Assembly: GCF_023073355.1 (NCBI RefSeq)
Contig: NZ_JADPJI010000002.1
Span: 620,001 to 684,000 of the forward strand
Length of the DNA stretch: 64,000 nucleotides
DNA from: Bradyrhizobium sp. 199
GTDB taxonomy: Bacteria > Pseudomonadota > Alphaproteobacteria > Rhizobiales > Xanthobacteraceae
Direction: 5' to 3'
Shown here: positions 1 to 64,000 of the stretch, piece after piece
Position numbering within the stretch: position 1 is the stretch's first letter
How the letters are laid out: the number at the start of each line of letters is the position of its first letter
Notes under the pieces: model-generated
Seen by the model: the letters and a program-made list of their open reading frames with translations, nothing else
Database searches by the model: none
What the model was told of the DNA's origin: nothing
Made by a program: the position numbers and the translations under genes

Positions 1-1398
1 GGGCGCCGCCGGCTTCGCTGCAGTCTTGCTGTCGCTCTTGCCGTCGTTCTTGCCGGTGTTCTTGGCCGCAGCCGGCTTGGCCTCCGGCTTGGCCGCAGCC
101 GGCTTGGCCTCCGGCTTCGCCGCGGCCGTTTTGGTGTCCTTGTTGGCGTCCTTGCCCGCGTCTTTCGGCCTGTCGGCCGCGTCGGGCTTCCTGGCCACGC
201 GCGACTTCTTGCCACGCGGCTTGGACGCCGTCTGCTGGTCGGCATCCGCTGCGACCGCCGCGATCAGGGCGGTGCCGGTGCGGGTTGGACCGGTATAGAC
301 CAGCACGGGCTCGGTCGGCGCCGGAGCCGAGGCCATCAGCTCGGAGGCCCTCATCAGGGGCGGCTGGAGGCCGGCCGTGAAGAAAGTGACCTGGGCTTCG
401 CCGCCGGTGGCCGAGGCCGATCCGGTCGAGGCGCCACTGGCTGCGATCAGCGCATCGTCGTCGTCGCTGGCCGGCCGCTTGCGATGGCCGCCGCACATTT
501 GGTCGCGCAGGTTCGGCGGCGAGGCGTCGACCGGCACGAGGTTGTCGACCGTACCGAGCGAGGGGCGCAGCCAGGTCAGATTGTCCTGGCCGAAGCCGCG
601 CTCGAGCAGTTGCGCCGCCTTCACCGCGCGCGCGGTGCCGGAGCTCGCACCCAGCACCACCGCGATCAGCCGGCGGCCGTTGCGCGTCGCCGACGCCACC
701 AGATTGTAGCCCGAGGCACAGATGAACCCGGTCTTGAAACCGTCGGCGCCGGGATAGCGGCCGATCAGCTTGTTGAAATTGCCGGTGACGCGCTTGCCGA
801 AACGCATTGCCGGGATGTGCACGAAATATTCGTATTCCGGCAGGTCGCGCAGGAACGAGCGCGCCAAGATGCCGAGGTCGCGGGCCGAAGTGATCTGACC
901 GTCGGCGGGCAGGCCGTTCGGATTGACGTAGCTGGTCTGCGTCATGCCGAGCTTCTTGGCAGTGTCGTTCATCATCGCGGAGAAGCCGTCGATCGAGCCG
1001 CCGACGCCTTCGGCAAGCACCACGGCCATGTCGTTCGCCGACTTGACCATCATCATCTTCAGCGCGTTGTCGACGGTGAGCTGCGTTCCCGGACGGAACC
1101 CCATCTTCGAGGGCGATTGCGAGGCCGCCGTGGGCGATACCGTCAGCAGCGTATCGAGCGCCAGTCTGCCGTCCTTGACCGCCTTCAACGTCACATAGGC
1201 GGTCATGATCTTGGTGACGGAGGCCGGATACCAGGGAATGGTCGCGTTCTCCGCCTGCAGCACCTTGCCGCTGTCGGCCTCGATCAGCAGCAGCGCTTCG
1301 GCGCTCGCCGCGCGGGGCGCGAGCAATGCGGCGCATGCGAAGCTCGCAGCGAACAGGTTGAACAGGGATTTGCGAAGCAGCGGGCGTAGAGCGTGCAC
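1..1398 (-). CDS. D-alanyl-D-alanine carboxypeptidase (S11 family), 3' end outside window
   Basis: Penicillin-binding-protein family serine peptidase that trims the terminal D-Ala of peptidoglycan stem peptides in the periplasm. The three S11 signatures are in one frame: SVTK at residues 60-63 (nucleophile Ser60), SAN at 120-122 and KTG near 222-224. An N-terminal hydrophobic segment ending in ARAASA-type residues is a signal peptide. 466 codons are visible and the gene runs off the window. The visible C-terminal part is a low-complexity Lys/Pro/Ala/Glu region with KPEAKPAAA repeats, probably a wall-facing linker; what follows it cannot be seen. GTG at 1398 was chosen because no ATG lies in frame close upstream of the signal peptide. 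Family assignment is secure; subtype (DacA/DacC/DacF) is not. Confidence 0.9.
   Translation of the reverse strand, partial: MHALRPLLRKSLFNLFAASFACAALLAPRAASAEALLLIEADSGKVLQAENATIPWYPASVTKIMTAYVTLKAVKDGRLALDTLLTVSPTAASQSPSKMGFRPGTQLTVDNALKMMMVKSANDMAVVLAEGVGGSIDGFSAMMNDTAKKLGMTQTSYVNPNGLPADGQITSARDLGILARSFLRDLPEYEYFVHIPAMRFGKRVTGNFNKLIGRYPGADGFKTGFICASGYNLVASATRNGRRLIAVVLGASSGTARAVKAAQLLERGFGQDNLTWLRPSLGTVDNLVPVDASPPNLRDQMCGGHRKRPASDDDDALIAASGASTGSASATGGEAQVTFFTAGLQPPLMRASELMASAPAPTEPVLVYTGPTRTGTALIAAVAADADQQTASKPRGKKSRVARKPDAADRPKDAGKDANKDTKTAAAKPEAKPAAAKPEAKPAAAKNTGKNDGKSDSKTAAKPAAP
62..115. repeat. Tandem 27-bp direct repeat inside the carboxypeptidase gene
   Basis: Two perfect copies of a 27-bp unit (62-88 and 89-115) encode consecutive KPEAKPAAA-type peptides in the C-terminal tail. 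The number of units is likely to vary between strains by slippage (inference). Confidence 0.8.
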
Positions 1399-1586
1399 TA
1401 TCCGATTCCGGTCCTTGGAGACCCGCCGGTTCCGGACGGTTCTCGTGATCTGATGTTCGGTTTTGAAATCCAGCGCCGCCGCTTGCGGCGTCGCAACCTA
1501 TACCGGCTGGTGCGTCGAGAATAGGGGCATCAGCGGGGTATTCCGCAATGAAATAGGCCGAATTTCGACGATGTTATGAGGAGTTG

Positions 1587-3395
1587 CTACGGGGATTTGG
1601 CAGCCGTCGCGGCAGCCTCAGCCGCCGTCATGCTGGCCCGTGTGCTCGCTTGAGCGGTTTCATGGACCATAAACTGGGCCCTGGCGAGCTCGGCAAAATG
1701 GCCGCCTTTTGCCACGAGTTCATCGAAAGTTCCGGTTTCGATCACGCGTCCATTCTCGAACACGAGGATCCGCGTGGCGTTGCGGATGGTGGAGAGACGG
1801 TGGGCGATCACGAAGGTGGTGCGGCCCTTCATCACTTCGTCGAGAGCGGCATTCACCTTGGTCTCGGTGACGGCATCGAGCGCGCTGGTGGCTTCGTCCA
1901 AGATCAGGATCGGCGGATCCTTCAGCAGCGCGCGGGCGATTGACAGGCGCTGCCGTTCGCCGCCGGACAACATGCGGCCGCGCTCGCCGGCATTGGTCCC
2001 GAAACCGCCGCTGCGCTCGATGAAGTCGAGTGCCTGCGCACGCTCGGCCGCCTTGCGCATCTCGGCTTCGGTCGCGTCCGGCTTGCCCACGCGCAAATTC
2101 TCCTCGATCGAGCGGTTGAACAGCAGCGCTTCCTGGAACACGACTCCGATATTACGCCGCAGCGACGTCAGCGTCACGCCGCGCACGTCCATGCCGTCGA
2201 TCCTGATGAAGCCGGATTGCGGGTCGAAGGCGCGATGCAGCAGCGCGATCGCGGTCGATTTGCCGGCGCCGGTCGGGCCGACCAGTGCGATGGTCTGGCC
2301 GGGCAGCGCCGTGAAGGTGAGGTCCTCGACCGCCGGCCGCTTGCCGTCATAGGAGAAGGTGACGTCGTTGAACTCGACGAGGCCGGAGAGCCTGCCGGCA
2401 TCGATCGCGTCGGCTCGGTCGTGCACCGCGGGCACGGCATCGAGCACGCCAAAGAACTCGCGCAGGCGCGGCGCTTCCATGAACACGTTGTTGATGAAGC
2501 TGACGACTTGTTCGAGCTTCTGGATCAGCAGCGTCGCAAAGCTCACGAACATCACGATCTCGCCGATCGAGGTGAGCCCCTGGTCGTGCAGCGCGATACC
2601 GAGCGTGAAGATCGCGAGCACCGTGATGGTGGTGGACGCGCGCGTGATGACAGTCACGAGCGCCCACCACGACAGCACCGGCATCTGCGCTTCGAGCAAT
2701 TGATCGGCGACGGAGCGCAAGCCCTTTACCTCGGATTCGACGCGCACGAAACTCTGCACCAGCGCGACGTTGCCGAGGGCGTCGGAAGCGCGCGCCGACA
2801 GCTCGCTGTAGTGCTCCTCCACCTCCATCTGCATGCCGAAGGTTCTGCGCACCACGAAGGTCGTCAACCCCGTGAAGACGATGCAGAGCACGAACAGCAG
2901 GATCGCCAACCGCCAGTTCAGGTAGAGCGAGAGCGGCAGCAGTACCACGACCGAGAGGATCGCGGCAAAATGCTCTCGAAAGAAGCCGACCCATAATCGC
3001 CAAAGCGCATCTGTGCCGTTGAGCATCACCTTCATCAGCCGGCCCGAATGGGTGCCCGAGTGGAAGGTCAGCGGCAGTTGGAGGATATGCTCGAAATAGT
3101 CGGTCAGGACCGCCTGACGCTGGCGGTGCGAGAGCCGGTCGGCTTGCAAGGCCACGATCGCGCTGCACATGATGGTGAAGAGCCCGAATGCGACCCAGGC
3201 CACCAGGAACGGCCAGGCCGAGTTCGAACCGGCCACCGTCTTGCCGGAGAGCACGTCGACGATCCGGCCGAACAGCACGGGTTCGGCGAATTGCGAACCT
3301 GCCAGCAGGAGATTGACGACCGCGAGCAGCCAGCCCAGCCGTGCCTCCTTGCCGAGCAGCTCGAGAACACGGGTGTAGAGACGGAGGATGGACAT
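1587..3395 (-). CDS. ndvA: Cyclic beta-(1,2)-glucan ABC exporter, NdvA/ChvA type
   Basis: Half-transporter of 602 residues: an N-terminal six-helix membrane domain (about residues 15-320) fused to an ATPase domain. Walker [10 protein letters not shown] lies near 372-380, the signature LSGGERQR near 474 and Walker B ending LDEATSALD near 497. The N-terminus and transmembrane sequence resemble rhizobial NdvA/ChvA, for example the AEPVLFGRI stretch near residue 38. NdvA exports cyclic beta-glucan to the periplasm, needed for osmotic adaptation and nodule or plant infection. The C-terminus ends in an Ala/Thr-rich tail of about 25 residues. It is a single-gene unit; no ndvB glucan synthase is nearby. 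MsbA-like lipid exporters are the alternative, but the N-terminal match favours NdvA. Confidence 0.85.
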
Positions 3396-3485
3396 GGGAC
3401 GACGAGCTCGGGCGGCTGGAACGGAGTGAGCGCATACTCTAAGCAGGGATCGCCCGCGAGATATAGCGGAAGCTGTCGGTTTTGC

Positions 3486-4535
3486 TCAGTTGATCAGCCG
3501 CCCTGCGACCGGCGGCAGGAAGCTGTCGTCGAAGATATCGCCCGCGGTAGGCCGCTTACGGAATTTGAAGTCCTGCGCGATCTGGCCGATCGAGCGCTCC
3601 AGGCGCGCCGGATCGATGCCGCCCACGCCGTTGCGCCTGACCTCGTCGGTCAGGACGTTGTCGGCGAGGACGGTGTGCAGGCGGTCCAGCTCCAATTTGC
3701 GGTCGCCGTCGTCGATGCGGCTCGCGGCCTCGTCCGCCGCACGCGTCGGCTCCTTAACCGTCCCGGCGATGCCGGCGATCAAGGCGCGGACGAAGCCCTT
3801 CACGGCGTCCGGCTTTGCTGCGGCGAAGGCGGGATTGACAACTACAGCGAAGCCATAGGCCTCGCAGCCGTAGTCGGCATAACGCAGCACGACGAGATCG
3901 GCTCCGGGCACGCCGCGGTCGCGCAAGTTCACCGCGGAGAGATAGTTGAAGCCGGCGACCGCATCGACCTGTCCTGCGGACAGGATCGGCTCGCGCACCG
4001 CCGCGCCGATCTTGTGAAATTTGGTGCGCGATGTCTTGATGCCGTTCTGCTGCGCCAGCGCCGGCCACAACCGCATCGACAGATCGCCGTCGGCTACTCC
4101 GACGGTCTTGCCATCGAGATCTGGCAACACTTGGATGCCTCGGCTCCTGCGCGCGACGATCGCGTAGGGCGCGCGGTTGAATAGCACGAACACCGCCTTG
4201 ACCGGCGCCGCATCTTCCTTGTCGCGAAAGCGGATCAACTCGTTGATGTCGACGAGCGCAAGCTCGCTGTCGCCCTTGGCGACACGTGCCAGCGCCTCCG
4301 GCGATCCGGTTGCGCTGCTGAAGGACACGTTGAGACGCTCGGCGCTGAAGCTGCCGTCTTTCGCCGCAAGGAAGAACGGCGCCATGCTCGCGTCGAGCGG
4401 GCGGTCAAAGCTGAAGTGGATCGCAACGGACGGCGCAGCAGTCTCGGCCGCACCGACACCGCGTGCAACGAGCGTTGCAAGCGAGATCGAGAGAGCCAGC
4501 AGGCAACGGAGGGCGGTCGTCTTGAATCCTGACAT
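3486..4535 (-). CDS. ABC transporter substrate-binding protein, NMT1/SsuA-like (orphan)
   Basis: Periplasmic binding protein of 349 residues with a signal peptide (MSGFKTTALRC... ending near GVGAA). The body has the type II binding fold of the nitrate/sulfonate/taurine/NMT1 group: an early segment with APFFLAAKDG, then DLDGKTVGVADG, then a VDAVAGFNYL stretch. The ATG at 4535 was chosen over the longer frame (to 4745) because it starts directly at the signal peptide. The substrate cannot be told from sequence. No permease or ATPase gene is adjacent, so it either uses a transporter encoded elsewhere or works as a sensor-type binding protein. Confidence 0.8.
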   Translation of the reverse strand: MSGFKTTALRCLLALSISLATLVARGVGAAETAAPSVAIHFSFDRPLDASMAPFFLAAKDGSFSAERLNVSFSSATGSPEALARVAKGDSELALVDINELIRFRDKEDAAPVKAVFVLFNRAPYAIVARRSRGIQVLPDLDGKTVGVADGDLSMRLWPALAQQNGIKTSRTKFHKIGAAVREPILSAGQVDAVAGFNYLSAVNLRDRGVPGADLVVLRYADYGCEAYGFAVVVNPAFAAAKPDAVKGFVRALIAGIAGTVKEPTRAADEAASRIDDGDRKLELDRLHTVLADNVLTDEVRRNGVGGIDPARLERSIGQIAQDFKFRKRPTAGDIFDDSFLPPVAGRLIN

Positions 4536-4759
4536 CGATGCGCCGGTCCGTATTGTTATGGTTTCGTGACGCTCGCGGCGCCGGCTGCGGCCAGTCTCTC
4601 CGCGCCAATATGAACGGCGGATGAGTGGCGGTTGCGTCACGATCACGCAACCCCGTTCAGCTTGTGTTGGGGTTGGGGAACCCAACATGAGATGCAGGTG
4701 TTTGAGAGACATGAGCCTGTCTGCAGGCACCATTCTAGGTCCCAAGGAGGGTCCAGACC

Positions 4760-5128
4760 ATGTTTGAGAGCTTTTCGAAGTTTGCCGGCCGCAAAGCCGT
4801 TCTCGCCACCGCCGCGGTGCTGGCGCTGACCTCGGTCGCCCCTACCGCGTCGTTCGCGGGAGGCCGCCACTGGCATGGTGGAGGTGGCGCGGCTCTTGCC
4901 GGCGCGGCCATCGCCGGCGCCATCGGCACCGGCCTTGCGATCGCCGCCACCCGTGATGCCTACGCCTACGATGCCCCGGCTTACTATGGCGGCGGCCCGG
5001 TCTATTACGACGAGGGTCCGGTCTATTACGGCGGCGACTCCTATACCGGCCCGCGCCCGTTCCACCGTTGCGGTGGCCCGTACCGGTCCGCGCAGGGCGG
5101 CCAGGGCAACCTCTCGACCTGCTACTGA
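4760..5128 (+). CDS. Small secreted Gly/Tyr-rich protein of unknown function
   Basis: 122 residues. Residues 1-33 form a signal peptide ending in ASFA; next comes a GGRHWHGGGG patch, a short Ala/Gly hydrophobic stretch (about 44-62) that could insert in a membrane, and a Tyr/Gly-rich tail with two GGPVYY-like/EGPVYY repeats and two Cys near the C-terminus. A strong ribosome binding site (AAGGAGGG, 4743-4750) precedes the ATG and a clear terminator follows, so it is a monocistronic, probably well expressed gene. Similar Gly/Tyr-rich envelope proteins are common in Bradyrhizobiaceae, but no function is assigned. Confidence 0.8.
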   Translation: MFESFSKFAGRKAVLATAAVLALTSVAPTASFAGGRHWHGGGGAALAGAAIAGAIGTGLAIAATRDAYAYDAPAYYGGGPVYYDEGPVYYGGDSYTGPRPFHRCGGPYRSAQGGQGNLSTCY

Positions 5129-5154
5129 GCGGGGCTCCCCAGCTTGACCTGAAC

Positions 5155-5187
5155 AGGCCGTCGCGCTTGCCGCGGCGGCCTGTTTTC
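5155..5187 (+). terminator. Rho-independent terminator
   Basis: 11-bp stem (5155-5165 with 5171-5181, one G-U pair), a 5-base loop, then GTTTTCT. It lies 27 bases after the stop of the Gly/Tyr-rich protein. Confidence 0.8.
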
Positions 5188-5244
5188 TGCTTTATTGGCG
5201 CGCGTTAACGCGCTCGACATTGCTTTAGAGTAGTTTTGAGTACC

Positions 5245-5649
5245 ATGAGTGATTCGCTTGAGCGGCTATATCTGGCTGTGCTCGCGGCCAGAGATCTTGA
5301 TCCGGCAACGTCGCGTACGGCCCGGCTGTTTCAGCGCGGGCCTTCCAAAATGGCGAAGAAGCTGGCCGAAGAGGCCATCGAAGTCGTGATCGATGCGGTC
5401 AACGGCGATAGCGATGCCGTGATCCGGGAAAGCGCCGACCTGCTCTACAATCTCACCGTGCTTTGGGCCTCTGCCGGCGTGCGCCCTGAGGATGTCTGGC
5501 GCGAGATGACGCGGCGGGAAGACATGCTTGGCATCGCCGAGAAGCTGCCGAAATCCTCGATGAAGCTGCCCAAAGTCGCGTCACCGCGCGTGGCCGCCAG
5601 GCGGCCAATTGTCGCGCACGAGGGCCGTGCGGTGCGCAAGCGCCACTAA
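5245..5649 (+). CDS. HisE-like phosphoribosyl-ATP pyrophosphatase (second copy type)
   Basis: 134 residues of the HisE/MazG all-alpha NTP pyrophosphohydrolase superfamily. The metal-binding pattern is present as KLAEEAIEV followed by ESADLLYN, and the FQRGPSKMAKKL segment matches HisE. Canonical HisE hydrolyses phosphoribosyl-ATP in the second step of histidine synthesis and is about 107 residues; this protein carries an extra basic tail of about 30 residues (RVAARR...RKRH). No other his gene is nearby, so it is probably a paralogue rather than the pathway copy. ATG 5245 is preferred over an in-frame TTG at 5236. Confidence 0.75.
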   Translation: MSDSLERLYLAVLAARDLDPATSRTARLFQRGPSKMAKKLAEEAIEVVIDAVNGDSDAVIRESADLLYNLTVLWASAGVRPEDVWREMTRREDMLGIAEKLPKSSMKLPKVASPRVAARRPIVAHEGRAVRKRH

Positions 5650-5770
5650 AGCGCGATGAGACCAGCGTGAATGGTCATCACGCGTTAGCCTCTTGTTTGA
5701 GCATGGTCTTTTCGGAAAACCGCGGAACACTTTGCGCTGGCGCGGCCCTTCGGGTCCGGATCATGCTCGA
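5648..5770 (+). repeat. Dispersed palindromic repeat, copy A
   Basis: Begins AAAGCGCGATG right at the hisE-like stop, passes through a TTGTTTGAGCATG and CTTTTCGGAAAACCGC core, and ends GGATCATGCTCGA. The same ordered blocks occur on the opposite strand at 15511-15601. From memory this is a common Bradyrhizobium intergenic repeat. The copies are diverged, so boundaries are approximate. Confidence 0.7.
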
Positions 5771-5835
5771 AACGTCATAATTCGCCTCAATCTCGGCATG
5801 GACAAATCCATCCCATGGTGCTTCATCGCGGCGCC

Positions 5836-6417
5836 ATGCTGAAACGTATCTACGATTGGTGCATCGACGCCGCCCACAAGCCCTACGCGCTCTGGATCAT
5901 GGGCGTCGTGTCTTTCGCCGAAAGCTCGTTCTTTCCGGTCCCGCCGGATGTGATGCTGATTCCGATGTCGCTGGCCCGCCCGCAGCGCGCCTGGCTCTAT
6001 GCAATGGTCTGTACCGTCACCTCGGTGCTCGGCGGCGTCGTCGGCTACGCCATCGGCGCATTGCTGTTTGACTCGGTCGGCCAATGGCTGATCCAGGTCT
6101 ACGGCCTCGGCGGCAAGGTCGAGGCCTTCCGCGCCTCCTATGCGGAATGGGGTGCGGTGATCATCCTGTTGAAGGGGCTGACGCCGATCCCCTACAAGCT
6201 CGTGACAATTACGTCGGGCTTTGCCGGCTACAACATCGTCCTGTTCATCCTGTGCTCGATCGTCGCGCGCGGCGGACGCTTCTTCATCGTCGCGATCCTG
6301 CTCAACCGCTACGGAGACTGGATCCGCGTGAAGATCGAGAAGCATCTCGGTCTTGTGGTGGCGGTCGGTGCTGCCGTGCTGGTGCTCGGCTTCGTGGTGG
6401 CGATCAAGCTGATCTAA
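5836..6417 (+). CDS. DedA/VTT-family inner-membrane protein (YqaA-like)
   Basis: 193 residues from the chosen ATG (an in-frame ATG at 5815 adds 7 residues). It shows the VTT/DedA pattern: FAESSFFPVPPDVMLIP near residues 27-43, several hydrophobic helices, and a second re-entrant-like segment LLKGLTPIPYKLVTITSGFAG near 115-135. DedA proteins act in membrane homeostasis, and some are now thought to be undecaprenyl-phosphate or phospholipid flippases. The ARGGRFFIVAILL segment is also typical of the YqaA branch. Substrate unknown. Confidence 0.85.
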   Translation: MLKRIYDWCIDAAHKPYALWIMGVVSFAESSFFPVPPDVMLIPMSLARPQRAWLYAMVCTVTSVLGGVVGYAIGALLFDSVGQWLIQVYGLGGKVEAFRASYAEWGAVIILLKGLTPIPYKLVTITSGFAGYNIVLFILCSIVARGGRFFIVAILLNRYGDWIRVKIEKHLGLVVAVGAAVLVLGFVVAIKLI

Positions 6418-6463
6418 ACCTCCGCGCTTTGCCGCAGGGTCGGCTTCGGCTACGGTTGCCGTC

Positions 6464-6982
6464 ATGATGGTTCGATCCGGCAATCCGGCTCTGCGGCTTG
6501 TGACGCTGATGTCAGCAGTGCTGATCCTGCTCGCTGCCTGCGGGACCGGGTGGGCGCAATCGGCGCCGCCCTCGCTTGGCTTGCAGGAGCAAGGGCCGCA
6601 GGCTCCGCCGCCGCCCTCGACGCCCGCACCCGCAGAAAATTCCGGACTGATCAATGAAATGGGCAAGCTGTTCGACAAGCTGCCCTCGATCCTGCCGCCG
6701 ATCAAAAGCCCCAGCGAAACCATGAATGACCTGTCGCGGCTGGCAAAGCCCTCGACCATGGTGTCGGGTCGCGTGGCTTGTCCAGCCTCGTCCAACGGTG
6801 CGCCCGACTGCAAGCAGGCCGCCGACCAGCTCTGCCAGAGCAAGGGCTACAAGGACGGCAAGAGCCTGAATGCGGACTCCGCGGAGAAATGCTCGGCCAA
6901 GGTTCTGATCCCGGGCCGGACCCGCAAACCTGACGATTGCCGCACCGATACTTTCGTGACCAGCGCGCTGTGCCAGAACTGA
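6464..6982 (+). CDS. Secreted or lipoprotein-like conserved hypothetical protein
   Basis: 172 residues with a hydrophobic N-terminus. LLAAC at about residues 22-26 is a possible lipobox; signal peptidase I cleavage after GWAQ is the alternative. Next comes a Pro/Ala-rich linker (QAPPPPSTPAPA), a short amphipathic part and a C-terminal region with five further Cys residues that could form disulfides. It starts 46 bases after the DedA gene and may be co-transcribed with it. No recognised domain. Confidence 0.7.
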   Translation: MMVRSGNPALRLVTLMSAVLILLAACGTGWAQSAPPSLGLQEQGPQAPPPPSTPAPAENSGLINEMGKLFDKLPSILPPIKSPSETMNDLSRLAKPSTMVSGRVACPASSNGAPDCKQAADQLCQSKGYKDGKSLNADSAEKCSAKVLIPGRTRKPDDCRTDTFVTSALCQN

Positions 6983-7018
6983 CGTGAAAGCCTCGCACGC
7001 ATGCAGCAAGGAGCGCCC

Positions 7019-8419
7019 ATGAGCCGTACGGAGCAGGACTTCCTCGGACAGCGTGAGATCGCCGACGACATCTATTACGGCGTTCAGACCATCCGCGGGA
7101 AGGAGAACTTCCACATCACCGGCATTCCGATGAACCAGGAGCCTTACTTCGTGAAGGCGCTCGGTTACGTCAAGAAGGCCGCCGCCATGGCCAATCGCGA
7201 TCTCGGCGCGGTGGATACCAAAGTCGCGGAAGCTATCATCGTGGGCTGCGATCGCGTCATCGCCGGCGACATGATGGATCAGTTCGTGACCGACTTCATC
7301 CAGGGCGGCGCCGGCACCTCCACCAACATGAACGCCAACGAGGTAATCGCCAATCTTGCGCTGGAATCGCTCGGCTTTGCCAAGGGCGACTACCAGCATG
7401 TCAGCCCCAACGATCACGTTAATTACGGCCAGTCGACCAACGACACCTATCCGACCGCCTTTCGGCTGGCGCTGATCCTGCGGCTCGAGAGCTACATGAC
7501 GGCGCTGCGCCAGCTCCAGGAGGCCTTCTTCGCCAAGGGCAGGGAGTTCGATCGCGTGCTGAAGATGGGCCGCACCCATTTGCAGGACGCGGTGCCGATG
7601 TCGCTGGGCGCGGAATTCCGCGGCTGGGGCACCACCATGGGCGAGGAGGTCGATCGAATTTCCGAGGCCCGCGCGCTGCTGCGCGAGATCAATCTCGGCG
7701 CCACCGCGATCGGCACCTCCGTCACCGCGGCGCACGGCTATCCCAAGCTCGCGGTCCGGCATCTGAGCGCGCTCACCGGCGTCGACTTCATCCTCGCAGG
7801 CGATCTCGTCGAGGCGACCTCGGACACCGGCGCCTATGTACAGCTCTCCGGCGTCCTCAAGCGCACGGCGAGCAAGCTGACCAAGATCTGCAACGACATC
7901 CGCCTGCTCGCCTCCGGCCCGCGCGCCGGTTTCAACGAGATCAACCTGCCGCAGCTGCAGCCGGGATCCTCGATCATGCCCGGCAAGGTCAATCCTGTTA
8001 TCCCCGAGGTCGTCAACCAGACCAGCTTCCTCGTCATCGGGCTCGACACCACGGTGACGCTCGCGGCCTCGGCCGGCCAGCTCCAGCTCAACGTGATGGA
8101 GCCGGTGATCTCGTTCGCGCTCTTCTTCTCGATCCGCACCATGGAGCGCGCGGTCAACAGCCTGCGCGAGAACTGCGTCGTCGGCATCACCGCCAACGAT
8201 GAGCATACCCGCAACATGGTGCTGAACTCACTCGGCATCGTGACCGTGCTGAAGCCGCTGCTGGGCTACAAGCAATGCGCCGAGATCGCGCGCGAAGGCT
8301 ACAAGAGCGGCAAATCGCTGCACCAGATCGTCGTGGTCGAGCGCAAGCTGCTGACGCAGGAGAAGTGGGACGAGATGTTCTCGTTCGAGCGGCTGATCAA
8401 TCCGGATCTGCTCGGGTGA
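7019..8419 (+). CDS. aspA: Aspartate ammonia-lyase
   Basis: 466 residues of the class II fumarase/aspartase superfamily. The signature GSSIMPGKVNP lies at about 316-326, and the N-terminus (SRTEQDFLG...YYGVQT) matches aspartase rather than FumC, which starts differently. The enzyme reversibly deaminates L-aspartate to fumarate and ammonia in the cytoplasm. ATG 7019 is preceded by AAGGAG; an ATG at 7001 has no such site. Fumarase C is the main alternative. Confidence 0.87.
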   Translation: MSRTEQDFLGQREIADDIYYGVQTIRGKENFHITGIPMNQEPYFVKALGYVKKAAAMANRDLGAVDTKVAEAIIVGCDRVIAGDMMDQFVTDFIQGGAGTSTNMNANEVIANLALESLGFAKGDYQHVSPNDHVNYGQSTNDTYPTAFRLALILRLESYMTALRQLQEAFFAKGREFDRVLKMGRTHLQDAVPMSLGAEFRGWGTTMGEEVDRISEARALLREINLGATAIGTSVTAAHGYPKLAVRHLSALTGVDFILAGDLVEATSDTGAYVQLSGVLKRTASKLTKICNDIRLLASGPRAGFNEINLPQLQPGSSIMPGKVNPVIPEVVNQTSFLVIGLDTTVTLAASAGQLQLNVMEPVISFALFFSIRTMERAVNSLRENCVVGITANDEHTRNMVLNSLGIVTVLKPLLGYKQCAEIAREGYKSGKSLHQIVVVERKLLTQEKWDEMFSFERLINPDLLG

Positions 8420-8528
8420 CGGCGCTGCCGCGTTGAAGGTGCCACCTCTCCCAACGGCAGAGGTAAAGGTCGAATTCCGCCGGTTGGAATTGCGGTAGCC
8501 GATCCGCCACGACTGCAAAACGCAATAC

Positions 8529-8558
8529 TTGACAGTGGAAAGATTGCCTTGTTGGTAT
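8529..8558 (+). promoter_or_regulatory. Possible sigma-70 promoter for the nitronate monooxygenase gene
   Basis: A perfect TTGACA (8529-8534) and a weak TGGTAT (8553-8558) with an 18-base spacer, about 45 bases before the ATG at 8604, in a locally AT-richer stretch. The -10 match is poor, so this is tentative. Confidence 0.3.
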
Positions 8559-8603
8559 GGTGTCCAACCTTCCATTGACCGGCCAACATAGGATCGTCTC
8601 GCA

Positions 8604-9572
8604 ATGTCCATGCCTGCCTTGTTCAAGGGACGCCTGTCGATCCCCGTGATCGGCTCGCCGCTCTTCATCATCTCGGTGCCCGATCTTGTGATCGCGCAGT
8701 GCAAGGCGGGGGTGGTCGGCTCGTTTCCGTCGCTGAACGCCCGGCCGCCGGAGCTGCTCGACGAATGGCTGGCGCGGATCACGGAAGAACTCGCGGCCTA
8801 TGACCGCGCCCATCCCGACAAGCCGTCGGCGCCGTTTGCGGTCAACCAGATCGTGCACAAGTCGAACAACCGGCTCGACCACGACATGCAGCTCTGCGCC
8901 AAGTACAAGGTGCCGATGATCATCTCCTCACTCGGCGCCCGCGAGGAGCTGAACCAGGCCGTGCATGGCTGGGGTGGCATCGTCTTCCACGACGTGATCA
9001 ACCAGAAATTCGCGCACAAGGCGATCGAGAAGGGCGCCGACGGCCTGATCCTCGTCGCGGCCGGTGCCGGCGGCCATGCCGGCACCATCTCGCCGCTGGC
9101 CTTCGTCGCCGAGACCCGCAAGTGGTTCGACGGTCCAATCGCGCTGTCGGGGGCGATCGGCAACGGCAAGGCGATCCGCGCCGCACGCGTCCTCGGCGCC
9201 GACTTCGCCTATATCGGTTCGGCCTTCATCGCGACCAAGGAAGCCAACGCGGTCGAGAAGTACAAGGAGATGATTGCCGGCTCGAGCGCCGACGACATCG
9301 TCTATTCCAACCTCTTCACCGGCGTGCACGGCAACTACCTGAAACCTTCGATCCTCGCTGCCGGCATGAATCCAGAGGATCTGCCCACCTCCGATCCCTC
9401 CAAGATGAATTTCGGCACCGACGCTTCCGGCGAGCGCGCCAAACCGAAGGCCTGGAAGGAGATCTGGGGCTCGGGCCAGGGCATCGGCAGCGTCGACGGC
9501 ATCTTGCCCGCCGCCGAACTGATCGCGCGCTTCAAGAAGGAATACGACGAAGCGATCGATCCACCGTTGTAA
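8604..9572 (+). CDS. Nitronate monooxygenase (NMO 1)
   Basis: 322-residue TIM-barrel flavoprotein of the 2-nitropropane dioxygenase family. It shows the FMN-binding AAGAGGHAG segment (about 152-160), which includes the family's catalytic-base His, and a GSAFIAT phosphate-binding loop near 205. The enzyme oxidises alkyl nitronates using FMN and oxygen. It is related to the second copy at 12518-13492, which differs at the catalytic position. The thioesterase gene follows after a structured repeat. Confidence 0.85.
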   Translation: MSMPALFKGRLSIPVIGSPLFIISVPDLVIAQCKAGVVGSFPSLNARPPELLDEWLARITEELAAYDRAHPDKPSAPFAVNQIVHKSNNRLDHDMQLCAKYKVPMIISSLGAREELNQAVHGWGGIVFHDVINQKFAHKAIEKGADGLILVAAGAGGHAGTISPLAFVAETRKWFDGPIALSGAIGNGKAIRAARVLGADFAYIGSAFIATKEANAVEKYKEMIAGSSADDIVYSNLFTGVHGNYLKPSILAAGMNPEDLPTSDPSKMNFGTDASGERAKPKAWKEIWGSGQGIGSVDGILPAAELIARFKKEYDEAIDPPL

Positions 9573-9579
9573 TTCTCAT

Positions 9580-9626
9580 GTCCCGGACGCGGTGCAATGG
9601 CTAGCATTGCTCCGCAGAGCCGGGAC
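9580..9626. repeat. Structured intergenic repeat (REP-like)
   Basis: Outer arms GTCCCGG (9580-9586) and CCGGGAC (9620-9626) enclose a perfect inner hairpin GCAATG/CATTGC (9594-9599 with 9605-9610). It lies between two codirectional genes. It resembles a repeat type known from Bradyrhizobium, and may also act as a transcript-end structure. Confidence 0.6.
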
Positions 9627-9717
9627 CCGTCGCCGCAACGAATCGACCCGGATCAGCAGCGCACCGCTACGCGCTGCGCAGCCTCCGGGGACCGTCAACT
9701 GAGACTGCTTTGAAACG

Positions 9718-10497
9718 ATGACCGCCATCTACCGCGTCGACCGCAATAGCGTCGTCACCAGCCCTGATGCCGCCGGTCCCTGGGACCAGCGCATGCAGCA
9801 CGGCTCGGCGCCAGCCTCGCTGGTGACGTGGGCGGCAGAACGCATCCCGACGCCGGTCGCGATGAACATCGCGCGCGTCACCATCGATCTGATGCGCCCG
9901 GTACCGGTGGGGCCGCTCACCATCGAGACCGAGGTCCTGCGCGAAGGTCGCAAGATCCAGCTGTGCGAGATCAAGCTGCTCGCCGATGGCGTGCAGGTCG
10001 TCGGCGCCACCGTGCTCAAGATCAAGCAGCAGAAGCTGCCGTTGCCCGACGACGTCAAGGATACACCCGTCGAGTTGCCGTCGCCTGAAGATTCCTTCGT
10101 CGAGGACGGCCCAGCCGTCACCAGCCCGTTCGTGAGAATAGTGTCGATGCGCGCCGCGCGCGGTCGCTTCGGCCAGGCCGGCCCCGGTGCGATCTGGTTT
10201 CGCGTCGACCATCCGCTGATCGCAGGTGAGGCGATTTCGCAGGCGATGCGCGCCGTGGTCGCCGCCGATTTCTCCAACGGCACCGCCTCGATGCTCGACT
10301 TCCGCGCCTGGACCTACATCAACGCCGACCTCACCGTGAGCTTCGCACGTCAGCCGATCGGCGAGTGGATCCTGCTCGACGGCGAATCCTGGATCGGCGC
10401 TGACGGTGCCGGGCTCGCAATGTCGCGCCTCGCCGACCGCCATGGCTATTTCGGCCGCGCGGTGCAGAGCCTGGTGATAGAGAAGCGGCAGGCGTGA
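9718..10497 (+). CDS. Acyl-CoA thioesterase-like protein (double hotdog)
   Basis: 259 residues with two hotdog-like halves joined near residue 125. The first half contains the HGSAPASL segment and ends in a variable acidic linker; the second half contains FSNGTASMLDF and the typical WILLDGES strand. This is the thioesterase-like superfamily that hydrolyses acyl-CoA esters; chain-length preference cannot be read. Its setting between an NMO and an AMP-binding ligase suggests a role in acyl-CoA or xenobiotic acid metabolism (inference). Confidence 0.75.
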   Translation: MTAIYRVDRNSVVTSPDAAGPWDQRMQHGSAPASLVTWAAERIPTPVAMNIARVTIDLMRPVPVGPLTIETEVLREGRKIQLCEIKLLADGVQVVGATVLKIKQQKLPLPDDVKDTPVELPSPEDSFVEDGPAVTSPFVRIVSMRAARGRFGQAGPGAIWFRVDHPLIAGEAISQAMRAVVAADFSNGTASMLDFRAWTYINADLTVSFARQPIGEWILLDGESWIGADGAGLAMSRLADRHGYFGRAVQSLVIEKRQA

Positions 10498-10594
10498 CGG
10501 CAAGCGCCGCGATTGCTCTTGAAGCCAATTGAACGGCAGGCTTCCGCCGCCGCGGAAGGCATGCTCGGTGGTGTTCGAAGAGGCATCCTGCTGT

Positions 10595-10693
10595 TCAGAT
10601 TCCGTAGAAGATCTTGATCTCCCACAGCACCACGATGATAGCCGTGATCAAGGTGACCGCGGCGACTGCACTTTCGAGGGAAGCGACTCTCAT
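10595..10693 (-). CDS. 32-residue single-pass membrane protein
   Basis: A very short frame: MRVASLESAVAAVTLITAII as the first 20 residues, then a hydrophobic run to a WEIKIFYGI end. It would span the membrane once, with a small charged N-terminus and an aromatic/Lys C-terminus. GGAGAG ends six bases before the ATG, a good ribosome binding site, which supports real translation. It lies alone between the thioesterase (+) and the ligase (-). No family is recognised. It is too small to call with certainty without conservation data. Confidence 0.6.
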   Translation of the reverse strand: MRVASLESAVAAVTLITAIIVVLWEIKIFYGI

Positions 10694-10832
10694 CTTACTC
10701 TCCGCTTCCCAGCCCTATCAGCGGTCTAGATGATTCTCCGATTCGCCGGCAATTCCGCGGGCGTCACCGCCTGACACTCCGTTGCGCGTTGTGGTGTCGG
10801 GGCAACAACGACACCGTAGAATCCCGGGATAT

Positions 10833-12395
10833 TCATCCCACCATCCGATCCCGGCCGCTCCAGAAGCCCGCACGCAGCACCTTCTTGTCGACCTTGCCGA
10901 CGCCGGTCATTGGCAATTGCTTGACGAACTGGATCTGCTTGGGCGCATGCGCAGAGCCTTTTCGGGTCTTGACCAGGTTGATCAGCTCGTCCGGATCGGG
11001 CCGTGCGCCCTCGCGCGGCACCACGATGGCGGTGACGGCTTCGCCCCATTTCTCGTCGGGGATGCCGACGACCGCGACCATGGCGACATCGGCATGTTGC
11101 GACAGCACGTCCTCGACCTCGCGCGGGAAGATGTTGAAGCCGCCGGACACGATCATGTCCTTCTTACGGTCAAGGATGAACATGTAGCCGCGCTCGTCCT
11201 TCCGCGCGATGTCGCCGGTGTGGACCCAGCCGTTCTTCAGCGTCTCGGCGGTGATGTCAGGCCGCTTCCAGTATTCGGCCATGACATGCGGGGCGCGCAC
11301 GCAGATCTCGCCGGCCTCGCCCGTTTTCACCTCCTGGTCGTTATCATCGAGGATCTTGACCTCGCAGGCCGCGATCGGGAAGCCGCAGGACAGGAACAGC
11401 TCGGGCGTCTTGAGATCGTGATCCGCCTTGCGCAGCACCGAGACCGGGTAGCATTCGGTCTGGCCGTAGAGCTGCGAGAACACCGGTCCGATGCGCTCGA
11501 TCCCCTCGACCAGCCGGCTCGGCGACATCGCGGACGCGCCGTAGAGCACCAGCTCGAGGGAGGACAGGTCGGTCTTGTCAATCGCGGGGTGGTCGAGCAG
11601 CACGTAGATCATGGTCGGCACGAACAGCGTGAAGTTGATGCGCTCGCGCGCGATCGTGGCCAGCACGGCCTCGGGATCGAATCCCTTCAGCATGTGCACG
11701 GTGCCGCCGCGCATCAGGGTCGGCAGCACTTTCGTGCCGGCGACATGACTGATCGGGGCGACCGTGAGGTAGCGTGCCGCATCGGGGATCTCGAAATCGG
11801 CGAGGATCGCGGCGGCAGCTCCGGCATTCTCGCGGTGATAGCGCAGCGCGCCCTTGGATTTGCCGGTGGTGCCGCCGGTGTAGTTCAGCGTGGAGAGATC
11901 GTCGAGGCCGGCGAGGCACTGTGCGCTGGCGTGTCCCGCGCTCTCGATCGCCGCCAGCAGATCGACACCGTAGCCGGCCGGCCCCATGGTGAAGACCGCC
12001 TTGAGCAGGCTCGCTTTCGCGGCGAGCTCGCCGCCACGGTCGCGGAAGGCAGCCGCATCCACCACCAGCATCTCCGCTTCGGAATCCTCGAGCTGGAAAA
12101 GCTGGTCCTCCAGCGATCCCAACGGATGCAGCCAGGTGATGCAGAGCCGCGATAATTGCGCGGCAACGCCGGCGCACCAGGTGTCGGCACGGTTCGCGGT
12201 GAGGAAGGCGACGCGCGCGCCTGTCTGCAGTCCAAGCCGCATGAACACGCCCTGGATGCGTCCGATCAGGTCGATGGTGCCTTGGTAGCTCAGCGATCCC
12301 TCAGGCCATGCGAAAGCGGTGCGGCCGGGATAGCGCGACAGCGCCCGTAGCGCCTGAGCGCAAGTCGGGGACGATGCGTGGAGCGGATCGGACAT
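10833..12395 (-). CDS. AMP-binding acyl-CoA synthetase (fatty acid/aryl acid:CoA ligase)
   Basis: 520-residue member of the adenylate-forming ANL superfamily. P-loop-like TGGTTGKSKG lies at about 170-180, YGQTE near 310, the hinge-region GDIARKD and the C-terminal catalytic-Lys motif PMTGVGKVDKK. It converts a carboxylic acid to its acyl-CoA through an acyl-AMP. GAGGAAAC before the ATG serves as ribosome binding site. Substrate unknown; length fits medium-chain or aryl acid ligases. It is divergent from NMO 2. Confidence 0.85.
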   Translation of the reverse strand: MSDPLHASSPTCAQALRALSRYPGRTAFAWPEGSLSYQGTIDLIGRIQGVFMRLGLQTGARVAFLTANRADTWCAGVAAQLSRLCITWLHPLGSLEDQLFQLEDSEAEMLVVDAAAFRDRGGELAAKASLLKAVFTMGPAGYGVDLLAAIESAGHASAQCLAGLDDLSTLNYTGGTTGKSKGALRYHRENAGAAAAILADFEIPDAARYLTVAPISHVAGTKVLPTLMRGGTVHMLKGFDPEAVLATIARERINFTLFVPTMIYVLLDHPAIDKTDLSSLELVLYGASAMSPSRLVEGIERIGPVFSQLYGQTECYPVSVLRKADHDLKTPELFLSCGFPIAACEVKILDDNDQEVKTGEAGEICVRAPHVMAEYWKRPDITAETLKNGWVHTGDIARKDERGYMFILDRKKDMIVSGGFNIFPREVEDVLSQHADVAMVAVVGIPDEKWGEAVTAIVVPREGARPDPDELINLVKTRKGSAHAPKQIQFVKQLPMTGVGKVDKKVLRAGFWSGRDRMVG

Positions 12396-12517
12396 ATGTT
12401 TCCTCGTTGCTTGTCACCGGCTTGTGGCGTGCCAATGTTGCTGATGACGCTAGCACAGGGACCGCGGCATGAAACGACAAAGCCCGCGCGGGAGCCATGA
12501 GTGACAGGGAGATTTGA

Positions 12518-13492
12518 GTGACATCCGATCGACTGCAACGCTTTCGCGAACGTCTCGCTCTGCCTTTGATTGCAGCACCGATGTTTCTGGTGTCGGGCGT
12601 CGAGCTCATGATCGCGGCCTGCCGCAACGGGGTGATCGGCAGCTTCCCCACCGTGAATTGCCGCAGCACGGAGCAGCTCGATGAATGGCTCAGCGCGATC
12701 GAGACGCGGCTGCGCCAGCACGAAGATCAAACCGGCCGCAAGCCAGCGCCGCTCTGTCCGAACCTGATCGTGCACCGCTCCAATGCGCGGCTGGAGCAGG
12801 ATCTCGCCGTGCTGCTGCGGCATAGACCGGAGGTCGTCATCACGTCGGTAGGCTCGCCCGCGCCCGTGTTGAAGCCGCTGCACGATGCCGGTGCGCTGGT
12901 GCTGGCGGATGTCGCTTCCATCCGCCATGCCGAACGCGCGGCGGAAGCAGGTGCCGACGGGCTGGTGCTGCTCACCGCGGGCGCCGGCGGCCAGACCGGC
13001 TGGCTCAACCCGTTCGCTTTCGTCCGCGCGGTCCGTACATTCTACGACGGCGTCGTCGTGCTCGCAGGCGGCATCAGCGACGGCCATGCGCTGCATGCGG
13101 CCGAAGTGCTCGGCTGCGATCTCGCCTATATGGGAACGAAGTTCATCGCGACGCGCGAGAGCATGGCAGACGAACGCCACAAGCGGATGCTGGTCGAGAG
13201 CAGCGCCGACGACGTTCTGCTCACCACCGCCTTTACCGGCCTGCAGACCAGCATGCTGAGGCCCTCGATCGTCGCCGCCGGGCTTGACCCCGACGATCTG
13301 CCGGCGCGGGGCAGGATCGACATCGCTGAGGATATCGACGTCGCCGCGCGCGAAAACCGGCCGAAGCGCTGGCGCGACATCTGGAGCGGCGGGCACTCCA
13401 CCTCGGGTGTCACCGATGTGCTCCCTGTCGACCATCTCATTGCGCGGACGGCGCTCGAATATCGAGAGGCGAGAGCACGCCTCTCCCCGTAA
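12518..13492 (+). CDS. Nitronate monooxygenase-like flavoprotein (NMO 2), catalytic His replaced
   Basis: 324-residue paralogue of NMO 1 with the same opening pattern (LPLIAAPMF, VSGVELMIA) and a GTKFIAT phosphate loop. At the position of the catalytic-base His (AGGHAG in NMO 1, about residue 158) it reads AGGQTG, so it probably cannot carry out the usual proton abstraction. It may be an FMN protein with another reaction, such as an enoyl reductase-like or ene-type activity (inference). The start is GTG at 12518 with GGAGA upstream; no better ATG is available. Confidence 0.8.
   Translation: MTSDRLQRFRERLALPLIAAPMFLVSGVELMIAACRNGVIGSFPTVNCRSTEQLDEWLSAIETRLRQHEDQTGRKPAPLCPNLIVHRSNARLEQDLAVLLRHRPEVVITSVGSPAPVLKPLHDAGALVLADVASIRHAERAAEAGADGLVLLTAGAGGQTGWLNPFAFVRAVRTFYDGVVVLAGGISDGHALHAAEVLGCDLAYMGTKFIATRESMADERHKRMLVESSADDVLLTTAFTGLQTSMLRPSIVAAGLDPDDLPARGRIDIAEDIDVAARENRPKRWRDIWSGGHSTSGVTDVLPVDHLIARTALEYREARARLSP
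13464..13485. other. Perfect 8-bp hairpin overlapping the NMO 2 stop region
   Basis: GAGAGGCG (13464-13471) pairs with CGCCTCTC (13478-13485) across a 6-base loop; the gene stop and an AAAAA run follow. It could help end the transcript but lacks a T-tract on the coding strand. Confidence 0.4.
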
Positions 13493-13533
13493 AAATGCGG
13501 AAACGCCGGGGCTGCTTGTCCCGATCCCAGTTA

Positions 13534-13551
13534 ATCGAGCGCTCGCTCGAT
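13534..13551. promoter_or_regulatory. Perfect 8+8 inverted repeat upstream of a small conserved gene
   Basis: ATCGAGCG, two bases, CGCTCGAT. It lies about 80 bases before the ATG at 13633, a plausible operator position for a dimeric regulator; a transcript hairpin is the alternative. No matching second copy was noticed nearby. Confidence 0.35.
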
Positions 13552-13632
13552 AGGCCTCCCTTAACGGCAGATTAACCAAGGCCGGCCAAGAATCCTCTCG
13601 CGGTTGCCGATCGGGGCCGAGAGGGACAGGCG

Positions 13633-13881
13633 ATGGACTTCGATTATCTCAACAGCAAGACCGCGGCTTCGTTGGACGAAATCCGCGTTCGGGTCGCTCA
13701 TGCCCTGGCGCGCCACCCGCTGTGCCGCAACGTTCGTTTCGACATCCTCAGCGTCCCCCGTACCCGGCGTGGCGGCAACTGGACGGTGACGTTGCAATCG
13801 GTCGAGCCGCGCGCGGTCTGGGAGGCCTCGGAGATCGTCGCCGACATCCAGGACGCCTACGAGCTGGCCGTAGCTGCCTGA
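13633..13881 (+). CDS. Small conserved hypothetical protein, 82 residues
   Basis: Soluble, no signal peptide. Begins MDFDYLNSKT and has one central Cys. The mixed charged/hydrophobic pattern suggests a compact alpha/beta fold (a helix around 12-28, strands around 35-60, a C-terminal helix). GAGAGGGACAGG upstream of the ATG supports the start. No known domain recognised; function unknown. Confidence 0.7.
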   Translation: MDFDYLNSKTAASLDEIRVRVAHALARHPLCRNVRFDILSVPRTRRGGNWTVTLQSVEPRAVWEASEIVADIQDAYELAVAA

Positions 13882-14017
13882 TTTCCCTGGATTTTTACGG
13901 GGTATGTCGCGCCAAACACACTGATTGTCGCAACGATGGCACACTCAAGCCTTAATTCGTGCCCTTTTCCTCGGCAACGTTAACAAACTCGTGAAGCGTC
14001 CGTTCCCGGAGAGACGT

Positions 14018-14737
14018 TTGTCCAAAGCCATCACCATCGTTGTGCTCACCTGCTTCCTCGTCCTGGGTGCCGCCACAACCGCCATTCTTGGCCGCGACAG
14101 CGTGCCCAGTGTCAGCGAAGAGATGATCTCGCAGACCCCTCAGCCCAAGCCCCTCGCAACCAACCGCGCCGCCAAGGCGGACCGCCTGGTCCCGACCCTG
14201 GCCCTGGCTTCGGCCGCGATTGAGCCGGTCCAGGTGCCGGCCGACAGGCTTTCGCAGGCGCCCGTGCTGACCGAGCCGCTAAGGCAGGCCTTTGCCGCTG
14301 CAACGCCGTCCGATTTCCCGATGCCCAAGGCGTCGAGTTTGTCCGAAGCGCCCGCCACTGCGCAGGTTCCCGCGGTCGAAGTCCCGGCGGCCAAGCCAAA
14401 GCTTGTGGCCAAGCCGCAGCCGCAGAAAAATTATTCGCTGCTGTCCGACGCTCAGATCGCAGGTATCAGGGATCGCCTGAAACTGTCGTCCTCGCAGGAA
14501 TATTATTGGCCCTCGGTGGAGAGTGCGCTCCGCAACGTCGTGCGCAAGATCTCGGCTAACAAGCTCTCCAATCCGAACGCGCCACCCAGCGCGCAGATCG
14601 ATCCGAATTGCGACGAGGTCCAACAGTTGAAGTCGGCCGCTATGCCGCTGCTGTTCCAGCTGCGTGACGATCAGAAGGAAGAAGTGCGCAAGCTCGCCCG
14701 GCTCATCGGGCTTGAGAAGGTCGCGCAGCAGATCTGA
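14018..14737 (+). CDS. Membrane-anchored Ala/Pro-rich hypothetical protein
   Basis: 239 residues from a TTG start chosen for its GGAGAG site (14008-14013); a GTG at 13991 is the alternative. One transmembrane helix (about residues 4-22) is followed by an Ala/Pro/Lys-rich disordered region to about 140, then a folded C-terminal domain of about 95 residues (YSLLSDAQIAGIRDRL onward) with one Cys and a predicted helical DDQKEEVRKLARLIG end. Likely periplasm-facing. The next gene has the same overall plan, suggesting a paired envelope function (inference). Confidence 0.65.
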   Translation: MSKAITIVVLTCFLVLGAATTAILGRDSVPSVSEEMISQTPQPKPLATNRAAKADRLVPTLALASAAIEPVQVPADRLSQAPVLTEPLRQAFAAATPSDFPMPKASSLSEAPATAQVPAVEVPAAKPKLVAKPQPQKNYSLLSDAQIAGIRDRLKLSSSQEYYWPSVESALRNVVRKISANKLSNPNAPPSAQIDPNCDEVQQLKSAAMPLLFQLRDDQKEEVRKLARLIGLEKVAQQI

Positions 14738-14741
14738 CCTA

Positions 14742-14757
14742 AGTTCCTTCGGGAACT
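14742..14757. other. UUCG-tetraloop hairpin between two envelope genes
   Basis: Perfect 6-bp stem AGTTCC/GGAACT closed by TTCG, just after the stop at 14737. There is no T-run, so it is more likely an RNA-stability or attenuation element than a full terminator. Confidence 0.4.
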
Positions 14758-14821
14758 GCTTCGACACCAGGAACATCCGGCAATCAACGCGCGTTGCTCG
14801 CTCCAAAGAGGGAGTGGATCA

Positions 14822-15511
14822 ATGCGCGCCTCGACAGCCTATTTCGTCGGTGCCGGAACCATCGTCGCAGCCATCGCCATTGGTTTGGGCGGCGGCATCG
14901 TTGCCGGCAACATCATGAATCCGGTCGCGTCCAAGCAGGGCCCGGACACCAGCAAATTGGCGCAGCGCGCCGAAACCGCCGGCGCGCCACCGGCCACAAA
15001 TGCGCCCTCGGAACGCGTCAATTATCTCACCGGTTCGCAAGCCTTCGGCGCGATCGCTGCCGCGCCGGCGCAGGCCGAAGCAAAGCCCGAACCCGCAAAG
15101 CCTGACACGCAGTCCACCCAGGCGAACGCCGAACCGGCGGCACCGCCACCTGCGCAGGCAGCCGCGGTCGAGCCGCCCAAGGAGCAGGCCAAGCCAGCAA
15201 TCGCGTCGTCCTCGAAGGCCATAAAATCGACCGACCAGCAGGCCTCGGCCGATCCGTCTTCTTCCCCCGAGAACGCCTATGCCAAGGCCAGGGAGCCCGA
15301 CGTGAAACGTGCGGCGTCCGAACGGCGCCGGACGGAGCGCCGTGAGCGCTGGGCCGAGCGCCGCCACTACGACTCTCGCGAGCAGCGCGGCCGGCCCGAT
15401 TGGGACGATGTCGCACGCAATATCCGCGAAGATTCCGATGCGCGCGATTACGCCGGCCGCCCGCGCGGCGGCTTCCCGCAGATCAGGCTGTTCGGGCCCG
15501 ACGACGATTAA
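14822..15511 (+). CDS. Membrane-anchored Ala/Pro-rich hypothetical protein with Arg-rich tail
   Basis: 229 residues: an N-terminal transmembrane helix (about 6-32, with a GLGGGIVAG glycine face), a long Ala/Pro/Glu/Lys low-complexity part (about 40-155) and a strongly basic Arg/Glu segment (about 160-190) before an acidic C-terminus ending FGPDDD. AGAGGGAG precedes the ATG. The plan suggests a periplasmic or cell-wall-facing spacer protein; no domain recognised. Confidence 0.65.
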   Translation: MRASTAYFVGAGTIVAAIAIGLGGGIVAGNIMNPVASKQGPDTSKLAQRAETAGAPPATNAPSERVNYLTGSQAFGAIAAAPAQAEAKPEPAKPDTQSTQANAEPAAPPPAQAAAVEPPKEQAKPAIASSSKAIKSTDQQASADPSSSPENAYAKAREPDVKRAASERRRTERRERWAERRHYDSREQRGRPDWDDVARNIREDSDARDYAGRPRGGFPQIRLFGPDDD

Positions 15512-15601
15512 AAGCATGAGCCGGAAAAGTGCGCAGCGGTTTTTCGGAAAAGATCATGCTTAAACAACAACCTAAAGCGCGATGGGGATTCACGCTTTAG
15601 C
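15511..15601 (-). repeat. Dispersed palindromic repeat, copy B (inverse of 5648-5770)
   Basis: Read on the minus strand it contains CATCGCGCTTTAGG, TTGTTGTTTAAGCATG, ATCTTTTCCGAAAAACCG and a CTTTTCCGG...CATGCTTTT end, in the same order as copy A. It fills the gap between two convergent genes and may act as a bidirectional transcript end. Confidence 0.7.
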
Positions 15602-15638
15602 GCCAGACCGAAGCTGCGCCGTCATTGTTGCGGCGCCG

Positions 15639-17198
15639 TCATTTCAGTCCCGCGCGGCGAAATCCCTCGAGATAATGCGCACGATCCTCGTCCCGCAGCA
15701 TCGGCAGCTCGCGCGTGATCCAGGCGAGTGAGACCGCGGGCTGAGCGCGGCGTAGACCTTCCAGGGCGGAGGCCGCGAGCGCCGGATCTCCTGACATCCC
15801 GGCGGCGGCCGTCAACACGCGGTGCGCGCCGACGAAATCGCCGCGTTGCCGCATCGACTCCCGCGCCATCTGCACGGCTCCCTCGTAGTCGCGGCCGACG
15901 AACCGGGCGTAGGCCGCAACCCCGCAATAGATCGCCGCGAGCGGGTCGCGCGGGCTGAGCCGCAGCGCGCGACGCGCGGCGGCATCGCCATCCTGCCATC
16001 GTCCCGCGTAGCACAGCGTCACGCCGTAAAAGGCGTGCGCCATTGCGAAATTTGGATTGAGCTGCAGCGCCAGTTCGAACTCCGCCAGTGCGTCGTCGAA
16101 GCGGCGGCGGAACAGATAGGTGTAGGCGAGGCCGTGATGGGCCCAGGCATCCTCGCGATCGGCCTCCACCGCCGCGAGCGCCGCGCGCTCGGCGATCGGC
16201 ACCGTCGCGGCCATGTCGGTCCAGCCCATATGCGCGCCGAAGATATGGCTGGTCGCGAGCAGGCCCAGCGCCTTGCCATAGGCGGGGTCGATCGCGACGG
16301 CCTTTTCGAGCAGCCCTTGCGCGATTGCATTGTCCTCACGCGTGCTGCGCCAATGATGCGACAACGCGCGCATCACGAGGTCCCAGGCGTCGAGACTTCC
16401 CGGCGGCTTCTGCTGGGCGCGAAAGCTTTCGGCGGCATAGAGCTGAGGCTCGATCGCAGCGACGATCGCCTCGGTGATTTCGTCCTGCACGGCGAAGATG
16501 TCGGCGAGCTCGCGATCGTAGCGCTCGGCCCAGAGATGGCTGCCGGTCGAGACATCGTTCAGCTGGGCCGAGATGCGCAGGCGATCGCCGCTCCGCCGCA
16601 CGCTGCCTTCGACCACGTAGCGCACCCCGAGCTCGCGCGCGACCTCGTGGATGTGCACGGCCCGGCCCTTGTAGACGAAGGAGGAGTTCCGTGCGACGAC
16701 GAAGAACCAGCGCAGCTTCGACAGCGCGGTCATGATGTCCTCGCTGATGCCGTCGGAGAAATAATCCTGCTCGTCCTCGCCGCTCATGTTGGTGAAGGGC
16801 AGCACGGCGATCGCGGGCCGTTCGGGAAGCGCAAGTGCAGCGCGCGGCACCCAGGCGGCGTGACCAGGTTCCGGCGTGATCGCGCCCCCCTTGGCCTCGA
16901 CATCGCCGACGAAGCGAAAACCCTTGCGAGCGATGGTGCGGATCAGTGCCTGGTTCGCCCCACTGTCACCGACCGCCTTGCGCGCGGCGTTGATCCGACT
17001 GGTCAGGGTGGATTCGGAGACGCTGCGCCCGTGCCAGATCTTGTCGATCAACTCGTCCTTGCTGACCACCCGGTCGCGGTTCTGCACGAGGTGGACGACG
17101 AGATCGAAAACCTGCGGCTCCACGGCAACGGGAACCTGCTCGCGGCTCAACTCGCGCAGGTCGGTATCGAGCAGGTGGTCCCTGAACAGAAACTGCAC
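15639..17198 (-). CDS. Winged-helix DNA-binding regulator with TolB-like and TPR regions
   Basis: 519 residues. Residues 1-97 form an OmpR/PhoB-type winged helix (VVSKDELIDKIWHGR, LIRTIARKGFRFVG) with no receiver domain. Residues 130-250 match the TolB-N-like block (IAVLPFTNMSGEDEQDYFSDG) found in CadC-like and adenylate-cyclase-associated proteins, followed by TPR-like helices to the end. It lacks an obvious transmembrane helix, so it is probably cytoplasmic, unlike CadC. Likely a transcription regulator with a protein-interaction arm; its targets are unknown. Confidence 0.8.
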   Translation of the reverse strand: MQFLFRDHLLDTDLRELSREQVPVAVEPQVFDLVVHLVQNRDRVVSKDELIDKIWHGRSVSESTLTSRINAARKAVGDSGANQALIRTIARKGFRFVGDVEAKGGAITPEPGHAAWVPRAALALPERPAIAVLPFTNMSGEDEQDYFSDGISEDIMTALSKLRWFFVVARNSSFVYKGRAVHIHEVARELGVRYVVEGSVRRSGDRLRISAQLNDVSTGSHLWAERYDRELADIFAVQDEITEAIVAAIEPQLYAAESFRAQQKPPGSLDAWDLVMRALSHHWRSTREDNAIAQGLLEKAVAIDPAYGKALGLLATSHIFGAHMGWTDMAATVPIAERAALAAVEADREDAWAHHGLAYTYLFRRRFDDALAEFELALQLNPNFAMAHAFYGVTLCYAGRWQDGDAAARRALRLSPRDPLAAIYCGVAAYARFVGRDYEGAVQMARESMRQRGDFVGAHRVLTAAAGMSGDPALAASALEGLRRAQPAVSLAWITRELPMLRDEDRAHYLEGFRRAGLK

Positions 17199-17577
17199 GT
17201 CGAAAACTCAGGCCTCGTTACGAAATCGGGCAGGCAAAATGACAAAAATGAAATATGGGTCGAAAGTTGTGAGTCTGCCGAAGGGGATGCTTGGTTCATC
17301 GTTTCGCGTGATGGCAGCCATGCCCTTCGCGGAGGGAATACAACCGCGACCGGAATGTTGCGGTGGGCCGATTGCCAACGAGATGATGTTCGCCCATCCA
17401 AAGCCGTTATCCTGAGGCGCTGGAGCGTAGCAGAGCCCTAAAGATGACGGAGCACCACGAGACGTGCCGTCATAATGCCGCCGCGCGGTAGATCTGACGA
17501 GTGGTGAAGGTCCTTTGCCGAACTGGGCCGACTGCGTAAGCTATCGCCACACAAACACCAACCACGAAGAAACGCCC
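17199..17577. other. Intergenic region, no gene seen
   Basis: 379 bases between the divergent regulator and lyase genes, so it should hold both promoters. A degenerate repeat-like block (ATCCTGAGGCG..., about 17410-17450) may be a decayed REP copy. No small coding frame with a good ribosome site was found. Confidence 0.5.
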
Positions 17578-18939
17578 ATGCCCGCCTTTTCCGCATCCAC
17601 CACCGTGCTCGATTCCATGCTGTTCCGGGACGCCTTCGGCACGCCCGAGATGCGCGAGGTGTTCTCCGACGTCGCGCTGGTGACGCGCTATGCCGAGGTC
17701 GAGGTGGCGCTGGCGAAGGCGGAGGCGAGGTGTGGCGTGATCCCGCAGCAGGCGGCCGAGGCGATCGCGGCGCGGACCGACGTCGCCGCGCTCGATTTCG
17801 ACCTGTTGCGGCAGGAGACCGAAAACGTCGGCTATCCGATCCTCCCCTTGGTGCACCAGATGGTGAAGCAATGCGGCGAGGCCGGCCGCTACGTGCATTG
17901 GGGCGCGACCACGCAGGATATCATGGACACCGCCGTGGTGCTGCAGCTGCGCGCTGCGCTGGAGATCGTCGCGCGCGACATCGACGAGCTGCGCGGCATC
18001 CTGGCGAGCCTCTCCAAGCGCCATCGCGACACGCCCATGGCTGGCCGCACCCACCTCCAGCAGGCGCTGCCGGTGACCTTCGGCTACAAGACCGCAATCT
18101 GGCTTGCCATGTTCGACCGCCATGCCGAGCGGCTGGCGCAGCTGAAGCCGCGCGTGCTGGTCGGCCAGTTCGCCGGCGCCGCGGGCACGCTGGCCTCGCT
18201 CGGCGACAAGGGCTTCGAGGTGCAGGAGGCATTCTGCGCCGAGCTGAAGCTCGGCGTTCCCGCCTCGACCTGGCACGTCGCGCGCGACGGCTTTGCCGAG
18301 GCCGTGAACTTCCTCGCACTCGTCACCGGCTCGCTCGGCAAGATCGCGCTCGACATCATGATCATGGCCTCGACCGAGTTCGCCGAGGTCTACGAACCCT
18401 TCGTCAAGGGGCGCGGCGCCTCCTCGACCATGCCGCAGAAGCGCAACCCGATCTCATCGGAACTGATGCTGGCGGCCTCCAAGGCGGTGCGCCAGCACGC
18501 CGGGCTGATGCTTGATGCCATGGTGCAGGATTTCGAGCGCGCCACGGGTCCCTGGCACGCCGAATGGATGGCGATCCCGGAAAGCTTCGTGTTGACCGCC
18601 GGCGCGCTGTACCAGGCGAAGTTTGCCCTCGCAGGCCTTATCGTCGACGCGAAGAAGATGAATGACAATCTCGCCATCAGCCGCGGCCTGATCGTGGCCG
18701 AGGCGGTCATGATGGGGCTCGCGCCGCAGCTCGGCCGGCAAGAGGCCCATGACGTGGTCTATGACGCCTGCCGTCAGGCCAACGACAAGGGAATGAGCCT
18801 GGCCGATGCGCTGTCCGCCGATTCGCGGATCACGAGCCGCATCGATCGCGCCACAATCGAGGCGCTCACCTCACCAAAAAATTACCTCGGGCTTGCGCCT
18901 GCCATGGTTGACCGGGTGCTGAAATCGGCAACGCGTTGA
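17578..18939 (+). CDS. PcaB/PurB-like lyase (class II fumarase/aspartase superfamily)
   Basis: 453 residues; superfamily signature GASSTMPQKRNP at about 279-290. The general-acid region GRTHLQQALPVTFG and WGATTQDIMDT resemble 3-carboxy-cis,cis-muconate cycloisomerase and adenylosuccinate lyase. No pca or pur genes are nearby, so the substrate is open; PcaB-like is the best guess. ATG 17578 was chosen because the longer frame (17515) has no conserved start. Confidence 0.75.
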   Translation: MPAFSASTTVLDSMLFRDAFGTPEMREVFSDVALVTRYAEVEVALAKAEARCGVIPQQAAEAIAARTDVAALDFDLLRQETENVGYPILPLVHQMVKQCGEAGRYVHWGATTQDIMDTAVVLQLRAALEIVARDIDELRGILASLSKRHRDTPMAGRTHLQQALPVTFGYKTAIWLAMFDRHAERLAQLKPRVLVGQFAGAAGTLASLGDKGFEVQEAFCAELKLGVPASTWHVARDGFAEAVNFLALVTGSLGKIALDIMIMASTEFAEVYEPFVKGRGASSTMPQKRNPISSELMLAASKAVRQHAGLMLDAMVQDFERATGPWHAEWMAIPESFVLTAGALYQAKFALAGLIVDAKKMNDNLAISRGLIVAEAVMMGLAPQLGRQEAHDVVYDACRQANDKGMSLADALSADSRITSRIDRATIEALTSPKNYLGLAPAMVDRVLKSATR

Positions 18940-19052
18940 AAACCAATATGCGTGAAACTGCGTATCTTCCCAGTGTCGCAAGGTGCTCGCGCACTTGCGC
19001 CGCGCGATGCTAGCCTTAGATTGAACGAGAGACTTTCGGCAGAGGGCCCCGC

Positions 19053-20309
19053 ATGACTGATCACCGCAATTCCACCGCTCCCATTGATCCCGCGAAGCTC
19101 GACCGGTTGGCCGAGGTGGCGGTGAAGGTGGGCCTGGGCTTGCGGCCGGGACAGGATCTGCTGCTGACGGCGCCCGCGATCGCGCTGCCGCTGGTGCGGC
19201 GGATCGCCGTGCATGCGTACAAGGCCGGCGCCGGTATCGTGACGCCGATCCTGTCGGACGAGGAAATGACGCTGGCGCGCTACCGCCACGGCCACGACAG
19301 CAGTTTCGATCGTGCCGCCGGCTGGCTCTACGAGGGCATGGCCAAGGCGTTCTCGGACAACACCGCGCGGCTCGCCATCGTCGGCGACAATCCGATGCTG
19401 CTGTCGGACCAGGATCCTTCCAAGGTGGCGCGCGCCAGCAAGGCGAATTCGATGGCCTATCAGCCTGCGCTGGAAAAGATCGTCAATTTCGACACCAACT
19501 GGAACATCATCGCCTATCCAAGCCCGTCCTGGGCCAAGCAGGTCTTCCCTGATGATCCCGAGGACGTCGCGGTCGGCAAGCTCGCGGATGCGATCTTCGC
19601 GGCGTCCCGCGTCGACCGCGAGGACGCGATGGACAATTGGGCGAGCCACAATGCGGTGCTGCGCGAGCGCACCAATTGGCTGAACGGCCAGCGTTTCCGC
19701 GCGCTGCAGTATTCGGGGCCGGGCACCGACCTCACCATCGGCCTGGCCGACGGCCATGAATGGGAGGGCGGCGCCTCGCTCTCCAAGAACGGCATCAGCT
19801 GCAACGCCAACATCCCGACCGAGGAGGTCTTCACCACGCCGCATTGCCGCCGGGTCTACGGCCATGTCGTGAGCTCGAAGCCGCTGTCCTACCAGGGCAC
19901 GCTGATCGACAACATCGCCGTGCGGTTCGAGGACGGCAAGATCGTGGACGCAAAAGCCTCGCGCGGCGCGGAGGTGCTGAACAAGGTGCTCGACACCGAT
20001 GAAGGCGCCCGCCGCCTCGGCGAAGTGGCGCTGGTGCCGCATTCATCGCCGATCTCGCAGAGCGGGCTGTTGTTCTACAACACGCTGTTCGACGAGAATG
20101 CAGCGTCTCACATCGCGCTCGGCCAGTGCTATTCGAAGTGCTTCGTCAACGGCGCCCAGCTGAGCCCGCAGCAGATCGCGGCGCAAGGCGGCAACCAGAG
20201 CCTGATCCATATCGACTGGATGATCGGTTCGGCCGAGACCGATATCGATGGCATTTTGCCCGATGGCAGCAAGGTGCCGGTGTTCCGCAAGGGTGAGTGG
20301 GCGAAGTAA
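19053..20309 (+). CDS. Aminopeptidase, M29 (AmpS/PepS/AmpT) family
   Basis: 418 residues. Conserved M29 elements are present in order: NIPTEEVFTTP (metal-binding Glu) near 252-262, EVALVPHSSPIS (second Glu) near 325, YNTLFDENAASHIALG with the His ligand near 345-355, and HIDWMIGS with His/Asp near 388. The family comprises cytoplasmic metallo-exopeptidases that remove N-terminal residues. It stands alone, followed by a repeat pair. Confidence 0.87.
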   Translation: MTDHRNSTAPIDPAKLDRLAEVAVKVGLGLRPGQDLLLTAPAIALPLVRRIAVHAYKAGAGIVTPILSDEEMTLARYRHGHDSSFDRAAGWLYEGMAKAFSDNTARLAIVGDNPMLLSDQDPSKVARASKANSMAYQPALEKIVNFDTNWNIIAYPSPSWAKQVFPDDPEDVAVGKLADAIFAASRVDREDAMDNWASHNAVLRERTNWLNGQRFRALQYSGPGTDLTIGLADGHEWEGGASLSKNGISCNANIPTEEVFTTPHCRRVYGHVVSSKPLSYQGTLIDNIAVRFEDGKIVDAKASRGAEVLNKVLDTDEGARRLGEVALVPHSSPISQSGLLFYNTLFDENAASHIALGQCYSKCFVNGAQLSPQQIAAQGGNQSLIHIDWMIGSAETDIDGILPDGSKVPVFRKGEWAK

Positions 20310-20322
20310 GGCTTCCTGCAGC

Positions 20323-20363
20323 CATCCTTCGAGACGCCCGCCGCTGGCGGGCTCCTCAGGATG
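20323..20363. repeat. REP-like palindrome, first of an inverted pair
   Basis: CATCCTTCGAGACGCCCGCC, then GGCGGGCTCCTCAGGATG: arms pair around a short loop. An inverted relative lies at 20412-20456, giving a BIME-like pair in the gap between two convergent genes. Confidence 0.7.
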
Positions 20364-20411
20364 AGCAGGAAGTGCGCGGCAGTCGCTTCAGCGGGCATCG
20401 ATGTCGATCAG

Positions 20412-20456
20412 CCTCATCCTGAGGAAACCGCGAAGCGGCCGTCTCGAAGGACGAGG
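20412..20456. repeat. REP-like palindrome, second of an inverted pair
   Basis: CCTCATCCTGAGGAAACCGC to GCGGCCGTCTCGAAGGACGA; reverse orientation of the copy at 20323. The pair lies at the 3' ends of the aminopeptidase and SUKH-like genes and may protect or end both transcripts. Confidence 0.7.
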
Positions 20457-20482
20457 CGCGCGCTCGATCTCTGTCGAACGAC

Positions 20483-21031
20483 TCACGTCGCCGCGTTGCG
20501 CAGCCTCGGATTGTTGTCGATGCTGAAACGGTTGAACAGTGTCGTGAACGGGCTGCCGTCGGTGGCCCGCACGACGGCGTCGGAAGCAGCGATCGCTTCG
20601 TAGAGCGCGCCGACAGGATCGTCCGCCTCGCCGAGGCGGAGGCTCTTGCGGATCTCTGCGCGGGCTTCGTTGATCTCGTCGTGGAGCGTCGCCTCGAGCG
20701 CCTCCGCCGCGCGCCGCATCTCCTGGAGGTCGCCACCACCGGAAAATTTCAGGATGTCGAGCCAATAGGGGCGGGCGACGACGAGCTGGATGAACGACTC
20801 GAACGTAGCAGCGATAATTCCCGCGCGGCCCTCCGATGAGACGTAGAGTACATTCTGCGACGGCAGCAGCACGAACGCGCCGCCAGAGCCGTGACTGCCG
20901 ATCTGCCGTGGGTTTTCAGTGCCGTCGATGGTGAACCAGGGCTCCTCGTCCGGCACGAAGGAGACATCGAGGCTGATGAGCCGGGTGACGACTGCGCGAT
21001 CGGCTGTCACAACCTCGGGCGTGAGGGGCAT
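20483..21031 (-). CDS. SUKH/SMI1-KNR4-like hypothetical protein
   Basis: 182 residues from ATG 21031 (GGAG nine bases upstream; a GTG at 21070 is less likely). The IGSHGSGGAFVLL...VLYVSSEG...AATFESFIQLV run resembles the SUKH core (glycine-rich strand pair, then a sFeeFl-type helix). SUKH proteins include immunity proteins of contact-dependent toxins, but no toxin gene is adjacent here, so an immunity role is only a possibility. The C-terminal half is helical. Confidence 0.55.
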   Translation of the reverse strand: MPLTPEVVTADRAVVTRLISLDVSFVPDEEPWFTIDGTENPRQIGSHGSGGAFVLLPSQNVLYVSSEGRAGIIAATFESFIQLVVARPYWLDILKFSGGGDLQEMRRAAEALEATLHDEINEARAEIRKSLRLGEADDPVGALYEAIAASDAVVRATDGSPFTTLFNRFSIDNNPRLRNAAT

Positions 21032-21264
21032 CGGCGTGGCTCCGCTTGGTGTTCGCGCACTTTGTCGCACCCCGGAAAGGATCGGTTCATGTGCACGAAT
21101 TTGCAGGGAAATCGCCGCATTAACCGCGTTGCGTCCGCAACTTCCGGCTGATTTTCGGGGCCGGCGTAAGAAAGAATTAAAAACCGGTGACTAGCGTTCC
21201 CGGCATCTTTCTAAATAATCCGGGCCGAGACCCGGCCATATTTATTATATCGCTGGGGAAGAAG

Positions 21265-21720
21265 ATGTCGCGCGCATTGATCGAAATCGGTAGCTGCAAT
21301 GTCGACCTCGAGCTGCGGCCGATCGAGCCGTCCTGGATCATCGAGGGTAATCCCGTATCGCGCTCGCACATCTTGTCCACCAGCGCCGACGGCACCGCCT
21401 CGACCATCATCTGGCAGTGCACCGAAGGCCGCTTCAACTGGTACTACGACATCGACGAGACGATCATGATCATGGAAGGATCGATCGTGCTCGAGAGCGA
21501 CGGTATGCCGCCGAAGCGCTACGGCCCCGGCGATGTCATTTTCTTCCGCGACGGTGCGCACGCCAAATGGCATGTCGAAGGCCACGTCAAGAAGATCGCC
21601 TTCTGCCGGAAAACCAATCCCGTGATGATCGGCTTCCTGATCCGCGTGGTCAACAAGCTCAAGAAGATATTCGCTTTCGGCGGCGAGCGCCGTCCGGCCT
21701 CGCTGATGGGTGCCGGCTAG
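21265..21720 (+). CDS. Cupin-domain protein
   Basis: 151 residues with a single cupin barrel (about 45-118): TIIWQCTEGRFNWYYDIDET, then GDVIFFRDGAHAKWHVEG. It resembles the small cupin_3 group, in which the residues corresponding to the metal His motif are partly changed, so metal binding is uncertain. ATG 21265 follows GGGGAAG. The upstream region (21032-21264) is AT-richer and should carry divergent promoters. Function unknown. Confidence 0.75.
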   Translation: MSRALIEIGSCNVDLELRPIEPSWIIEGNPVSRSHILSTSADGTASTIIWQCTEGRFNWYYDIDETIMIMEGSIVLESDGMPPKRYGPGDVIFFRDGAHAKWHVEGHVKKIAFCRKTNPVMIGFLIRVVNKLKKIFAFGGERRPASLMGAG

Positions 21721-21756
21721 TCTCTAATTCAACGACGCTTCCCAGCGGCTACGACG

Positions 21757-21792
21757 GAAGAGGGGGCGGGATCAACATCCCGGCTCCTCTTC
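21757..21792. terminator. Probable bidirectional terminator hairpin
   Basis: GAAGAGG...CGGGAT (from 21757) pairs with ATCCCG...CCTCTTC (to 21792) around a CAAC loop, with one small internal mismatch. It lies between the convergent cupin and amidohydrolase genes. Confidence 0.5.
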
Positions 21793-21795
21793 TCG

Positions 21796-22848
21796 TCATG
21801 ACGGCGCCGCGAGCCGGTAGACATCGATTGCGGTCTGCGAAAACAGCGCCGTCTTCTCGGCCTCGCTCAGAGACGAGCTGATGCGCTTGAAGGCGTTGAA
21901 GATCACCTGATAGCTGCACTGGCCCTTGTCCGGCGGGAAATTGCTCTCGAACATCGCGCGTCTGGGGCCGAACGCCTCGATGCAGGTCTCGACATAGGGC
22001 CGCCAGGCCGTGGCAAGCTCCTCGGACGATGGCGGCCTCTGGCGCAAATGGAAGTCGTAGCCGAGCAGGCACATTGCGAGCCCGCCGAGCTTGACCACGA
22101 CGTTCTCGCATGTCGCGATCTTGCGGATCGAGGCGCGCCATTGCGCAAACACCTCCTCGCGCCGCCCTGCAAAGCGGCCGATTCCGGCCGGGCCGCCGCA
22201 ATGGTCGAGCACGATCCTGGTGTCGGGAAAGGCGCGCGCAAGCTCGGTGAGCTCACCGATCTGCGGATGGAATAGCCAGGCATCGAAGCTGAGATTCAGC
22301 GGTGCAAGGCAGGCAAATCCCTTGCGGAAGGTCGGGTCCTGCAACAATCCCCTCGGCCTGTTCGCATACATGCCGGCGACGATGGGATCCTCGTCCCAGG
22401 CCGAGGAATGCCGGATGCCGCGGAAGCGGCCATTGCCGGCCGCGATCTCGGCTTCCAGCACCCCCTTTGCGCTATCGCCGAGCAGCAGATTGGCGTGGCT
22501 GACGATACCGGCGCAGATCGCGGCCTTGCCGTAAGCACCGCTCGCGCTCATCGCGGCAACACCGTTGGCGAACTCGACTTCGCCGACAGGCCGGAATGCC
22601 TCGGGCCCATGCGCGCGGTACATCGAGCGGCAATCGACATAGACGGTGGCGACGATGTTGTGGCCGGAAGCGATGTCCGCGGCCATCTCCTCGATCAGAT
22701 AACGGTGCCCGCGATTCCAGAGGTGGTGATGGGGGTCGACGATCGGCCGCAAGGGATCGATGATTTCCTCCTGCTGCAGCGCGAGCCAGTCCTCGCGCGG
22801 CTCGACGAACAGCCCGCTCGTATTGGCGGGCATACCGCTTGCAGCCAT
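21796..22848 (-). CDS. Amidohydrolase-family (PF04909-type) TIM-barrel hydrolase
   Basis: 350 residues. IVDPHHHLWN near residue 36 gives the first metal-binding His pair, the barrel continues through VLDHCGGP (about 215) and the late MFESNFP segment. The HHHLW opening places it with the 2-pyrone-4,6-dicarboxylate lactonase/L-fuconolactonase-like branch. Probably hydrolyses a lactone or amide of a sugar- or lignin-derived acid; substrate not deducible. Monocistronic. Confidence 0.8.
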   Translation of the reverse strand: MAASGMPANTSGLFVEPREDWLALQQEEIIDPLRPIVDPHHHLWNRGHRYLIEEMAADIASGHNIVATVYVDCRSMYRAHGPEAFRPVGEVEFANGVAAMSASGAYGKAAICAGIVSHANLLLGDSAKGVLEAEIAAGNGRFRGIRHSSAWDEDPIVAGMYANRPRGLLQDPTFRKGFACLAPLNLSFDAWLFHPQIGELTELARAFPDTRIVLDHCGGPAGIGRFAGRREEVFAQWRASIRKIATCENVVVKLGGLAMCLLGYDFHLRQRPPSSEELATAWRPYVETCIEAFGPRRAMFESNFPPDKGQCSYQVIFNAFKRISSSLSEAEKTALFSQTAIDVYRLAAPS

Positions 22849-22958
22849 CGGCGTTCGCTCCCTTTAGGCTTCTTGTGCCGGGAGCTTAGCACCTCATAAT
22901 CATGCGCAGCAGCGCGCGTTGTTCAGAGCGCCATCACCGCGGCGCAGGAGGTGCGCTC

Positions 22959-23094
22959 CCTCTCCCGCTTGCGGGGGAGGGCTGGGGTGGGGGTGTCTCC
23001 GCGTCGGGGTTGTTTGAGGTTACAGAGAATGTCCCTAAATGGAGAGAGCCCCCACCCGGCGCTTCGCGCCGACCTCCCCCGCAAGCGGGAGAGG
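22959..23094. repeat. 22-bp perfect inverted repeat pair (REP/BIME-like)
   Basis: CCTCTCCCGCTTGCGGGGGA (22959 on) to 22980 is exactly repeated in inverse at 23073-23094; an inner GGTGGGGG/CCCCCACC pair also matches. A long cruciform or RNA stem is possible between the amidohydrolase gene start and the next gene's 3' end. Confidence 0.8.
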
Positions 23095-23142
23095 TTGATG
23101 GAGCTCGTGGCCCGATTCGATTCAACCAATATTCATCTTGCT

Positions 23143-23664
23143 CTAAGCTGCCCGCCGCTTCGCCTTCACATCGACGACCAGCCGCCAATCGGTTGCATCG
23201 GCCGGTTTGACCTCGCCGAGCCAATGGAAGGAGCCCCTGGTGATCTCCGTAAAGCTCCAGCGCGTCAGCTCGCCCGTTTCGGTCGTGCCTTCCTGCACGA
23301 TATCCTGTCCATGCGGACGGCCGATCTGCTGGCGGAAGACGCAGCGTGCGGGGTCGAACCAGGAAATCCGCCACGCGTCGATGGTCGGATCGTAAACGCG
23401 CATCGTCGTGCCGTACCAATTGCCGGCGATCGGAAAGGCCTGAGAGCCTGCCCGGCGGGGAATGATCCAGACGTCCTGGACGGCGCGGCCTTCCAGCACC
23501 CAGCCAAAATGGATCTCTCCGGGCGCGGTATGTTTCGCGCCATCGGAGCCGTGGGCGGTGATCTCGGCCTCCCAGTCGCCGACGAAGCGACCATAGAGCT
23601 GGAGCGCCGCCGCATGCTCGGGATTTGGTCCGTCCGCGTGCAAAAGTCTGCCAAACTCGCTCAT
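23143..23664 (-). CDS. Hypothetical protein, DUF1579-like beta-barrel
   Basis: 173 residues from ATG 23664 (AGGAG six bases upstream). The pattern FVGDWEAEIT, GEIHFGWVLEGRAVQDVWI, GNWYGTTMRVYD and WFDP resembles DUF1579-type lipocalin-like proteins of unknown function. Cytoplasmic, no signal peptide. It may be co-transcribed with the MBL-fold gene upstream (65-base gap). Confidence 0.65.
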   Translation of the reverse strand: MSEFGRLLHADGPNPEHAAALQLYGRFVGDWEAEITAHGSDGAKHTAPGEIHFGWVLEGRAVQDVWIIPRRAGSQAFPIAGNWYGTTMRVYDPTIDAWRISWFDPARCVFRQQIGRPHGQDIVQEGTTETGELTRWSFTEITRGSFHWLGEVKPADATDWRLVVDVKAKRRAA

Positions 23665-23729
23665 GTCGGTCTCCTGTTGCGAGGAGATCAGCACGACCGG
23701 CCGGCGGCCGGCTTGGAGAAAATTGCGCC

Positions 23730-24542
23730 TCAGACCCCGTCGAGGATGATCACGGTCGGCTTCGAGGGCAGCGCATCCCGCGACATCCGGAAGGAACGCT
23801 CGGCGCGCCGGTCGATCTCGAACTGCTGGCCGATCCGGCGCATGAAGTCGTCGAGCGGGGTGGCGAAGCGGTGCATCGGCAGCACCACCGAGGCCCGCAG
23901 GCGCTTGGTGATTTCGGAGACGCCGTCCAGCGACATGGTGTAAGTGCCGTCGATCGGCACCATCACGATATCGAGCCGTCCGATCTGGGCGAAATGGCTG
24001 TCGTCGAGCTTGTGATGGAGGTGGCCGAGATGGCCGATGCAGAGGCCCGCGACCTCGAAGATGAAGACCGAATTGCCGTCACGGATCATGTCGGCGCCGG
24101 CATCGTCGCCGAAATAGCGGCGGATGTCGGTCGTGACATTGCGGACGAAGGTGTCACTGATACGCTCCGACACGATCGCCGGCTTGCCGTCCTCGCTCCA
24201 GCCGTGCAGCACGTGGGGAATGCGCCTGTCAGGAAAGAGAGTGTAGTGGGTGCTGTGGGCCCGGTTCATGGTGGCGACGTCGGGCAGCCGGCCGACCTGA
24301 TAGGCGCCGCTATAGTCGGTGGCGATGCGCAAGCCCGCGGGCGTGTCGATGTAGTAGGTGGAATGGCCGGCATAAGTGATCTCGACCTCGGCGGAGCTGG
24401 CCGCCCGCCGAAATGCGACCGGCATCGCCCGCGGCGCGGTATGGGCCATCGCCAGGCACTCGCTGCGCTGCGGCTGCTGGGCCAGAGCAGGTGCGAAGGA
24501 TACGCAGAACAGCGCCAGAGCCGCCGAAACCAGTCGCCGCAT
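23730..24542 (-). CDS. Secreted MBL-fold protein with altered metal motif
   Basis: 270 residues with a signal peptide (to about ALAQ, residue 21). The UlaG-like metallo-beta-lactamase layout is visible: VEITYAGHSTYYI strand, a loop, LCIGHLGHLHHKL, and VVLPMHRFATP near the end. The usual HxHxDH reads RAHSTH, keeping only two of four ligands, and HLGDLGH reads HLGHLHH. Zinc hydrolase activity is therefore doubtful or different. Periplasmic. Confidence 0.7.
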   Translation of the reverse strand: MRRLVSAALALFCVSFAPALAQQPQRSECLAMAHTAPRAMPVAFRRAASSAEVEITYAGHSTYYIDTPAGLRIATDYSGAYQVGRLPDVATMNRAHSTHYTLFPDRRIPHVLHGWSEDGKPAIVSERISDTFVRNVTTDIRRYFGDDAGADMIRDGNSVFIFEVAGLCIGHLGHLHHKLDDSHFAQIGRLDIVMVPIDGTYTMSLDGVSEITKRLRASVVLPMHRFATPLDDFMRRIGQQFEIDRRAERSFRMSRDALPSKPTVIILDGV

Positions 24543-24643
24543 GTATCCGTCCCCGATGACTTCGGCGGAAGTCTAGCGCGCACGTAGCGCGAGGCCAACA
24601 GCTCGCGTTCAACAGCGCGTCAGGTCGCAGCTCCTACTCCCCC

Positions 24644-26166
24644 TCATTCCCGCCTTGGGCTGAACTTCCAGGTGATAGCAACGAGGCTCGCGGTGATCAG
24701 GCCGCTGATGAGGCCCGCGATGGGGAGCGCAAGCAGCAGCGCTGCCGTTGCGGCCCAGCCGATCGAGGAGAAGGCTTCGGCGAAAGTCGCGAGCCGCGAC
24801 GAGGTCTGGCGGCGGCGGAACTGACTGCGCCGGGCCTGCACCCGGAACCAGAGCTGGATCGCGGTCGCGGAGGCCGCGCTGACGATGACCGTGCCGGCGC
24901 TGATCGCGGCCTGGTAGAGCGAGGCGAAAGCGAGCGCGGCGACCAGCGGGCAGAAGATGACCGCGATCGCGATCAGCACCACCTCGATCTTGGCGCGGGT
25001 GACGTTGGATGGCGTCAGCGGTGCGGTTGCGACCAAATCGGGGGCGTCCTCGCCCGAGATCGTCAGCCAGGCAAGTCCGCCGGCAAGCTGTCCGGCCGCC
25101 ATCACGATGACCGGAGTGATCAGCGTCAGCGCGGCGGAGCTGTCGGCAAAATTGCGCCACAGCAGCAGCGCCGGCGGCACGAGATAGAGCAGCTGCATCA
25201 ATGTCTGCGAGATCAGCCAGGGATCGCGCCAGAGCAGCGAGAATTCCTTGCGCCGCAGCGCCTGCTGCCGCGACCCGCTGCGGAAAGGGCGCGCCTTCGC
25301 GCGCTTACTGCCGGAGGTGCCATAGGCTGCGGCGTCGATCGCCGTGTCGGCAAAGCGGTGCGAGAAGATCGCCATGACGCTTCCGAGCAGCACCAAAGCG
25401 AGCGCCAGGAGCAGCAGTAGCGCTTCGCTGTCGCCCATCACCGCCCGCGCCGGCCACCACCAGATGCTGTCGACATCGGGAGCATGAGCAGCCACGCTAC
25501 CCGAGGTCAGGATGGTGAAGCGCGACAGCGTGCCGTAGGACATGATCGCGGCGACTTGGAGCGCGATCACGAAGCCGGCGCCGATGATGGCGGCGAGAAT
25601 CTGGGCAATGAGGCGCGTCCGCGCCGGGCCGATCAGACGAAACAGCAGGATGGTGACGGCGATCGCGATCGCCGCGGCCGACAGGCCCATGGCGACGACC
25701 ACCCCGAATGCCGCGAGCCAGCGCGCGCCGCCGCCGATTACGAGCACGTCGACGAAGGGTGTCGAGAACAGCAGCGCCATCACGGTGACGGTCAGCGCGA
25801 TCGCGGCGATGCGGACCGAGAACAGATTTGCCAGCCTCGCCGGCGAGGACATGATCAGGTCGAGATCGGCGCGGGCGTAGAACACCCGCGTCACCGATTC
25901 GATCGCCTGCGACAGCATCAGCGTCCAGGCGAGAAATATCGTCGCCGAGATCACGATCAGCGAGGATTTGTCGAGCGGCAGTTGCAGATCGGCGAAGCGG
26001 CCGATCACCGCCCATGCCGGCAGGTGCAGCAGCGCGGCGAAGCAGATCAGGCCGATCACAGCGACGCGCGTCCGCTTGCGGCGTCCGCCGGTCATCATGG
26101 CCAGCCATTCGCGCCAGGCGAGCCGGAGCTCGTGGCGGGCAAACCAGGACAGCGCAGTTGCCGAGC

Positions 26167-26170
<4 letters not shown>
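24644..26170 (-). CDS. ABC-2-type exporter permease
   Basis: 508 residues with many hydrophobic segments in two blocks (about 35-250 and 290-500), typical of large ABC-2 permeases that export drugs, lipids or peptides. Its ATG overlaps the stop of the ATPase gene (ATGA at 26167-26170), so they are translationally coupled. Substrate unknown. Confidence 0.8.
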
Positions 26171-26916
<746 letters not shown>

Positions 26917-27179
26917 GACGGCCACACCATCCGGTTTTGTATCGCGCCGCGACCATGACTTGAAGATGTTTCGGCGCCGTGAATCGCGCTGCCGCAAATT
27001 CCGTCATCCGGATTGGACTAAACGGAAGTCATCGTTTGTTGACAGCGCTGGGCGGTTCAGGCTGAATTGGTTCCGGACAAATGGCGCTAACGCGGCGAAA
27101 CGACTGCGTAGCGGCTGGACACAAGATGCGGCAAGGCGGTCGGAAAGAGCCGCCGGTTGTATCGGGAGGACGCGCGTCG

Positions 27180-28055
27180 ATGCTGGATTTCGTTCAGCAG
27201 CTGGTCAGCGGTGTCGCGCTCGGCTGCGTTTACGGCCTGATCGCGCTCGGTTTCGTGCTCGTCTACAAGGCCACCGAGGTCGTCAATTTCGCCCAGGGCG
27301 ATCTGATGATGCTCGGAGGTTTCTTCGCCTTCACCTTCATCGGCATGATGGGCCTGAACTACTGGATCGGCTTTGCCGGTGCAGTGGCCGCGATGGCGCT
27401 GTTCGGCATGCTGGCGGAGCGCGTGGTGGTGCGGCCGATCCTCGGCTATCCGCAATTCTCGATCATCATGGCCACGATCGGGCTCGGCTATTTCCTGCGC
27501 TCGATCGCCGGCATGATCTGGGGCACCGACGATCTGAAGATCGAGACTCCCTTCAGCCAGGGAGTGCTGCGGATCGGGTCGCTGGTGCTCGCCTACGACA
27601 AACTGTCGGTGATCGCGGCGACGATGATCCTGTGCACGCTGCTCTATCTCTTCTTCAACAAGACCATCCTGGGCACTGCGATGCGCGCAAGTTCCGAGAA
27701 CATGCTCGCCGCCTACTACATGGGCATTCCGGTCAAGCGCGTGGTCTCGATCGTCTGGGCGATCAGCGCGGCGGTCGCGACCTGCGCCGGCGTGCTGCTG
27801 GCGCCGATCACCTTCATCCATTCCAATGTCGGCCTCGTGCTTGGCCTGAAGGCGTTTCCCGCCGCGGTGCTCGGCGGCTTCGGCTCGATCCCGGGCGCGG
27901 TGGTCGGCGGCGTCCTGATCGGTGTGATCGAGAGCATGGCCGGCTTTTACCTGCCCGAAGGCTGGAAGGATGTCGCGCCGTACCTCGTGCTGCTCGCCGT
28001 GCTGCTCTTGAAGCCTGAAGGCCTGTTCGGCCATCACGTTCGCAAGAAGGTCTGA
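27180..28055 (+). CDS. livH: Branched-chain amino acid-type ABC permease LivH
   Basis: 291 residues, about eight transmembrane helices, with LivH hallmarks: ALGFVLVYKATEVVNFAQGD near residue 20-40 and the conserved AAVLGGFGSIPGAVVGG loop near 220-240. ATG 27180 follows GGGAGGA nine bases upstream. First gene of the liv-type operon (livH, livM, livG, livF, ligase, livK). Substrates of such systems in this group include branched-chain amino acids, amides and aromatic acids. Confidence 0.9.
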   Translation: MLDFVQQLVSGVALGCVYGLIALGFVLVYKATEVVNFAQGDLMMLGGFFAFTFIGMMGLNYWIGFAGAVAAMALFGMLAERVVVRPILGYPQFSIIMATIGLGYFLRSIAGMIWGTDDLKIETPFSQGVLRIGSLVLAYDKLSVIAATMILCTLLYLFFNKTILGTAMRASSENMLAAYYMGIPVKRVVSIVWAISAAVATCAGVLLAPITFIHSNVGLVLGLKAFPAAVLGGFGSIPGAVVGGVLIGVIESMAGFYLPEGWKDVAPYLVLLAVLLLKPEGLFGHHVRKKV

Positions 28056-28060
28056 ACGCC

Positions 28061-29212
28061 ATGCGCTTCCTGTTCAAGACCGACTATGAGGACGACATCA
28101 AGCTGTTCCCGCATTCGGGCTATCTGGTCTCGTACGGCATCCTGCTCGCGCTGCTGTTGATCGCGCCGTTCGTGCTCTCCAGCTATGTGATGAGCCAGCT
28201 CGTCTTCGTCTGCATCTATGCAACCGTTGGCGTCGGGCTTTTGATCCTGACCGGCTTCACCGGCCAGGCCTCGCTCGGACATGCCGCATTCCTCGCCATC
28301 GGGGCCTACACGGCAGCCTATTTGCAGAAATACAACGTGCCGTTCCCGGTCTATTTTCTCGCAGCCGGCGCGTTGACCGGCTTGATCGGCGCTCTGGTCG
28401 GATTTCCCGCCCTGCGCCTGACCGGCATCTATCTCGTCATCGCCACCATCTCGTTTGCCCTGATCGTCGAGGAGATCCTGGCGCGCTGGGAAAGCGTTAC
28501 CCACGGCAACGAGGGCATGCGGGTCAAGACGCTGTCGCTGCTCGGCGTCGCTGTACCGCGCGACAGCCCGACTTTCTATTTCCTCTGTCTCTCGGTGCTG
28601 GTGCTGACCATCGTCGGGACGCTGAACCTCTTGCGCTCGCCGACCGGACGCGCCTTCGTCGCGATCCGCGACAGCGAGACGGCGGCGCGCAGCATGGGCG
28701 TCAATGTCGCGCTCTACAAGGTCAAGTCCTTTGCGATCTCGGCGGCAATCACCGGCTTTGCCGGCGTGCTGTTCGCCCACAAGCTCTCCTTCATTTCGCC
28801 GGAGATGTTCACGCTGCAGCTGTCGATCGAGTTCATCATCGTGATCCTGATCGGCGGCTCATTCAGCCTGCACGGCGCGGTGCTGGGGGCGATCTTCATC
28901 GTGATGATCGATCCGTTCCTGACGTATCTGAAGGACGACATGCCTGGCATGATCGCCGGCATCGCCGCGACGTTCGGCGCCGGCACGGCCACCGCAGGAA
29001 ACATCCAGTCGAAGGTCGCAGCTTTCGCCTCGCTCAACGGCCTGAAGGGCGCGATCTACGGCATCATCATCGTAATGTTCGTGCTGTTCGAGCCGCTCGG
29101 GCTCTACGGCCGCTGGCTGAAGATCAAGCTCTTCTTCCAGCTGTTCCCACTCTACAAGCGCGCCACCTTCAAGCGGCAGAAGATCTACGTGAAGTCGGAG
29201 CGGAACCGATGA
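28061..29212 (+). CDS. livM: Branched-chain amino acid-type ABC permease LivM
   Basis: 383 residues; second permease, starts five bases after livH. Conserved LTGFTGQASLGHAAFLAIGAY near 63-83 and RAFVAIRDSETAARSMGVN near 197. It overlaps livG by ATGA. C-terminal basic tail. Confidence 0.9.
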   Translation: MRFLFKTDYEDDIKLFPHSGYLVSYGILLALLLIAPFVLSSYVMSQLVFVCIYATVGVGLLILTGFTGQASLGHAAFLAIGAYTAAYLQKYNVPFPVYFLAAGALTGLIGALVGFPALRLTGIYLVIATISFALIVEEILARWESVTHGNEGMRVKTLSLLGVAVPRDSPTFYFLCLSVLVLTIVGTLNLLRSPTGRAFVAIRDSETAARSMGVNVALYKVKSFAISAAITGFAGVLFAHKLSFISPEMFTLQLSIEFIIVILIGGSFSLHGAVLGAIFIVMIDPFLTYLKDDMPGMIAGIAATFGAGTATAGNIQSKVAAFASLNGLKGAIYGIIIVMFVLFEPLGLYGRWLKIKLFFQLFPLYKRATFKRQKIYVKSERNR

Positions 29213-29967
29213 GCTATTTCCGCGCCGAGAACCTGTCGCTGCATTTCGGAGGCCTCAAGGCCGTCGATGCGGTGTCCTTCGCGGTCGAGAAGGGCGAGAT
29301 CCTCTCGATCATCGGGCCGAACGGCGCGGGCAAGAGCTCGATCTTCAACCTGATCTCGCGCATCTACCGGCCGACCTCGGGCCGCATCTTCTTCGAGGAC
29401 CAGGACATCACGGAGGAGCCACCCTACGACATCGCAAAACTGGGCATCGCACGGACCTTCCAGAACATCGAGCTGTTCGAGAATGCGACCGTGCTCTCCA
29501 ACCTCCTGGTCGGCCGCCATCGGCACTCGACGACGCAGCTCTGGCAGGAGCTGCTGTTCCTGCCGAGCGTGCGGGCCAACGAGAAGGTGCATCGGCGCAG
29601 GGTCGAGCAGGTCATCGAATTCCTCGATCTCGAACCCTATCGCGACAAGCTGATCTCCGGCCTGCCTTACGGCGTGCGCAAGGTGATTGAGCTGGCACGC
29701 GCGCTTTGCTCGGAGCCGAAGCTGATCCTGCTCGATGAGCCGTCGTCCGGCCTCAATGTCGAGGAGACGGACGACATGTCGTTCTGGATCCGCGACATGA
29801 AAAGCGAGCTCGGCGTCACCGTGCTGATGGTCGAGCACGACATGTCCCTGGTCAACCGCGTCTCCGATCGCGTCATCGCACTGAATTACGGAAGGGTGCT
29901 GGCCATGGGGTCGCCCGCCGACGTGCAGCAGCACCCCGATGTCGTCGCCGCCTATCTGGGAGCCTGA
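29209..29967 (+). CDS. livG: Liv-type ABC ATPase LivG
   Basis: 252 residues; Walker [10 protein letters not shown] 36-44, the LivG-style signature [15 protein letters not shown] near 150-165, Walker B LILLDEP near 172. Coupled by overlap to livM; partner of LivF. Drives uptake of the LivK ligand. Confidence 0.9.
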
Positions 29968-29971
29968 GGCG

Positions 29972-30760
29972 ATGGATGCGATCGCGACACCCGAGACTAT
30001 CCTGAAGCTCTCCAACATCGAGAGCTATTACGGGCCGATCATGGCGATCCGCGGCATCTCGCTGGAAGTGCCGCGCGGCCGCATCGTCACGCTGCTGGGG
30101 GCCAACGGCGCCGGCAAGACCACCGTGCTGAAGACCATCTCGGGCATTCTCGATCCGCAGAAGGGCTCGATCGAATTCCTGGGCAAGCCGATCCAGCGCA
30201 TGGAAGCCGACAGGATCGTGCGGCTCGGCCTCAGCCATGTGCCGGAAGGACGCGAGGTCTTCCCGTTCCTGTCCGTGCGCGAAAACCTGATGATGGGGGC
30301 CTATCCGCGCAAGGATCGCGACGGAGTCGCAGAGGATATCGATCGCGTTTACGGCTATTTCCCGCGCCTGAAGGAGCGCATCAACCAGCCGGCCGGCCAG
30401 CTCTCCGGCGGCGAGCAGCAGATGCTGGCGATTGGGCGCGCCCTGATGAACCGGCCGACGCTGCTCTTGCTCGACGAGCCCTCGCTCGGCCTGTCGCCGC
30501 TGCTGGTGAAGGAAATCTTCGCCATCATCCGCCGCGTCAATGAGGAGCAGGGCATGTCGATCCTGCTGGTCGAGCAGAACGCCAAGGTCGCGCTGGAGAC
30601 CGCGCATTACGGCTATGTGCTGGAGATCGGCCGCATCGTGATGAACGACAGCTGCGACCGCTTGATGCATTCACAGGACATCCAGGAGTTCTACCTTGGT
30701 GCCAAGGAAGCGGGCGCGCGGGGCGAGCGGCGCTGGAAGAAGAAGAAGACGTGGCGGTGA
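29972..30760 (+). CDS. livF: Liv-type ABC ATPase LivF
   Basis: 262 residues from ATG 29972; Walker A GANGAGKTT about 42-50, LSGGEQQMLAIGRAL from about 144, Walker B LLLLDEP near 165. A Lys/Arg-rich tail (RRWKKKKTWR) closes the protein. The longer frame from 29939 overlaps livG and is not preferred. Confidence 0.9.
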   Translation: MDAIATPETILKLSNIESYYGPIMAIRGISLEVPRGRIVTLLGANGAGKTTVLKTISGILDPQKGSIEFLGKPIQRMEADRIVRLGLSHVPEGREVFPFLSVRENLMMGAYPRKDRDGVAEDIDRVYGYFPRLKERINQPAGQLSGGEQQMLAIGRALMNRPTLLLLDEPSLGLSPLLVKEIFAIIRRVNEEQGMSILLVEQNAKVALETAHYGYVLEIGRIVMNDSCDRLMHSQDIQEFYLGAKEAGARGERRWKKKKTWR

Positions 30761-30856
30761 GGAAGAGCTGGCAGTAAGATGAGATTGCCCATCCGCAAGC
30801 AAAGACCGCCGGCAAGGCAGGCAGCGGAGGGCAGAAGCGACAAGGAGGAGAGACGC

Positions 30857-32695
30857 ATGGCCCGGCCGGCGGTGCTGACGGTCGCTGACACGATCGCAAA
30901 GAGCTTTTTGCGCGCTACGGAGACGCGGGGCGAGCGGCCGGCGATCCGCGAGAAGAAATTCGGGATATGGCAGCCGACGAGCTGGCGCGAGTGGCTGGAG
31001 ATATCGAAGGAGATTGCCTACGCGCTTCGCGCCTCCGGCTTCATGCCCGGCGACGTCGCCTCCATCATCGCCAACGCCGTTCCCGAATGGGTCCATGCCG
31101 ACATGGGCATCCTGTGCGCCGGCGGCGTGGCCTCGGGCATCTACCCGACCGATGCATCGTCCCAGGTTGAATATCTCGTCAACGATTCCAGAACGAAAGT
31201 GATCTTCGCCGGGGACGAGGAGCAGCTTGACAAGATCCTCGCCTGCCGCGCTCGCTGCGCGAGCTTGCAGAAGATCATTGTGTTCGACATGGAGGGCCTG
31301 AGCGGCTTCTCCGACGACATGGTGATGTCACTCGACGAATTTCGCGCGCTCGGCCGCAATCACATGGTCGGCCGCGAAACGTTGTGGCAGGAGATGATCG
31401 ACAGCCGCGGCGCCGGAGATCTCGCGATCCTCGTCTATACGTCCGGTACGACCGGTCCGCCCAAGGGCGCGATGCACGCCAACCGCAGCGTCACGCATCA
31501 GATGCGGCACGCCAACGACTTCATTCCGGCGCGGGACGACGATGAGCGGTTGCTCTTCCTGCCGCTGTGCCACGTCGCCGAGCGCGTCGGTGGCTACTAC
31601 ATCTCGGTCGCGCTCGGCTCGGTGATGAATTTCGCCGAAAGCACGGAGACCGTGCCGGACAATCTGCGCGAGGTGCAGCCGACCATTTTTCTCGCGGTGC
31701 CGCGCATCTGGGAGAAATTCTATTCCGCCATCACCATCGCGCTGAAGGATGCGACCCCGCTCCAGCAATGGGTCTATCGCCGCGCAATGGACATCGGCTA
31801 TCGCATGGTCGATTGTCGGCTCGAGTGCAAGGCGCCGCCACTGTCGCTGCGCATCGCCAACCGTCTCGCCTATCGCATCGCATTTCGCAACATTCGCCGG
31901 ATGATCGGGCTCGACCGTTGCCGCGTCGCCTTCACCGGCGCGGCGCCGATCGCGCCGGAGCTGATCCGCTGGTATCTCGCGCTCGGAATCGACATTCACG
32001 AAGTCTACGGCCAGACCGAGAATTGCGGCGTGGCCACCATGATGCCGGCGGAGCGGATCAAGCTCGGCTCGGTCGGGACGGCGGTGTCCTGGGGCGAGGT
32101 CGCGCTGTCGCCCGACGGCGAGATACTCATCAAGGGCGACTTCCTGTTCATGGGCTATCTGAATCAGCCGGAGAAGACCGCCGAGACCATCGATTCCCGA
32201 GGCTGGCTGCACACCGGCGATGTCGGCAGCATCGACAATGAAGGCTTCGTCCGGATCACCGACCGGATGAAGGACATCATCATCACCTCCGGCGGCAAGA
32301 ACATCACGCCGTCCGAGATCGAGAACCAGCTCAAATTTTCGCCCTACATCTCGGACGCCGTGGTGATCGGCGACAAGCGGCCGTACCTGACCTGCCTCGT
32401 GATGATCGACCAGGAGAATGTCGAGAAGTTCGCGCAGGATCACGACATCCCCTTCACCAACTATGCCAGCCTGTGCCGGGCGACGGAGATCCAGGACCTG
32501 ATCTGGCGCGAGATCGAGCAGGTCAACGGCAATTTTGCCCGCGTCGAAGCCATCAAGAAATTCTACCTGATCGAGCGCCAGCTCACGCCGGAAGACGAAG
32601 AACTGACCCCGACCATGAAGCTGAAGCGCGGTTTCGTGAACAAGCGCTACGCTGCCGAGATTGAAGCGATGTATCGCCAGCGCGCGGTGGCGTGA
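30857..32695 (+). CDS. AMP-binding acid:CoA ligase (long-chain/aryl type) in the liv operon
   Basis: 612 residues of the ANL superfamily: LVYTSGTTGPPKGAMHAN near 192-208, VYGQTEN near 387, hinge DRMKDIIITSGGKNI near 470. The length and the large C-terminal domain fit FACL/FadD15-like ligases, which activate fatty or phenyl-alkyl acids. A strong AAGGAGGAG precedes the ATG. Placement between livF and livK suggests the imported substrate is an acid that is made into a CoA ester on entry (inference). Confidence 0.88.
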   Translation: MARPAVLTVADTIAKSFLRATETRGERPAIREKKFGIWQPTSWREWLEISKEIAYALRASGFMPGDVASIIANAVPEWVHADMGILCAGGVASGIYPTDASSQVEYLVNDSRTKVIFAGDEEQLDKILACRARCASLQKIIVFDMEGLSGFSDDMVMSLDEFRALGRNHMVGRETLWQEMIDSRGAGDLAILVYTSGTTGPPKGAMHANRSVTHQMRHANDFIPARDDDERLLFLPLCHVAERVGGYYISVALGSVMNFAESTETVPDNLREVQPTIFLAVPRIWEKFYSAITIALKDATPLQQWVYRRAMDIGYRMVDCRLECKAPPLSLRIANRLAYRIAFRNIRRMIGLDRCRVAFTGAAPIAPELIRWYLALGIDIHEVYGQTENCGVATMMPAERIKLGSVGTAVSWGEVALSPDGEILIKGDFLFMGYLNQPEKTAETIDSRGWLHTGDVGSIDNEGFVRITDRMKDIIITSGGKNITPSEIENQLKFSPYISDAVVIGDKRPYLTCLVMIDQENVEKFAQDHDIPFTNYASLCRATEIQDLIWREIEQVNGNFARVEAIKKFYLIERQLTPEDEELTPTMKLKRGFVNKRYAAEIEAMYRQRAVA

Positions 32696-32776
32696 GGCGT
32701 CGGACCATTCGGGAAAGCGAAGGAGCGATGGCCCCCGCCCTTCGCGTGACACGGGCCTTTAGGAGAGGAGACGTCA

Positions 32777-33976
32777 ATGTCGAAATCGTTCAGCGCATTC
32801 GGCCTCGCTGTGGGTGCCGTGGTGCTCACCTGTCTGCCGGCCACAGCGCAAACCAAGGTCACCAATGACGGTATCTCGGCAACCGAGATCGTCCTCGGCT
32901 CGCATCAGGACCTGTCGGGCCCGATCAAGGGCTGGGGCGTCCCGGTCGCAAATGGCATGAAGATGGCAACCGAGGAGGTCAATGCGGCGGGCGGCATCAA
33001 CGGCCGCAAGATCCGGCTGGTCATCGAGGACAGCGGCTACGATCCCAAGAAGGCCGTACTGGCATCGCAGAAGCTGATCGAGCGCGACAAGATCTTCGCG
33101 ATGGTGGGACCGATGGGGTCGCCGACCGTACTGGCCGCGCAGGACATCCTGCTCGACGCCGGCGTGCTTCAGCTCTTCCCGCTGACGGCGGCCGAGTTCA
33201 CCTTCAAGTTCGACCCGGCCAAGCCGCAGGAGCGGCTGAAGTTCAACAACCTCCTGCCCTATGTCGAGAGCACGCGCGCAGCGCTCAAATACATGATCGA
33301 GGCAAAGAATTTCAAGAAGCCGTGCATCATGCATCAGGACGACGAGTACGGAAAAAACGTGCTCGATGGTTTTAACCAGCAGCTCGCCGCCATGAAGGTG
33401 CAGCCGGCGTCGATCACGAGCTACAAGCGCGGCGCCTCCGACTTCTCGGCGCAGGTCGCCAAGATGAAATCCGACGGCTGCGACCTCGTCGTGCTCGGCG
33501 CCGTCCTCCGTGAGCCTATCGGCACCATGGCCGAGGCCAAGAAGCTCGGCTGGGAGGTCACCTTCCTCGGTGCCACGCCCGTTAACGTGCTCGAAGTGCC
33601 GGCGCTCGGCAAGGAAGTGGTGGAAGGCTTGTATGCCGCTTCGAACTTCGAAATTCCTTACGAAGACACTGCGAAGGGAAAGGTGAAGGACTGGCTCGTC
33701 AATTATAAGAAGACGTTCAACGCCGACGCCAACACCCAGGCCATCATTGGCTACAATGCGGTGATGACGTTCGCGCATTATGCCAACAAGGCTGGCAAGG
33801 ATCTCACTGGCCAGAAGATGCTCGACGCGCTCGAGTCCGGTGACAAGTTCCAGGATATCTTCAATTCGCCGCCGACCGTGTTCTCGAAGACCAACCATCT
33901 CGCCACGACCGTCACCCAGGTGCAGCAGGTGAAGAACGGCCGCTGGGTGCTGGTGAAGGACAATCTGATGTTTTGA
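32777..33976 (+). CDS. livK: Liv-type periplasmic substrate-binding protein
   Basis: 399 residues with a signal peptide ending ATAQ (residue 25). Type I binding fold: ATEIVLGSHQDLSGPIKGWG, then NAAGGINGRKI, then a long central part with ...VRYD-type segments and the FMHQDDEYGKN-like stretch at about 188. Longer than E. coli LivK, typical of rhizobial multi-substrate binding proteins. AGGAGAGGAG precedes the ATG. Last gene of the operon. Confidence 0.88.
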   Translation: MSKSFSAFGLAVGAVVLTCLPATAQTKVTNDGISATEIVLGSHQDLSGPIKGWGVPVANGMKMATEEVNAAGGINGRKIRLVIEDSGYDPKKAVLASQKLIERDKIFAMVGPMGSPTVLAAQDILLDAGVLQLFPLTAAEFTFKFDPAKPQERLKFNNLLPYVESTRAALKYMIEAKNFKKPCIMHQDDEYGKNVLDGFNQQLAAMKVQPASITSYKRGASDFSAQVAKMKSDGCDLVVLGAVLREPIGTMAEAKKLGWEVTFLGATPVNVLEVPALGKEVVEGLYAASNFEIPYEDTAKGKVKDWLVNYKKTFNADANTQAIIGYNAVMTFAHYANKAGKDLTGQKMLDALESGDKFQDIFNSPPTVFSKTNHLATTVTQVQQVKNGRWVLVKDNLMF

Positions 33977-33987
33977 TGCTTCTGCGC

Positions 33988-34019
33988 CTCTCCCCGCGTG
34001 CGTCCGCGTGCGGGGAGAG
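33988..34019 (+). other. Hairpin after livK
   Basis: Perfect 10-bp stem CTCTCCCCGC/GCGGGGAGAG around a 12-base loop, 11 bases after the stop. No T-run follows, so it may be a REP-derived stabiliser or a weak transcript end for the operon; a related GCGGGGAGAG block recurs at about 34095. Confidence 0.5.
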
Positions 34020-34112
34020 GCGGGAATTTGCGATACAATTCCGGGTAAGGGGGAGTATCCGCGAGTCCGTCTTTCACCGTCTGCCCCGTAAGAGCGGGGA
34101 GAGAGAGGGAGC

Positions 34113-35237
34113 CTACGATCCCCCGCTCGCAGTGCCTGAATTCACGGGGGCCAGCTCGTCCTCGCGGCAACGCCAGCCATCGGCGGCTTTCACGAAAGCA
34201 AATGTCCGCTGGATCCGGAGCCGGCGCGTGACATTGAAGGCTTCCGCGGAACGCTCCTTGTTGCCGGCTCCCGGCTGCGGACGACCTGTCCTGGCGTCCC
34301 AGCAGGTGCCGGTGCAGCTGGAGGCGACCTTGCTGCACATGGTGAAGGGCGCCAGCACGGCCATCTCGATCTCACCCGTGACCTGCGCCTCCTGCTCGGT
34401 GACCTGGCTGTCGATCGCGTAGACGCGGTTGATGCGGAGGAAGTTGCCGCACGAATTGGCCGCGTGGATGCGCGCCGCGCAGAAGTCGACCGCGTCGGTG
34501 TCGGGGATGCGGGCCGCGACCTGCCGGCCGAACACCTTCTTAGAGTCGCCCTTCGCCGCACGGATCTCGTCCGTCTTGCGCTTTAAATGGTCCGCAAGGC
34601 ACTCCTCCGCGGTTTCGAGCTCGTGGAGCGGCACATTCTCCTTGTCGACCAGATTGCATTTGCGGTCGCGCTCGCGGGTCCACCTGTCATATTCGGCGAA
34701 CGCAAAGCGCGCCGCGGTGGGGTCCAGCTTGCCGATCAGGCCGAGCACCTGGCCGTTGAGCTCGGTTTCGGCCAGCGCCAGCGACGGATCCGCACAGATC
34801 AGCGCGCCCGCTGCGGTGTTGGTTGCGAGGCAGTCGAAATCAGGATCGCGCAGGATCGCGGCGCGCTCCTCGGTCACCTTGAGCAGGCAGGCCTTCACCT
34901 GATCGAAATCGTCCGTGCGGATCGCGGTCTGGCCGACGATGCCGCAACTGAGGTTGCGCTGGCGGATCCAGATCGCATTTTCCTCGATCGCAGGCAGACG
35001 ATCGGGTAGACGGGCGAGCCGACCCTCGATCGCCGAGCTCAGCTTCTCGGCGGCGGCGGCGAGCGTGACGTCACCGCAGAACATTTGATTGCCGGGATCG
35101 CGGATCTGCTGGCAGTTGTTCCTGGCAAACAGCGGCAGCCTGTCGGCCACGGTGCGGTCGGATGGGCCGGATTGCGCCAAGCCCGGAGCCGCCGGCAAGA
35201 CCAGCAGCGCAAGCACAGTCGGCACGATGAACCGCAT
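34113..35237 (-). CDS. Secreted protein with two tandem LprI/DUF1311-like domains
   Basis: 374 residues with a signal peptide (to GLAQ, residue 22). Two lysozyme-inhibitor-LprI-like modules: FCGDVTLAAAAEKLSSAIEG...WIRQRNLSC (about 53-125) and LICADPSLALAETELNG...WTRERDRKC (about 145-240), each with the Trp/Arg/Cys signature of the DUF1311 family. The C-terminal third is unrelated and Cys-rich. Periplasmic or surface protein; inhibition of lysozyme is a family possibility, not shown here. Confidence 0.65.
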   Translation of the reverse strand: MRFIVPTVLALLVLPAAPGLAQSGPSDRTVADRLPLFARNNCQQIRDPGNQMFCGDVTLAAAAEKLSSAIEGRLARLPDRLPAIEENAIWIRQRNLSCGIVGQTAIRTDDFDQVKACLLKVTEERAAILRDPDFDCLATNTAAGALICADPSLALAETELNGQVLGLIGKLDPTAARFAFAEYDRWTRERDRKCNLVDKENVPLHELETAEECLADHLKRKTDEIRAAKGDSKKVFGRQVAARIPDTDAVDFCAARIHAANSCGNFLRINRVYAIDSQVTEQEAQVTGEIEMAVLAPFTMCSKVASSCTGTCWDARTGRPQPGAGNKERSAEAFNVTRRLRIQRTFAFVKAADGWRCREDELAPVNSGTASGGS

Positions 35238-35332
35238 TCCAGTCGCCCCCGCATGGAAGGCGCCATGCTAGCGGTTCGGGTCGCGCGGTGGAATGGGTTT
35301 GTGACGGACGGTTGGCTACCAGAACGCTACAA

Positions 35333-36064
35333 TCAACGTGCCTCGGGGGCGACCATCGAGAACCGCGCGGGTTCGTCGACATATTTCATCACGGCCGACT
35401 GGTACAGTGTGAACAGCGGTTGGTAGCCCCGCACAGCGTCGTCCTCGACCATCGCCATGCGGCGGTTGTCGAGCATCAGCCAGTGCCCGTCGAGCTTTGC
35501 GGCGACGACCGCATGCTCTTCGCCGGCCCTGACGTCGCGCACCACGACGATGCGGAGGTCCTCAGGCAGAATGCCGGCAAGCCGCAGCGCGGCCAGCTTG
35601 GCAACGGCGTAGTCCTCGCAATCGCCGGCGCCGCGGGCGAAGGTCGCAAGCGGCGAACTCCAGACGTCGTCGATGCCGTCATTGGCGGCCCGAATGGCAA
35701 GGTTGATGGCGCGGTTGGTCTCGCCGAGCCGCGCGCGGCCCTCGCGGGCGCGGGCCTGATCGACGATGGCGAGCAGTTTCACGGCGGCAGGCGATGCGCA
35801 ATTGTCCCGGTCGCCGTCGCAGAGCGCAAGCTGCACCATGTCGTCGTCGAGCCTGTTCTTCAGCGCGGACCATTTCTGCTGCAGGCTGCCGGTCGAGATG
35901 GCAAAGGCGAACACGCCGAACGGCTCGGCGGATTTGCGTACGAGAAGGCCTGCTCCAGGCGACAGCAGCGTGCCGGCGCGAAGCTCGGCGGCCGATCCGA
36001 GCAGGACCAATCCGCACAGGATAAGGATCGCGCGCCAAGCGCGCGAGCGAGCAGTCGTCTCCAT
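35333..36064 (-). CDS. LapG-like transglutaminase-fold cysteine protease (BTLCP/DUF920)
   Basis: 243 residues with an N-terminal signal/anchor (about 10-30). Catalytic triad visible: Cys149 (GAGDCEDYAVAK), His184 (GEEHAVV), Asp199 (LMLDNRR). BTLCP proteases include LapG, which cuts large adhesins near the N-terminus under control of the c-di-GMP receptor LapD. The gene is divergent from the giant adhesin gene, a placement that suggests the adhesin is its substrate (inference). No LapD is in the window. Confidence 0.8.
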   Translation of the reverse strand: METTARSRAWRAILILCGLVLLGSAAELRAGTLLSPGAGLLVRKSAEPFGVFAFAISTGSLQQKWSALKNRLDDDMVQLALCDGDRDNCASPAAVKLLAIVDQARAREGRARLGETNRAINLAIRAANDGIDDVWSSPLATFARGAGDCEDYAVAKLAALRLAGILPEDLRIVVVRDVRAGEEHAVVAAKLDGHWLMLDNRRMAMVEDDAVRGYQPLFTLYQSAVMKYVDEPARFSMVAPEAR

Positions 36065-36228
36065 CTGACATCCCCTTCCCGGGCTTCGCCAGGTCCCCCT
36101 CGACCTCGACGCGCCGGGCTTTGTTGCTTTCGTGGAGATAGTGCGAGACGGGCCGTTTTGTTCTGCTTAACGCGCCGGGAGGGGTTCCCAAAACCGGGGA
36201 ATAGGCTGAAACGGGCCTCCCCATATTG

Positions 36229-36242
36229 CGTAAAATTTTACG
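36229..36242. promoter_or_regulatory. 14-bp perfect palindrome, candidate operator
   Basis: CGTAAAATTTTACG. It lies 165 bases upstream of the protease gene and about 440 bases before the adhesin start. Its symmetry fits a dimeric regulator. Confidence 0.4.
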
Positions 36243-36265
36243 ATCCGGAGGCTAGGAGGTGTCTG

Positions 36266-36304
36266 ATGCCGCCTAAAGGGGGCAATTGCAGACACAGGTT
36301 GTAG
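36266..36304 (+). CDS. Possible 12-residue leader peptide upstream of the adhesin
   Basis: ATG...TAG encoding MPPKGGNCRHRL, with AGGAGGTG five bases upstream, the best ribosome binding site in this region. It may be an upstream regulatory ORF for the adhesin transcript or a chance match. No known leader type recognised. Confidence 0.35.
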   Translation: MPPKGGNCRHRL

Positions 36305-36684
36305 GAGAGCCGAATCTGCGTTCCATGGCTAATGACCCCCTATTTCATGGGGTTCTGTTAGTTAGGTCACAGATTTAACTCCGTATTTGCCGCAGGATGC
36401 TGCGAGCCCTCGCGAAGGAAAGATGGCACAAGTATCTGCCCGGCGACTATACAGCAGGATACTCTGGATGACTGGAAATGCGTGGAAACAGACCGGATTC
36501 GACTTCACAATATTTTAGGTATTACTTTGGTTTCTCTGGACTGGTTCCGACCCGCGGGGCCTTCAGAAGCCAAGTGACGCGAAATCACACAAGCAATAGA
36601 TGGTATCGCTAAGGACTTGCTAATGGTATGCAAGCATAGACCGTCGATACTTACTTAAATTTTAACCCTTTTTACGGTGCCCGG

Positions 36685-39600
36685 TTGAATTACGCTGGCC
36701 AATTTGACGCCGCGATTCCTTTGGACGGCCAAAGTTCCCGTTCGCTTGGCGATGCGCATGTCGATTCGTTTACAGCGAAAGCGCATGGCCATGTGCCTGA
36801 GGGCGCGTTCGTTGTTCCCGACCCCCATCTGATCTTCAACGGCGAGTTCAAGCGCACAGGTCTCGATCTAGTGCTGTCCCACGAGGGGCACGAGTTCGTC
36901 GTTCACGATTATTTCAGGGGCGACAAGCGCGCCGCGCTCGCCTCCCCCGATGGCGCCCACCTCAGCGGTGACGTCGTCAACGCGCTCACGGGCTATGTCC
37001 AGGTTGCGCAAGCCGCGCCCGGCGCGGCCGCGGCCCAGGTCATCGGCCACGTCACCAAGCTCGTGGGCAGCGCGACCGCGATCCGCAACGGCGTCTCGGT
37101 CATCCTGAACAACGGCGACAACGTCGAGAAGGGTGATGTGGTCTCGACCGGCGCCGATTCGACGCTGGGCATCACCTTCATCGACGGCACCGTGTTCGGC
37201 CTGTCCTCCAATGCGCGGATGGTGCTGAACGAGATGGTCTACGACCCCAACGGGTCGAGCAATTCCTCTCTGCTCAGCCTGGTCGCGGGCACCATCACCT
37301 TCGTCGCCGGCGAGACCGCCAAGCACGGCGACATGAAGATCGACACGCCGGTCGCCACCATGGGCATCCGCGGCACCGCCGTGCTGACCCAGATCAACTT
37401 CGTCGTTCCCGCCGGCGGCGGCGATCCGCAGCCGCAGGCGAGCTTCCAGGTGTTGGTCGAGCCGAACGGCACGACGGGCTCCTACATCCTGTTCGACAAG
37501 GTCACGCTGCTGCCGATCGCGACGGTCAACCAGGCCGGCCAGATGATCCAGATCAGCGGCGGCAACGTCTCGATCTCCAACGCACTGATGTCGCCGGACG
37601 TGCAGAAGCTGATCACCGACGTATTCACGCTGAAGTTCACCGACAACAATACCAACACCAAGCTGACCACGAACTTCACCGACACGCTCACGCCGATCGG
37701 CCAGGAGGTGCTGTTGAAGTCGGCGTCCGGCGCCGTCGTGACCGCAACATTCGTCAACCTCAATCCGCAGGGACAGGACAATCCCACCACTTCAACGCCG
37801 CTCGTCACCCGCATGCCGGGCCAGCCGCTGGTGCAAAGCCTCGATCTCGGCGGCAATGTGAAGACGGCGTTCGCGCTGACCGAGCGCGCTGACACCACGG
37901 GCGATACGGCGCATACCGACACCGTCTCCGGCCGGATCACCTTCGTCGATCAAAATCTCGGCGATCGGCCGACGGTAAGCATCAGCCTCGCCGACGCGCC
38001 GAACTATGTCTACAAGAATGCCGGCCAGCAGGACGTTACCGGCTCGCTCTCCGCGCTCCAGAAGCAGGATATTGCGGCGACGCAGATCCAGATCGGCGTC
38101 GCCGCCGACGGCGGCAACAACAACAACGGCTCGGCGGTCTGGACCTACACGATCCCAGACAACGTCTTCGACTTCCTCGCGGCCGGCGAAACCCTGACGC
38201 TGACCTACATGGTCCGCGTCGACACCAATTTCGCAGTCAACCCGGAGAGCAAGTTCGTCCCGATCACCGTCACGATCACCGGAACGAACGACAAGCCCAC
38301 GGTGGCGACGTCAGGCGGCGCCGTCATCGAGCAGGTCGGGACCGGCAACGAGGCGCTGGACGTCATCACGGGCACGGTCACCTTCGCCGACGTCGATCTG
38401 ACGGACCGGCCGATCGTGAGTGCGGAGCTCTCGTCCGTCCAGCCGTTCAAATATCTCGACGCCGAGGGCAACGACATCACGGCGACGTTGACCCCGACGC
38501 AACTCGCCGCGATCTCCGCCGTCAAGGTGCCGCTGACGGTGATTCAGGGCGCCGGAAACGGCAACAACGGCTCGGCCACCTGGACCTACAGCGTTCCCGA
38601 CCATCTGTTCGACTTCCTCGGCGAGAACGAGAAGCTGATCCTGAACTACGTGGTGCAGGTGGATGACGGGCACGGCGGCGTCGTCAGCACGCCGCTCACC
38701 GTGTCCATCGACGGCGCGGACGTCAATGTCGAGGGCACCAACGACGTGCCGACCATCGTCGAGGACTCGACCACGCCGACCGGCGCCGTGAAAGAGGACG
38801 CCGCGGCGACCCTGCTAGCCAGCGGCACCATCGCCTTCAACGACCCCGATCTCACCGATACGCACGGCGCGAGCTTCGTCCTGAAGTCGACGACGTCGAA
38901 CGCACATCTGCCCGGCTTTGGCAACGGCACGTCGCATATCGGCACTTTCGCGCTGACGGGAGTGAGCGAGAGCCCGGGTGTCAGCACGCGCGGATCCGTA
39001 GGCTGGACCTTCACGCTCAACGACACCGATCCGGTGCTCCAGTCGCTGGCCGAAGGCCAGACCATCACGCAGGTATACACAGTCAAGGTCGACGACCATC
39101 ACGGTGGCACAGTTACCCGGGATGTCACGGTCACCATCACCGGCACCAACGACGCGCCGACCATCACCAGCGATGCCGACGCTGCAAAGGGGGGCGTCAC
39201 CGAGGATGCCGGCGCGACACTGTCGACCGGCGGCACGCTGGTGATCCAGGATCTCGACCTGATCGACACGCACACCGCGCAGGCCGTGTTCAAGTCAGCG
39301 ACATCAAACGCGCATCTGCCGGGCTTCGACGGCAACACGCCGCTCGGGACTTTCACGATCGATCAGTCGGTGACCGAATCCAACGGCGACACCAGCAACG
39401 GCGCGACGCTGGGCTGGCACTTCGTGCTCAACGACAACGACCCGGTGCTCCAGTCGCTGGCCGAGGGCCAGACCATCACCCAGGTCTACACCGTCACCTT
39501 CACCGACGACCACGGTGCACAGGTTTCGCAGGACGTCACGATCACCATCACCGGCACGAACGATGCGCCGACCATCACCAGCGATGCCGACGCTGCAAAG

Positions 39601-42600
39601 GGGGGCGTCACCGAGGATGCCGGCGCGACACTGTCGACCGGCGGCACGCTGGTGATCCAGGATCTCGACCTGATCGACACGCACACCGCGCAGGCCGTGT
39701 TCAAGTCAGCGACATCAAACGCGCATCTGCCGGGCTTCGACGGCAACACGCCGCTCGGGACTTTCACGATCGATCAGTCGGTGACCGAATCCAACGGCGA
39801 CACCAGCAACGGCGCGACGCTGGGCTGGCACTTCGTGCTCAACGACAACGACCCGGTGCTCCAGTCGCTGGCCGAGGGCCAGACCATTACCCAGGTCTAC
39901 ACCGTCACCTTCACCGACGATGACGGTGCACAGGTCTCGCAGGACGTCACGATCACCATCACCGGCGCGAATGATGCGCCGATCATCACGAGCGATGCCG
40001 ACGCTGCAAAGGGGAGCGTCACCGAGGATAGCGGCCTGACACGCTCGATCGCCGGCACGCTGGCGATCCAGGATCTCGACTTGGTCGATACCCATACGGC
40101 GCAGGCGGTGTTTACCTCGTCGTCCGTCAGCTCGGCGTTGCCGGGCTTCGGTGCCAACGCGAACATCGGCACCTTCACGATCGATCCGTCGGTCCTGGAA
40201 TGCAGCACTGACACCAACAACGGCGCGACGCTGGGCTGGCACTTCACGCTCGACAACAACAACGCGGTGCTGCAGTCGCTAGCCGAAGGGCAGACCATCA
40301 CGCAGGTCTACACCGTCACCTTCACAGACAATCACGGTGCCCACGTCTCGCAGGAAGTCACCGTCACGATCACGGGCGTCAACGACACGCCGATCGTCAC
40401 CAGCAGCGGGGCGGCGGCAACTGGTCATGTCATCGAGGACGCTGGCTCGACGTTGACGGTTGACGGCACCCTGGCGATCCAGGACCTCGACCTGATCGAC
40501 ACCCATAGCGCGCAGGCGGTGTTCACGTCGTCGTCCGTCAGCTCGCCTCTGCCGGGGTTCGGCGCCAACGCGAACATCGGCACCTTCACGATCGATCCGT
40601 TGGTGCTGGAATCCAACACGGACACCAACAACGGCGCTACGCTCAAGTGGCACTTCAGCCTCGACAACAGCAATGCGGTGCTGCAGTCGCTGGCGCAGGG
40701 CCAGTCCATCACCCAGGTCTACACGGTCACCTTCAAGGATAATCACAACGCGACTGTCGCGCAGGACGTCACCGTCACGATCACAGGCGTCAACGACGGT
40801 CCCACGATCACCAGCGATGCCGACGCGGCAAAGGGAGCGGTCATCGAGGATGATTGCGCAACGCTGACGGCCAGCGGCACGGTGGCGATCCAGGACGTCG
40901 ACCTGATCGACACCCACACGGCGCAGGCGGTGTTCAAGTCATCGTCGATCAGCTCGGCTCTGCCGGGCTTCGAGACTGATTCGCATATCGGCACCTTCTC
41001 GATCGGCTCGCTGTCCGAATCCAACACCGACACCAGCAACGGTGCGTCGCTGAACTGGCAGTTCACGTTGGACAACAGCAATCCGGTGCTGCAGTCCCTG
41101 GCCGAAGGCCAGATCATCACCCAGGTCTACACCGTCACCTTCACCGACAATCACGGCGCGCAGGTCTCGCAGGACGTCACGGTCACCATTGCTGGCACCA
41201 ATGATGCGCCCGCCGTCTCCTATGTCACCTCGGATTACATGAACTTCGATGGTGCGACCATCGCGGTCGGCGAGGTGCCGACGGTCGCCACCGATGACGT
41301 GACGCTGGACGGCTGGGTGAACTGGAACGGGAACTCTGCGTCCGCCAGCCAGGTCTTGTTCTACAATGGCAATACCTCGACCGCCGGTTTCGGCCTCATG
41401 GGCACCGTCATCACCGGCAAACTGGAGATCGCAATTCTCGAGGGAGGCGTCGAGATCCAGGATACCGGCTTCGCCCTGTCGGCAGGGGAATGGCATAACC
41501 TCGCGCTGACGCGCGACGACGGCATCTTCACGCTTTATGTCGATGGCAACGCCGTCTATTCCCACACTGGAGGCGTGAACTCGATCGGTTACGGTGGGGA
41601 GCCGTCCTACATGATGATCGGGGCGGCGAGCGACAGATACGCCCCGGGCTTTGGGGCGCAGGGCTTCACCGGCTCTATCTCCGACGTCAGCGTCTGGACC
41701 ACCGCCCTCACGCAGGCACAGATCCAGTCGATCGACTTCACCGCACTCGCCGGCAACGAAGCGAACCTTGCCGGCTACTATCAGCTGGCCGACGGCAGCG
41801 GATCCACGGCCGCCAATGCGGTCAACTCCGCCCAGAGTCTCACCATCCAGGGCGATGCGGACTGGGCCAGCAGCACCGTTGCAAACCTTGTGGAAACCGA
41901 TGCCGGCCAGCTTGCGCATGCGGTGCTAACGGTCTCCGACGTGGACGCGACCGATCACGTGTTGGTGTCGGTCGACGATGTCCAGGTTAAGCTCGACGGC
42001 GTGACGCAGACCGGCAGCGTCGGTGGACTATCGCATGCGAATCTGGTGAGCTATCTCACCGTGCCGTCCGGCGACATCCTCAATGGCGCGGCCACCCACG
42101 CCCAGTTTACGTGGCAGTTTAATTCGGCCGACCAGGCCTTCGATTTCCTCGCCGCCGGGCAGACGCTGTCGCTGCAATACACGATCATTCCGTCGGATGC
42201 TCACGGAGCCGGCACGAGTGCAATCGTCACCGTCAACATCGCCGGCACCAACGACGCGCCGACGCTGTCCGATCTCCACATCGGTCCGCTCACGGACACC
42301 GCCGCGGCAGATACCTTCTCCGATCTCACCGGCCAGTTGGCCGGGACCGACGCCGACAGCGGCGAGACGGCGACCTTGACCTACGCCGTCCTGAATTCGG
42401 ACCACTACGCGGCGACGACGGTTGCGGGACTCTATGGCTCGCTGACGGTTAACCCCAACGGCAGCTATAGCTACGTTCCGAACGTCCCCGCGATCAACGC
42501 GCTGGCGCACGGATCGTATGTCGATACGTTCACCGTCCAGACCAAGGACGCGCATGGTGCGACCGACACGGCAACGCTCACGGTGGACCTGACCGGCACG

Positions 42601-43215
42601 AACGACGCGCCGGTCATCGACATCACCGAGATCACCGTTGGCCAGGAAGGCGATCAGGTCTTCGTTCACGGCATTTCCGTCGGCGATGCCGACGCGTCGG
42701 CCGACGAAACGTTCACGCTCACGGCGACCGCGGATTCGGGCACCTATGTGGACCCCGCATCGACCTCCGACACATTGGACAACGTCAATTCGGCGCTCCA
42801 GACGCTGACTTACACCGATGCGAGCCAGAGCGCGTCCACGACGGACACCGTCGCGATCACCGTGACCGACCGCGACGGGGCGACCGATACGGTCAACCTG
42901 ATCTTCAACCTGAGCGAACAAGGCCCGGTGACCCTCGCGGGCACGCCCGGTAAGGACGTGCTGTTCGGGACCGGGTATCAGGATCAGTTCCTCTTCGCGG
43001 CCAATTCAAACCACGACACGATCGTGAACTTTACCTCCGGCACCGACAAGATCGACCTGCCGGCCGTCGTCACGGCTTCCAATACTCAAGATTGGCTGGA
43101 TGATCACGCGGCTCTGTCAGGCTCAGACACCCTGATCACGATCAATGCGACGGACACCATACTCTTGAAGGGCGTCGCAAGCGTCCAGGCGAACGACTTC
43201 ATCGTCCACGCCTGA
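36685..43215 (+). CDS. Giant FecR/VCBS/LamG adhesin with type-I-secretion-like C-terminus
   Basis: 2176 residues. Order: N-terminal region (1-118); FecR-like/retention-module-like domain (about 119-230, VIGHVTKLVGSATAI...GDVVSTGADSTLGI); linker; two VCBS-type repeats (about 380-690); six tandem VCBS units of 136-137 residues (690-1509), each ending in a TITGTNDAP-like motif; a LamG-like domain (about 1510-1725, WHNLALTRDDGIFTLYVDG); further VCBS/cadherin-like repeats; and an RTX-like C-terminus (GTPGKDVLFGTG from about 2083). No Sec signal. Probably exported by the PrtD-type system at 49-52 kb. TTG start is inferred: an in-frame stop is at 36637 and no ATG or good ribosome site lies in between. 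Confidence 0.88.
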   Translation: MNYAGQFDAAIPLDGQSSRSLGDAHVDSFTAKAHGHVPEGAFVVPDPHLIFNGEFKRTGLDLVLSHEGHEFVVHDYFRGDKRAALASPDGAHLSGDVVNALTGYVQVAQAAPGAAAAQVIGHVTKLVGSATAIRNGVSVILNNGDNVEKGDVVSTGADSTLGITFIDGTVFGLSSNARMVLNEMVYDPNGSSNSSLLSLVAGTITFVAGETAKHGDMKIDTPVATMGIRGTAVLTQINFVVPAGGGDPQPQASFQVLVEPNGTTGSYILFDKVTLLPIATVNQAGQMIQISGGNVSISNALMSPDVQKLITDVFTLKFTDNNTNTKLTTNFTDTLTPIGQEVLLKSASGAVVTATFVNLNPQGQDNPTTSTPLVTRMPGQPLVQSLDLGGNVKTAFALTERADTTGDTAHTDTVSGRITFVDQNLGDRPTVSISLADAPNYVYKNAGQQDVTGSLSALQKQDIAATQIQIGVAADGGNNNNGSAVWTYTIPDNVFDFLAAGETLTLTYMVRVDTNFAVNPESKFVPITVTITGTNDKPTVATSGGAVIEQVGTGNEALDVITGTVTFADVDLTDRPIVSAELSSVQPFKYLDAEGNDITATLTPTQLAAISAVKVPLTVIQGAGNGNNGSATWTYSVPDHLFDFLGENEKLILNYVVQVDDGHGGVVSTPLTVSIDGADVNVEGTNDVPTIVEDSTTPTGAVKEDAAATLLASGTIAFNDPDLTDTHGASFVLKSTTSNAHLPGFGNGTSHIGTFALTGVSESPGVSTRGSVGWTFTLNDTDPVLQSLAEGQTITQVYTVKVDDHHGGTVTRDVTVTITGTNDAPTITSDADAAKGGVTEDAGATLSTGGTLVIQDLDLIDTHTAQAVFKSATSNAHLPGFDGNTPLGTFTIDQSVTESNGDTSNGATLGWHFVLNDNDPVLQSLAEGQTITQVYTVTFTDDHGAQVSQDVTITITGTNDAPTITSDADAAKGGVTEDAGATLSTGGTLVIQDLDLIDTHTAQAVFKSATSNAHLPGFDGNTPLGTFTIDQSVTESNGDTSNGATLGWHFVLNDNDPVLQSLAEGQTITQVYTVTFTDDDGAQVSQDVTITITGANDAPIITSDADAAKGSVTEDSGLTRSIAGTLAIQDLDLVDTHTAQAVFTSSSVSSALPGFGANANIGTFTIDPSVLECSTDTNNGATLGWHFTLDNNNAVLQSLAEGQTITQVYTVTFTDNHGAHVSQEVTVTITGVNDTPIVTSSGAAATGHVIEDAGSTLTVDGTLAIQDLDLIDTHSAQAVFTSSSVSSPLPGFGANANIGTFTIDPLVLESNTDTNNGATLKWHFSLDNSNAVLQSLAQGQSITQVYTVTFKDNHNATVAQDVTVTITGVNDGPTITSDADAAKGAVIEDDCATLTASGTVAIQDVDLIDTHTAQAVFKSSSISSALPGFETDSHIGTFSIGSLSESNTDTSNGASLNWQFTLDNSNPVLQSLAEGQIITQVYTVTFTDNHGAQVSQDVTVTIAGTNDAPAVSYVTSDYMNFDGATIAVGEVPTVATDDVTLDGWVNWNGNSASASQVLFYNGNTSTAGFGLMGTVITGKLEIAILEGGVEIQDTGFALSAGEWHNLALTRDDGIFTLYVDGNAVYSHTGGVNSIGYGGEPSYMMIGAASDRYAPGFGAQGFTGSISDVSVWTTALTQAQIQSIDFTALAGNEANLAGYYQLADGSGSTAANAVNSAQSLTIQGDADWASSTVANLVETDAGQLAHAVLTVSDVDATDHVLVSVDDVQVKLDGVTQTGSVGGLSHANLVSYLTVPSGDILNGAATHAQFTWQFNSADQAFDFLAAGQTLSLQYTIIPSDAHGAGTSAIVTVNIAGTNDAPTLSDLHIGPLTDTAAADTFSDLTGQLAGTDADSGETATLTYAVLNSDHYAATTVAGLYGSLTVNPNGSYSYVPNVPAINALAHGSYVDTFTVQTKDAHGATDTATLTVDLTGTNDAPVIDITEITVGQEGDQVFVHGISVGDADASADETFTLTATADSGTYVDPASTSDTLDNVNSALQTLTYTDASQSASTTDTVAITVTDRDGATDTVNLIFNLSEQGPVTLAGTPGKDVLFGTGYQDQFLFAANSNHDTIVNFTSGTDKIDLPAVVTASNTQDWLDDHAALSGSDTLITINATDTILLKGVASVQANDFIVHA
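38752..41211 (+). repeat. Six tandem 411/408-bp repeats encoding VCBS domains
   Basis: Unit starts at 38752, 39160, 39571, 39982, 40393 and 40804, ending at 41211 (unit lengths 408, 411, 411, 411, 411, 408). Units at 39160 and 39571 differ at only a handful of bases, so one is a recent copy of the other. Confidence 0.9.
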
Positions 43216-43292
43216 TCGCAGCGCGAGGTGCTGCGGTCGCCGTGCACCGATCGGAGCTGCCGCCTGCGACGAAAGCGTGATATTCCACTAGC

Positions 43293-45524
43293 ATGAAGCG
43301 TCTGAAAATCCTGCGGCGGTGGTTTGCACGCAAGCTGGGCTTTGCGCGGCTGATGTGCCTTGCGCTGCTGGTCGTGTTCGCCGCCGCTCGGCTCTGGGAT
43401 CCGCCGCCGATCCAGGAATTGCGGCTGCGTACCTTCGACATGTTCCAGCTGATCGACCCGCGCCACAAGGCGGCGCGGCCGGTCGTTATCGTCGACATCG
43501 ACGACAAGAGCCTTGCGAGGCTCGGCCAGTGGCCGTGGCCGCGCACACGGATCGCCGATCTGATCCAGAACCTCACCAGCAGCGGCGCGGTGGCGATCGG
43601 CTTCGACGTGGTGTTCTCCGAACCCGACCGGCTCAACCCGGATCTGGTTGCGAGTCAGATGCGTTATCTGGATGACGCCACCCGCACCAAGCTGCGCGAG
43701 CTGCCGAGCAACGACCAGGTCCTCGCCGATGCCATCAAGCGCTCGCGCGTCGTGCTGGGCGAGACCGGGCTTCCGGAGGTCTTGTCCGAACTCGATAAAT
43801 CGCTTCCGTTCACGGGGGTGGCGACTCTCGGCGAGGACGGGGCTGAGCGCTTCCTGTTCGAATTCCCCGGCCTGCTCCGCAACGTCCCTGTGATCGAGAA
43901 GGTTGCCGCCGGCCGCGGCCTGTTCTCGATCAGGACCGAGCGTGACGGATTGATCCGCCGCGTGCCCATGATCATGCGCGCCCAGGGCAACATCATGCCC
44001 TCGCTTAGCCTCGAGATCCTGCGGGTCGTCACTGGCACGCCGACATTGCTTGTCCGCACAGACAAGGCGGGCATCAGGTCGATCCGCCTCAAAGGCGTGG
44101 AAGTTCCGACCGACAAGAACGGTCAGCTTTGGGTGCACTATGCGCGCCGGGACCCTTCGATCTACGTTTCCGCGGCCGACGTGCTCGACAACAGCGTGCC
44201 GCCTTCCAAGCTTGCCGGCAAGCTGGTGCTTGTCGGCACCTCCGCGGGGGGATTGAACGACATCAAGACCACGCCGGTGTCCCGGGCCATGCCGGGGGTC
44301 GAGATCCATGCCCAGGTCCTCGAAAGCGTGCTGAGCGGCGCTGTGATCTCGCAACCGAACTACGCGCTTGGCGTCGAATTACTGGCCGCACTGGTCATCG
44401 GCCTGCTCGTCATCATCTTCACGCCGAACCTCGGACCGGTGCGCCTGGTGCTCGTGGGTGCGACCTTCGCCGCCATCCTGGTCGGCGTATCCTGGTTCTT
44501 CTATGCGCAATACCGCTACCTCATCGATTTCACCTATCCGCTGCTCTCGACCACGGCGATCTATTTGACCCTGATCTTTGCCAGCTTCGTGCGCGAGCAG
44601 CGCCAGCGCGTCCAGATCCGCGGGCAGTTCGCGCAATATATGTCGCCGGTTTTGGTCGAGCAGCTGGCGCAGTCGCCGGAAAAGCTCGTGCTCGGCGGCG
44701 AAGAGCGCCAGATGACGATCATGTTCTCGGACGTGCGCGGCTTCACTACGATCTCCGAGAGCTACAAGCACGATCCGCAGGGTCTGATCGCGCTGATGAA
44801 CCGCTTCCTGACGCCGCTGACCGACGTGATCATCGATCAGAAGGGCTATATCGACAAATACATGGGCGACGCCATCATGGCGTTCTGGAATGCGCCGCTC
44901 GACGATGCCGAGCACGAGATCAACGCCTGCGAGGCGGCGATCCAGATGCTGGAGCAGATCGATGCGGTCAACAAGGAGCGCGAGGAGGAGGCCGCCGAGG
45001 GCGGCCATGTCTATATTCCGCTCAATGTCGGCATCGGCCTCAACACCGGCATTGGCGTCGTCGGCAACATGGGCTCCGATCTGAAGAAGAACTATTCGGT
45101 GCTTGGCGATAGTGTGAACCTCGCCTCACGCCTCGAAGGCCAGTCGAAGGAGTACGGCTTTCCCATCATCGTGGGATCCAGGACCGCGCTCGCCGCCAAG
45201 GACAAGTTCGCGATCCTCGAGCTCGACTTCATCATGGTCAAGGGCAAGACCGAGCCGGAGGTGATCTATGCCATCGCCGGCCGCGAGGACGTGATGCATT
45301 CGGCCGCCTTCCAGCGCCTGCGCAACATCACCATCGAGATGCTCGGCTGTTACCGCGGCCGTGACTGGCAGGGCGCGCTGGATGCGATCGAACGCGGCCG
45401 TTGCAGCGAAGACGCCGACACGCTGGAAAAGCTGTTCAGGCTCTATGAGGCCCGCATCAAGGATTTCCAGCTCGATCCGCCGGCCGAGGGCTGGACCGGA
45501 GCGTATGCGCTGCTGACGAAGTAG
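43293..45524 (+). CDS. CHASE2-domain class III adenylate cyclase
   Basis: 743 residues. An N-terminal transmembrane helix (about 19-32), a periplasmic CHASE2 sensor (about 35-350, VVIVDIDDKSLARLGQWPWPR), three helices (about 355-430) and a cytoplasmic cyclase domain (about 470-640). Metal-binding Asp residues lie in IMFSDVRGF (about 480) and GDAIMAFW (about 525); the YIDKYMGD Lys and LGDSVNLASRLE Asp fit ATP as substrate. It probably makes cAMP in response to an envelope signal. It starts 77 bases after the adhesin stop and is likely co-transcribed. Confidence 0.88.
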   Translation: MKRLKILRRWFARKLGFARLMCLALLVVFAAARLWDPPPIQELRLRTFDMFQLIDPRHKAARPVVIVDIDDKSLARLGQWPWPRTRIADLIQNLTSSGAVAIGFDVVFSEPDRLNPDLVASQMRYLDDATRTKLRELPSNDQVLADAIKRSRVVLGETGLPEVLSELDKSLPFTGVATLGEDGAERFLFEFPGLLRNVPVIEKVAAGRGLFSIRTERDGLIRRVPMIMRAQGNIMPSLSLEILRVVTGTPTLLVRTDKAGIRSIRLKGVEVPTDKNGQLWVHYARRDPSIYVSAADVLDNSVPPSKLAGKLVLVGTSAGGLNDIKTTPVSRAMPGVEIHAQVLESVLSGAVISQPNYALGVELLAALVIGLLVIIFTPNLGPVRLVLVGATFAAILVGVSWFFYAQYRYLIDFTYPLLSTTAIYLTLIFASFVREQRQRVQIRGQFAQYMSPVLVEQLAQSPEKLVLGGEERQMTIMFSDVRGFTTISESYKHDPQGLIALMNRFLTPLTDVIIDQKGYIDKYMGDAIMAFWNAPLDDAEHEINACEAAIQMLEQIDAVNKEREEEAAEGGHVYIPLNVGIGLNTGIGVVGNMGSDLKKNYSVLGDSVNLASRLEGQSKEYGFPIIVGSRTALAAKDKFAILELDFIMVKGKTEPEVIYAIAGREDVMHSAAFQRLRNITIEMLGCYRGRDWQGALDAIERGRCSEDADTLEKLFRLYEARIKDFQLDPPAEGWTGAYALLTK

Positions 45525-45595
45525 GGCGGGTGTGGGGTTGTAGGGTGGGTTACGCCTTCGGCCGACCCGCGCTGCGATGAGCCCCCCTCACTCCA

Positions 45596-45718
45596 TCCGG
45601 CGTTGATCTCGTCGGCCGCGCCCTTGCGCCAGTGCGTGTAAAGCGTCTCGAGCTCGACGATCTCGAAGCCGATCTCGATGCCCATCTCCTTGAAGCTCTG
45701 CTGCAAAATTCGTTCATC
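45596..45718 (-). pseudogene. Fragment of a peptide ABC transporter substrate-binding protein
   Basis: About 41 codons on the minus strand (DERILQQSFKEMGIEI...WRKGAADEINAG) match the late part of family 5 solute-binding proteins. No start, no continuation and stop codons on either side; the fragment is inverted relative to the neighbouring oppF/oppD remnants, so the region has been rearranged. Confidence 0.65.
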
Positions 45719-45747
45719 CGCAGCGACAGCATCTGGCCGGTGCCGCC

Positions 45748-46134
45748 TTGCGCAATGATGAAGGTGGCCTCAACATCGTCCGCTACATCAGCGATCGCGT
45801 GCTGGTGATGTATCTCGGCGCGGTCGTCGAGCTCGGCCCGGTCGACCAAGTTTGTACCGGCCGGCGCATCCCTACACGCGCGCTTCTAGCTGCGATGCCG
45901 TCTTCCGACCCTGACAGGCGCACCGAAACACCGCCGATCACGGGCGATCCGCCCAATCCGATCGATCGGTCCCCGGGCTGCCGCTTCCATACCCGCTGCC
46001 CGTTTGCGGAGCCGCTCTGCGCAAATGCAACACCAAAGCTCACCGCGCTCGATAGAATGGGCCACGACGCCGCGTGCTACATGGCTGTGCCGGGTTCGGC
46101 TCATAGCCGCGCGCCCAGGGAGAAGACCGCATGA
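45748..46134 (+). pseudogene. oppF/dppF remnant (C-terminal part only)
   Basis: 128 codons corresponding to the C-terminal third of a DppF/OppF ATPase: RYISDRVLVMYLGAVVELGP, then TRALLAAMPSSDPDRRT and the CRFHTRCPFAEPLC oligopeptide-transport tail. The nucleotide-binding core, Walker A, signature and Walker B are all missing, so it cannot work as an ATPase. The stop overlaps the ATG of the next gene. Confidence 0.8.
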
Positions 46135-46328
46135 CGAGACCGTTGCCCAAAGAGATCAAGTCCATCGCGCAAATCGCCGGTGTCCCCGTGGATGACGAGA
46201 TCGCCACCCGCATCTCCAATTCCATCGGACCTGCCTTCGAAGGCTTCGCGACGATCGCCGGCACGCTGCCGTTCGACCTCGAGCCCGCGCTCTATGCGAT
46301 CGCGCAGACTGCGAAGGTCTCGAGATGA
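46131..46328 (+). CDS. AtzG-like (DUF4089, GatC-like) small subunit
   Basis: 65 residues, begins MTRPLPKEIKSIAQIAGVPV. This matches the small AtzG/DUF4089 proteins that form a GatC-like wrap around an AtzE-type amidase and are needed for its stability. ATGA overlaps on both sides (with the oppF remnant and with the amidase gene) show translational coupling. Function inferred from family and from its amidase neighbour. Confidence 0.75.
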   Translation: MTRPLPKEIKSIAQIAGVPVDDEIATRISNSIGPAFEGFATIAGTLPFDLEPALYAIAQTAKVSR

Positions 46329-47740
46329 GCACGGAACCGGAATTGATGACGCTTACCGAGGTCGCGCGCGCGATCGCGATGAAGCAGATGTCCTCGCATG
46401 AGGTGACGCGCGCGCTGCTGCACCGCGTTGCGCAGTGGCAGCCGCATCTCAATGCTTTCATGTCGATCGAGTCGGAGAAGGCTCTGAAGGCCGCCGATGC
46501 CGCTGATGCCGAGCTGGCCAAGGGCGAAGTCCGCGGCCCGCTGCATGGCGTGCCGCTCGCGCACAAGGATATGTATTACGATGCCGGCCACGTCGCGACC
46601 TGCGGCTCGTTGATCCGCCGGGATTTCGTGCCGACCGTCACCTCCACCGCCTTGCAGCGGCTGAAGGATGCCGGCCAGGTCCGCCTCGGCACGCTGCATC
46701 TCGCCGAATTCGCCTATGGCCCGACCGGCCATAACGCCCATTACGGTCCGGTTCGCAATCCCTGGAACGTCGCGCACATCACCGGCGGCTCGTCGTCGGG
46801 CTCGGGCTCGGCGGTCGCGGCACGATTGACCTATGCCGCGCTCGGCTCCGACACCGGCGGTTCGATCCGCATGCCCGCGCATTTCTGCGGCGTCACGGGA
46901 TTGAAGACCACCGTTGGCCGCGTCAGCCGCGCCGGCGCAATGCCGCTGTCGCAATCGCTCGACACCGTCGGCCCGCTCGCCCGCACCGCCGAGGATTGCG
47001 CGCTGCTGCTGGCGCTGATGGCAGGCCCTGATCCCGAGGATACCACCTGCAGCCACGAGCCGCTGTCTGACTATGTTGGCGCGACCAAGGGCTCGCTGAA
47101 GGGCCTCAAGATAGGCGTGCCTGCGTCTTACTATGTCGATGATCTCGAGGGCGAGGTCGCGCGCGTGCTGGACGAGACCATCGCGGTGCTCAAGCGCGAG
47201 GGCGCCGACATCGTCACGGTTGAGCTGCCTGACCAGCGACAATTGTCCGCAGCCAACCTGCTTGTGCTTGCGGCCGAAGCCGCCGCCTTCCACAAGCGCT
47301 GGATGATCGAGCGGCCGCAGGATTATGGCCCACAGGTGTTGATGCGGCTTCAGAACGGGCTCGCGGTCCCCGCGATTACCTATCTCGAGGCAATGCGCTG
47401 GCGCGGACCTGCGCTCGCCGCCCACAACGCTGCGACATCAGGCGTCGACGCGGTGATCGCGCCGGCGTCCCCGGTGCCGGCGCCGACGATCGAGGAGAGC
47501 GACGTCGGTGGCGGGCCAAACGCGCCGGCGCTGTTGCAGCGGCTGACGCTGTTCACCCGTCCGGTGAACTACCTCGGCCTGCCGTCGCTCACGGTACCCT
47601 CTGGCTTCACCAAAGGCGGTCTTCCGATCGGCATGCAGCTGATCGGCCGGTCCTTCGATGAGGCGACCTTGCTCACCATTGGCGCCGCGTTCCAGCGCGC
47701 CACCGATTACCACGACCGGGTACCAAAACTGCCGGCATGA
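46325..47740 (+). CDS. Amidase-signature hydrolase, AtzE-like
   Basis: 471 residues with the Ser-cisSer-Lys triad: Lys81 (LAHKDM), cis-Ser156 (GGSSSGSGSAVAA) and nucleophile Ser180 (GSDTGGSIR), spaced as in FAAH and GatA. Pairs with the AtzG-like protein, so 1-carboxybiuret hydrolase-like or related amide hydrolysis is likely, but substrate is not proven. It is intact inside a decayed peptide-transporter operon and overlaps the oppD remnant at its stop. Confidence 0.85.
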   Translation: MSTEPELMTLTEVARAIAMKQMSSHEVTRALLHRVAQWQPHLNAFMSIESEKALKAADAADAELAKGEVRGPLHGVPLAHKDMYYDAGHVATCGSLIRRDFVPTVTSTALQRLKDAGQVRLGTLHLAEFAYGPTGHNAHYGPVRNPWNVAHITGGSSSGSGSAVAARLTYAALGSDTGGSIRMPAHFCGVTGLKTTVGRVSRAGAMPLSQSLDTVGPLARTAEDCALLLALMAGPDPEDTTCSHEPLSDYVGATKGSLKGLKIGVPASYYVDDLEGEVARVLDETIAVLKREGADIVTVELPDQRQLSAANLLVLAAEAAAFHKRWMIERPQDYGPQVLMRLQNGLAVPAITYLEAMRWRGPALAAHNAATSGVDAVIAPASPVPAPTIEESDVGGGPNAPALLQRLTLFTRPVNYLGLPSLTVPSGFTKGGLPIGMQLIGRSFDEATLLTIGAAFQRATDYHDRVPKLPA

Positions 47741-48445
47741 CAAAGCTCGTCGAGATCTCAGGCCTCAACATCCGCTTCACGAGCGAACGCACAGTCTCTG
47801 CCGTGAACGACCTCAGCTTCTCGCTCGCTGATGGCGAGGTGTTGGGCCTGCTCGGCGAGTCCGGCTCGGGCAAGAGCGTGACCTTGCGCGCGCTGATGCG
47901 GCCATTGCCGAAGAAGCGCACGCAGATTTCGGGCGAGGTCAACGTCATGGGCCGCGACATGCTCGCCATGAACGACGAGGAACCGTCGTCCTTCCGCGGG
48001 CAGGCCGTCTCGAGGATCTTCCAGGAGCCCGCGCTCGCGCTCGACCCGGTTTATGCCAGCGCGCGCAGATCGCCGAAGGCGTCGTGCGCTACGAAGGCAA
48101 GAGTTGCGCGGGGAGCAGGGCGAGTGCGTTGGAGACCGCGTCGCAGTGATCTATGTCGGCCAGATCGTGGAGCAGGGCAGCTTGCGCGATATCGTCCGCT
48201 CGCCCGCGCACCCCTACGCCAAGGGCCTGCTCGCCTCGACCATCCACGGCGCCAAGCGGGGACAACGTCTCGAAACCATCCCCGGCACGCCGCCCTCGCT
48301 TGGCGAAAAGCCCCACAACTGCTCCTTCGCCCCTCGCTGCGCCATGACGCAGCCCCGCTGCCTGGAGCAATTGCCTGCCAAGGTCGAAGTCGGGCCGGGC
48401 CGGGCCGCGCGATGTGTGCTGGCCGAGCAGGCGTTCGCGAGGTAG
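47737..48445 (+). pseudogene. oppD/dppD remnant (frameshifted, internal deletion)
   Basis: The first 107 codons match a DppD/OppD ATPase with Walker A GESGSGKSV, up to QEPALALDPVYA. A frameshift near 48058 is followed by an AQIAEGVVRYEGKS-like stretch, then, after a missing middle part that would hold the signature motif and Walker B, by the C-terminal half in the frame ending at 48445 (VIYVGQIVEQG, APRCAMTQPRC). Inactive as an ATPase. Confidence 0.8.
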
Positions 48446-48553
48446 CCGGTGCGCTCCCTCCCGGCTCTTGGAGCCGGGCGAAGTGGTGGCATTCACACCT
48501 CATTCATCCCGGTTCCCGTTCCATGGCTCCGTTCACGGAGAGGGACTTCACTT

Positions 48554-48823
48554 ATGCACATTTCCAATGAAGGCCTGCTTGTCATCCTGTTCGTCGGCCT
48601 GGTTGCCGGCTGGCTCGCCGGCAAGGTGGTGCGCGGGACCGGGTTCGGGATCATCGGCGACATCGTGGTCGGCATCGCCGGCGCGCTGGTGGCGAGCTTC
48701 CTGTTTCCGAAGCTCGGCATTCGTATCGGCACGGGCCTGGTGTCGGAGATCGTCTATTCCGCCATCGGAGCGGTCATCCTGCTGCTGGTGGTGCGGCTGG
48801 TGCGTGGCGGGGGCCGGTTCTAG
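48554..48823 (+). CDS. GlsB/YeaQ/YmgE-family stress membrane protein
   Basis: 89 residues, three transmembrane helices with the family's glycine-rich face (GLVAGWLAGKVVRG, GDIVVGIAGALVASFLF). ATG 48554 is preceded by GGAGAGGG about 10 bases upstream; the longer frame from 48449 is not supported. Family members respond to envelope or acid stress. Confidence 0.8.
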   Translation: MHISNEGLLVILFVGLVAGWLAGKVVRGTGFGIIGDIVVGIAGALVASFLFPKLGIRIGTGLVSEIVYSAIGAVILLLVVRLVRGGGRF

Positions 48824-48842
48824 CCCGCGCCCGGACTGGAAC

Positions 48843-48877
48843 TTTCGGGCTCTCGCTTTTCCGGGAAGAGCCTGAAA
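48843..48877 (+). other. Hairpin after the GlsB-like gene
   Basis: 11-bp stem TTTCGGGCTCT/AGAGCCTGAAA with one G-U pair and a 13-base loop. No T-run follows, so it is only a weak terminator candidate. Confidence 0.4.
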
Positions 48878-49019
48878 CCCCGCAAGAAAAAGCCGCAAGC
48901 CTGTGAAATTCCGGACTTGCGCGCGAGGCCATCAGGGGTAGATGTGGCTCATGGAGGCCTGGATTAGGTCGACCGCGTTGGACGAGCGGAAAACGCGATA
49001 TTAATCCGGGTCAAGTACT

Positions 49020-49042
49020 CCTGATTCGCCTTTGAGATCAGG
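49020..49042. promoter_or_regulatory. Inverted repeat in the leader of the secretion operon
   Basis: CCTGAT (49020-49025) and ATCAGG (49037-49042), about 35 bases before the ATG at 49076. It could be an operator or an mRNA hairpin near the start. Confidence 0.25.
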
Positions 49043-49075
49043 GGCTTTGCCTCTCACCGGAAAGAGATCAGACTG

Positions 49076-50824
49076 ATGGCAGCCATCCCTGGCGTCCGCC
49101 GTTCAGAGCTCGGTGACGCCTTGCGCGCTTGTCGCACGGCGTTCGTCGGCGTCGGCTTGATGAGCTGCATGATCAACCTGCTCTATCTGACCGGGTCGAT
49201 CTTCATGCTGGAGGTCTACGATCGGGTGCTGCCGAGCCGCAGCATTCCCACCCTGATCGGCCTCATCATCCTCGCCAGTTTTCTCTATATGGCGCAGGGC
49301 GTGCTCGACATGATCCGCAATCGGATCCTGGGGCGGGTCGGTACCGCGCTGGATGAAGCCCTCAACAGGCGCGTGTTCGACACCATCGTGCGCCTGCCGC
49401 TCCTGGTCGGCAGCCGCAACGAAGGGCTCCAGCCGCTGCGTGATCTCGACAACGTCCGCTCCTTCCTCGGCGGCATGGGTCCGAGCGCGTTCTTCGACCT
49501 GCCCTGGCTGCCGCTCTATCTCGCCATCTGTTTCGCGTTTCACGTCATGATCGGCGTCACCGCGCTGGTCGGCGCCATCATCCTGGTCGGCCTGACGCTG
49601 GTCACCGAATTCATGTCCCGCCAGCCGGCGCGCGAGGCGATGGGCCTTGCCGCCCAGCGCAACGATCTCGCCCAGGCCAGCCGCCGCAACGCCGAAGTCA
49701 TGGTGTCGATGGGCATGGCCGGCCGGATGAACCAGCGCTGGAGCGAGGCCAACGAAAAATATCTCGCCGGCAATCAGCGTGCGAGCGACGTTGCCGGCGG
49801 TCTCGGCGCGGTCGCAAAGGTGCTGCGCATGATGCTGCAATCGGCGGTGCTCGCGGTCGGCGCCTATCTCGTCATCCACCAGGAGGCGACCGCCGGCATC
49901 ATCATCGCCGGTTCGATCCTCTCCGCCCGCGCGCTTGCCCCGGTCGATCTCGCCATTGCGCACTGGAGATCCTTCGTCGCCGCACGGCAGAGCTGGCATC
50001 GCCTCACCCGGCTGCTGGAGCAGATGCCGGCGCAGACGATGCCGACCCAGTTGCAGCCGCCCACGAGCCGGCTCTCGGTCGAAGGCGTCGCCATGGTGCC
50101 GCCCGGCGACCAGCGCCTCATCGTGCAGGACATCACTTTCGCGCTCGCCGCGGGCAACGGACTCGGCGTGATCGGCCCGAGCGGCTCCGGTAAATCGTCA
50201 TTGATCCGCGCGTTGGTCGGGGTCTGGCAGCCGGTGCGCGGCAAGGTGCGGCTCGACGGCGCGGCGCTCGATCAATGGTCGTCCGACATGCTGGGCCGCC
50301 ACATCGGCTATCTGCCGCAGGACGTCGAACTGTTCGGCGGCACCATCGCGCAGAACATCAGCCGGTTCGACCCCGAGGCGACCTCCGACGGCATCATCGC
50401 GGCGGCGAAAGAAGCCGGCGTGCACGAGATGATCATCAAGATGCGCGAGGGCTACAACACGCAAGTCGGCGAGCAGGGCGCTGCGCTTTCCGCAGGCCAG
50501 GCGCAGCGTGTGGCGCTGGCGCGTGCGCTCTATGGCAACCCGTTCCTGATCGTGCTCGACGAGCCCAACTCCAATCTCGACACCGAAGGCGACGAGGCGC
50601 TGACCCGCGCCGTCCGCGCGGCGCGCGAGCGCGGCGCCATCGTCGTCGTGGTGGCGCACCGCCCGATCGGAGTCGAGGCGGTCGACCAGGTCCTGGTGCT
50701 GCGCGACGGCCGTATGCAGGCGTTCGGGCCGAAGGAGCAGGTGCTCGCCCAGGTGCTGCAGCCGCGCGTGACGCCGCCGGCACCGATCAAGATCGTCAGC
50801 GAAGGCGGAGTGGCCAAGCCATGA
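49076..50824 (+). CDS. Type I secretion ABC ATPase/permease (PrtD-like)
   Basis: 582 residues: a six-helix membrane domain (about 20-310) with no peptidase C39 domain, as in PrtD/AprD, and an ATPase domain with Walker A GPSGSGKSS (367-375), signature LSAGQAQRVALARAL from about 471 and Walker B LIVLDEPNSNLD from about 491. Exports proteins with a C-terminal, non-cleaved secretion signal straight from cytoplasm to outside. The VCBS/RTX adhesin 6 kb upstream is the obvious substrate candidate. Confidence 0.88.
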   Translation: MAAIPGVRRSELGDALRACRTAFVGVGLMSCMINLLYLTGSIFMLEVYDRVLPSRSIPTLIGLIILASFLYMAQGVLDMIRNRILGRVGTALDEALNRRVFDTIVRLPLLVGSRNEGLQPLRDLDNVRSFLGGMGPSAFFDLPWLPLYLAICFAFHVMIGVTALVGAIILVGLTLVTEFMSRQPAREAMGLAAQRNDLAQASRRNAEVMVSMGMAGRMNQRWSEANEKYLAGNQRASDVAGGLGAVAKVLRMMLQSAVLAVGAYLVIHQEATAGIIIAGSILSARALAPVDLAIAHWRSFVAARQSWHRLTRLLEQMPAQTMPTQLQPPTSRLSVEGVAMVPPGDQRLIVQDITFALAAGNGLGVIGPSGSGKSSLIRALVGVWQPVRGKVRLDGAALDQWSSDMLGRHIGYLPQDVELFGGTIAQNISRFDPEATSDGIIAAAKEAGVHEMIIKMREGYNTQVGEQGAALSAGQAQRVALARALYGNPFLIVLDEPNSNLDTEGDEALTRAVRAARERGAIVVVVAHRPIGVEAVDQVLVLRDGRMQAFGPKEQVLAQVLQPRVTPPAPIKIVSEGGVAKP

Positions 50825-52155
50825 GTACGATGGCCATCGGCGGCCCGAAGCCTGCCGCGAAGAAGACCGTGCGCGAGTCCATCAAGTTTCACCTGATCCT
50901 CGGTCTCGTGATCGTGCTGGTCCTGGTCGTCGGTCTTGGCGGCTGGGCGTCCACGGTTTTGATCTCGGGCGCGCTGATTGCGCCGGGGCAGATCGTGGTC
51001 GAATCCAACGTCAAGAAGGTGCAGCATCCGACCGGCGGCGTGGTTGGCGAGGTGCGCGCCCGCGACGGCGACCTGGTCAAGGCCGGCGATATCGTGGTTC
51101 GGCTCGACGACACCGTCACCAAGGCGAATCTTGCCATTGTCACCAAGAATCTCGACGCCGCGCAGGCGCGCGCAGCGCGATTGCAGGCCGAGCAGCGCGG
51201 TGTCGACAGAATCGAATTTCCGCAGGTCCTGCTCGATCGCGCCGGCGATCCCGACGTCAAGCTGCTGCTCTCCGCCGAAACCAAGCTGTTCGACGTCCGC
51301 GTCAACGGCCGCACCGGCCAGAAGGCGCAGCTCCGCGAGCGCATCACGCAGCTCAACGAGGAAATCTCCGGCCTCAGCGCCCAGGAGAAGGCCAAGGACC
51401 AGGAGATCGCGCTGGTGCAGAACGAGCTCACCGGCGTGCGGGAGCTCTACGACAAGCGCCTGGTGCAGATCTCGCGCCTGACCCAGCTCGAACGCGACTC
51501 GGCGCGCCTCAACGGCGAGCGCGCGCAGTACATCGCCTCGCGCGCCCAGGCCAAGGGCAAGATCACCGAGATCGAGTTGCAGATCATCCAGGTCGACAAG
51601 GACGTGGTGAGCGAAGTCTCCAAGGACCTGCGCGAGACCAACGACAAGATCGGCGAACTGATCGAACGCAAGGTTGCCGCCGAGGACCAGCTTCGGCGCA
51701 TCGACATCCGCGCGCCGCAGGACGGCATGGTGCTGCAATCCAACGTGCACACCGTCGGCGGCGTCGTCACCGCCGGTGATGCGCTGATGCTGATCGTGCC
51801 GCAGGCCGACGATCTCCAGGTCGAGGCCAAGGTCAATCCGGTCGACATCGACAAACTGCAGATCGGCCAGAAGACGCTGCTGCGCCTCTCCGCCTTCAAC
51901 CAGCGCACCACGCCCGAGCTCAGCGGCCTCGTCAGCCGCGTCTCGCCCGACGTCACCACCGACCAGCGCACCGGTCAGAGCTACTACACCATCCGCGTCT
52001 CGATGCCGGCCGCAGAGATCGCCCGCCTCGGCGACGTCAAGATGATTCCCGGCATGCCTGTGGAAGCCTTCGTCCAGACCGGTGACCGCACCATGCTGTC
52101 CTATCTGATGAAGCCGCTGCACGACCAGCTGATGCGGGCGTTCCGCGAGAAGTGA
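50821..52155 (+). CDS. Type I secretion membrane-fusion protein (HlyD/PrtE-like)
   Basis: 444 residues from ATG 50821, which overlaps the ABC stop (ATGA). One N-terminal transmembrane helix (about 24-46), a lipoyl/barrel half GEVRARDGDLVKAGDIVVRL (from about 76), a long coiled coil (about 100-300) and the returning RAPQDGMVLQSNVHTVGGVV barrel half. Links the inner-membrane ATPase to a TolC-type channel, which is not encoded here. Confidence 0.88.
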   Translation: MSTMAIGGPKPAAKKTVRESIKFHLILGLVIVLVLVVGLGGWASTVLISGALIAPGQIVVESNVKKVQHPTGGVVGEVRARDGDLVKAGDIVVRLDDTVTKANLAIVTKNLDAAQARAARLQAEQRGVDRIEFPQVLLDRAGDPDVKLLLSAETKLFDVRVNGRTGQKAQLRERITQLNEEISGLSAQEKAKDQEIALVQNELTGVRELYDKRLVQISRLTQLERDSARLNGERAQYIASRAQAKGKITEIELQIIQVDKDVVSEVSKDLRETNDKIGELIERKVAAEDQLRRIDIRAPQDGMVLQSNVHTVGGVVTAGDALMLIVPQADDLQVEAKVNPVDIDKLQIGQKTLLRLSAFNQRTTPELSGLVSRVSPDVTTDQRTGQSYYTIRVSMPAAEIARLGDVKMIPGMPVEAFVQTGDRTMLSYLMKPLHDQLMRAFREK

Positions 52156-52183
52156 CGGGCGGTGCTATTCCTAGGCTGTCGAA

Positions 52184-52471
52184 ATGCTGCAGACTGTCTT
52201 GTCGGTGCTGACGAGCATTCTCTTCTTGGCCGCAATCCCAGTCTTTGTGGTCGGAGCTTACCAGCAACACAAGTTTTTCGAAGAATGGCGTGAGCATCAC
52301 GCTCAATCGCTGGATTGGTTCACCAAGGGTCAACGCTCTGTTGTGGCCGTTCTATCGAACAAGCTCTCGCACCGATGTCGCGACCGTCGTCGTAAGCTCT
52401 TCATGGCCGTGGGAGCATTTTTCGGACTTCTTCTAGCCATGGCTCTCCTGATTGCTTTTCAGCGCTCGTAA
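52184..52471 (+). CDS. Small two-helix membrane hypothetical protein
   Basis: 95 residues with hydrophobic segments at about 5-24 and 71-91 separated by a charged, His/Arg-rich middle. GC content is visibly lower than in the surrounding operon. It starts 29 bases after the secretion operon, with only a weak ribosome site. No domain recognised. Confidence 0.55.
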   Translation: MLQTVLSVLTSILFLAAIPVFVVGAYQQHKFFEEWREHHAQSLDWFTKGQRSVVAVLSNKLSHRCRDRRRKLFMAVGAFFGLLLAMALLIAFQRS

Positions 52472-52532
52472 TGACGACCTGTTTCTGTTCTTGTTATAAT
52501 CGGAGTCAGCCCCAGCAACCCGGCGTCCAATC

Positions 52533-54011
52533 ATGCAATCCACCCAGACCCCGCCCCCCATCGCCACCGACTCCTTCGCCGATGCGGCCGCGGCCGTTGC
52601 CCGCCTTGAAGAGATCTACGAGCGCAACACGAAGTTCCTGCGCGGTCGGTTCGAAGCCTATGTGGGCGGCGAGGTGATCACGACGCGGGTGCGGTCCTAT
52701 TATCCGTTCGTCCGCGTCACCACCGCGACGCATGCGCGGCTGGATTCGCGTCTCGCCTATGGCTTCGTCGCGGGCCCCGGCGTGCACGAGACCAGCGTCA
52801 CGCGGCCGGATCTGTTTCGCAGCTATCTCATCGAACAGATCGGGCTGCTGATCCAGAACCACGGCGTGCCCGTCGAGATCGGGGAATCGTCCGAGCCGAT
52901 CCCGATCCACTTCGCCTACCGCCGCGACATCAACATCGAGGCCGCCATCACGACCAGCGAGAATTCGCTTGTGACGCGGTCGCTGCGCGATGCGTTCGAC
53001 GTGCCTGACCTCGCAACAATGGACGATTCCATCGCCGACGGCACGTTTGAGCTCCAGCCCGGCGCGCCCGAGCCGCTGTCGCTGTTTCGGGCGGCTCGCG
53101 TCGATTACTCGCTGCGCCGGCTCTATCATTACACCGGCACCGACCCCGAATATTTCCAGAACTTTGTGATCTTCACCAACTACCAGTTCTATGTCGACGC
53201 ATTCGCGCAATCCTGCCAGCAGCGGCTCCAGTCCGGCGAGACCGGCCTCGAAGCCTTCGTCGGGCCCGGCAACGTCATGACGCGCAGCGGCGGCGCGATC
53301 AGCGGCGCCGCCCCTGTACGCACGCCGCAGATGCCGGCCTTCCACCTGGTCGCGCCGGGCTATCGCGGCATCAGCCTGATCAATATCGGAACCGGTCCGT
53401 CCAATGCGCGCAACGTCACCGACCACGTTGCGGTGCTGCGTCCGCATGCCTGGTTGATGCTCGGCCATTGCGCGGGCCTGCGGAATACGCAGCGGCTCGG
53501 CGACTACGTGCTCGCGCATGGCTATGTACGCGAGGACCACGTGCTGGACCGTGAGCTGCCGCTGTGGGTGCCGATCCCGGCGCTGGCCGAGATGCAGGTC
53601 GCGCTCGAGGAGGCAGTCGAGGACGTCACCGGGCTCGAAGGCTTCGAGCTCAAGCGCCTGATGCGCACCGGGACCGTGGCGAGCGTCGACAACCGCAATT
53701 GGGAGATCTCCGGGCCTGAGGTGATCCGCCGGCTGTCGCAGTCGCGCGCGGTCGCGCTCGACATGGAATCGGCCGCGATCGCCGCTAACGGCTATCGTTT
53801 CCGCGTTCCCTACGGCACCCTGCTCTGCGTCTCCGACAAGCCGCTGCACGGCGAGATCAAGCTCGCCGGCATGGCCAGCGAATTCTACCGCCGCCGCGTC
53901 GGCCAACATCTCGAGATCGGCCTGAAGGCGCTGGAGCGGCTCAAGCAGCAGGAATCGGAGCGGCTGCATTCGCGAAAGCTCCGCAGTTTCGCCGAAGTCG
54001 CGTTCCAGTAG
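52533..54011 (+). CDS. amn: AMP nucleosidase
   Basis: 492 residues, matching Amn: an N-terminal regulatory domain (about 1-190) and a C-terminal nucleoside-phosphorylase-like domain (ISLINIGTGPSNARN, WLMLGHCAGLR, ALDMESAAIAANG). Hydrolyses AMP to adenine and ribose 5-phosphate; in E. coli it tunes the adenylate pool. Note the cyclase gene on the other side of the region. Confidence 0.9.
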   Translation: MQSTQTPPPIATDSFADAAAAVARLEEIYERNTKFLRGRFEAYVGGEVITTRVRSYYPFVRVTTATHARLDSRLAYGFVAGPGVHETSVTRPDLFRSYLIEQIGLLIQNHGVPVEIGESSEPIPIHFAYRRDINIEAAITTSENSLVTRSLRDAFDVPDLATMDDSIADGTFELQPGAPEPLSLFRAARVDYSLRRLYHYTGTDPEYFQNFVIFTNYQFYVDAFAQSCQQRLQSGETGLEAFVGPGNVMTRSGGAISGAAPVRTPQMPAFHLVAPGYRGISLINIGTGPSNARNVTDHVAVLRPHAWLMLGHCAGLRNTQRLGDYVLAHGYVREDHVLDRELPLWVPIPALAEMQVALEEAVEDVTGLEGFELKRLMRTGTVASVDNRNWEISGPEVIRRLSQSRAVALDMESAAIAANGYRFRVPYGTLLCVSDKPLHGEIKLAGMASEFYRRRVGQHLEIGLKALERLKQQESERLHSRKLRSFAEVAFQ

Positions 54012-54093
54012 GACGCATCCCCCACTCTTTGCTGCTGACAAGGCGGCGGATTTTCAGCATTGTCGGCGCGGGGGGCGACCGGATCGTTTTTCA

Positions 54094-54369
54094 ATGCCGC
54101 TGATGCGTGACAAGATCATTGGCCATGATCTCGAACGGCTGGCCTTTCGCTTCACCATGCTGAGCGAGACCGAGTCCGTGCAGTGCCAGATCAGCGACGC
54201 CGCGATGGACGAGCTCGCGGGCATGCAGGGCACCGAAAGCAGCGCGCGGCAGGCGCAGTTCCTGTCGCTGCGCGAGACCATCGAGCGGATCGCGTCGGAT
54301 CTCTACGACGAAGCACCGCGTTTCCAGGGCTACGTGGTGCGGATCTTCATGCGCCATCTGGCGCGTTGA
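54094..54369 (+). CDS. DUF1488-family protein
   Basis: 91 residues; the FTMLSETESVQCQISDAAMDEL pattern and overall length resemble DUF1488 proteins of unknown function. An ATG at 54103 is an alternative start. Short gap after amn, possibly co-transcribed. Confidence 0.6.
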   Translation: MPLMRDKIIGHDLERLAFRFTMLSETESVQCQISDAAMDELAGMQGTESSARQAQFLSLRETIERIASDLYDEAPRFQGYVVRIFMRHLAR

Positions 54370-54394
54370 CGTCGCGATACCCTCCGCTGCAATG

Positions 54395-54450
54395 CCTCAC
54401 TCTCTGCTGTCATTCCCCGCGAATGCGGGGGGATCCAGTACGCCGCGGCC
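54395..54450. repeat. Intergenic repeat-like block
   Basis: TGTCATTCCCCGCGAATGCG, then GGGGGATCCAGTACGCCGCG, a sequence type recurrent in Bradyrhizobium intergenic DNA. It lies between the DUF1488 and PncC genes, which converge. Confidence 0.5.
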
Positions 54451-54490
54451 TATGATCTCTTCACGGCCGCCTCCGACTGCCCCGTCTCAT

Positions 54491-54991
54491 TCAGGTCGCG
54501 TCGGCCAGCTCACCCCCCAGCTTCCTCAACAATAATCTCAGCGCCGTCGCGGCAAACACCTGCATGTTGGCGAATCGGTCGTTGCTCCCCGTCTCCAGCG
54601 TCATCACCTCCGCGGCGGGGCCTGCGACTGCCATGCAGCTATGCCCCGCGGCGTCGCCATAGCGGTTGCCGGTGGGGCCGGCTGCGCCGGTCTCGGACAG
54701 GGCCCAGTCGCTGTTGAAGCGGGTTCGCATCTGCTCGGCGAGCAGTTGCGCGTAGGGCTCCGAGGAGGAGCGAAAGCCCTTCATTCCTTCATCCGAAATA
54801 TCCATCAATACGCGTCTGGCATCGCGGGTGTAGACCACCGCGCCGCCGAGGAAATAGGCGGAGGCGCCGGGCACCGCGAGCAGGCTGGCCGCGAGCAGGC
54901 CGCCGGTCGAGGATTCCGCTACGGCGATGGTCTGTTTGCGTGCGATCAGTCTGGCAGCGATCTGTTCCGCAATGCCGACGAGCTCTTTCAT
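54491..54991 (-). CDS. pncC: Nicotinamide-nucleotide amidohydrolase PncC (CinA C-terminal domain)
   Basis: 166 residues with the CinA-C pattern: AESSTGGLLAASLLAVPGAS, AVVYTRDARR and SETGAAGPTGNRYGDAAG. Deamidates NMN to NaMN in NAD recycling. Only the C-terminal domain is present, the usual stand-alone form. Confidence 0.85.
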   Translation of the reverse strand: MKELVGIAEQIAARLIARKQTIAVAESSTGGLLAASLLAVPGASAYFLGGAVVYTRDARRVLMDISDEGMKGFRSSSEPYAQLLAEQMRTRFNSDWALSETGAAGPTGNRYGDAAGHSCMAVAGPAAEVMTLETGSNDRFANMQVFAATALRLLLRKLGGELADAT

Positions 54992-55132
54992 GTCCTGAAC
55001 CTCTCATGTCCCCGCAACTAAGCTCAGCCTTCCTAGCATATGCCAGCGGCCCTGGCCGAGTTGCGGGCGGCGGGCAGGCCTGCTTGAATGGCGGGCGCGA
55101 GACAAAAGCGACGATGAAACCAAGGAGACGTC

Positions 55133-56191
55133 ATGGCGTCCCTGATCGCGGGCGGGGTGGATTGCGATGTGCATCCGGCCGTGCCGCATCTGACCAGCTT
55201 GCTGCCGTATCTGAACGATTACTGGCGCGATCAGGTGACGACGCGCGGCATGGTCGATCTCGTCTCGCAATCCTATCCCGAGAGGTCGCCGATCGTGGCG
55301 CGGCCCGATTGGCGCCCCGAAAGCGGCAAGCCGGGCGAGAGCCTGGCGGATATGCAGCGCCATGTGCTCGATCCCTTACAGCTCGAGCTCGCCATCTGCA
55401 ATCCGCTCTACGGTGTGCAGATGATCTTCTCCGAGGATATGCAGGCGGCCTTCTGCCGCGCGCTGAACGATTGGCTCGCCAAGGAATGGCTCGATCGCGA
55501 CAAGCGGCTGCGCGGCTCGATCGTGATCCCGACGCAAAGCGTCGAGAAGGCCGTCGCCGAGATCGAGCGCTGCGCGCAGGACAAGCGCTTCGTTCAGGTG
55601 CTGATGCTGGTCATGGGCGACACGCCGCTGGGCAAGCGCGCGCTGTGGCCGATCTATGAAGCCGCGCAGCGGCTCGGACTGCCGGTCGGCATCCACGCAG
55701 GTTCCGCCTATCACAATCCGCCGACCGCCGTGGGATGGGGTTCCTATCACATCGAGGATTATGTCGGGCAGGCCCAGGCATTCCAGACCCAGCTTACCAG
55801 CCTGATCGTCGAGGGGGTGTTCGCTAAATATCCGCGCCTGAAGATGGTGATGCTGGAGTCAGGCGTCTCCTGGATCTCCCCCTATCTCTGGCGGCTGCAC
55901 AAGTTCTGGCGCGGGGTGCGGATGGAAACGCCTTGGGTCGATCGTGCGCCGCTGGAGATTGTGCGCAGCAACATCCGCTTCTCGTTGCAGCCATTTGATG
56001 CACCGCCAGATGACGCGACATTAATTCGCCTGTTTGATCATATGCAGTCGGACGAATTGGTCCTATTCTCCACGGACTATCCGCACTGGCAGTTCGACGG
56101 CCAGGACGCGCTGCCCGAAGGTCTGTCCCCCGATCTCGTGCGCAAGATCATGATCGACAATCCGCATGCGACCTATCCCCGCCTGACTTAG
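55133..56191 (+). CDS. Amidohydrolase (PF04909-type), first of a pair
   Basis: 352 residues; VDCDVHPAVPH near residue 9-19 with the DxH metal motif and FSTDYPHWQFD near 305. Resembles the ACMSD/gamma-resorcylate decarboxylase-type group. First gene of a three-gene operon with a second amidohydrolase and a Rieske protein. Substrate unknown; aromatic acid ring products are likely. Confidence 0.82.
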   Translation: MASLIAGGVDCDVHPAVPHLTSLLPYLNDYWRDQVTTRGMVDLVSQSYPERSPIVARPDWRPESGKPGESLADMQRHVLDPLQLELAICNPLYGVQMIFSEDMQAAFCRALNDWLAKEWLDRDKRLRGSIVIPTQSVEKAVAEIERCAQDKRFVQVLMLVMGDTPLGKRALWPIYEAAQRLGLPVGIHAGSAYHNPPTAVGWGSYHIEDYVGQAQAFQTQLTSLIVEGVFAKYPRLKMVMLESGVSWISPYLWRLHKFWRGVRMETPWVDRAPLEIVRSNIRFSLQPFDAPPDDATLIRLFDHMQSDELVLFSTDYPHWQFDGQDALPEGLSPDLVRKIMIDNPHATYPRLT

Positions 56192-56215
56192 CCCGCTGCC
56201 AAAGGAGGCAAGGCG

Positions 56216-57325
56216 ATGAATATCCAGTTCCGCGAGAACCAAGAAGCCGCGTCCCCCCTGACCGTCAAAACCGCGATTGCGGATTGCGACATCCATCCGG
56301 CCCGCGCCACCCGCACCGAACTTTACCCCTATCTCGCCAAACGCTGGCAGCATCATCTCGAAGTCTACGGCGTCCATGCCTATCAGGGCATGATGGACGG
56401 CCCGCCCTATCCCAAGGCCCAGCCCAATGCCTCGCGCCGCGATGCCTATCCGCCCGAAGGCGGGCCGCAGGGCTCCTCGCTTTCCTTCATGCAGAAGCAG
56501 CTGCTCGACCCCAACAATGTGCAGTTGGGGGTGCTCAATCCGCTCAACACCGGGCAGGGCATCCGCAATCACGAACTCGCGGGCGCCTTGTGCTCGGCCA
56601 TCAACGACTGGCAGATCGACAAATGGACCAGCAGGGACAAGCGGCTGAAGGCGTCCATCGTCGTCGCTAACGAGGATGGTTTGTCGGCCGCCGCCGAGAT
56701 CCGCGAGCGCGCCGGCGACAAGAATTTCGTGCAAGTGCTGCTGCTCAGCCGCAATGTCGAGCCGCTCGGCCAGCGCCGCTACTGGCCGATCTATCAGGCC
56801 GCGGAAGAAGCCGGGCTGCCCGTCGGTGTCCACGCCTTCGGCTTCGGCGGCAACCCGATCACGCCCTCGGGCTGGCCTTCTTATTACATCGAAGAGATGG
56901 TGGGGCATTCGCAGTGCCAGCAATCGGCGCTGGCCAGTCTTGTTTTGGAAGGCGTGTTCGAGCGCTTCCCGAAGCTGAAGATGGTGATGATCGAGGCCGG
57001 CTTCGGCTGGGCGCCGTCGCTGGCGTGGCGGCTGGACAAGGTGTGGCAGCGCCTGCGCAGCGAGGTGCCGCATGTGAAGCGTCGGCCGTCGGAATATATC
57101 CGCGAGCAGGTATGGTGGACCACACAGCCGATGGAGGATCCGGAGCGGCGCGAAGATCTGTTCGACGTCATCAACTGGATCGGCTGGGACCGCCTGCTGT
57201 TCGCCACAGACTATCCGCATTGGGATTATGACGAGCCCTCGCGCGTCCTGCCGGCCGGTGTCAGCGAGGCCAATCGCGAGGCGTTCTATCTCGGCAATGC
57301 GAAGAAGCTTTACGGGCTGGCTTGA
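56216..57325 (+). CDS. Amidohydrolase (PF04909-type), second of a pair
   Basis: 369 residues, same family as the preceding gene (ADCDIHPAR near residue 22, FATDYPHWDYD near 330), 24 bases downstream. The two proteins share the overall plan and could act on successive intermediates or as a heteromer (inference). The stop overlaps the ATG of the Rieske gene. Confidence 0.82.
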   Translation: MNIQFRENQEAASPLTVKTAIADCDIHPARATRTELYPYLAKRWQHHLEVYGVHAYQGMMDGPPYPKAQPNASRRDAYPPEGGPQGSSLSFMQKQLLDPNNVQLGVLNPLNTGQGIRNHELAGALCSAINDWQIDKWTSRDKRLKASIVVANEDGLSAAAEIRERAGDKNFVQVLLLSRNVEPLGQRRYWPIYQAAEEAGLPVGVHAFGFGGNPITPSGWPSYYIEEMVGHSQCQQSALASLVLEGVFERFPKLKMVMIEAGFGWAPSLAWRLDKVWQRLRSEVPHVKRRPSEYIREQVWWTTQPMEDPERREDLFDVINWIGWDRLLFATDYPHWDYDEPSRVLPAGVSEANREAFYLGNAKKLYGLA

Positions 57326-57738
57326 TGGCGCGGCATGTGATCGCCGCGGTCGACGAGCTTCCGCCGGGCACGCGAAAACTCCTCGAGATCGACGGGCGGC
57401 CGATTGCGGTCTTCAACATCAAGGGCGAATATTTCGGCCTGATGAACCGCTGCCCGCATCAGGGCGCCGCGCTGTGCGAGGGTCCGCTGATCGGGCTCGC
57501 GCAATCCAGGGAACCTGGCGAGATTGAGTACACCAAGTTAGGGGAGATCATCCGCTGCCCCTGGCACGGCTGGGAGTTCGACATCCGCACCGGCCAGTCC
57601 TATTGCGACCCCCGCCGCTTCCGCGTGAAGGCTTATCCCGCCCAAGTCGAGCCGGGTGCCAGCGTGGTGAAGGGGCCGTATGTCGCCGAGACCGTTACGG
57701 TCAGGATCGAGAGCGATTACGTGGTGGTGGAGCTGTAG
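57325..57738 (+). CDS. Rieske [2Fe-2S] protein
   Basis: 137 residues. Ligands Cys43-Pro-His45 and Cys78-Pro-Trp-His81 are intact (NRCPHQGAALC, IRCPWHGWEFD). Small soluble electron carrier or a ferredoxin component of a ring hydroxylase; no oxygenase subunit is next to it. ATG 57325 overlaps the previous stop (TGATG), so the trio is co-translated. Confidence 0.82.
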   Translation: MARHVIAAVDELPPGTRKLLEIDGRPIAVFNIKGEYFGLMNRCPHQGAALCEGPLIGLAQSREPGEIEYTKLGEIIRCPWHGWEFDIRTGQSYCDPRRFRVKAYPAQVEPGASVVKGPYVAETVTVRIESDYVVVEL

Positions 57739-57861
57739 TCCCCCTGTCATTCCGGCAGCGGCAGGGCTTCCATCGTGCAACAGGAATGCTGGGAATGGAC
57801 TCCGGGCTCGCCTCCTCAAGGCACTCCGGAAAGACATCCGGGCGCGGGACGCTGTTGATTG

Positions 57862-58761
57862 TCAGGCTTTATTTTGCGTTGCAGCGATCATCCAGTCGCG
57901 GAACGCGACCAGTTTCGGTGCCTCGCGGCGCCCCTCCGGCGAGACCAGGTAGAAGCCGGCATCCGCCGGCAGCGCGATCTTGAAGGGGACTACGAGGCGC
58001 CCCTTGGCGATGTCGTCCTGGACGTAGGACGTCCGCCCCATCGCCACGCCGATGCCGTCGATCGCGGCCTGGATGGTCATGAAGATCATGTCGAAGGTGA
58101 TGCCGGGATGCCTGGCAATGTCGGCCGGCAGGCCCGCCGCGGTCAGCCACAGCCGCCAATCGTCGCTGTTGGCGTTGGAAGTGTGCAGCAGCGGATGGTG
58201 CCGCAGGTCTTCAGGCCGGCGCAGCGGCTTGTCGCCGCGTAGCAGCGACGGGCTGCACACCGGAAACAGCTCATCCGCCATCAGCCAGTCGGCGCGCAGG
58301 CCGGGCCACTGGCCGCGGCCGTAGCGGATCGCCGCATCGACATTGTCGCGCTGGAAATCGACGAGGGTAGTGGAGGTGGTGATGCGGACATCGATGCCCG
58401 GATGCTGCTCCTGGAAATCCGTCAGCCGCGGCAGCAGCCATTTCGCCGCGAGCGAGGCCAGCGTCGAGACCGTCAGCACCTTGTCATCGTCCTTGCGCAG
58501 CAACCGGTCGGTCGCGAGCCGGAGGTCATTGAAGGCGGCACGGACGCCCGGCAGATAGTCGCGGGCTTCCGGCGTCAGCGCCAGCGCGCGGTTCTGCCGG
58601 ATGAACAGGCGGATGCCGAGCTCCTCTTCGAGCCTTCGGATCTGATGGCTGATCGCGGTCTGCGTCACGTTCAGCTCGCTGGCGGCCAGCGTGAAGCTGA
58701 GATGGCGCGCGGCGGCCTCGAATGCCCGCAATCCGTTCAGGGAGGGCAATCTGGCAGTCAT
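57862..58761 (-). CDS. LysR-family transcriptional regulator (GcvA-like)
   Basis: 299 residues: N-terminal winged helix (about 1-60, FEAAARHLSFTLAASELNVT) and a periplasmic-binding-like effector domain. Closest in feel to the GcvA/AmpR group. It converges with the amidohydrolase/Rieske operon and is divergent from the DUF1127 gene across 110 bases, so it may regulate either; neither is proven. Confidence 0.85.
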   Translation of the reverse strand: MTARLPSLNGLRAFEAAARHLSFTLAASELNVTQTAISHQIRRLEEELGIRLFIRQNRALALTPEARDYLPGVRAAFNDLRLATDRLLRKDDDKVLTVSTLASLAAKWLLPRLTDFQEQHPGIDVRITTSTTLVDFQRDNVDAAIRYGRGQWPGLRADWLMADELFPVCSPSLLRGDKPLRRPEDLRHHPLLHTSNANSDDWRLWLTAAGLPADIARHPGITFDMIFMTIQAAIDGIGVAMGRTSYVQDDIAKGRLVVPFKIALPADAGFYLVSPEGRREAPKLVAFRDWMIAATQNKA

Positions 58762-58871
58762 TTGGCAGCAGGATACATGACGTTATTTCATGCGAAAGGG
58801 TACAAATTGTCGTTTGTCGCGGTGCACTAGGAAGCAGATATTGGCGGTCAAGTTAGCTCCAGGAGCTTAAA

Positions 58872-59075
58872 ATGTCTACTTTGACCCACAACTCGATGAC
58901 AAATCATCATGCGCCAGGCCTGCTCCAGCAGGTCGGTGAGATGCTTCACGTCTGGCACGAGCGCTACCGCACCCGCCGCGAGCTCACGCACTGGACCGCC
59001 CGGGATCTCCAGGACGTCGGCCTGTCCTGGTCCGACATCGCCTATGAGGCCGACAAACCCTTCTGGCGGGCCTGA
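58872..59075 (+). CDS. DUF1127 protein
   Basis: 67 residues with the DUF1127 core (RYRTRRELTHWTARDLQDVGLSW). AGGAG precedes the ATG, and a strong terminator follows. Such short basic proteins are abundant in rhizobia and some affect phosphate or C1 metabolism; role here unknown. Confidence 0.85.
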   Translation: MSTLTHNSMTNHHAPGLLQQVGEMLHVWHERYRTRRELTHWTARDLQDVGLSWSDIAYEADKPFWRA

Positions 59076-59086
59076 TTGGCCGCCAG

Positions 59087-59128
59087 GCCGGCGCCGCCTG
59101 ACTGTGGGGGCGCCGGCGGTCCTTTTTT
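59087..59128 (+). terminator. Rho-independent terminator
   Basis: 9-bp perfect stem GCCGGCGCC/GGCGCCGGC (59087-59095 with 59109-59117) followed by a T-run ending about 59128. It closes the DUF1127 transcript. Confidence 0.8.
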
Positions 59129-59143
59129 CGCTTGGCATGTGTC

Positions 59144-59767
59144 ATGAGCACTCTTCGCCTCGAAGACCTGAAGCAATATTCGGACAGGCTGCGCACCCGC
59201 CGCGGCGAGGCGCTCAACGTGCGCTTCGTCGGGCCGCGCGATGCCGACGAACTCCAGCACTATTTCCGCTCGCTCTCGACGCGCTCCCGCTACAACCGCT
59301 TCTTCGGCGCGATCAGCGAGCTGCCAAAGGGACTACTGCACGACTTCCTCGAGGTCGGTGAGCGCCAACGCTTTACCGTGGTCGCGACCATGATGGTCGA
59401 CGGCTTCGAGACCATCGTGGCCGAGGCGCGCTATGCGCTGCACGCCGAATCCGCGACATTGGAATTCGGTCTGTCGGTCGATGATCGCTGGCAGGGCCAC
59501 GGCATTGCCACGGCGCTGCTGAAGAACCTCGAATGCCGCGCCGCAGCGCTGGGCGCCGAGCACATCTTCGGCGACACGCTGCGCTCCAACGAAACCATGC
59601 TCTCGCTCGCGCGCAAATCCGGTTTCGCCTTCGTCAATCATCCTGATGATTGGAAGCTGGTGCGCTTCGACAAGGAGATCTCGGTCGCACCGAATGACAT
59701 TCCGTGCGCGAGCTGGCGCCTCGCCGCCCTTTCCCGTCAGGCCGATAGCCCCTCAGCCTCGGTCTGA
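59144..59767 (+). CDS. GNAT-family acetyltransferase
   Basis: 207 residues. Acetyl-CoA-binding motif DDRWQGHGIATALL near 111-125; the first 50 residues resemble the helical lead-in of Pat-like N-acetyltransferases. Acetylates an amine or protein; target unknown. ATG 59144 is in frame with a longer but less likely start at 59132. Confidence 0.78.
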   Translation: MSTLRLEDLKQYSDRLRTRRGEALNVRFVGPRDADELQHYFRSLSTRSRYNRFFGAISELPKGLLHDFLEVGERQRFTVVATMMVDGFETIVAEARYALHAESATLEFGLSVDDRWQGHGIATALLKNLECRAAALGAEHIFGDTLRSNETMLSLARKSGFAFVNHPDDWKLVRFDKEISVAPNDIPCASWRLAALSRQADSPSASV

Positions 59768-59777
59768 CACAACTGCA

Positions 59778-59814
59778 AGCCCGGCTCTGGTGAAACAGCG
59801 CCGGGCTTTTTTTT
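59778..59814 (+). terminator. Rho-independent terminator
   Basis: AGCCCGGC (59778-59785) and GCCGGGCT (59800-59807) with eight Ts after the stem, 11 bases after the acetyltransferase stop. Convergent with the crotonase gene. Confidence 0.85.
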
Positions 59815-59838
59815 ATTCTCCGCGGTCTCTTTCCCAAG

Positions 59839-59873
59839 TCACTCCGGCGCGCGTAGCGCGAACCCGGAATGAC
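59839..59873. repeat. REP-like palindrome
   Basis: GTCACTCCGG...CCGGAATGAC with a CGCGC/GCGCG inner pair. Same type as 60742-60781. Confidence 0.6.
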
Positions 59874-59891
59874 GCCGTGAGCGTTTAGTTG

Positions 59892-60722
59892 CTACTTCCC
59901 CGCAAACACCGCTTTGCGCTTCTCGATGAAGGCCTGCACAGCTTCCTTGTGATCGGCGGTTGTGGTGAGGCGGATCAGCCGTTCGGCCTCGTGGTCACGC
60001 GCCGTCTCGAAATCGAACAGCACGGCTTCGTCGAGATTGTCCTTCATGTAGCGCAGCGCCAGGCGCGGGCCATCGGCGAGCGATTTCGCAAGTGCAAAGG
60101 CTTCGGCTTGAAGTTTGTCGTCAGGCACGACGCGATTGACGAGGCCGATCGCCTCGCACCTGGCAGCATCCACCCGATCGCCCGTGAACATCAATTCGCG
60201 CGCCCGCGCGGTGCCGACCAGCCGCGTCAACAGCCAGGCGATGCCGTAGTCGCCGCTGAGCGCAATGCGGGCATAGCCGGTGGAGACGAAGGCAGATTGC
60301 GCTGCGATGCGGATGTCGCAGGCCATGGCGATGGCGAGCCCGGCGCCGACCGCGGGGCCGGGCAGCGCGGCGATAGTCGGCTTGCGCACCGACATCAGCG
60401 CGCCGGTGAGCAGTCGCTGCCGCTCCTGGAGGTCGGCGACTTTGTCCTCAAAGGGCATCTCGAGCTTCGCCTTGTCGCGATGCGCACCCATGCCCTTGAC
60501 GTTGCCGCCGGCGCAGAACGCCTCGCCTGCGCCGGTCAGCAGCAGCGCGCCGACATCGGGATTTTCACCGCAGGTGCGGATCATTGTGCGCAGCGCCGGG
60601 GTCAGTGCGTCCGACAGAGAATTGCGCGCCTCCGGCCGGTTCAGCGTGATCACCGCGACGCGGTCGCGGATGACGCAGAGGAGTTCGTTGGTGCCGGTAT
60701 CGATGGTGGTTTCCATGGTCAT
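59892..60722 (-). CDS. Enoyl-CoA hydratase/isomerase-family protein
   Basis: 276 residues from ATG 60722 (GGGGAG four bases upstream). Crotonase fold: oxyanion loop segment GALLLTGAGEAFCAGGNVKG near 60-79 and the second part GPAVGAGLAIAMACDIR near 123-139. By eye, the two hydratase Glu positions (E144/E164 in rat ECH) are not Glu; a PaaG/isomerase-like chemistry or another activity is possible. In the cluster with an SDR and an acyl-CoA dehydrogenase. Confidence 0.82.
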   Translation of the reverse strand: MTMETTIDTGTNELLCVIRDRVAVITLNRPEARNSLSDALTPALRTMIRTCGENPDVGALLLTGAGEAFCAGGNVKGMGAHRDKAKLEMPFEDKVADLQERQRLLTGALMSVRKPTIAALPGPAVGAGLAIAMACDIRIAAQSAFVSTGYARIALSGDYGIAWLLTRLVGTARARELMFTGDRVDAARCEAIGLVNRVVPDDKLQAEAFALAKSLADGPRLALRYMKDNLDEAVLFDFETARDHEAERLIRLTTTADHKEAVQAFIEKRKAVFAGK

Positions 60723-60741
60723 GTCGCTCCCCGTTTTTGCT

Positions 60742-60781
60742 GTCATTCCGGGGCGGTGCGAAGCATCGTACCCGGAATGAC
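60742..60781. repeat. REP-like palindrome
   Basis: TGTCATTCCGGG...CCCGGAATGACG, between the crotonase and SDR genes. It resembles the copy at 59839-59873. Confidence 0.6.
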
Positions 60782-60790
60782 GAACTGAAC

Positions 60791-61492
60791 TCAAAACTTC
60801 TCTACCCAGGGCCGCAGCTCGAGCTCCCAGCTCCAGGCGCTGCGCGGCTGCTGCAACACGTTCCAGTAGCTCTCGGCGATCGCATCGGGATCGAGCATCG
60901 AGTCCGGCTTGTCATCCGGCTCACTCCGCACAGCGCTGCGAATGCCGCCATCGATCACGAAATGCGCGATATGGATGCCTTGCGGCGACAGCTCCCGCGC
61001 CAGGCTCTGCGCCAGTCCCCGCAACGCGAACTTGCCCATCGCGAACGAGGCCGATTGCGCATAGCCCTTGACGCTGGCGGAGGCGCCGGTGAACAGGATC
61101 GCACCGTGTTTGTTCGGCAGCATGCGCTTGGCCGCCTGCTGCGCCACCAGGAAGCCGCCATAGGCACTGACCGCGATCGCTTGCGCCACATCGGCCGGAA
61201 CGAGATCCACGACCGGCCCGCGGGTGCGGCCGCTGGCGTTGTAGACGACGAGGTCGGGCGTGCCGATCTCGCGCTCGACGAGACCGAACAGGCGTTCGAC
61301 CTCGTCGGGTTCGGTGGCGTTGCAGGAATAGGCTTTCGCGCCCGTCTCAGTGCAGAGCGCGCCAAGCTTCTCGATCTTTCGGGCGGCCAGCGCAACGCGA
61401 ATGCCTTGCGCGGCGAGCAAGCGCGCCAGCGAGGCGCTGAGGCCCTCGCCGGCACCGACGATGAGAGCGATCTTGTATTTCGGATGTTCCAT
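60791..61492 (-). CDS. Short-chain dehydrogenase-like protein lacking the catalytic Tyr
   Basis: 233 residues from ATG 61492. Rossmann start IALIVGAGEGLS (GxxxGxG-type, residues about 8-19), VYNASG, and TGASAS Ser segment. The Tyr of YxxxK reads Phe: FAMGKFALRG, so ordinary SDR redox chemistry is doubtful. It may be a non-redox SDR-like protein or use another residue. Likely in the same transcript direction as the crotonase. Confidence 0.75.
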   Translation of the reverse strand: MEHPKYKIALIVGAGEGLSASLARLLAAQGIRVALAARKIEKLGALCTETGAKAYSCNATEPDEVERLFGLVEREIGTPDLVVYNASGRTRGPVVDLVPADVAQAIAVSAYGGFLVAQQAAKRMLPNKHGAILFTGASASVKGYAQSASFAMGKFALRGLAQSLARELSPQGIHIAHFVIDGGIRSAVRSEPDDKPDSMLDPDAIAESYWNVLQQPRSAWSWELELRPWVEKF

Positions 61493-61721
61493 GGCGTGAT
61501 CTCTTGGGACAGGGAGAGCTTGATCTATGCACGGGCCGCGCGGGCAACCAGCCGGCGCGGTCACAATTCCGCAGGGCGAATTGCTCCCTCACGGCGGTCA
61601 TGCCTCCCTGACAATTTGCGGCTTTATCGCGATCCGCGGCTGGAGCATGATCGACATCATCCAACGCGGCAAGCGCCAAATCAGCGCAAAGTCCGCATGG
61701 CGGGAACGATAGAGGACGATC

Positions 61722-63506
61722 ATGCACAAGCCGGTCACAGCACAGCCGAAAAACGTCGCGGCCGAGCAACCCGGCCTGCTGGCGCCCGATACATCGGGTA
61801 TGAATTTCTACCGCGCCGATCCCGCGCTCGCCGACCTCCTGCGCATTCATCTGCCGGACGCGCTATTCCGCCACATCGAGCCGCATCTCGACCGTCTCGG
61901 CGAACTCGCCGGTGGCCGTCTCGACGAGTGCGCGCGCCTCGCAGACCGGCACACGCCGATGCTGCACCAGCGCGACAAGTTCGGCCGTGACGTGCAGTGG
62001 ATCGAGTATCATCCGGCCTATCGCGAGTTGGAGAATGCAGCGTTCGGCGAATTCGGCATCCATGCGCTCTCGCTCCGCAAGGGCATCATGGGCTGGCCGG
62101 ACAAATACCCTGTCGTGGCCAAACACGCTTTCACCTTCCTGTTCAACCAGACCGAATTCGGCATGGGCTGTCCGATCAACGTCACCGACGGTTGCGCCAA
62201 GCTGCTGGCGAATTTCGGCAGCGAGGCGCTGAAGGCGAAATATCTCGACGGCCTGACCTCGACCGACATGAGCAAGCTGACGCAGGGCGGCCAGTTCATG
62301 ACCGAGAAGGAGGGCGGCTCCGATGTCGGCACGCTGACGACGCGAGCGGTGCAGGAGGGCGATCATTGGCGCCTCACTGGCGAAAAATGGTTCTGCTCGA
62401 ATGCCGATGCCAAGGTCGTGATGCTGCTGGCCCGGCCCGAAGGCGCCGGCCCCGGCACGCGCGGCGTCGGCCTGTTCCTGATGCCGCGCTTCCTCGACGA
62501 CGGCTCGCAGAACCACTACCGGATCGTCCGTCTCAAGGACAAGCTCGGGACACGTTCGATGGCCTCCGGCGAGATCAAGCTGGAAGGCGCGATCGCCTAC
62601 GCCGTCGGCAAGCTTGACCGGGGCTTCGTGCAGATGGCCGAGATGGTGAACTCGTCGCGGCTCTCCAACGGCGTCAAGTCCACCGCGCTGATGCGCCGCG
62701 CCTATCATGACGGGATGACGGTCGCGACCAACCGTGTCGTGTTCGGCCAGCGCATCATCGACCTGCCGCTCGGCCGACGGCAGATGCTGAAAATCATGCT
62801 GCCGGTCGAGCAAGCGCTGTCGATGAGCTTTCTCACGGCCGATGCGCTCGATCGCGCCGAAGCCGGCAGCCAGGATGCGGCAGCGCTGTTGCGCATCCTC
62901 ACCCCGACGCTGAAATTCCGCGCCACGCGCGATGCCCGGAAGGTCTGCGGCGATGCGCTCGAGATGCGCGGCGGCATCGGCTATATCGAGGAGTTCGCCA
63001 CGGCCCGCCTGCTGCGCGATGCGCATCTCGGCTCGGTCTGGGAAGGCACCGGCAACATCGTCGCCATCGATGCACTGCGACGCGCGGTCGGCCGTCACGG
63101 CGCCGAATCCGCGCTAACGGCCGATCTGCACGCCCGGCTCGACGACAGCGCCTCCGTGCCGCAGGCCTGGCGCGACCGTTTGCGCGGTCTGGTCGACCGC
63201 GCCGTCGGCTTCGCACGCGAAGTGGCGGGCAACGCCGACAACGAGTCCGATGCGCGGCGTGCCACCAGCCTGCTCTATCATGTCGCAAGCGCGGTCGCGC
63301 TCGCCTGGGAGGCGCACCGTATCGACGAGATGCGCGGCGATGCGCGCCGGCTGCTTTTGTCGCGGCTGGTGGTTGATCACCGGGTGTCAGCGAGCGATCC
63401 GTTCCGGCTCACGGAAAATGTCGTGCAGCAAGAGATCGCGGCGCTGCTGCTCGGCGATCGCGCCGCAGGCATGAGCGAGGTTGGCGAACTGGTCCTGGCG
63501 GCGTAG
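61722..63506 (+). CDS. Acyl-CoA dehydrogenase, AidB-like/long form
   Basis: 594 residues, longer than the usual ~380: N-terminal extension, then the ACAD core (TEKEGGSDVGTL near 194-205, GIGYIEEFATARLLRDAHL near 420) and a C-terminal helical extension of about 130 residues. FAD-dependent oxidation of an acyl-CoA or, in AidB, a DNA-protecting function. Next gene is an alcohol dehydrogenase; the pair fits aldehyde or alcohol to acyl-CoA metabolism. Confidence 0.85.
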   Translation: MHKPVTAQPKNVAAEQPGLLAPDTSGMNFYRADPALADLLRIHLPDALFRHIEPHLDRLGELAGGRLDECARLADRHTPMLHQRDKFGRDVQWIEYHPAYRELENAAFGEFGIHALSLRKGIMGWPDKYPVVAKHAFTFLFNQTEFGMGCPINVTDGCAKLLANFGSEALKAKYLDGLTSTDMSKLTQGGQFMTEKEGGSDVGTLTTRAVQEGDHWRLTGEKWFCSNADAKVVMLLARPEGAGPGTRGVGLFLMPRFLDDGSQNHYRIVRLKDKLGTRSMASGEIKLEGAIAYAVGKLDRGFVQMAEMVNSSRLSNGVKSTALMRRAYHDGMTVATNRVVFGQRIIDLPLGRRQMLKIMLPVEQALSMSFLTADALDRAEAGSQDAAALLRILTPTLKFRATRDARKVCGDALEMRGGIGYIEEFATARLLRDAHLGSVWEGTGNIVAIDALRRAVGRHGAESALTADLHARLDDSASVPQAWRDRLRGLVDRAVGFAREVAGNADNESDARRATSLLYHVASAVALAWEAHRIDEMRGDARRLLLSRLVVDHRVSASDPFRLTENVVQQEIAALLLGDRAAGMSEVGELVLAA

Positions 63507-63551
63507 GCTGCTGCCACGCTCAAACCAAAGAAGCGCGATAGGGAGTGCTCG

Positions 63552-64000
63552 ATGAAGGCCGCCGTCCTCTACGAAGTCAACCAGCCGCTGGTCATCGAGG
63601 ATGTCAGCCTGCCGAAGCCGGGGCCACGCGAAGTGCTGATCCGCACGGCGGTCGCCGGGCTCTGTCATTCCGACCTGCACTTCATGGAAGGGCTCTACCC
63701 GCATCCGCTGCCGGCGGTGCTCGGCCACGAGTCAGCCGGCATCGTCGAGCAGGTCGGCTCCGACGTCACTTACGTCAAGCCGGGCGACCATGTCGTGACT
63801 TGCCTTTCGGTCTTTTGCGGCACTTGCGACAACTGCACCACGGGCCGTACTGTGCTCTGCACCGACACCACCGTGAAGTTGCTGCCGGGCGTCTCCAACC
63901 GGATGCAATGGTCGAGGCCCGAGAAGCTGCACCAGTTCCTCAATCTCTCGTCCTTCGCCGAGCAGATGCTCGTGCACGAAAATGCGATCGTCAAAATCCG
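63552..64000 (+). CDS. Zinc-dependent alcohol dehydrogenase, 5' part (cut by window end)
   Basis: The first 149 codons are present: MDR-family zinc dehydrogenase with the catalytic-zinc pattern AGLCHSDLHF and GHESAGIV (about 37-46 and 64-71), and the structural-zinc CxxCxxCxxxxxxxC set (CGTCDNCTTGRTVLC, about 90-104). Probably oxidises an alcohol or aldehyde-derived substrate; the NAD domain is beyond the window. Confidence 0.88.
   Translation, partial: MKAAVLYEVNQPLVIEDVSLPKPGPREVLIRTAVAGLCHSDLHFMEGLYPHPLPAVLGHESAGIVEQVGSDVTYVKPGDHVVTCLSVFCGTCDNCTTGRTVLCTDTTVKLLPGVSNRMQWSRPEKLHQFLNLSSFAEQMLVHENAIVKI

Follow-up and report, generated by a model that had tools for sequence, protein, structure and literature searches.

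The window, a 64,000-nucleotide stretch of DNA from Bradyrhizobium sp. 199, carries an eroded Opp/Dpp-type importer operon in which two neighboring genes, one encoding a small protein and one an amidase-signature enzyme, are intact. As a case of operon decay the locus is ordinary; what is unusual is how often the same two genes escape deletion, since 18 of 206 loci (window included) have lost the importer and kept both. We consider it probable that this enzyme module, the amidase with its small partner, is kept by selection for a role independent of the importer, and that the importer is dispensable.

The locus opens with the upstream anchor gene cyc (43293..45524, plus strand), an undecayed open reading frame that is also the upstream neighbor in relatives and that we take, from its sequence, to be CHASE2/cyclase-like. 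It is followed by a remnant of the binding-protein gene SBP2 (45597..45770, minus strand), to which locus positions -6431..-6257 of the relative L068 align at -728..-555 of the window, and by an oppF remnant (45769..46134, plus strand) that matches oligo_HPY and the OppF C-terminus and whose translation contains one locally shifted stretch. The intact small gene (65 aa; 46131..46328, plus strand) and the amidase gene (471 aa; 46325..47740, plus strand) come next. Downstream, profile match and comparison with relatives identify an N-terminal oppD remnant (residues 1-106; 47737..48054, plus strand) and a C-terminal one (residues about 222-320 of 327; 48134..48445, plus strand), separated by an internal deletion of about 0.27 kb. 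The right-hand anchor is a small gene, presumably YeaQ/GlsB-like (48554..48823, plus strand), which has the same start in loci of relatives and is followed by prtD. The permeases and SBP1 are gone from the window, SBP2 is fragmentary and both ATPase genes are broken; with permC among the missing genes, the locus lacks the two permeases, binding protein and working ATPases of a functional Opp/Dpp importer. Three larger deletions leave the small gene and amidase untouched. A search of the window's genome at E <= 1e-60 returned no permB ortholog elsewhere (best 39% identity) and no SBP1. The initial annotation had described an intact pair lying between importer remnants, and open reading frames together with the PF01425 match confirm it, as they do the ATGA overlaps on both sides (46131 between the oppF remnant and small gene, 46325 between small gene and amidase, and 47737 between amidase and oppD remnant). 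Its account of the two ATPase genes is also borne out: only the C-terminus of oppF survives (residues about 225-344 of 349), and oppD has both a frameshift and an internal deletion, its two pieces lying in different frames.

In relatives the gene order is cyclase, SBP2 (minus strand), SBP1 (divergent), permB, permC, oppF, small gene, amidase, oppD, a short gene and prtD, with SBP1 and SBP2 about 50% identical to each other. Because SBP2 lies natively on the minus strand, divergent from SBP1, the window fragment is an SBP2 remnant in its own orientation; the binding-protein fragment reported earlier is therefore real, but the inversion ascribed to it is rejected. Outside Bradyrhizobium, a match at E <= 1e-120 was found in 46 of 119 genomes of the family, and the oppF-small gene-amidase-oppD core was present in 13 of the 15 loci read from these other genera. 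Two genomes of another genus (L306 and L308), at first read as importer losses, hold permB orthologs 244 and 285 kb from the pair, so that reading was rejected; the pair and the importer can evidently lie at separate places in a genome. In Azospirillum, Agrobacterium and Bosea, more distant amidases (47-51% identical) also follow a small gene that overlaps them, and the surrounding genes encode TRAP, Pot-type or peptide transporters together with oxoprolinase-type enzymes. The transporter next to a small gene and amidase can thus be of different kinds. We do not claim homology between these small proteins and that of the window, as the alignment similarity is only 22-26%.

An amidase ortholog (E <= 1e-100) was found in 185 of 195 sampled Bradyrhizobium genomes. 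The 206 loci comprise 180 of these 185 and a further 26 that were new among 80 named loci, themselves retained from a set of 329; the five sampled loci outside the 180 (G001, G054, G016, G141 and G180) all have permB. As every locus was ascertained through the amidase, retention of that gene is partly built in, which limits any claim of "always", and for the same reason a chance-survival figure of 2e-20 is not used as evidence. The four genes permB, permC, oppF and oppD are present in 177 loci, three of which (L168, L176 and L192) lack SBP2 alone; ten further loci are cut by contig ends, and in one more (G095) about 38 kb separate permB and the amidase. In all 206 a match covers 90% or more of the small gene. 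The 18 importer-less loci, at least two of which come from metagenome assemblies, retain 0-14% of the transporter codons, the window having the most, and in 10 of them tblastn finds no importer codons at all beside an intact pair. A search of 17 of the 18 importer-less genomes (all but L232) gave no sign that the importer had moved elsewhere in the genome: no permB match in them exceeds 40% identity, and none has SBP1 at E <= 1e-60.

The ten sampled genomes without an amidase at 1e-100 divide into five with a permB ortholog and five without either gene. In four of the former (G074, G091, G098 and G101) the contig breaks off ahead of the site where the amidase is expected, or within it; in G091 the next piece of the operon, oppD, begins a different contig, which places the amidase in a gap of the assembly. 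The fifth, G185, has permB and an amidase that is, at least in the assembly, missing. Among the genomes missing both genes, G041, G137 and G165 have cyclase and prtD about 1.3-1.5 kb apart and therefore lack the whole operon, while G127 has prtD without a cyclase match and G166 has neither flanking gene. The sampled genomes shown without permB thus number 22, with the pair kept in 17 and lost in five. In G141, which has permB and oppD, the amidase is frameshifted and lies in two frames. The five double losses and this frameshifted amidase count against universality of pair retention. Amidase stop codons in other strains had been named in the initial annotation as evidence that would speak against selection; in the relative G141 the frameshifted amidase stands next to an importer, and a stop flagged in the open frame of G045 falls outside the aligned codons of its amidase, which passed a filter against stops.

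The importer has been lost many times. On a tree built from cyclase, amidase and prtD, the 17 losses among the 180 sampled loci fall into 16 clades. With all 206 loci the count of events is 17 on the three genes, 15 on amidase, 15 on cyclase (with 17 of the 18 lost tips) and 14 on prtD (with 16 of them); these counts of 14-17 assume that importers are never regained, and recombination could re-import either module and so distort them. Merging by eye every junction that looks shared still leaves 12 events. Junction sequences differ between most importer-less lineages. Similarities are seen at the right junction in oppD (L128, L057, L096 and L232), at the left junctions of L126 and L128, and in a gene inserted next to cyclase that is common to L096 and L121; L134 and L130 share their upstream (left) junction and have different right junctions, so that only the upstream loss is clearly shared. 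In seven loci (L057, L128, L121, L126, L137, L181 and L210) little more than the two genes survives: the aligned block begins 200-221 bases before the amidase, close to the small-gene start at -194, and its end lies no more than about 40 bases from the amidase stop. In L210, 14 bases separate the cyclase stop from the small-gene start. The same broken genes in many lineages had also been proposed as grounds against retention by selection; importers are indeed broken in many lineages, but mostly by different breaks, and a single inherited break is rejected. Comparison with relatives thus widens the pattern first noted in the window to many lineages. The proposal that the amidase was retained by selection as the transporter disappeared gains support from recurrence of the same outcome, mostly different breakpoints and an amidase dN/dS near 0.1 in importer-less lineages.

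The window amidase has a history of its own. Along the locus the nearest relative shifts: the cyclase is 95% identical to that of L068; the spacer, prtD and the following genes are 93-97% identical, closest to L258 or L068; and the remnants and small gene reach 89-93% identity with several relatives, among which L068, L258 or L280 ranks first or close to first for the SBP2, oppF and C-terminal oppD pieces and for the small gene, and L090/L043 for the N-terminal oppD piece. The amidase is nearest to that of L219 (Bradyrhizobium sp. 149), which itself has an intact operon, at 96% and 94% in its two halves compared with 90% and 87% to L068. Sites separating the two groups favor the L068 group 30:7 from -1800 to -48 relative to the amidase start, run 0:19 from -15 to 1568 and are mixed beyond (3:4), a switch with a Fisher p of 1.5e-9 for boundaries chosen after seeing the data. 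The left switch falls between 46277 and 46310, whereas the right end is not sharp, the first contrary site being 48009 and the sites after it mixed. On this sequence pattern the window amidase looks to have been replaced by homologous recombination from another Bradyrhizobium lineage, and we read the putative replacement tract (minimally 46310..47893, a feature without strand, resembling L219 and its allies) as beginning within the small gene and ending within the oppD remnant.

Such a replacement bears on whether the amidase is intact through continuous selection or through gene flow, with an amidase that is sometimes damaged like the importer being renewed by homologous recombination. The window fits the gene-flow account, its amidase being 95% identical to that of L219 and its flanks 96% identical to L258, with the nearest neighbor of the amidase ranking only 56th by flanks. 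Across loci, however, discordance between amidase and flanks was not significantly in excess among importer-less loci (15 compared with 123 other loci; p=0.21), and a renewed allele would still require selection to persist, so that we regard re-import as an unlikely explanation of intactness.

Nor do we think it likely that the amidase survives simply because the importer was deleted too recently for it to have decayed, although the state of the window remnants, which can still be aligned, leaves some room for recent decay. Against eight relatives their dN/dS is only 0.19-0.28 for oppF and 0.10-0.19 for the oppD pieces, so much of the divergence predates the decay; the amidase gives 0.05-0.08, and the small gene, at 0.13-0.30, overlaps the remnants and is not separated from them. 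The same remnant codons compared between intact relatives have median dN/dS values of 0.07-0.11 and maxima of 0.15-0.26, and as the window remnants fall largely within this range, their relaxation is modest. Recent decay is harder to reconcile with the loci in which no importer codons are left beside intact pairs, and with L134 and L130, which have the upstream junction in common and whose amidases differ by a dN of 0.039 and a dS of 0.316, at a dN/dS of about 0.12. For 17 importer-less lineages the amidase dN/dS against the nearest importer-bearing relative has a median of 0.103 and a maximum of 0.125, slightly above the median of 0.074 in intact comparisons (n=152), in pairwise values that blend time before and after importer loss; the corresponding medians for the small gene are 0.133 (up to 0.351) and 0.107 (150 intact comparisons). 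The window keeps all 153 amidase positions that are invariant in the other 188 loci, and the 18 importer-less loci average 0.5 changes each at these positions (one being an alignment gap), compared with 0.29 for other single tips, with a maximum of 4. Amidase codons are constrained in importer-less lineages. That the stretch is kept as a regulatory or structural element rather than for its proteins, as its near identity of extent in many lineages might suggest, is very improbable given codon-level constraint on the amidase (dN/dS about 0.1) and retention of nearly all 153 invariant positions in the 18 loci.

The amidase matches PF01425 with 373.8 bits (cut-off 27), and Lys81, Ser156-158 and Ser180 are conserved in all 206 amidases; which serine is the cis-Ser we assume from the spacing in GatA. 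It falls below the cut-offs of the AtzE models (351 compared with 425.75 bits for TIGR02715 and 358.8 compared with 461 for NF006631) and of the GatA model (311.7 compared with 481.1 bits for TIGR00132). Its best PDB sequence match is GatA (4wj3_A), followed by 6c62_A, which is named as a biuret hydrolase and which we take to be AtzE. The small gene lies directly upstream of the amidase, overlapping it in the window, a position seen in 20 loci. No AtzG or GatC family matched the small protein at E <= 10, either in Pfam or NCBIfam with 17 members or in Pfam with 19; neither database gave another convincing family match, and its profile matched no GatC or AtzG PDB chain. A structure model built from 25 sequences has four helices and a pLDDT of 69.9. 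Foldseek returned nothing at E <= 0.001, its top match being GatC (9a62_B, E 0.74), with three more GatC chains in the first six. Alignment with VIA-align gave Z values of 3.2-4.4 for GatC and AtzG chains (4.4 for 9a62_B) and 4.0-4.2 for unrelated chains. The AtzG chain 6c62_C is among the weak fold matches (Z 3.4, Foldseek rank 34), too weak a match to file the small protein as AtzG. Of the earlier "AtzG-like" label, position and size hold, the sequence models do not match, and the predicted fold adds a hint of low confidence, so that a relationship to AtzG is hinted at by position, size and a weak fold match.

Under the favored reading, in which selection keeps the enzyme module, the small protein would act as a non-catalytic GatC-like subunit and stabilize the amidase in the way that AtzE is stabilized by AtzG. 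The amide hydrolyzed by the amidase would be produced within the cell or taken up through a different importer, and in several lineages the cyclase promoter may drive expression of the pair, which there follows the cyclase gene directly. A more specific version, which we offer tentatively as a possibility, is that the pair is an unnamed two-protein enzyme derived from GatCA with a housekeeping role in Bradyrhizobiaceae, for example removal of an internally generated toxic or waste amide, in which case the importer would be an add-on, retained in some lineages and discarded in others, and the small protein a new family beside GatC and AtzG.

What an operon enzyme does is commonly guessed from the transporter next to it, and repeated importer loss provides a natural experiment on that practice: that the importer goes and the enzyme stays, repeatedly, argues that the substrate of the enzyme need not be the cargo of the importer. 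Our literature searches found nothing joining Bradyrhizobium, amidase, pseudogene, ABC transporter and gene loss, or Bradyrhizobium, amidase signature and dipeptide. The 18 importer-less genomes are places to study the enzyme's own job, the small protein is a candidate new family of partner subunits for amidases, and the window adds a case in which one gene of a ruined operon has apparently been renewed by recombination.

The arrangement resembles the AtzE-AtzG pair of the 1-carboxybiuret hydrolase complex from Pseudomonas sp. ADP (PDB 6c62), in which a small partner gene likewise lies directly upstream of that for an amidase-signature enzyme. It differs in that the window amidase scores below the AtzE cut-offs, the small protein has no AtzG model match, and none of the operon genes named is an atzD, atzF or atzH homologue. 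AtzG has no catalytic role of its own, and AtzE requires it to be soluble (PMC6219798). Clusters of atzG-atzE-atzH occur near varied ABC transporters, for which uptake and breakdown of nitrogen compounds have been proposed; unlike the situation in the Bradyrhizobium loci, no recurrent transporter loss is described in the excerpted text of that source (PMC6219798). The Asp/Glu-tRNA amidotransferase GatCA is similar in that GatA is the best PDB match of the amidase and GatC the best, though weak, fold match of the small protein, but the window amidase falls under the GatA cut-off and belongs to an importer operon with no gatB among its genes. Further counterparts are Opp/Dpp-family ABC importer operons with a built-in amidase, represented by the 177 loci in which permB, permC, oppF and oppD accompany the pair; the window differs from these in having lost the permeases and SBP1, with a fragment of SBP2 and broken ATPase genes still flanking the two intact genes.

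The amidase gene of the pair (46325-47740) lies within a tract of the window, 46310-47893, that differs in ancestry from most of the locus and has its nearest counterpart in Bradyrhizobium sp. 149. This pattern suggests, from sequence comparison, that one gene within the ruined operon was replaced via homologous recombination. A further gene with an amidase signature is found on the opposite strand about 1.3 kb past the right end of the window, at positions 685264-686586 of contig C5 in the same genome (G000).

A short inverted repeat, TTTGCG...CGCAAA, is positioned near the 3' end of oppF (window about 46003-46025). In four of the Bradyrhizobium loci that lack the importer and retain the small gene and the amidase (L123, L085, L096 and L185), the left deletion ends at this same repeat or no more than about 11 bases from it, and the repeat is a possible deletion hot spot. 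In L096, L121 and L185, a gene of approximately 2 kb, whose sequence looks TPR/glycosyltransferase-like, occupies the former position of the importer between the cyclase gene and the pair. The cyclase and prtD anchors are separated by 1.3-1.5 kb in G041 (contig C102), G137 (C47) and G165 (C33), a distance into which the operon would not fit; these three are small assemblies of 3.4-4.3 Mb.

The record JAUEPE010000034.1 (L261), titled Frankia sp. RB7, carries a locus of the Bradyrhizobium type, with amidase DNA that is that of G082, a Bradyrhizobium genome; this may reflect a mislabelled record or contamination of the assembly.

In Bradyrhizobium sp. DOA9 (G095; L125/L268), permB and the amidase gene are about 38 kb apart while permC and oppF still adjoin the amidase, and the importer operon is split by insertion or rearrangement. 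In another genus of the family, the small gene and amidase lie 285 kb (L306, G243) and 244 kb (L308, G199) from the permB ortholog; here either the pair is relocated or the operon is split.
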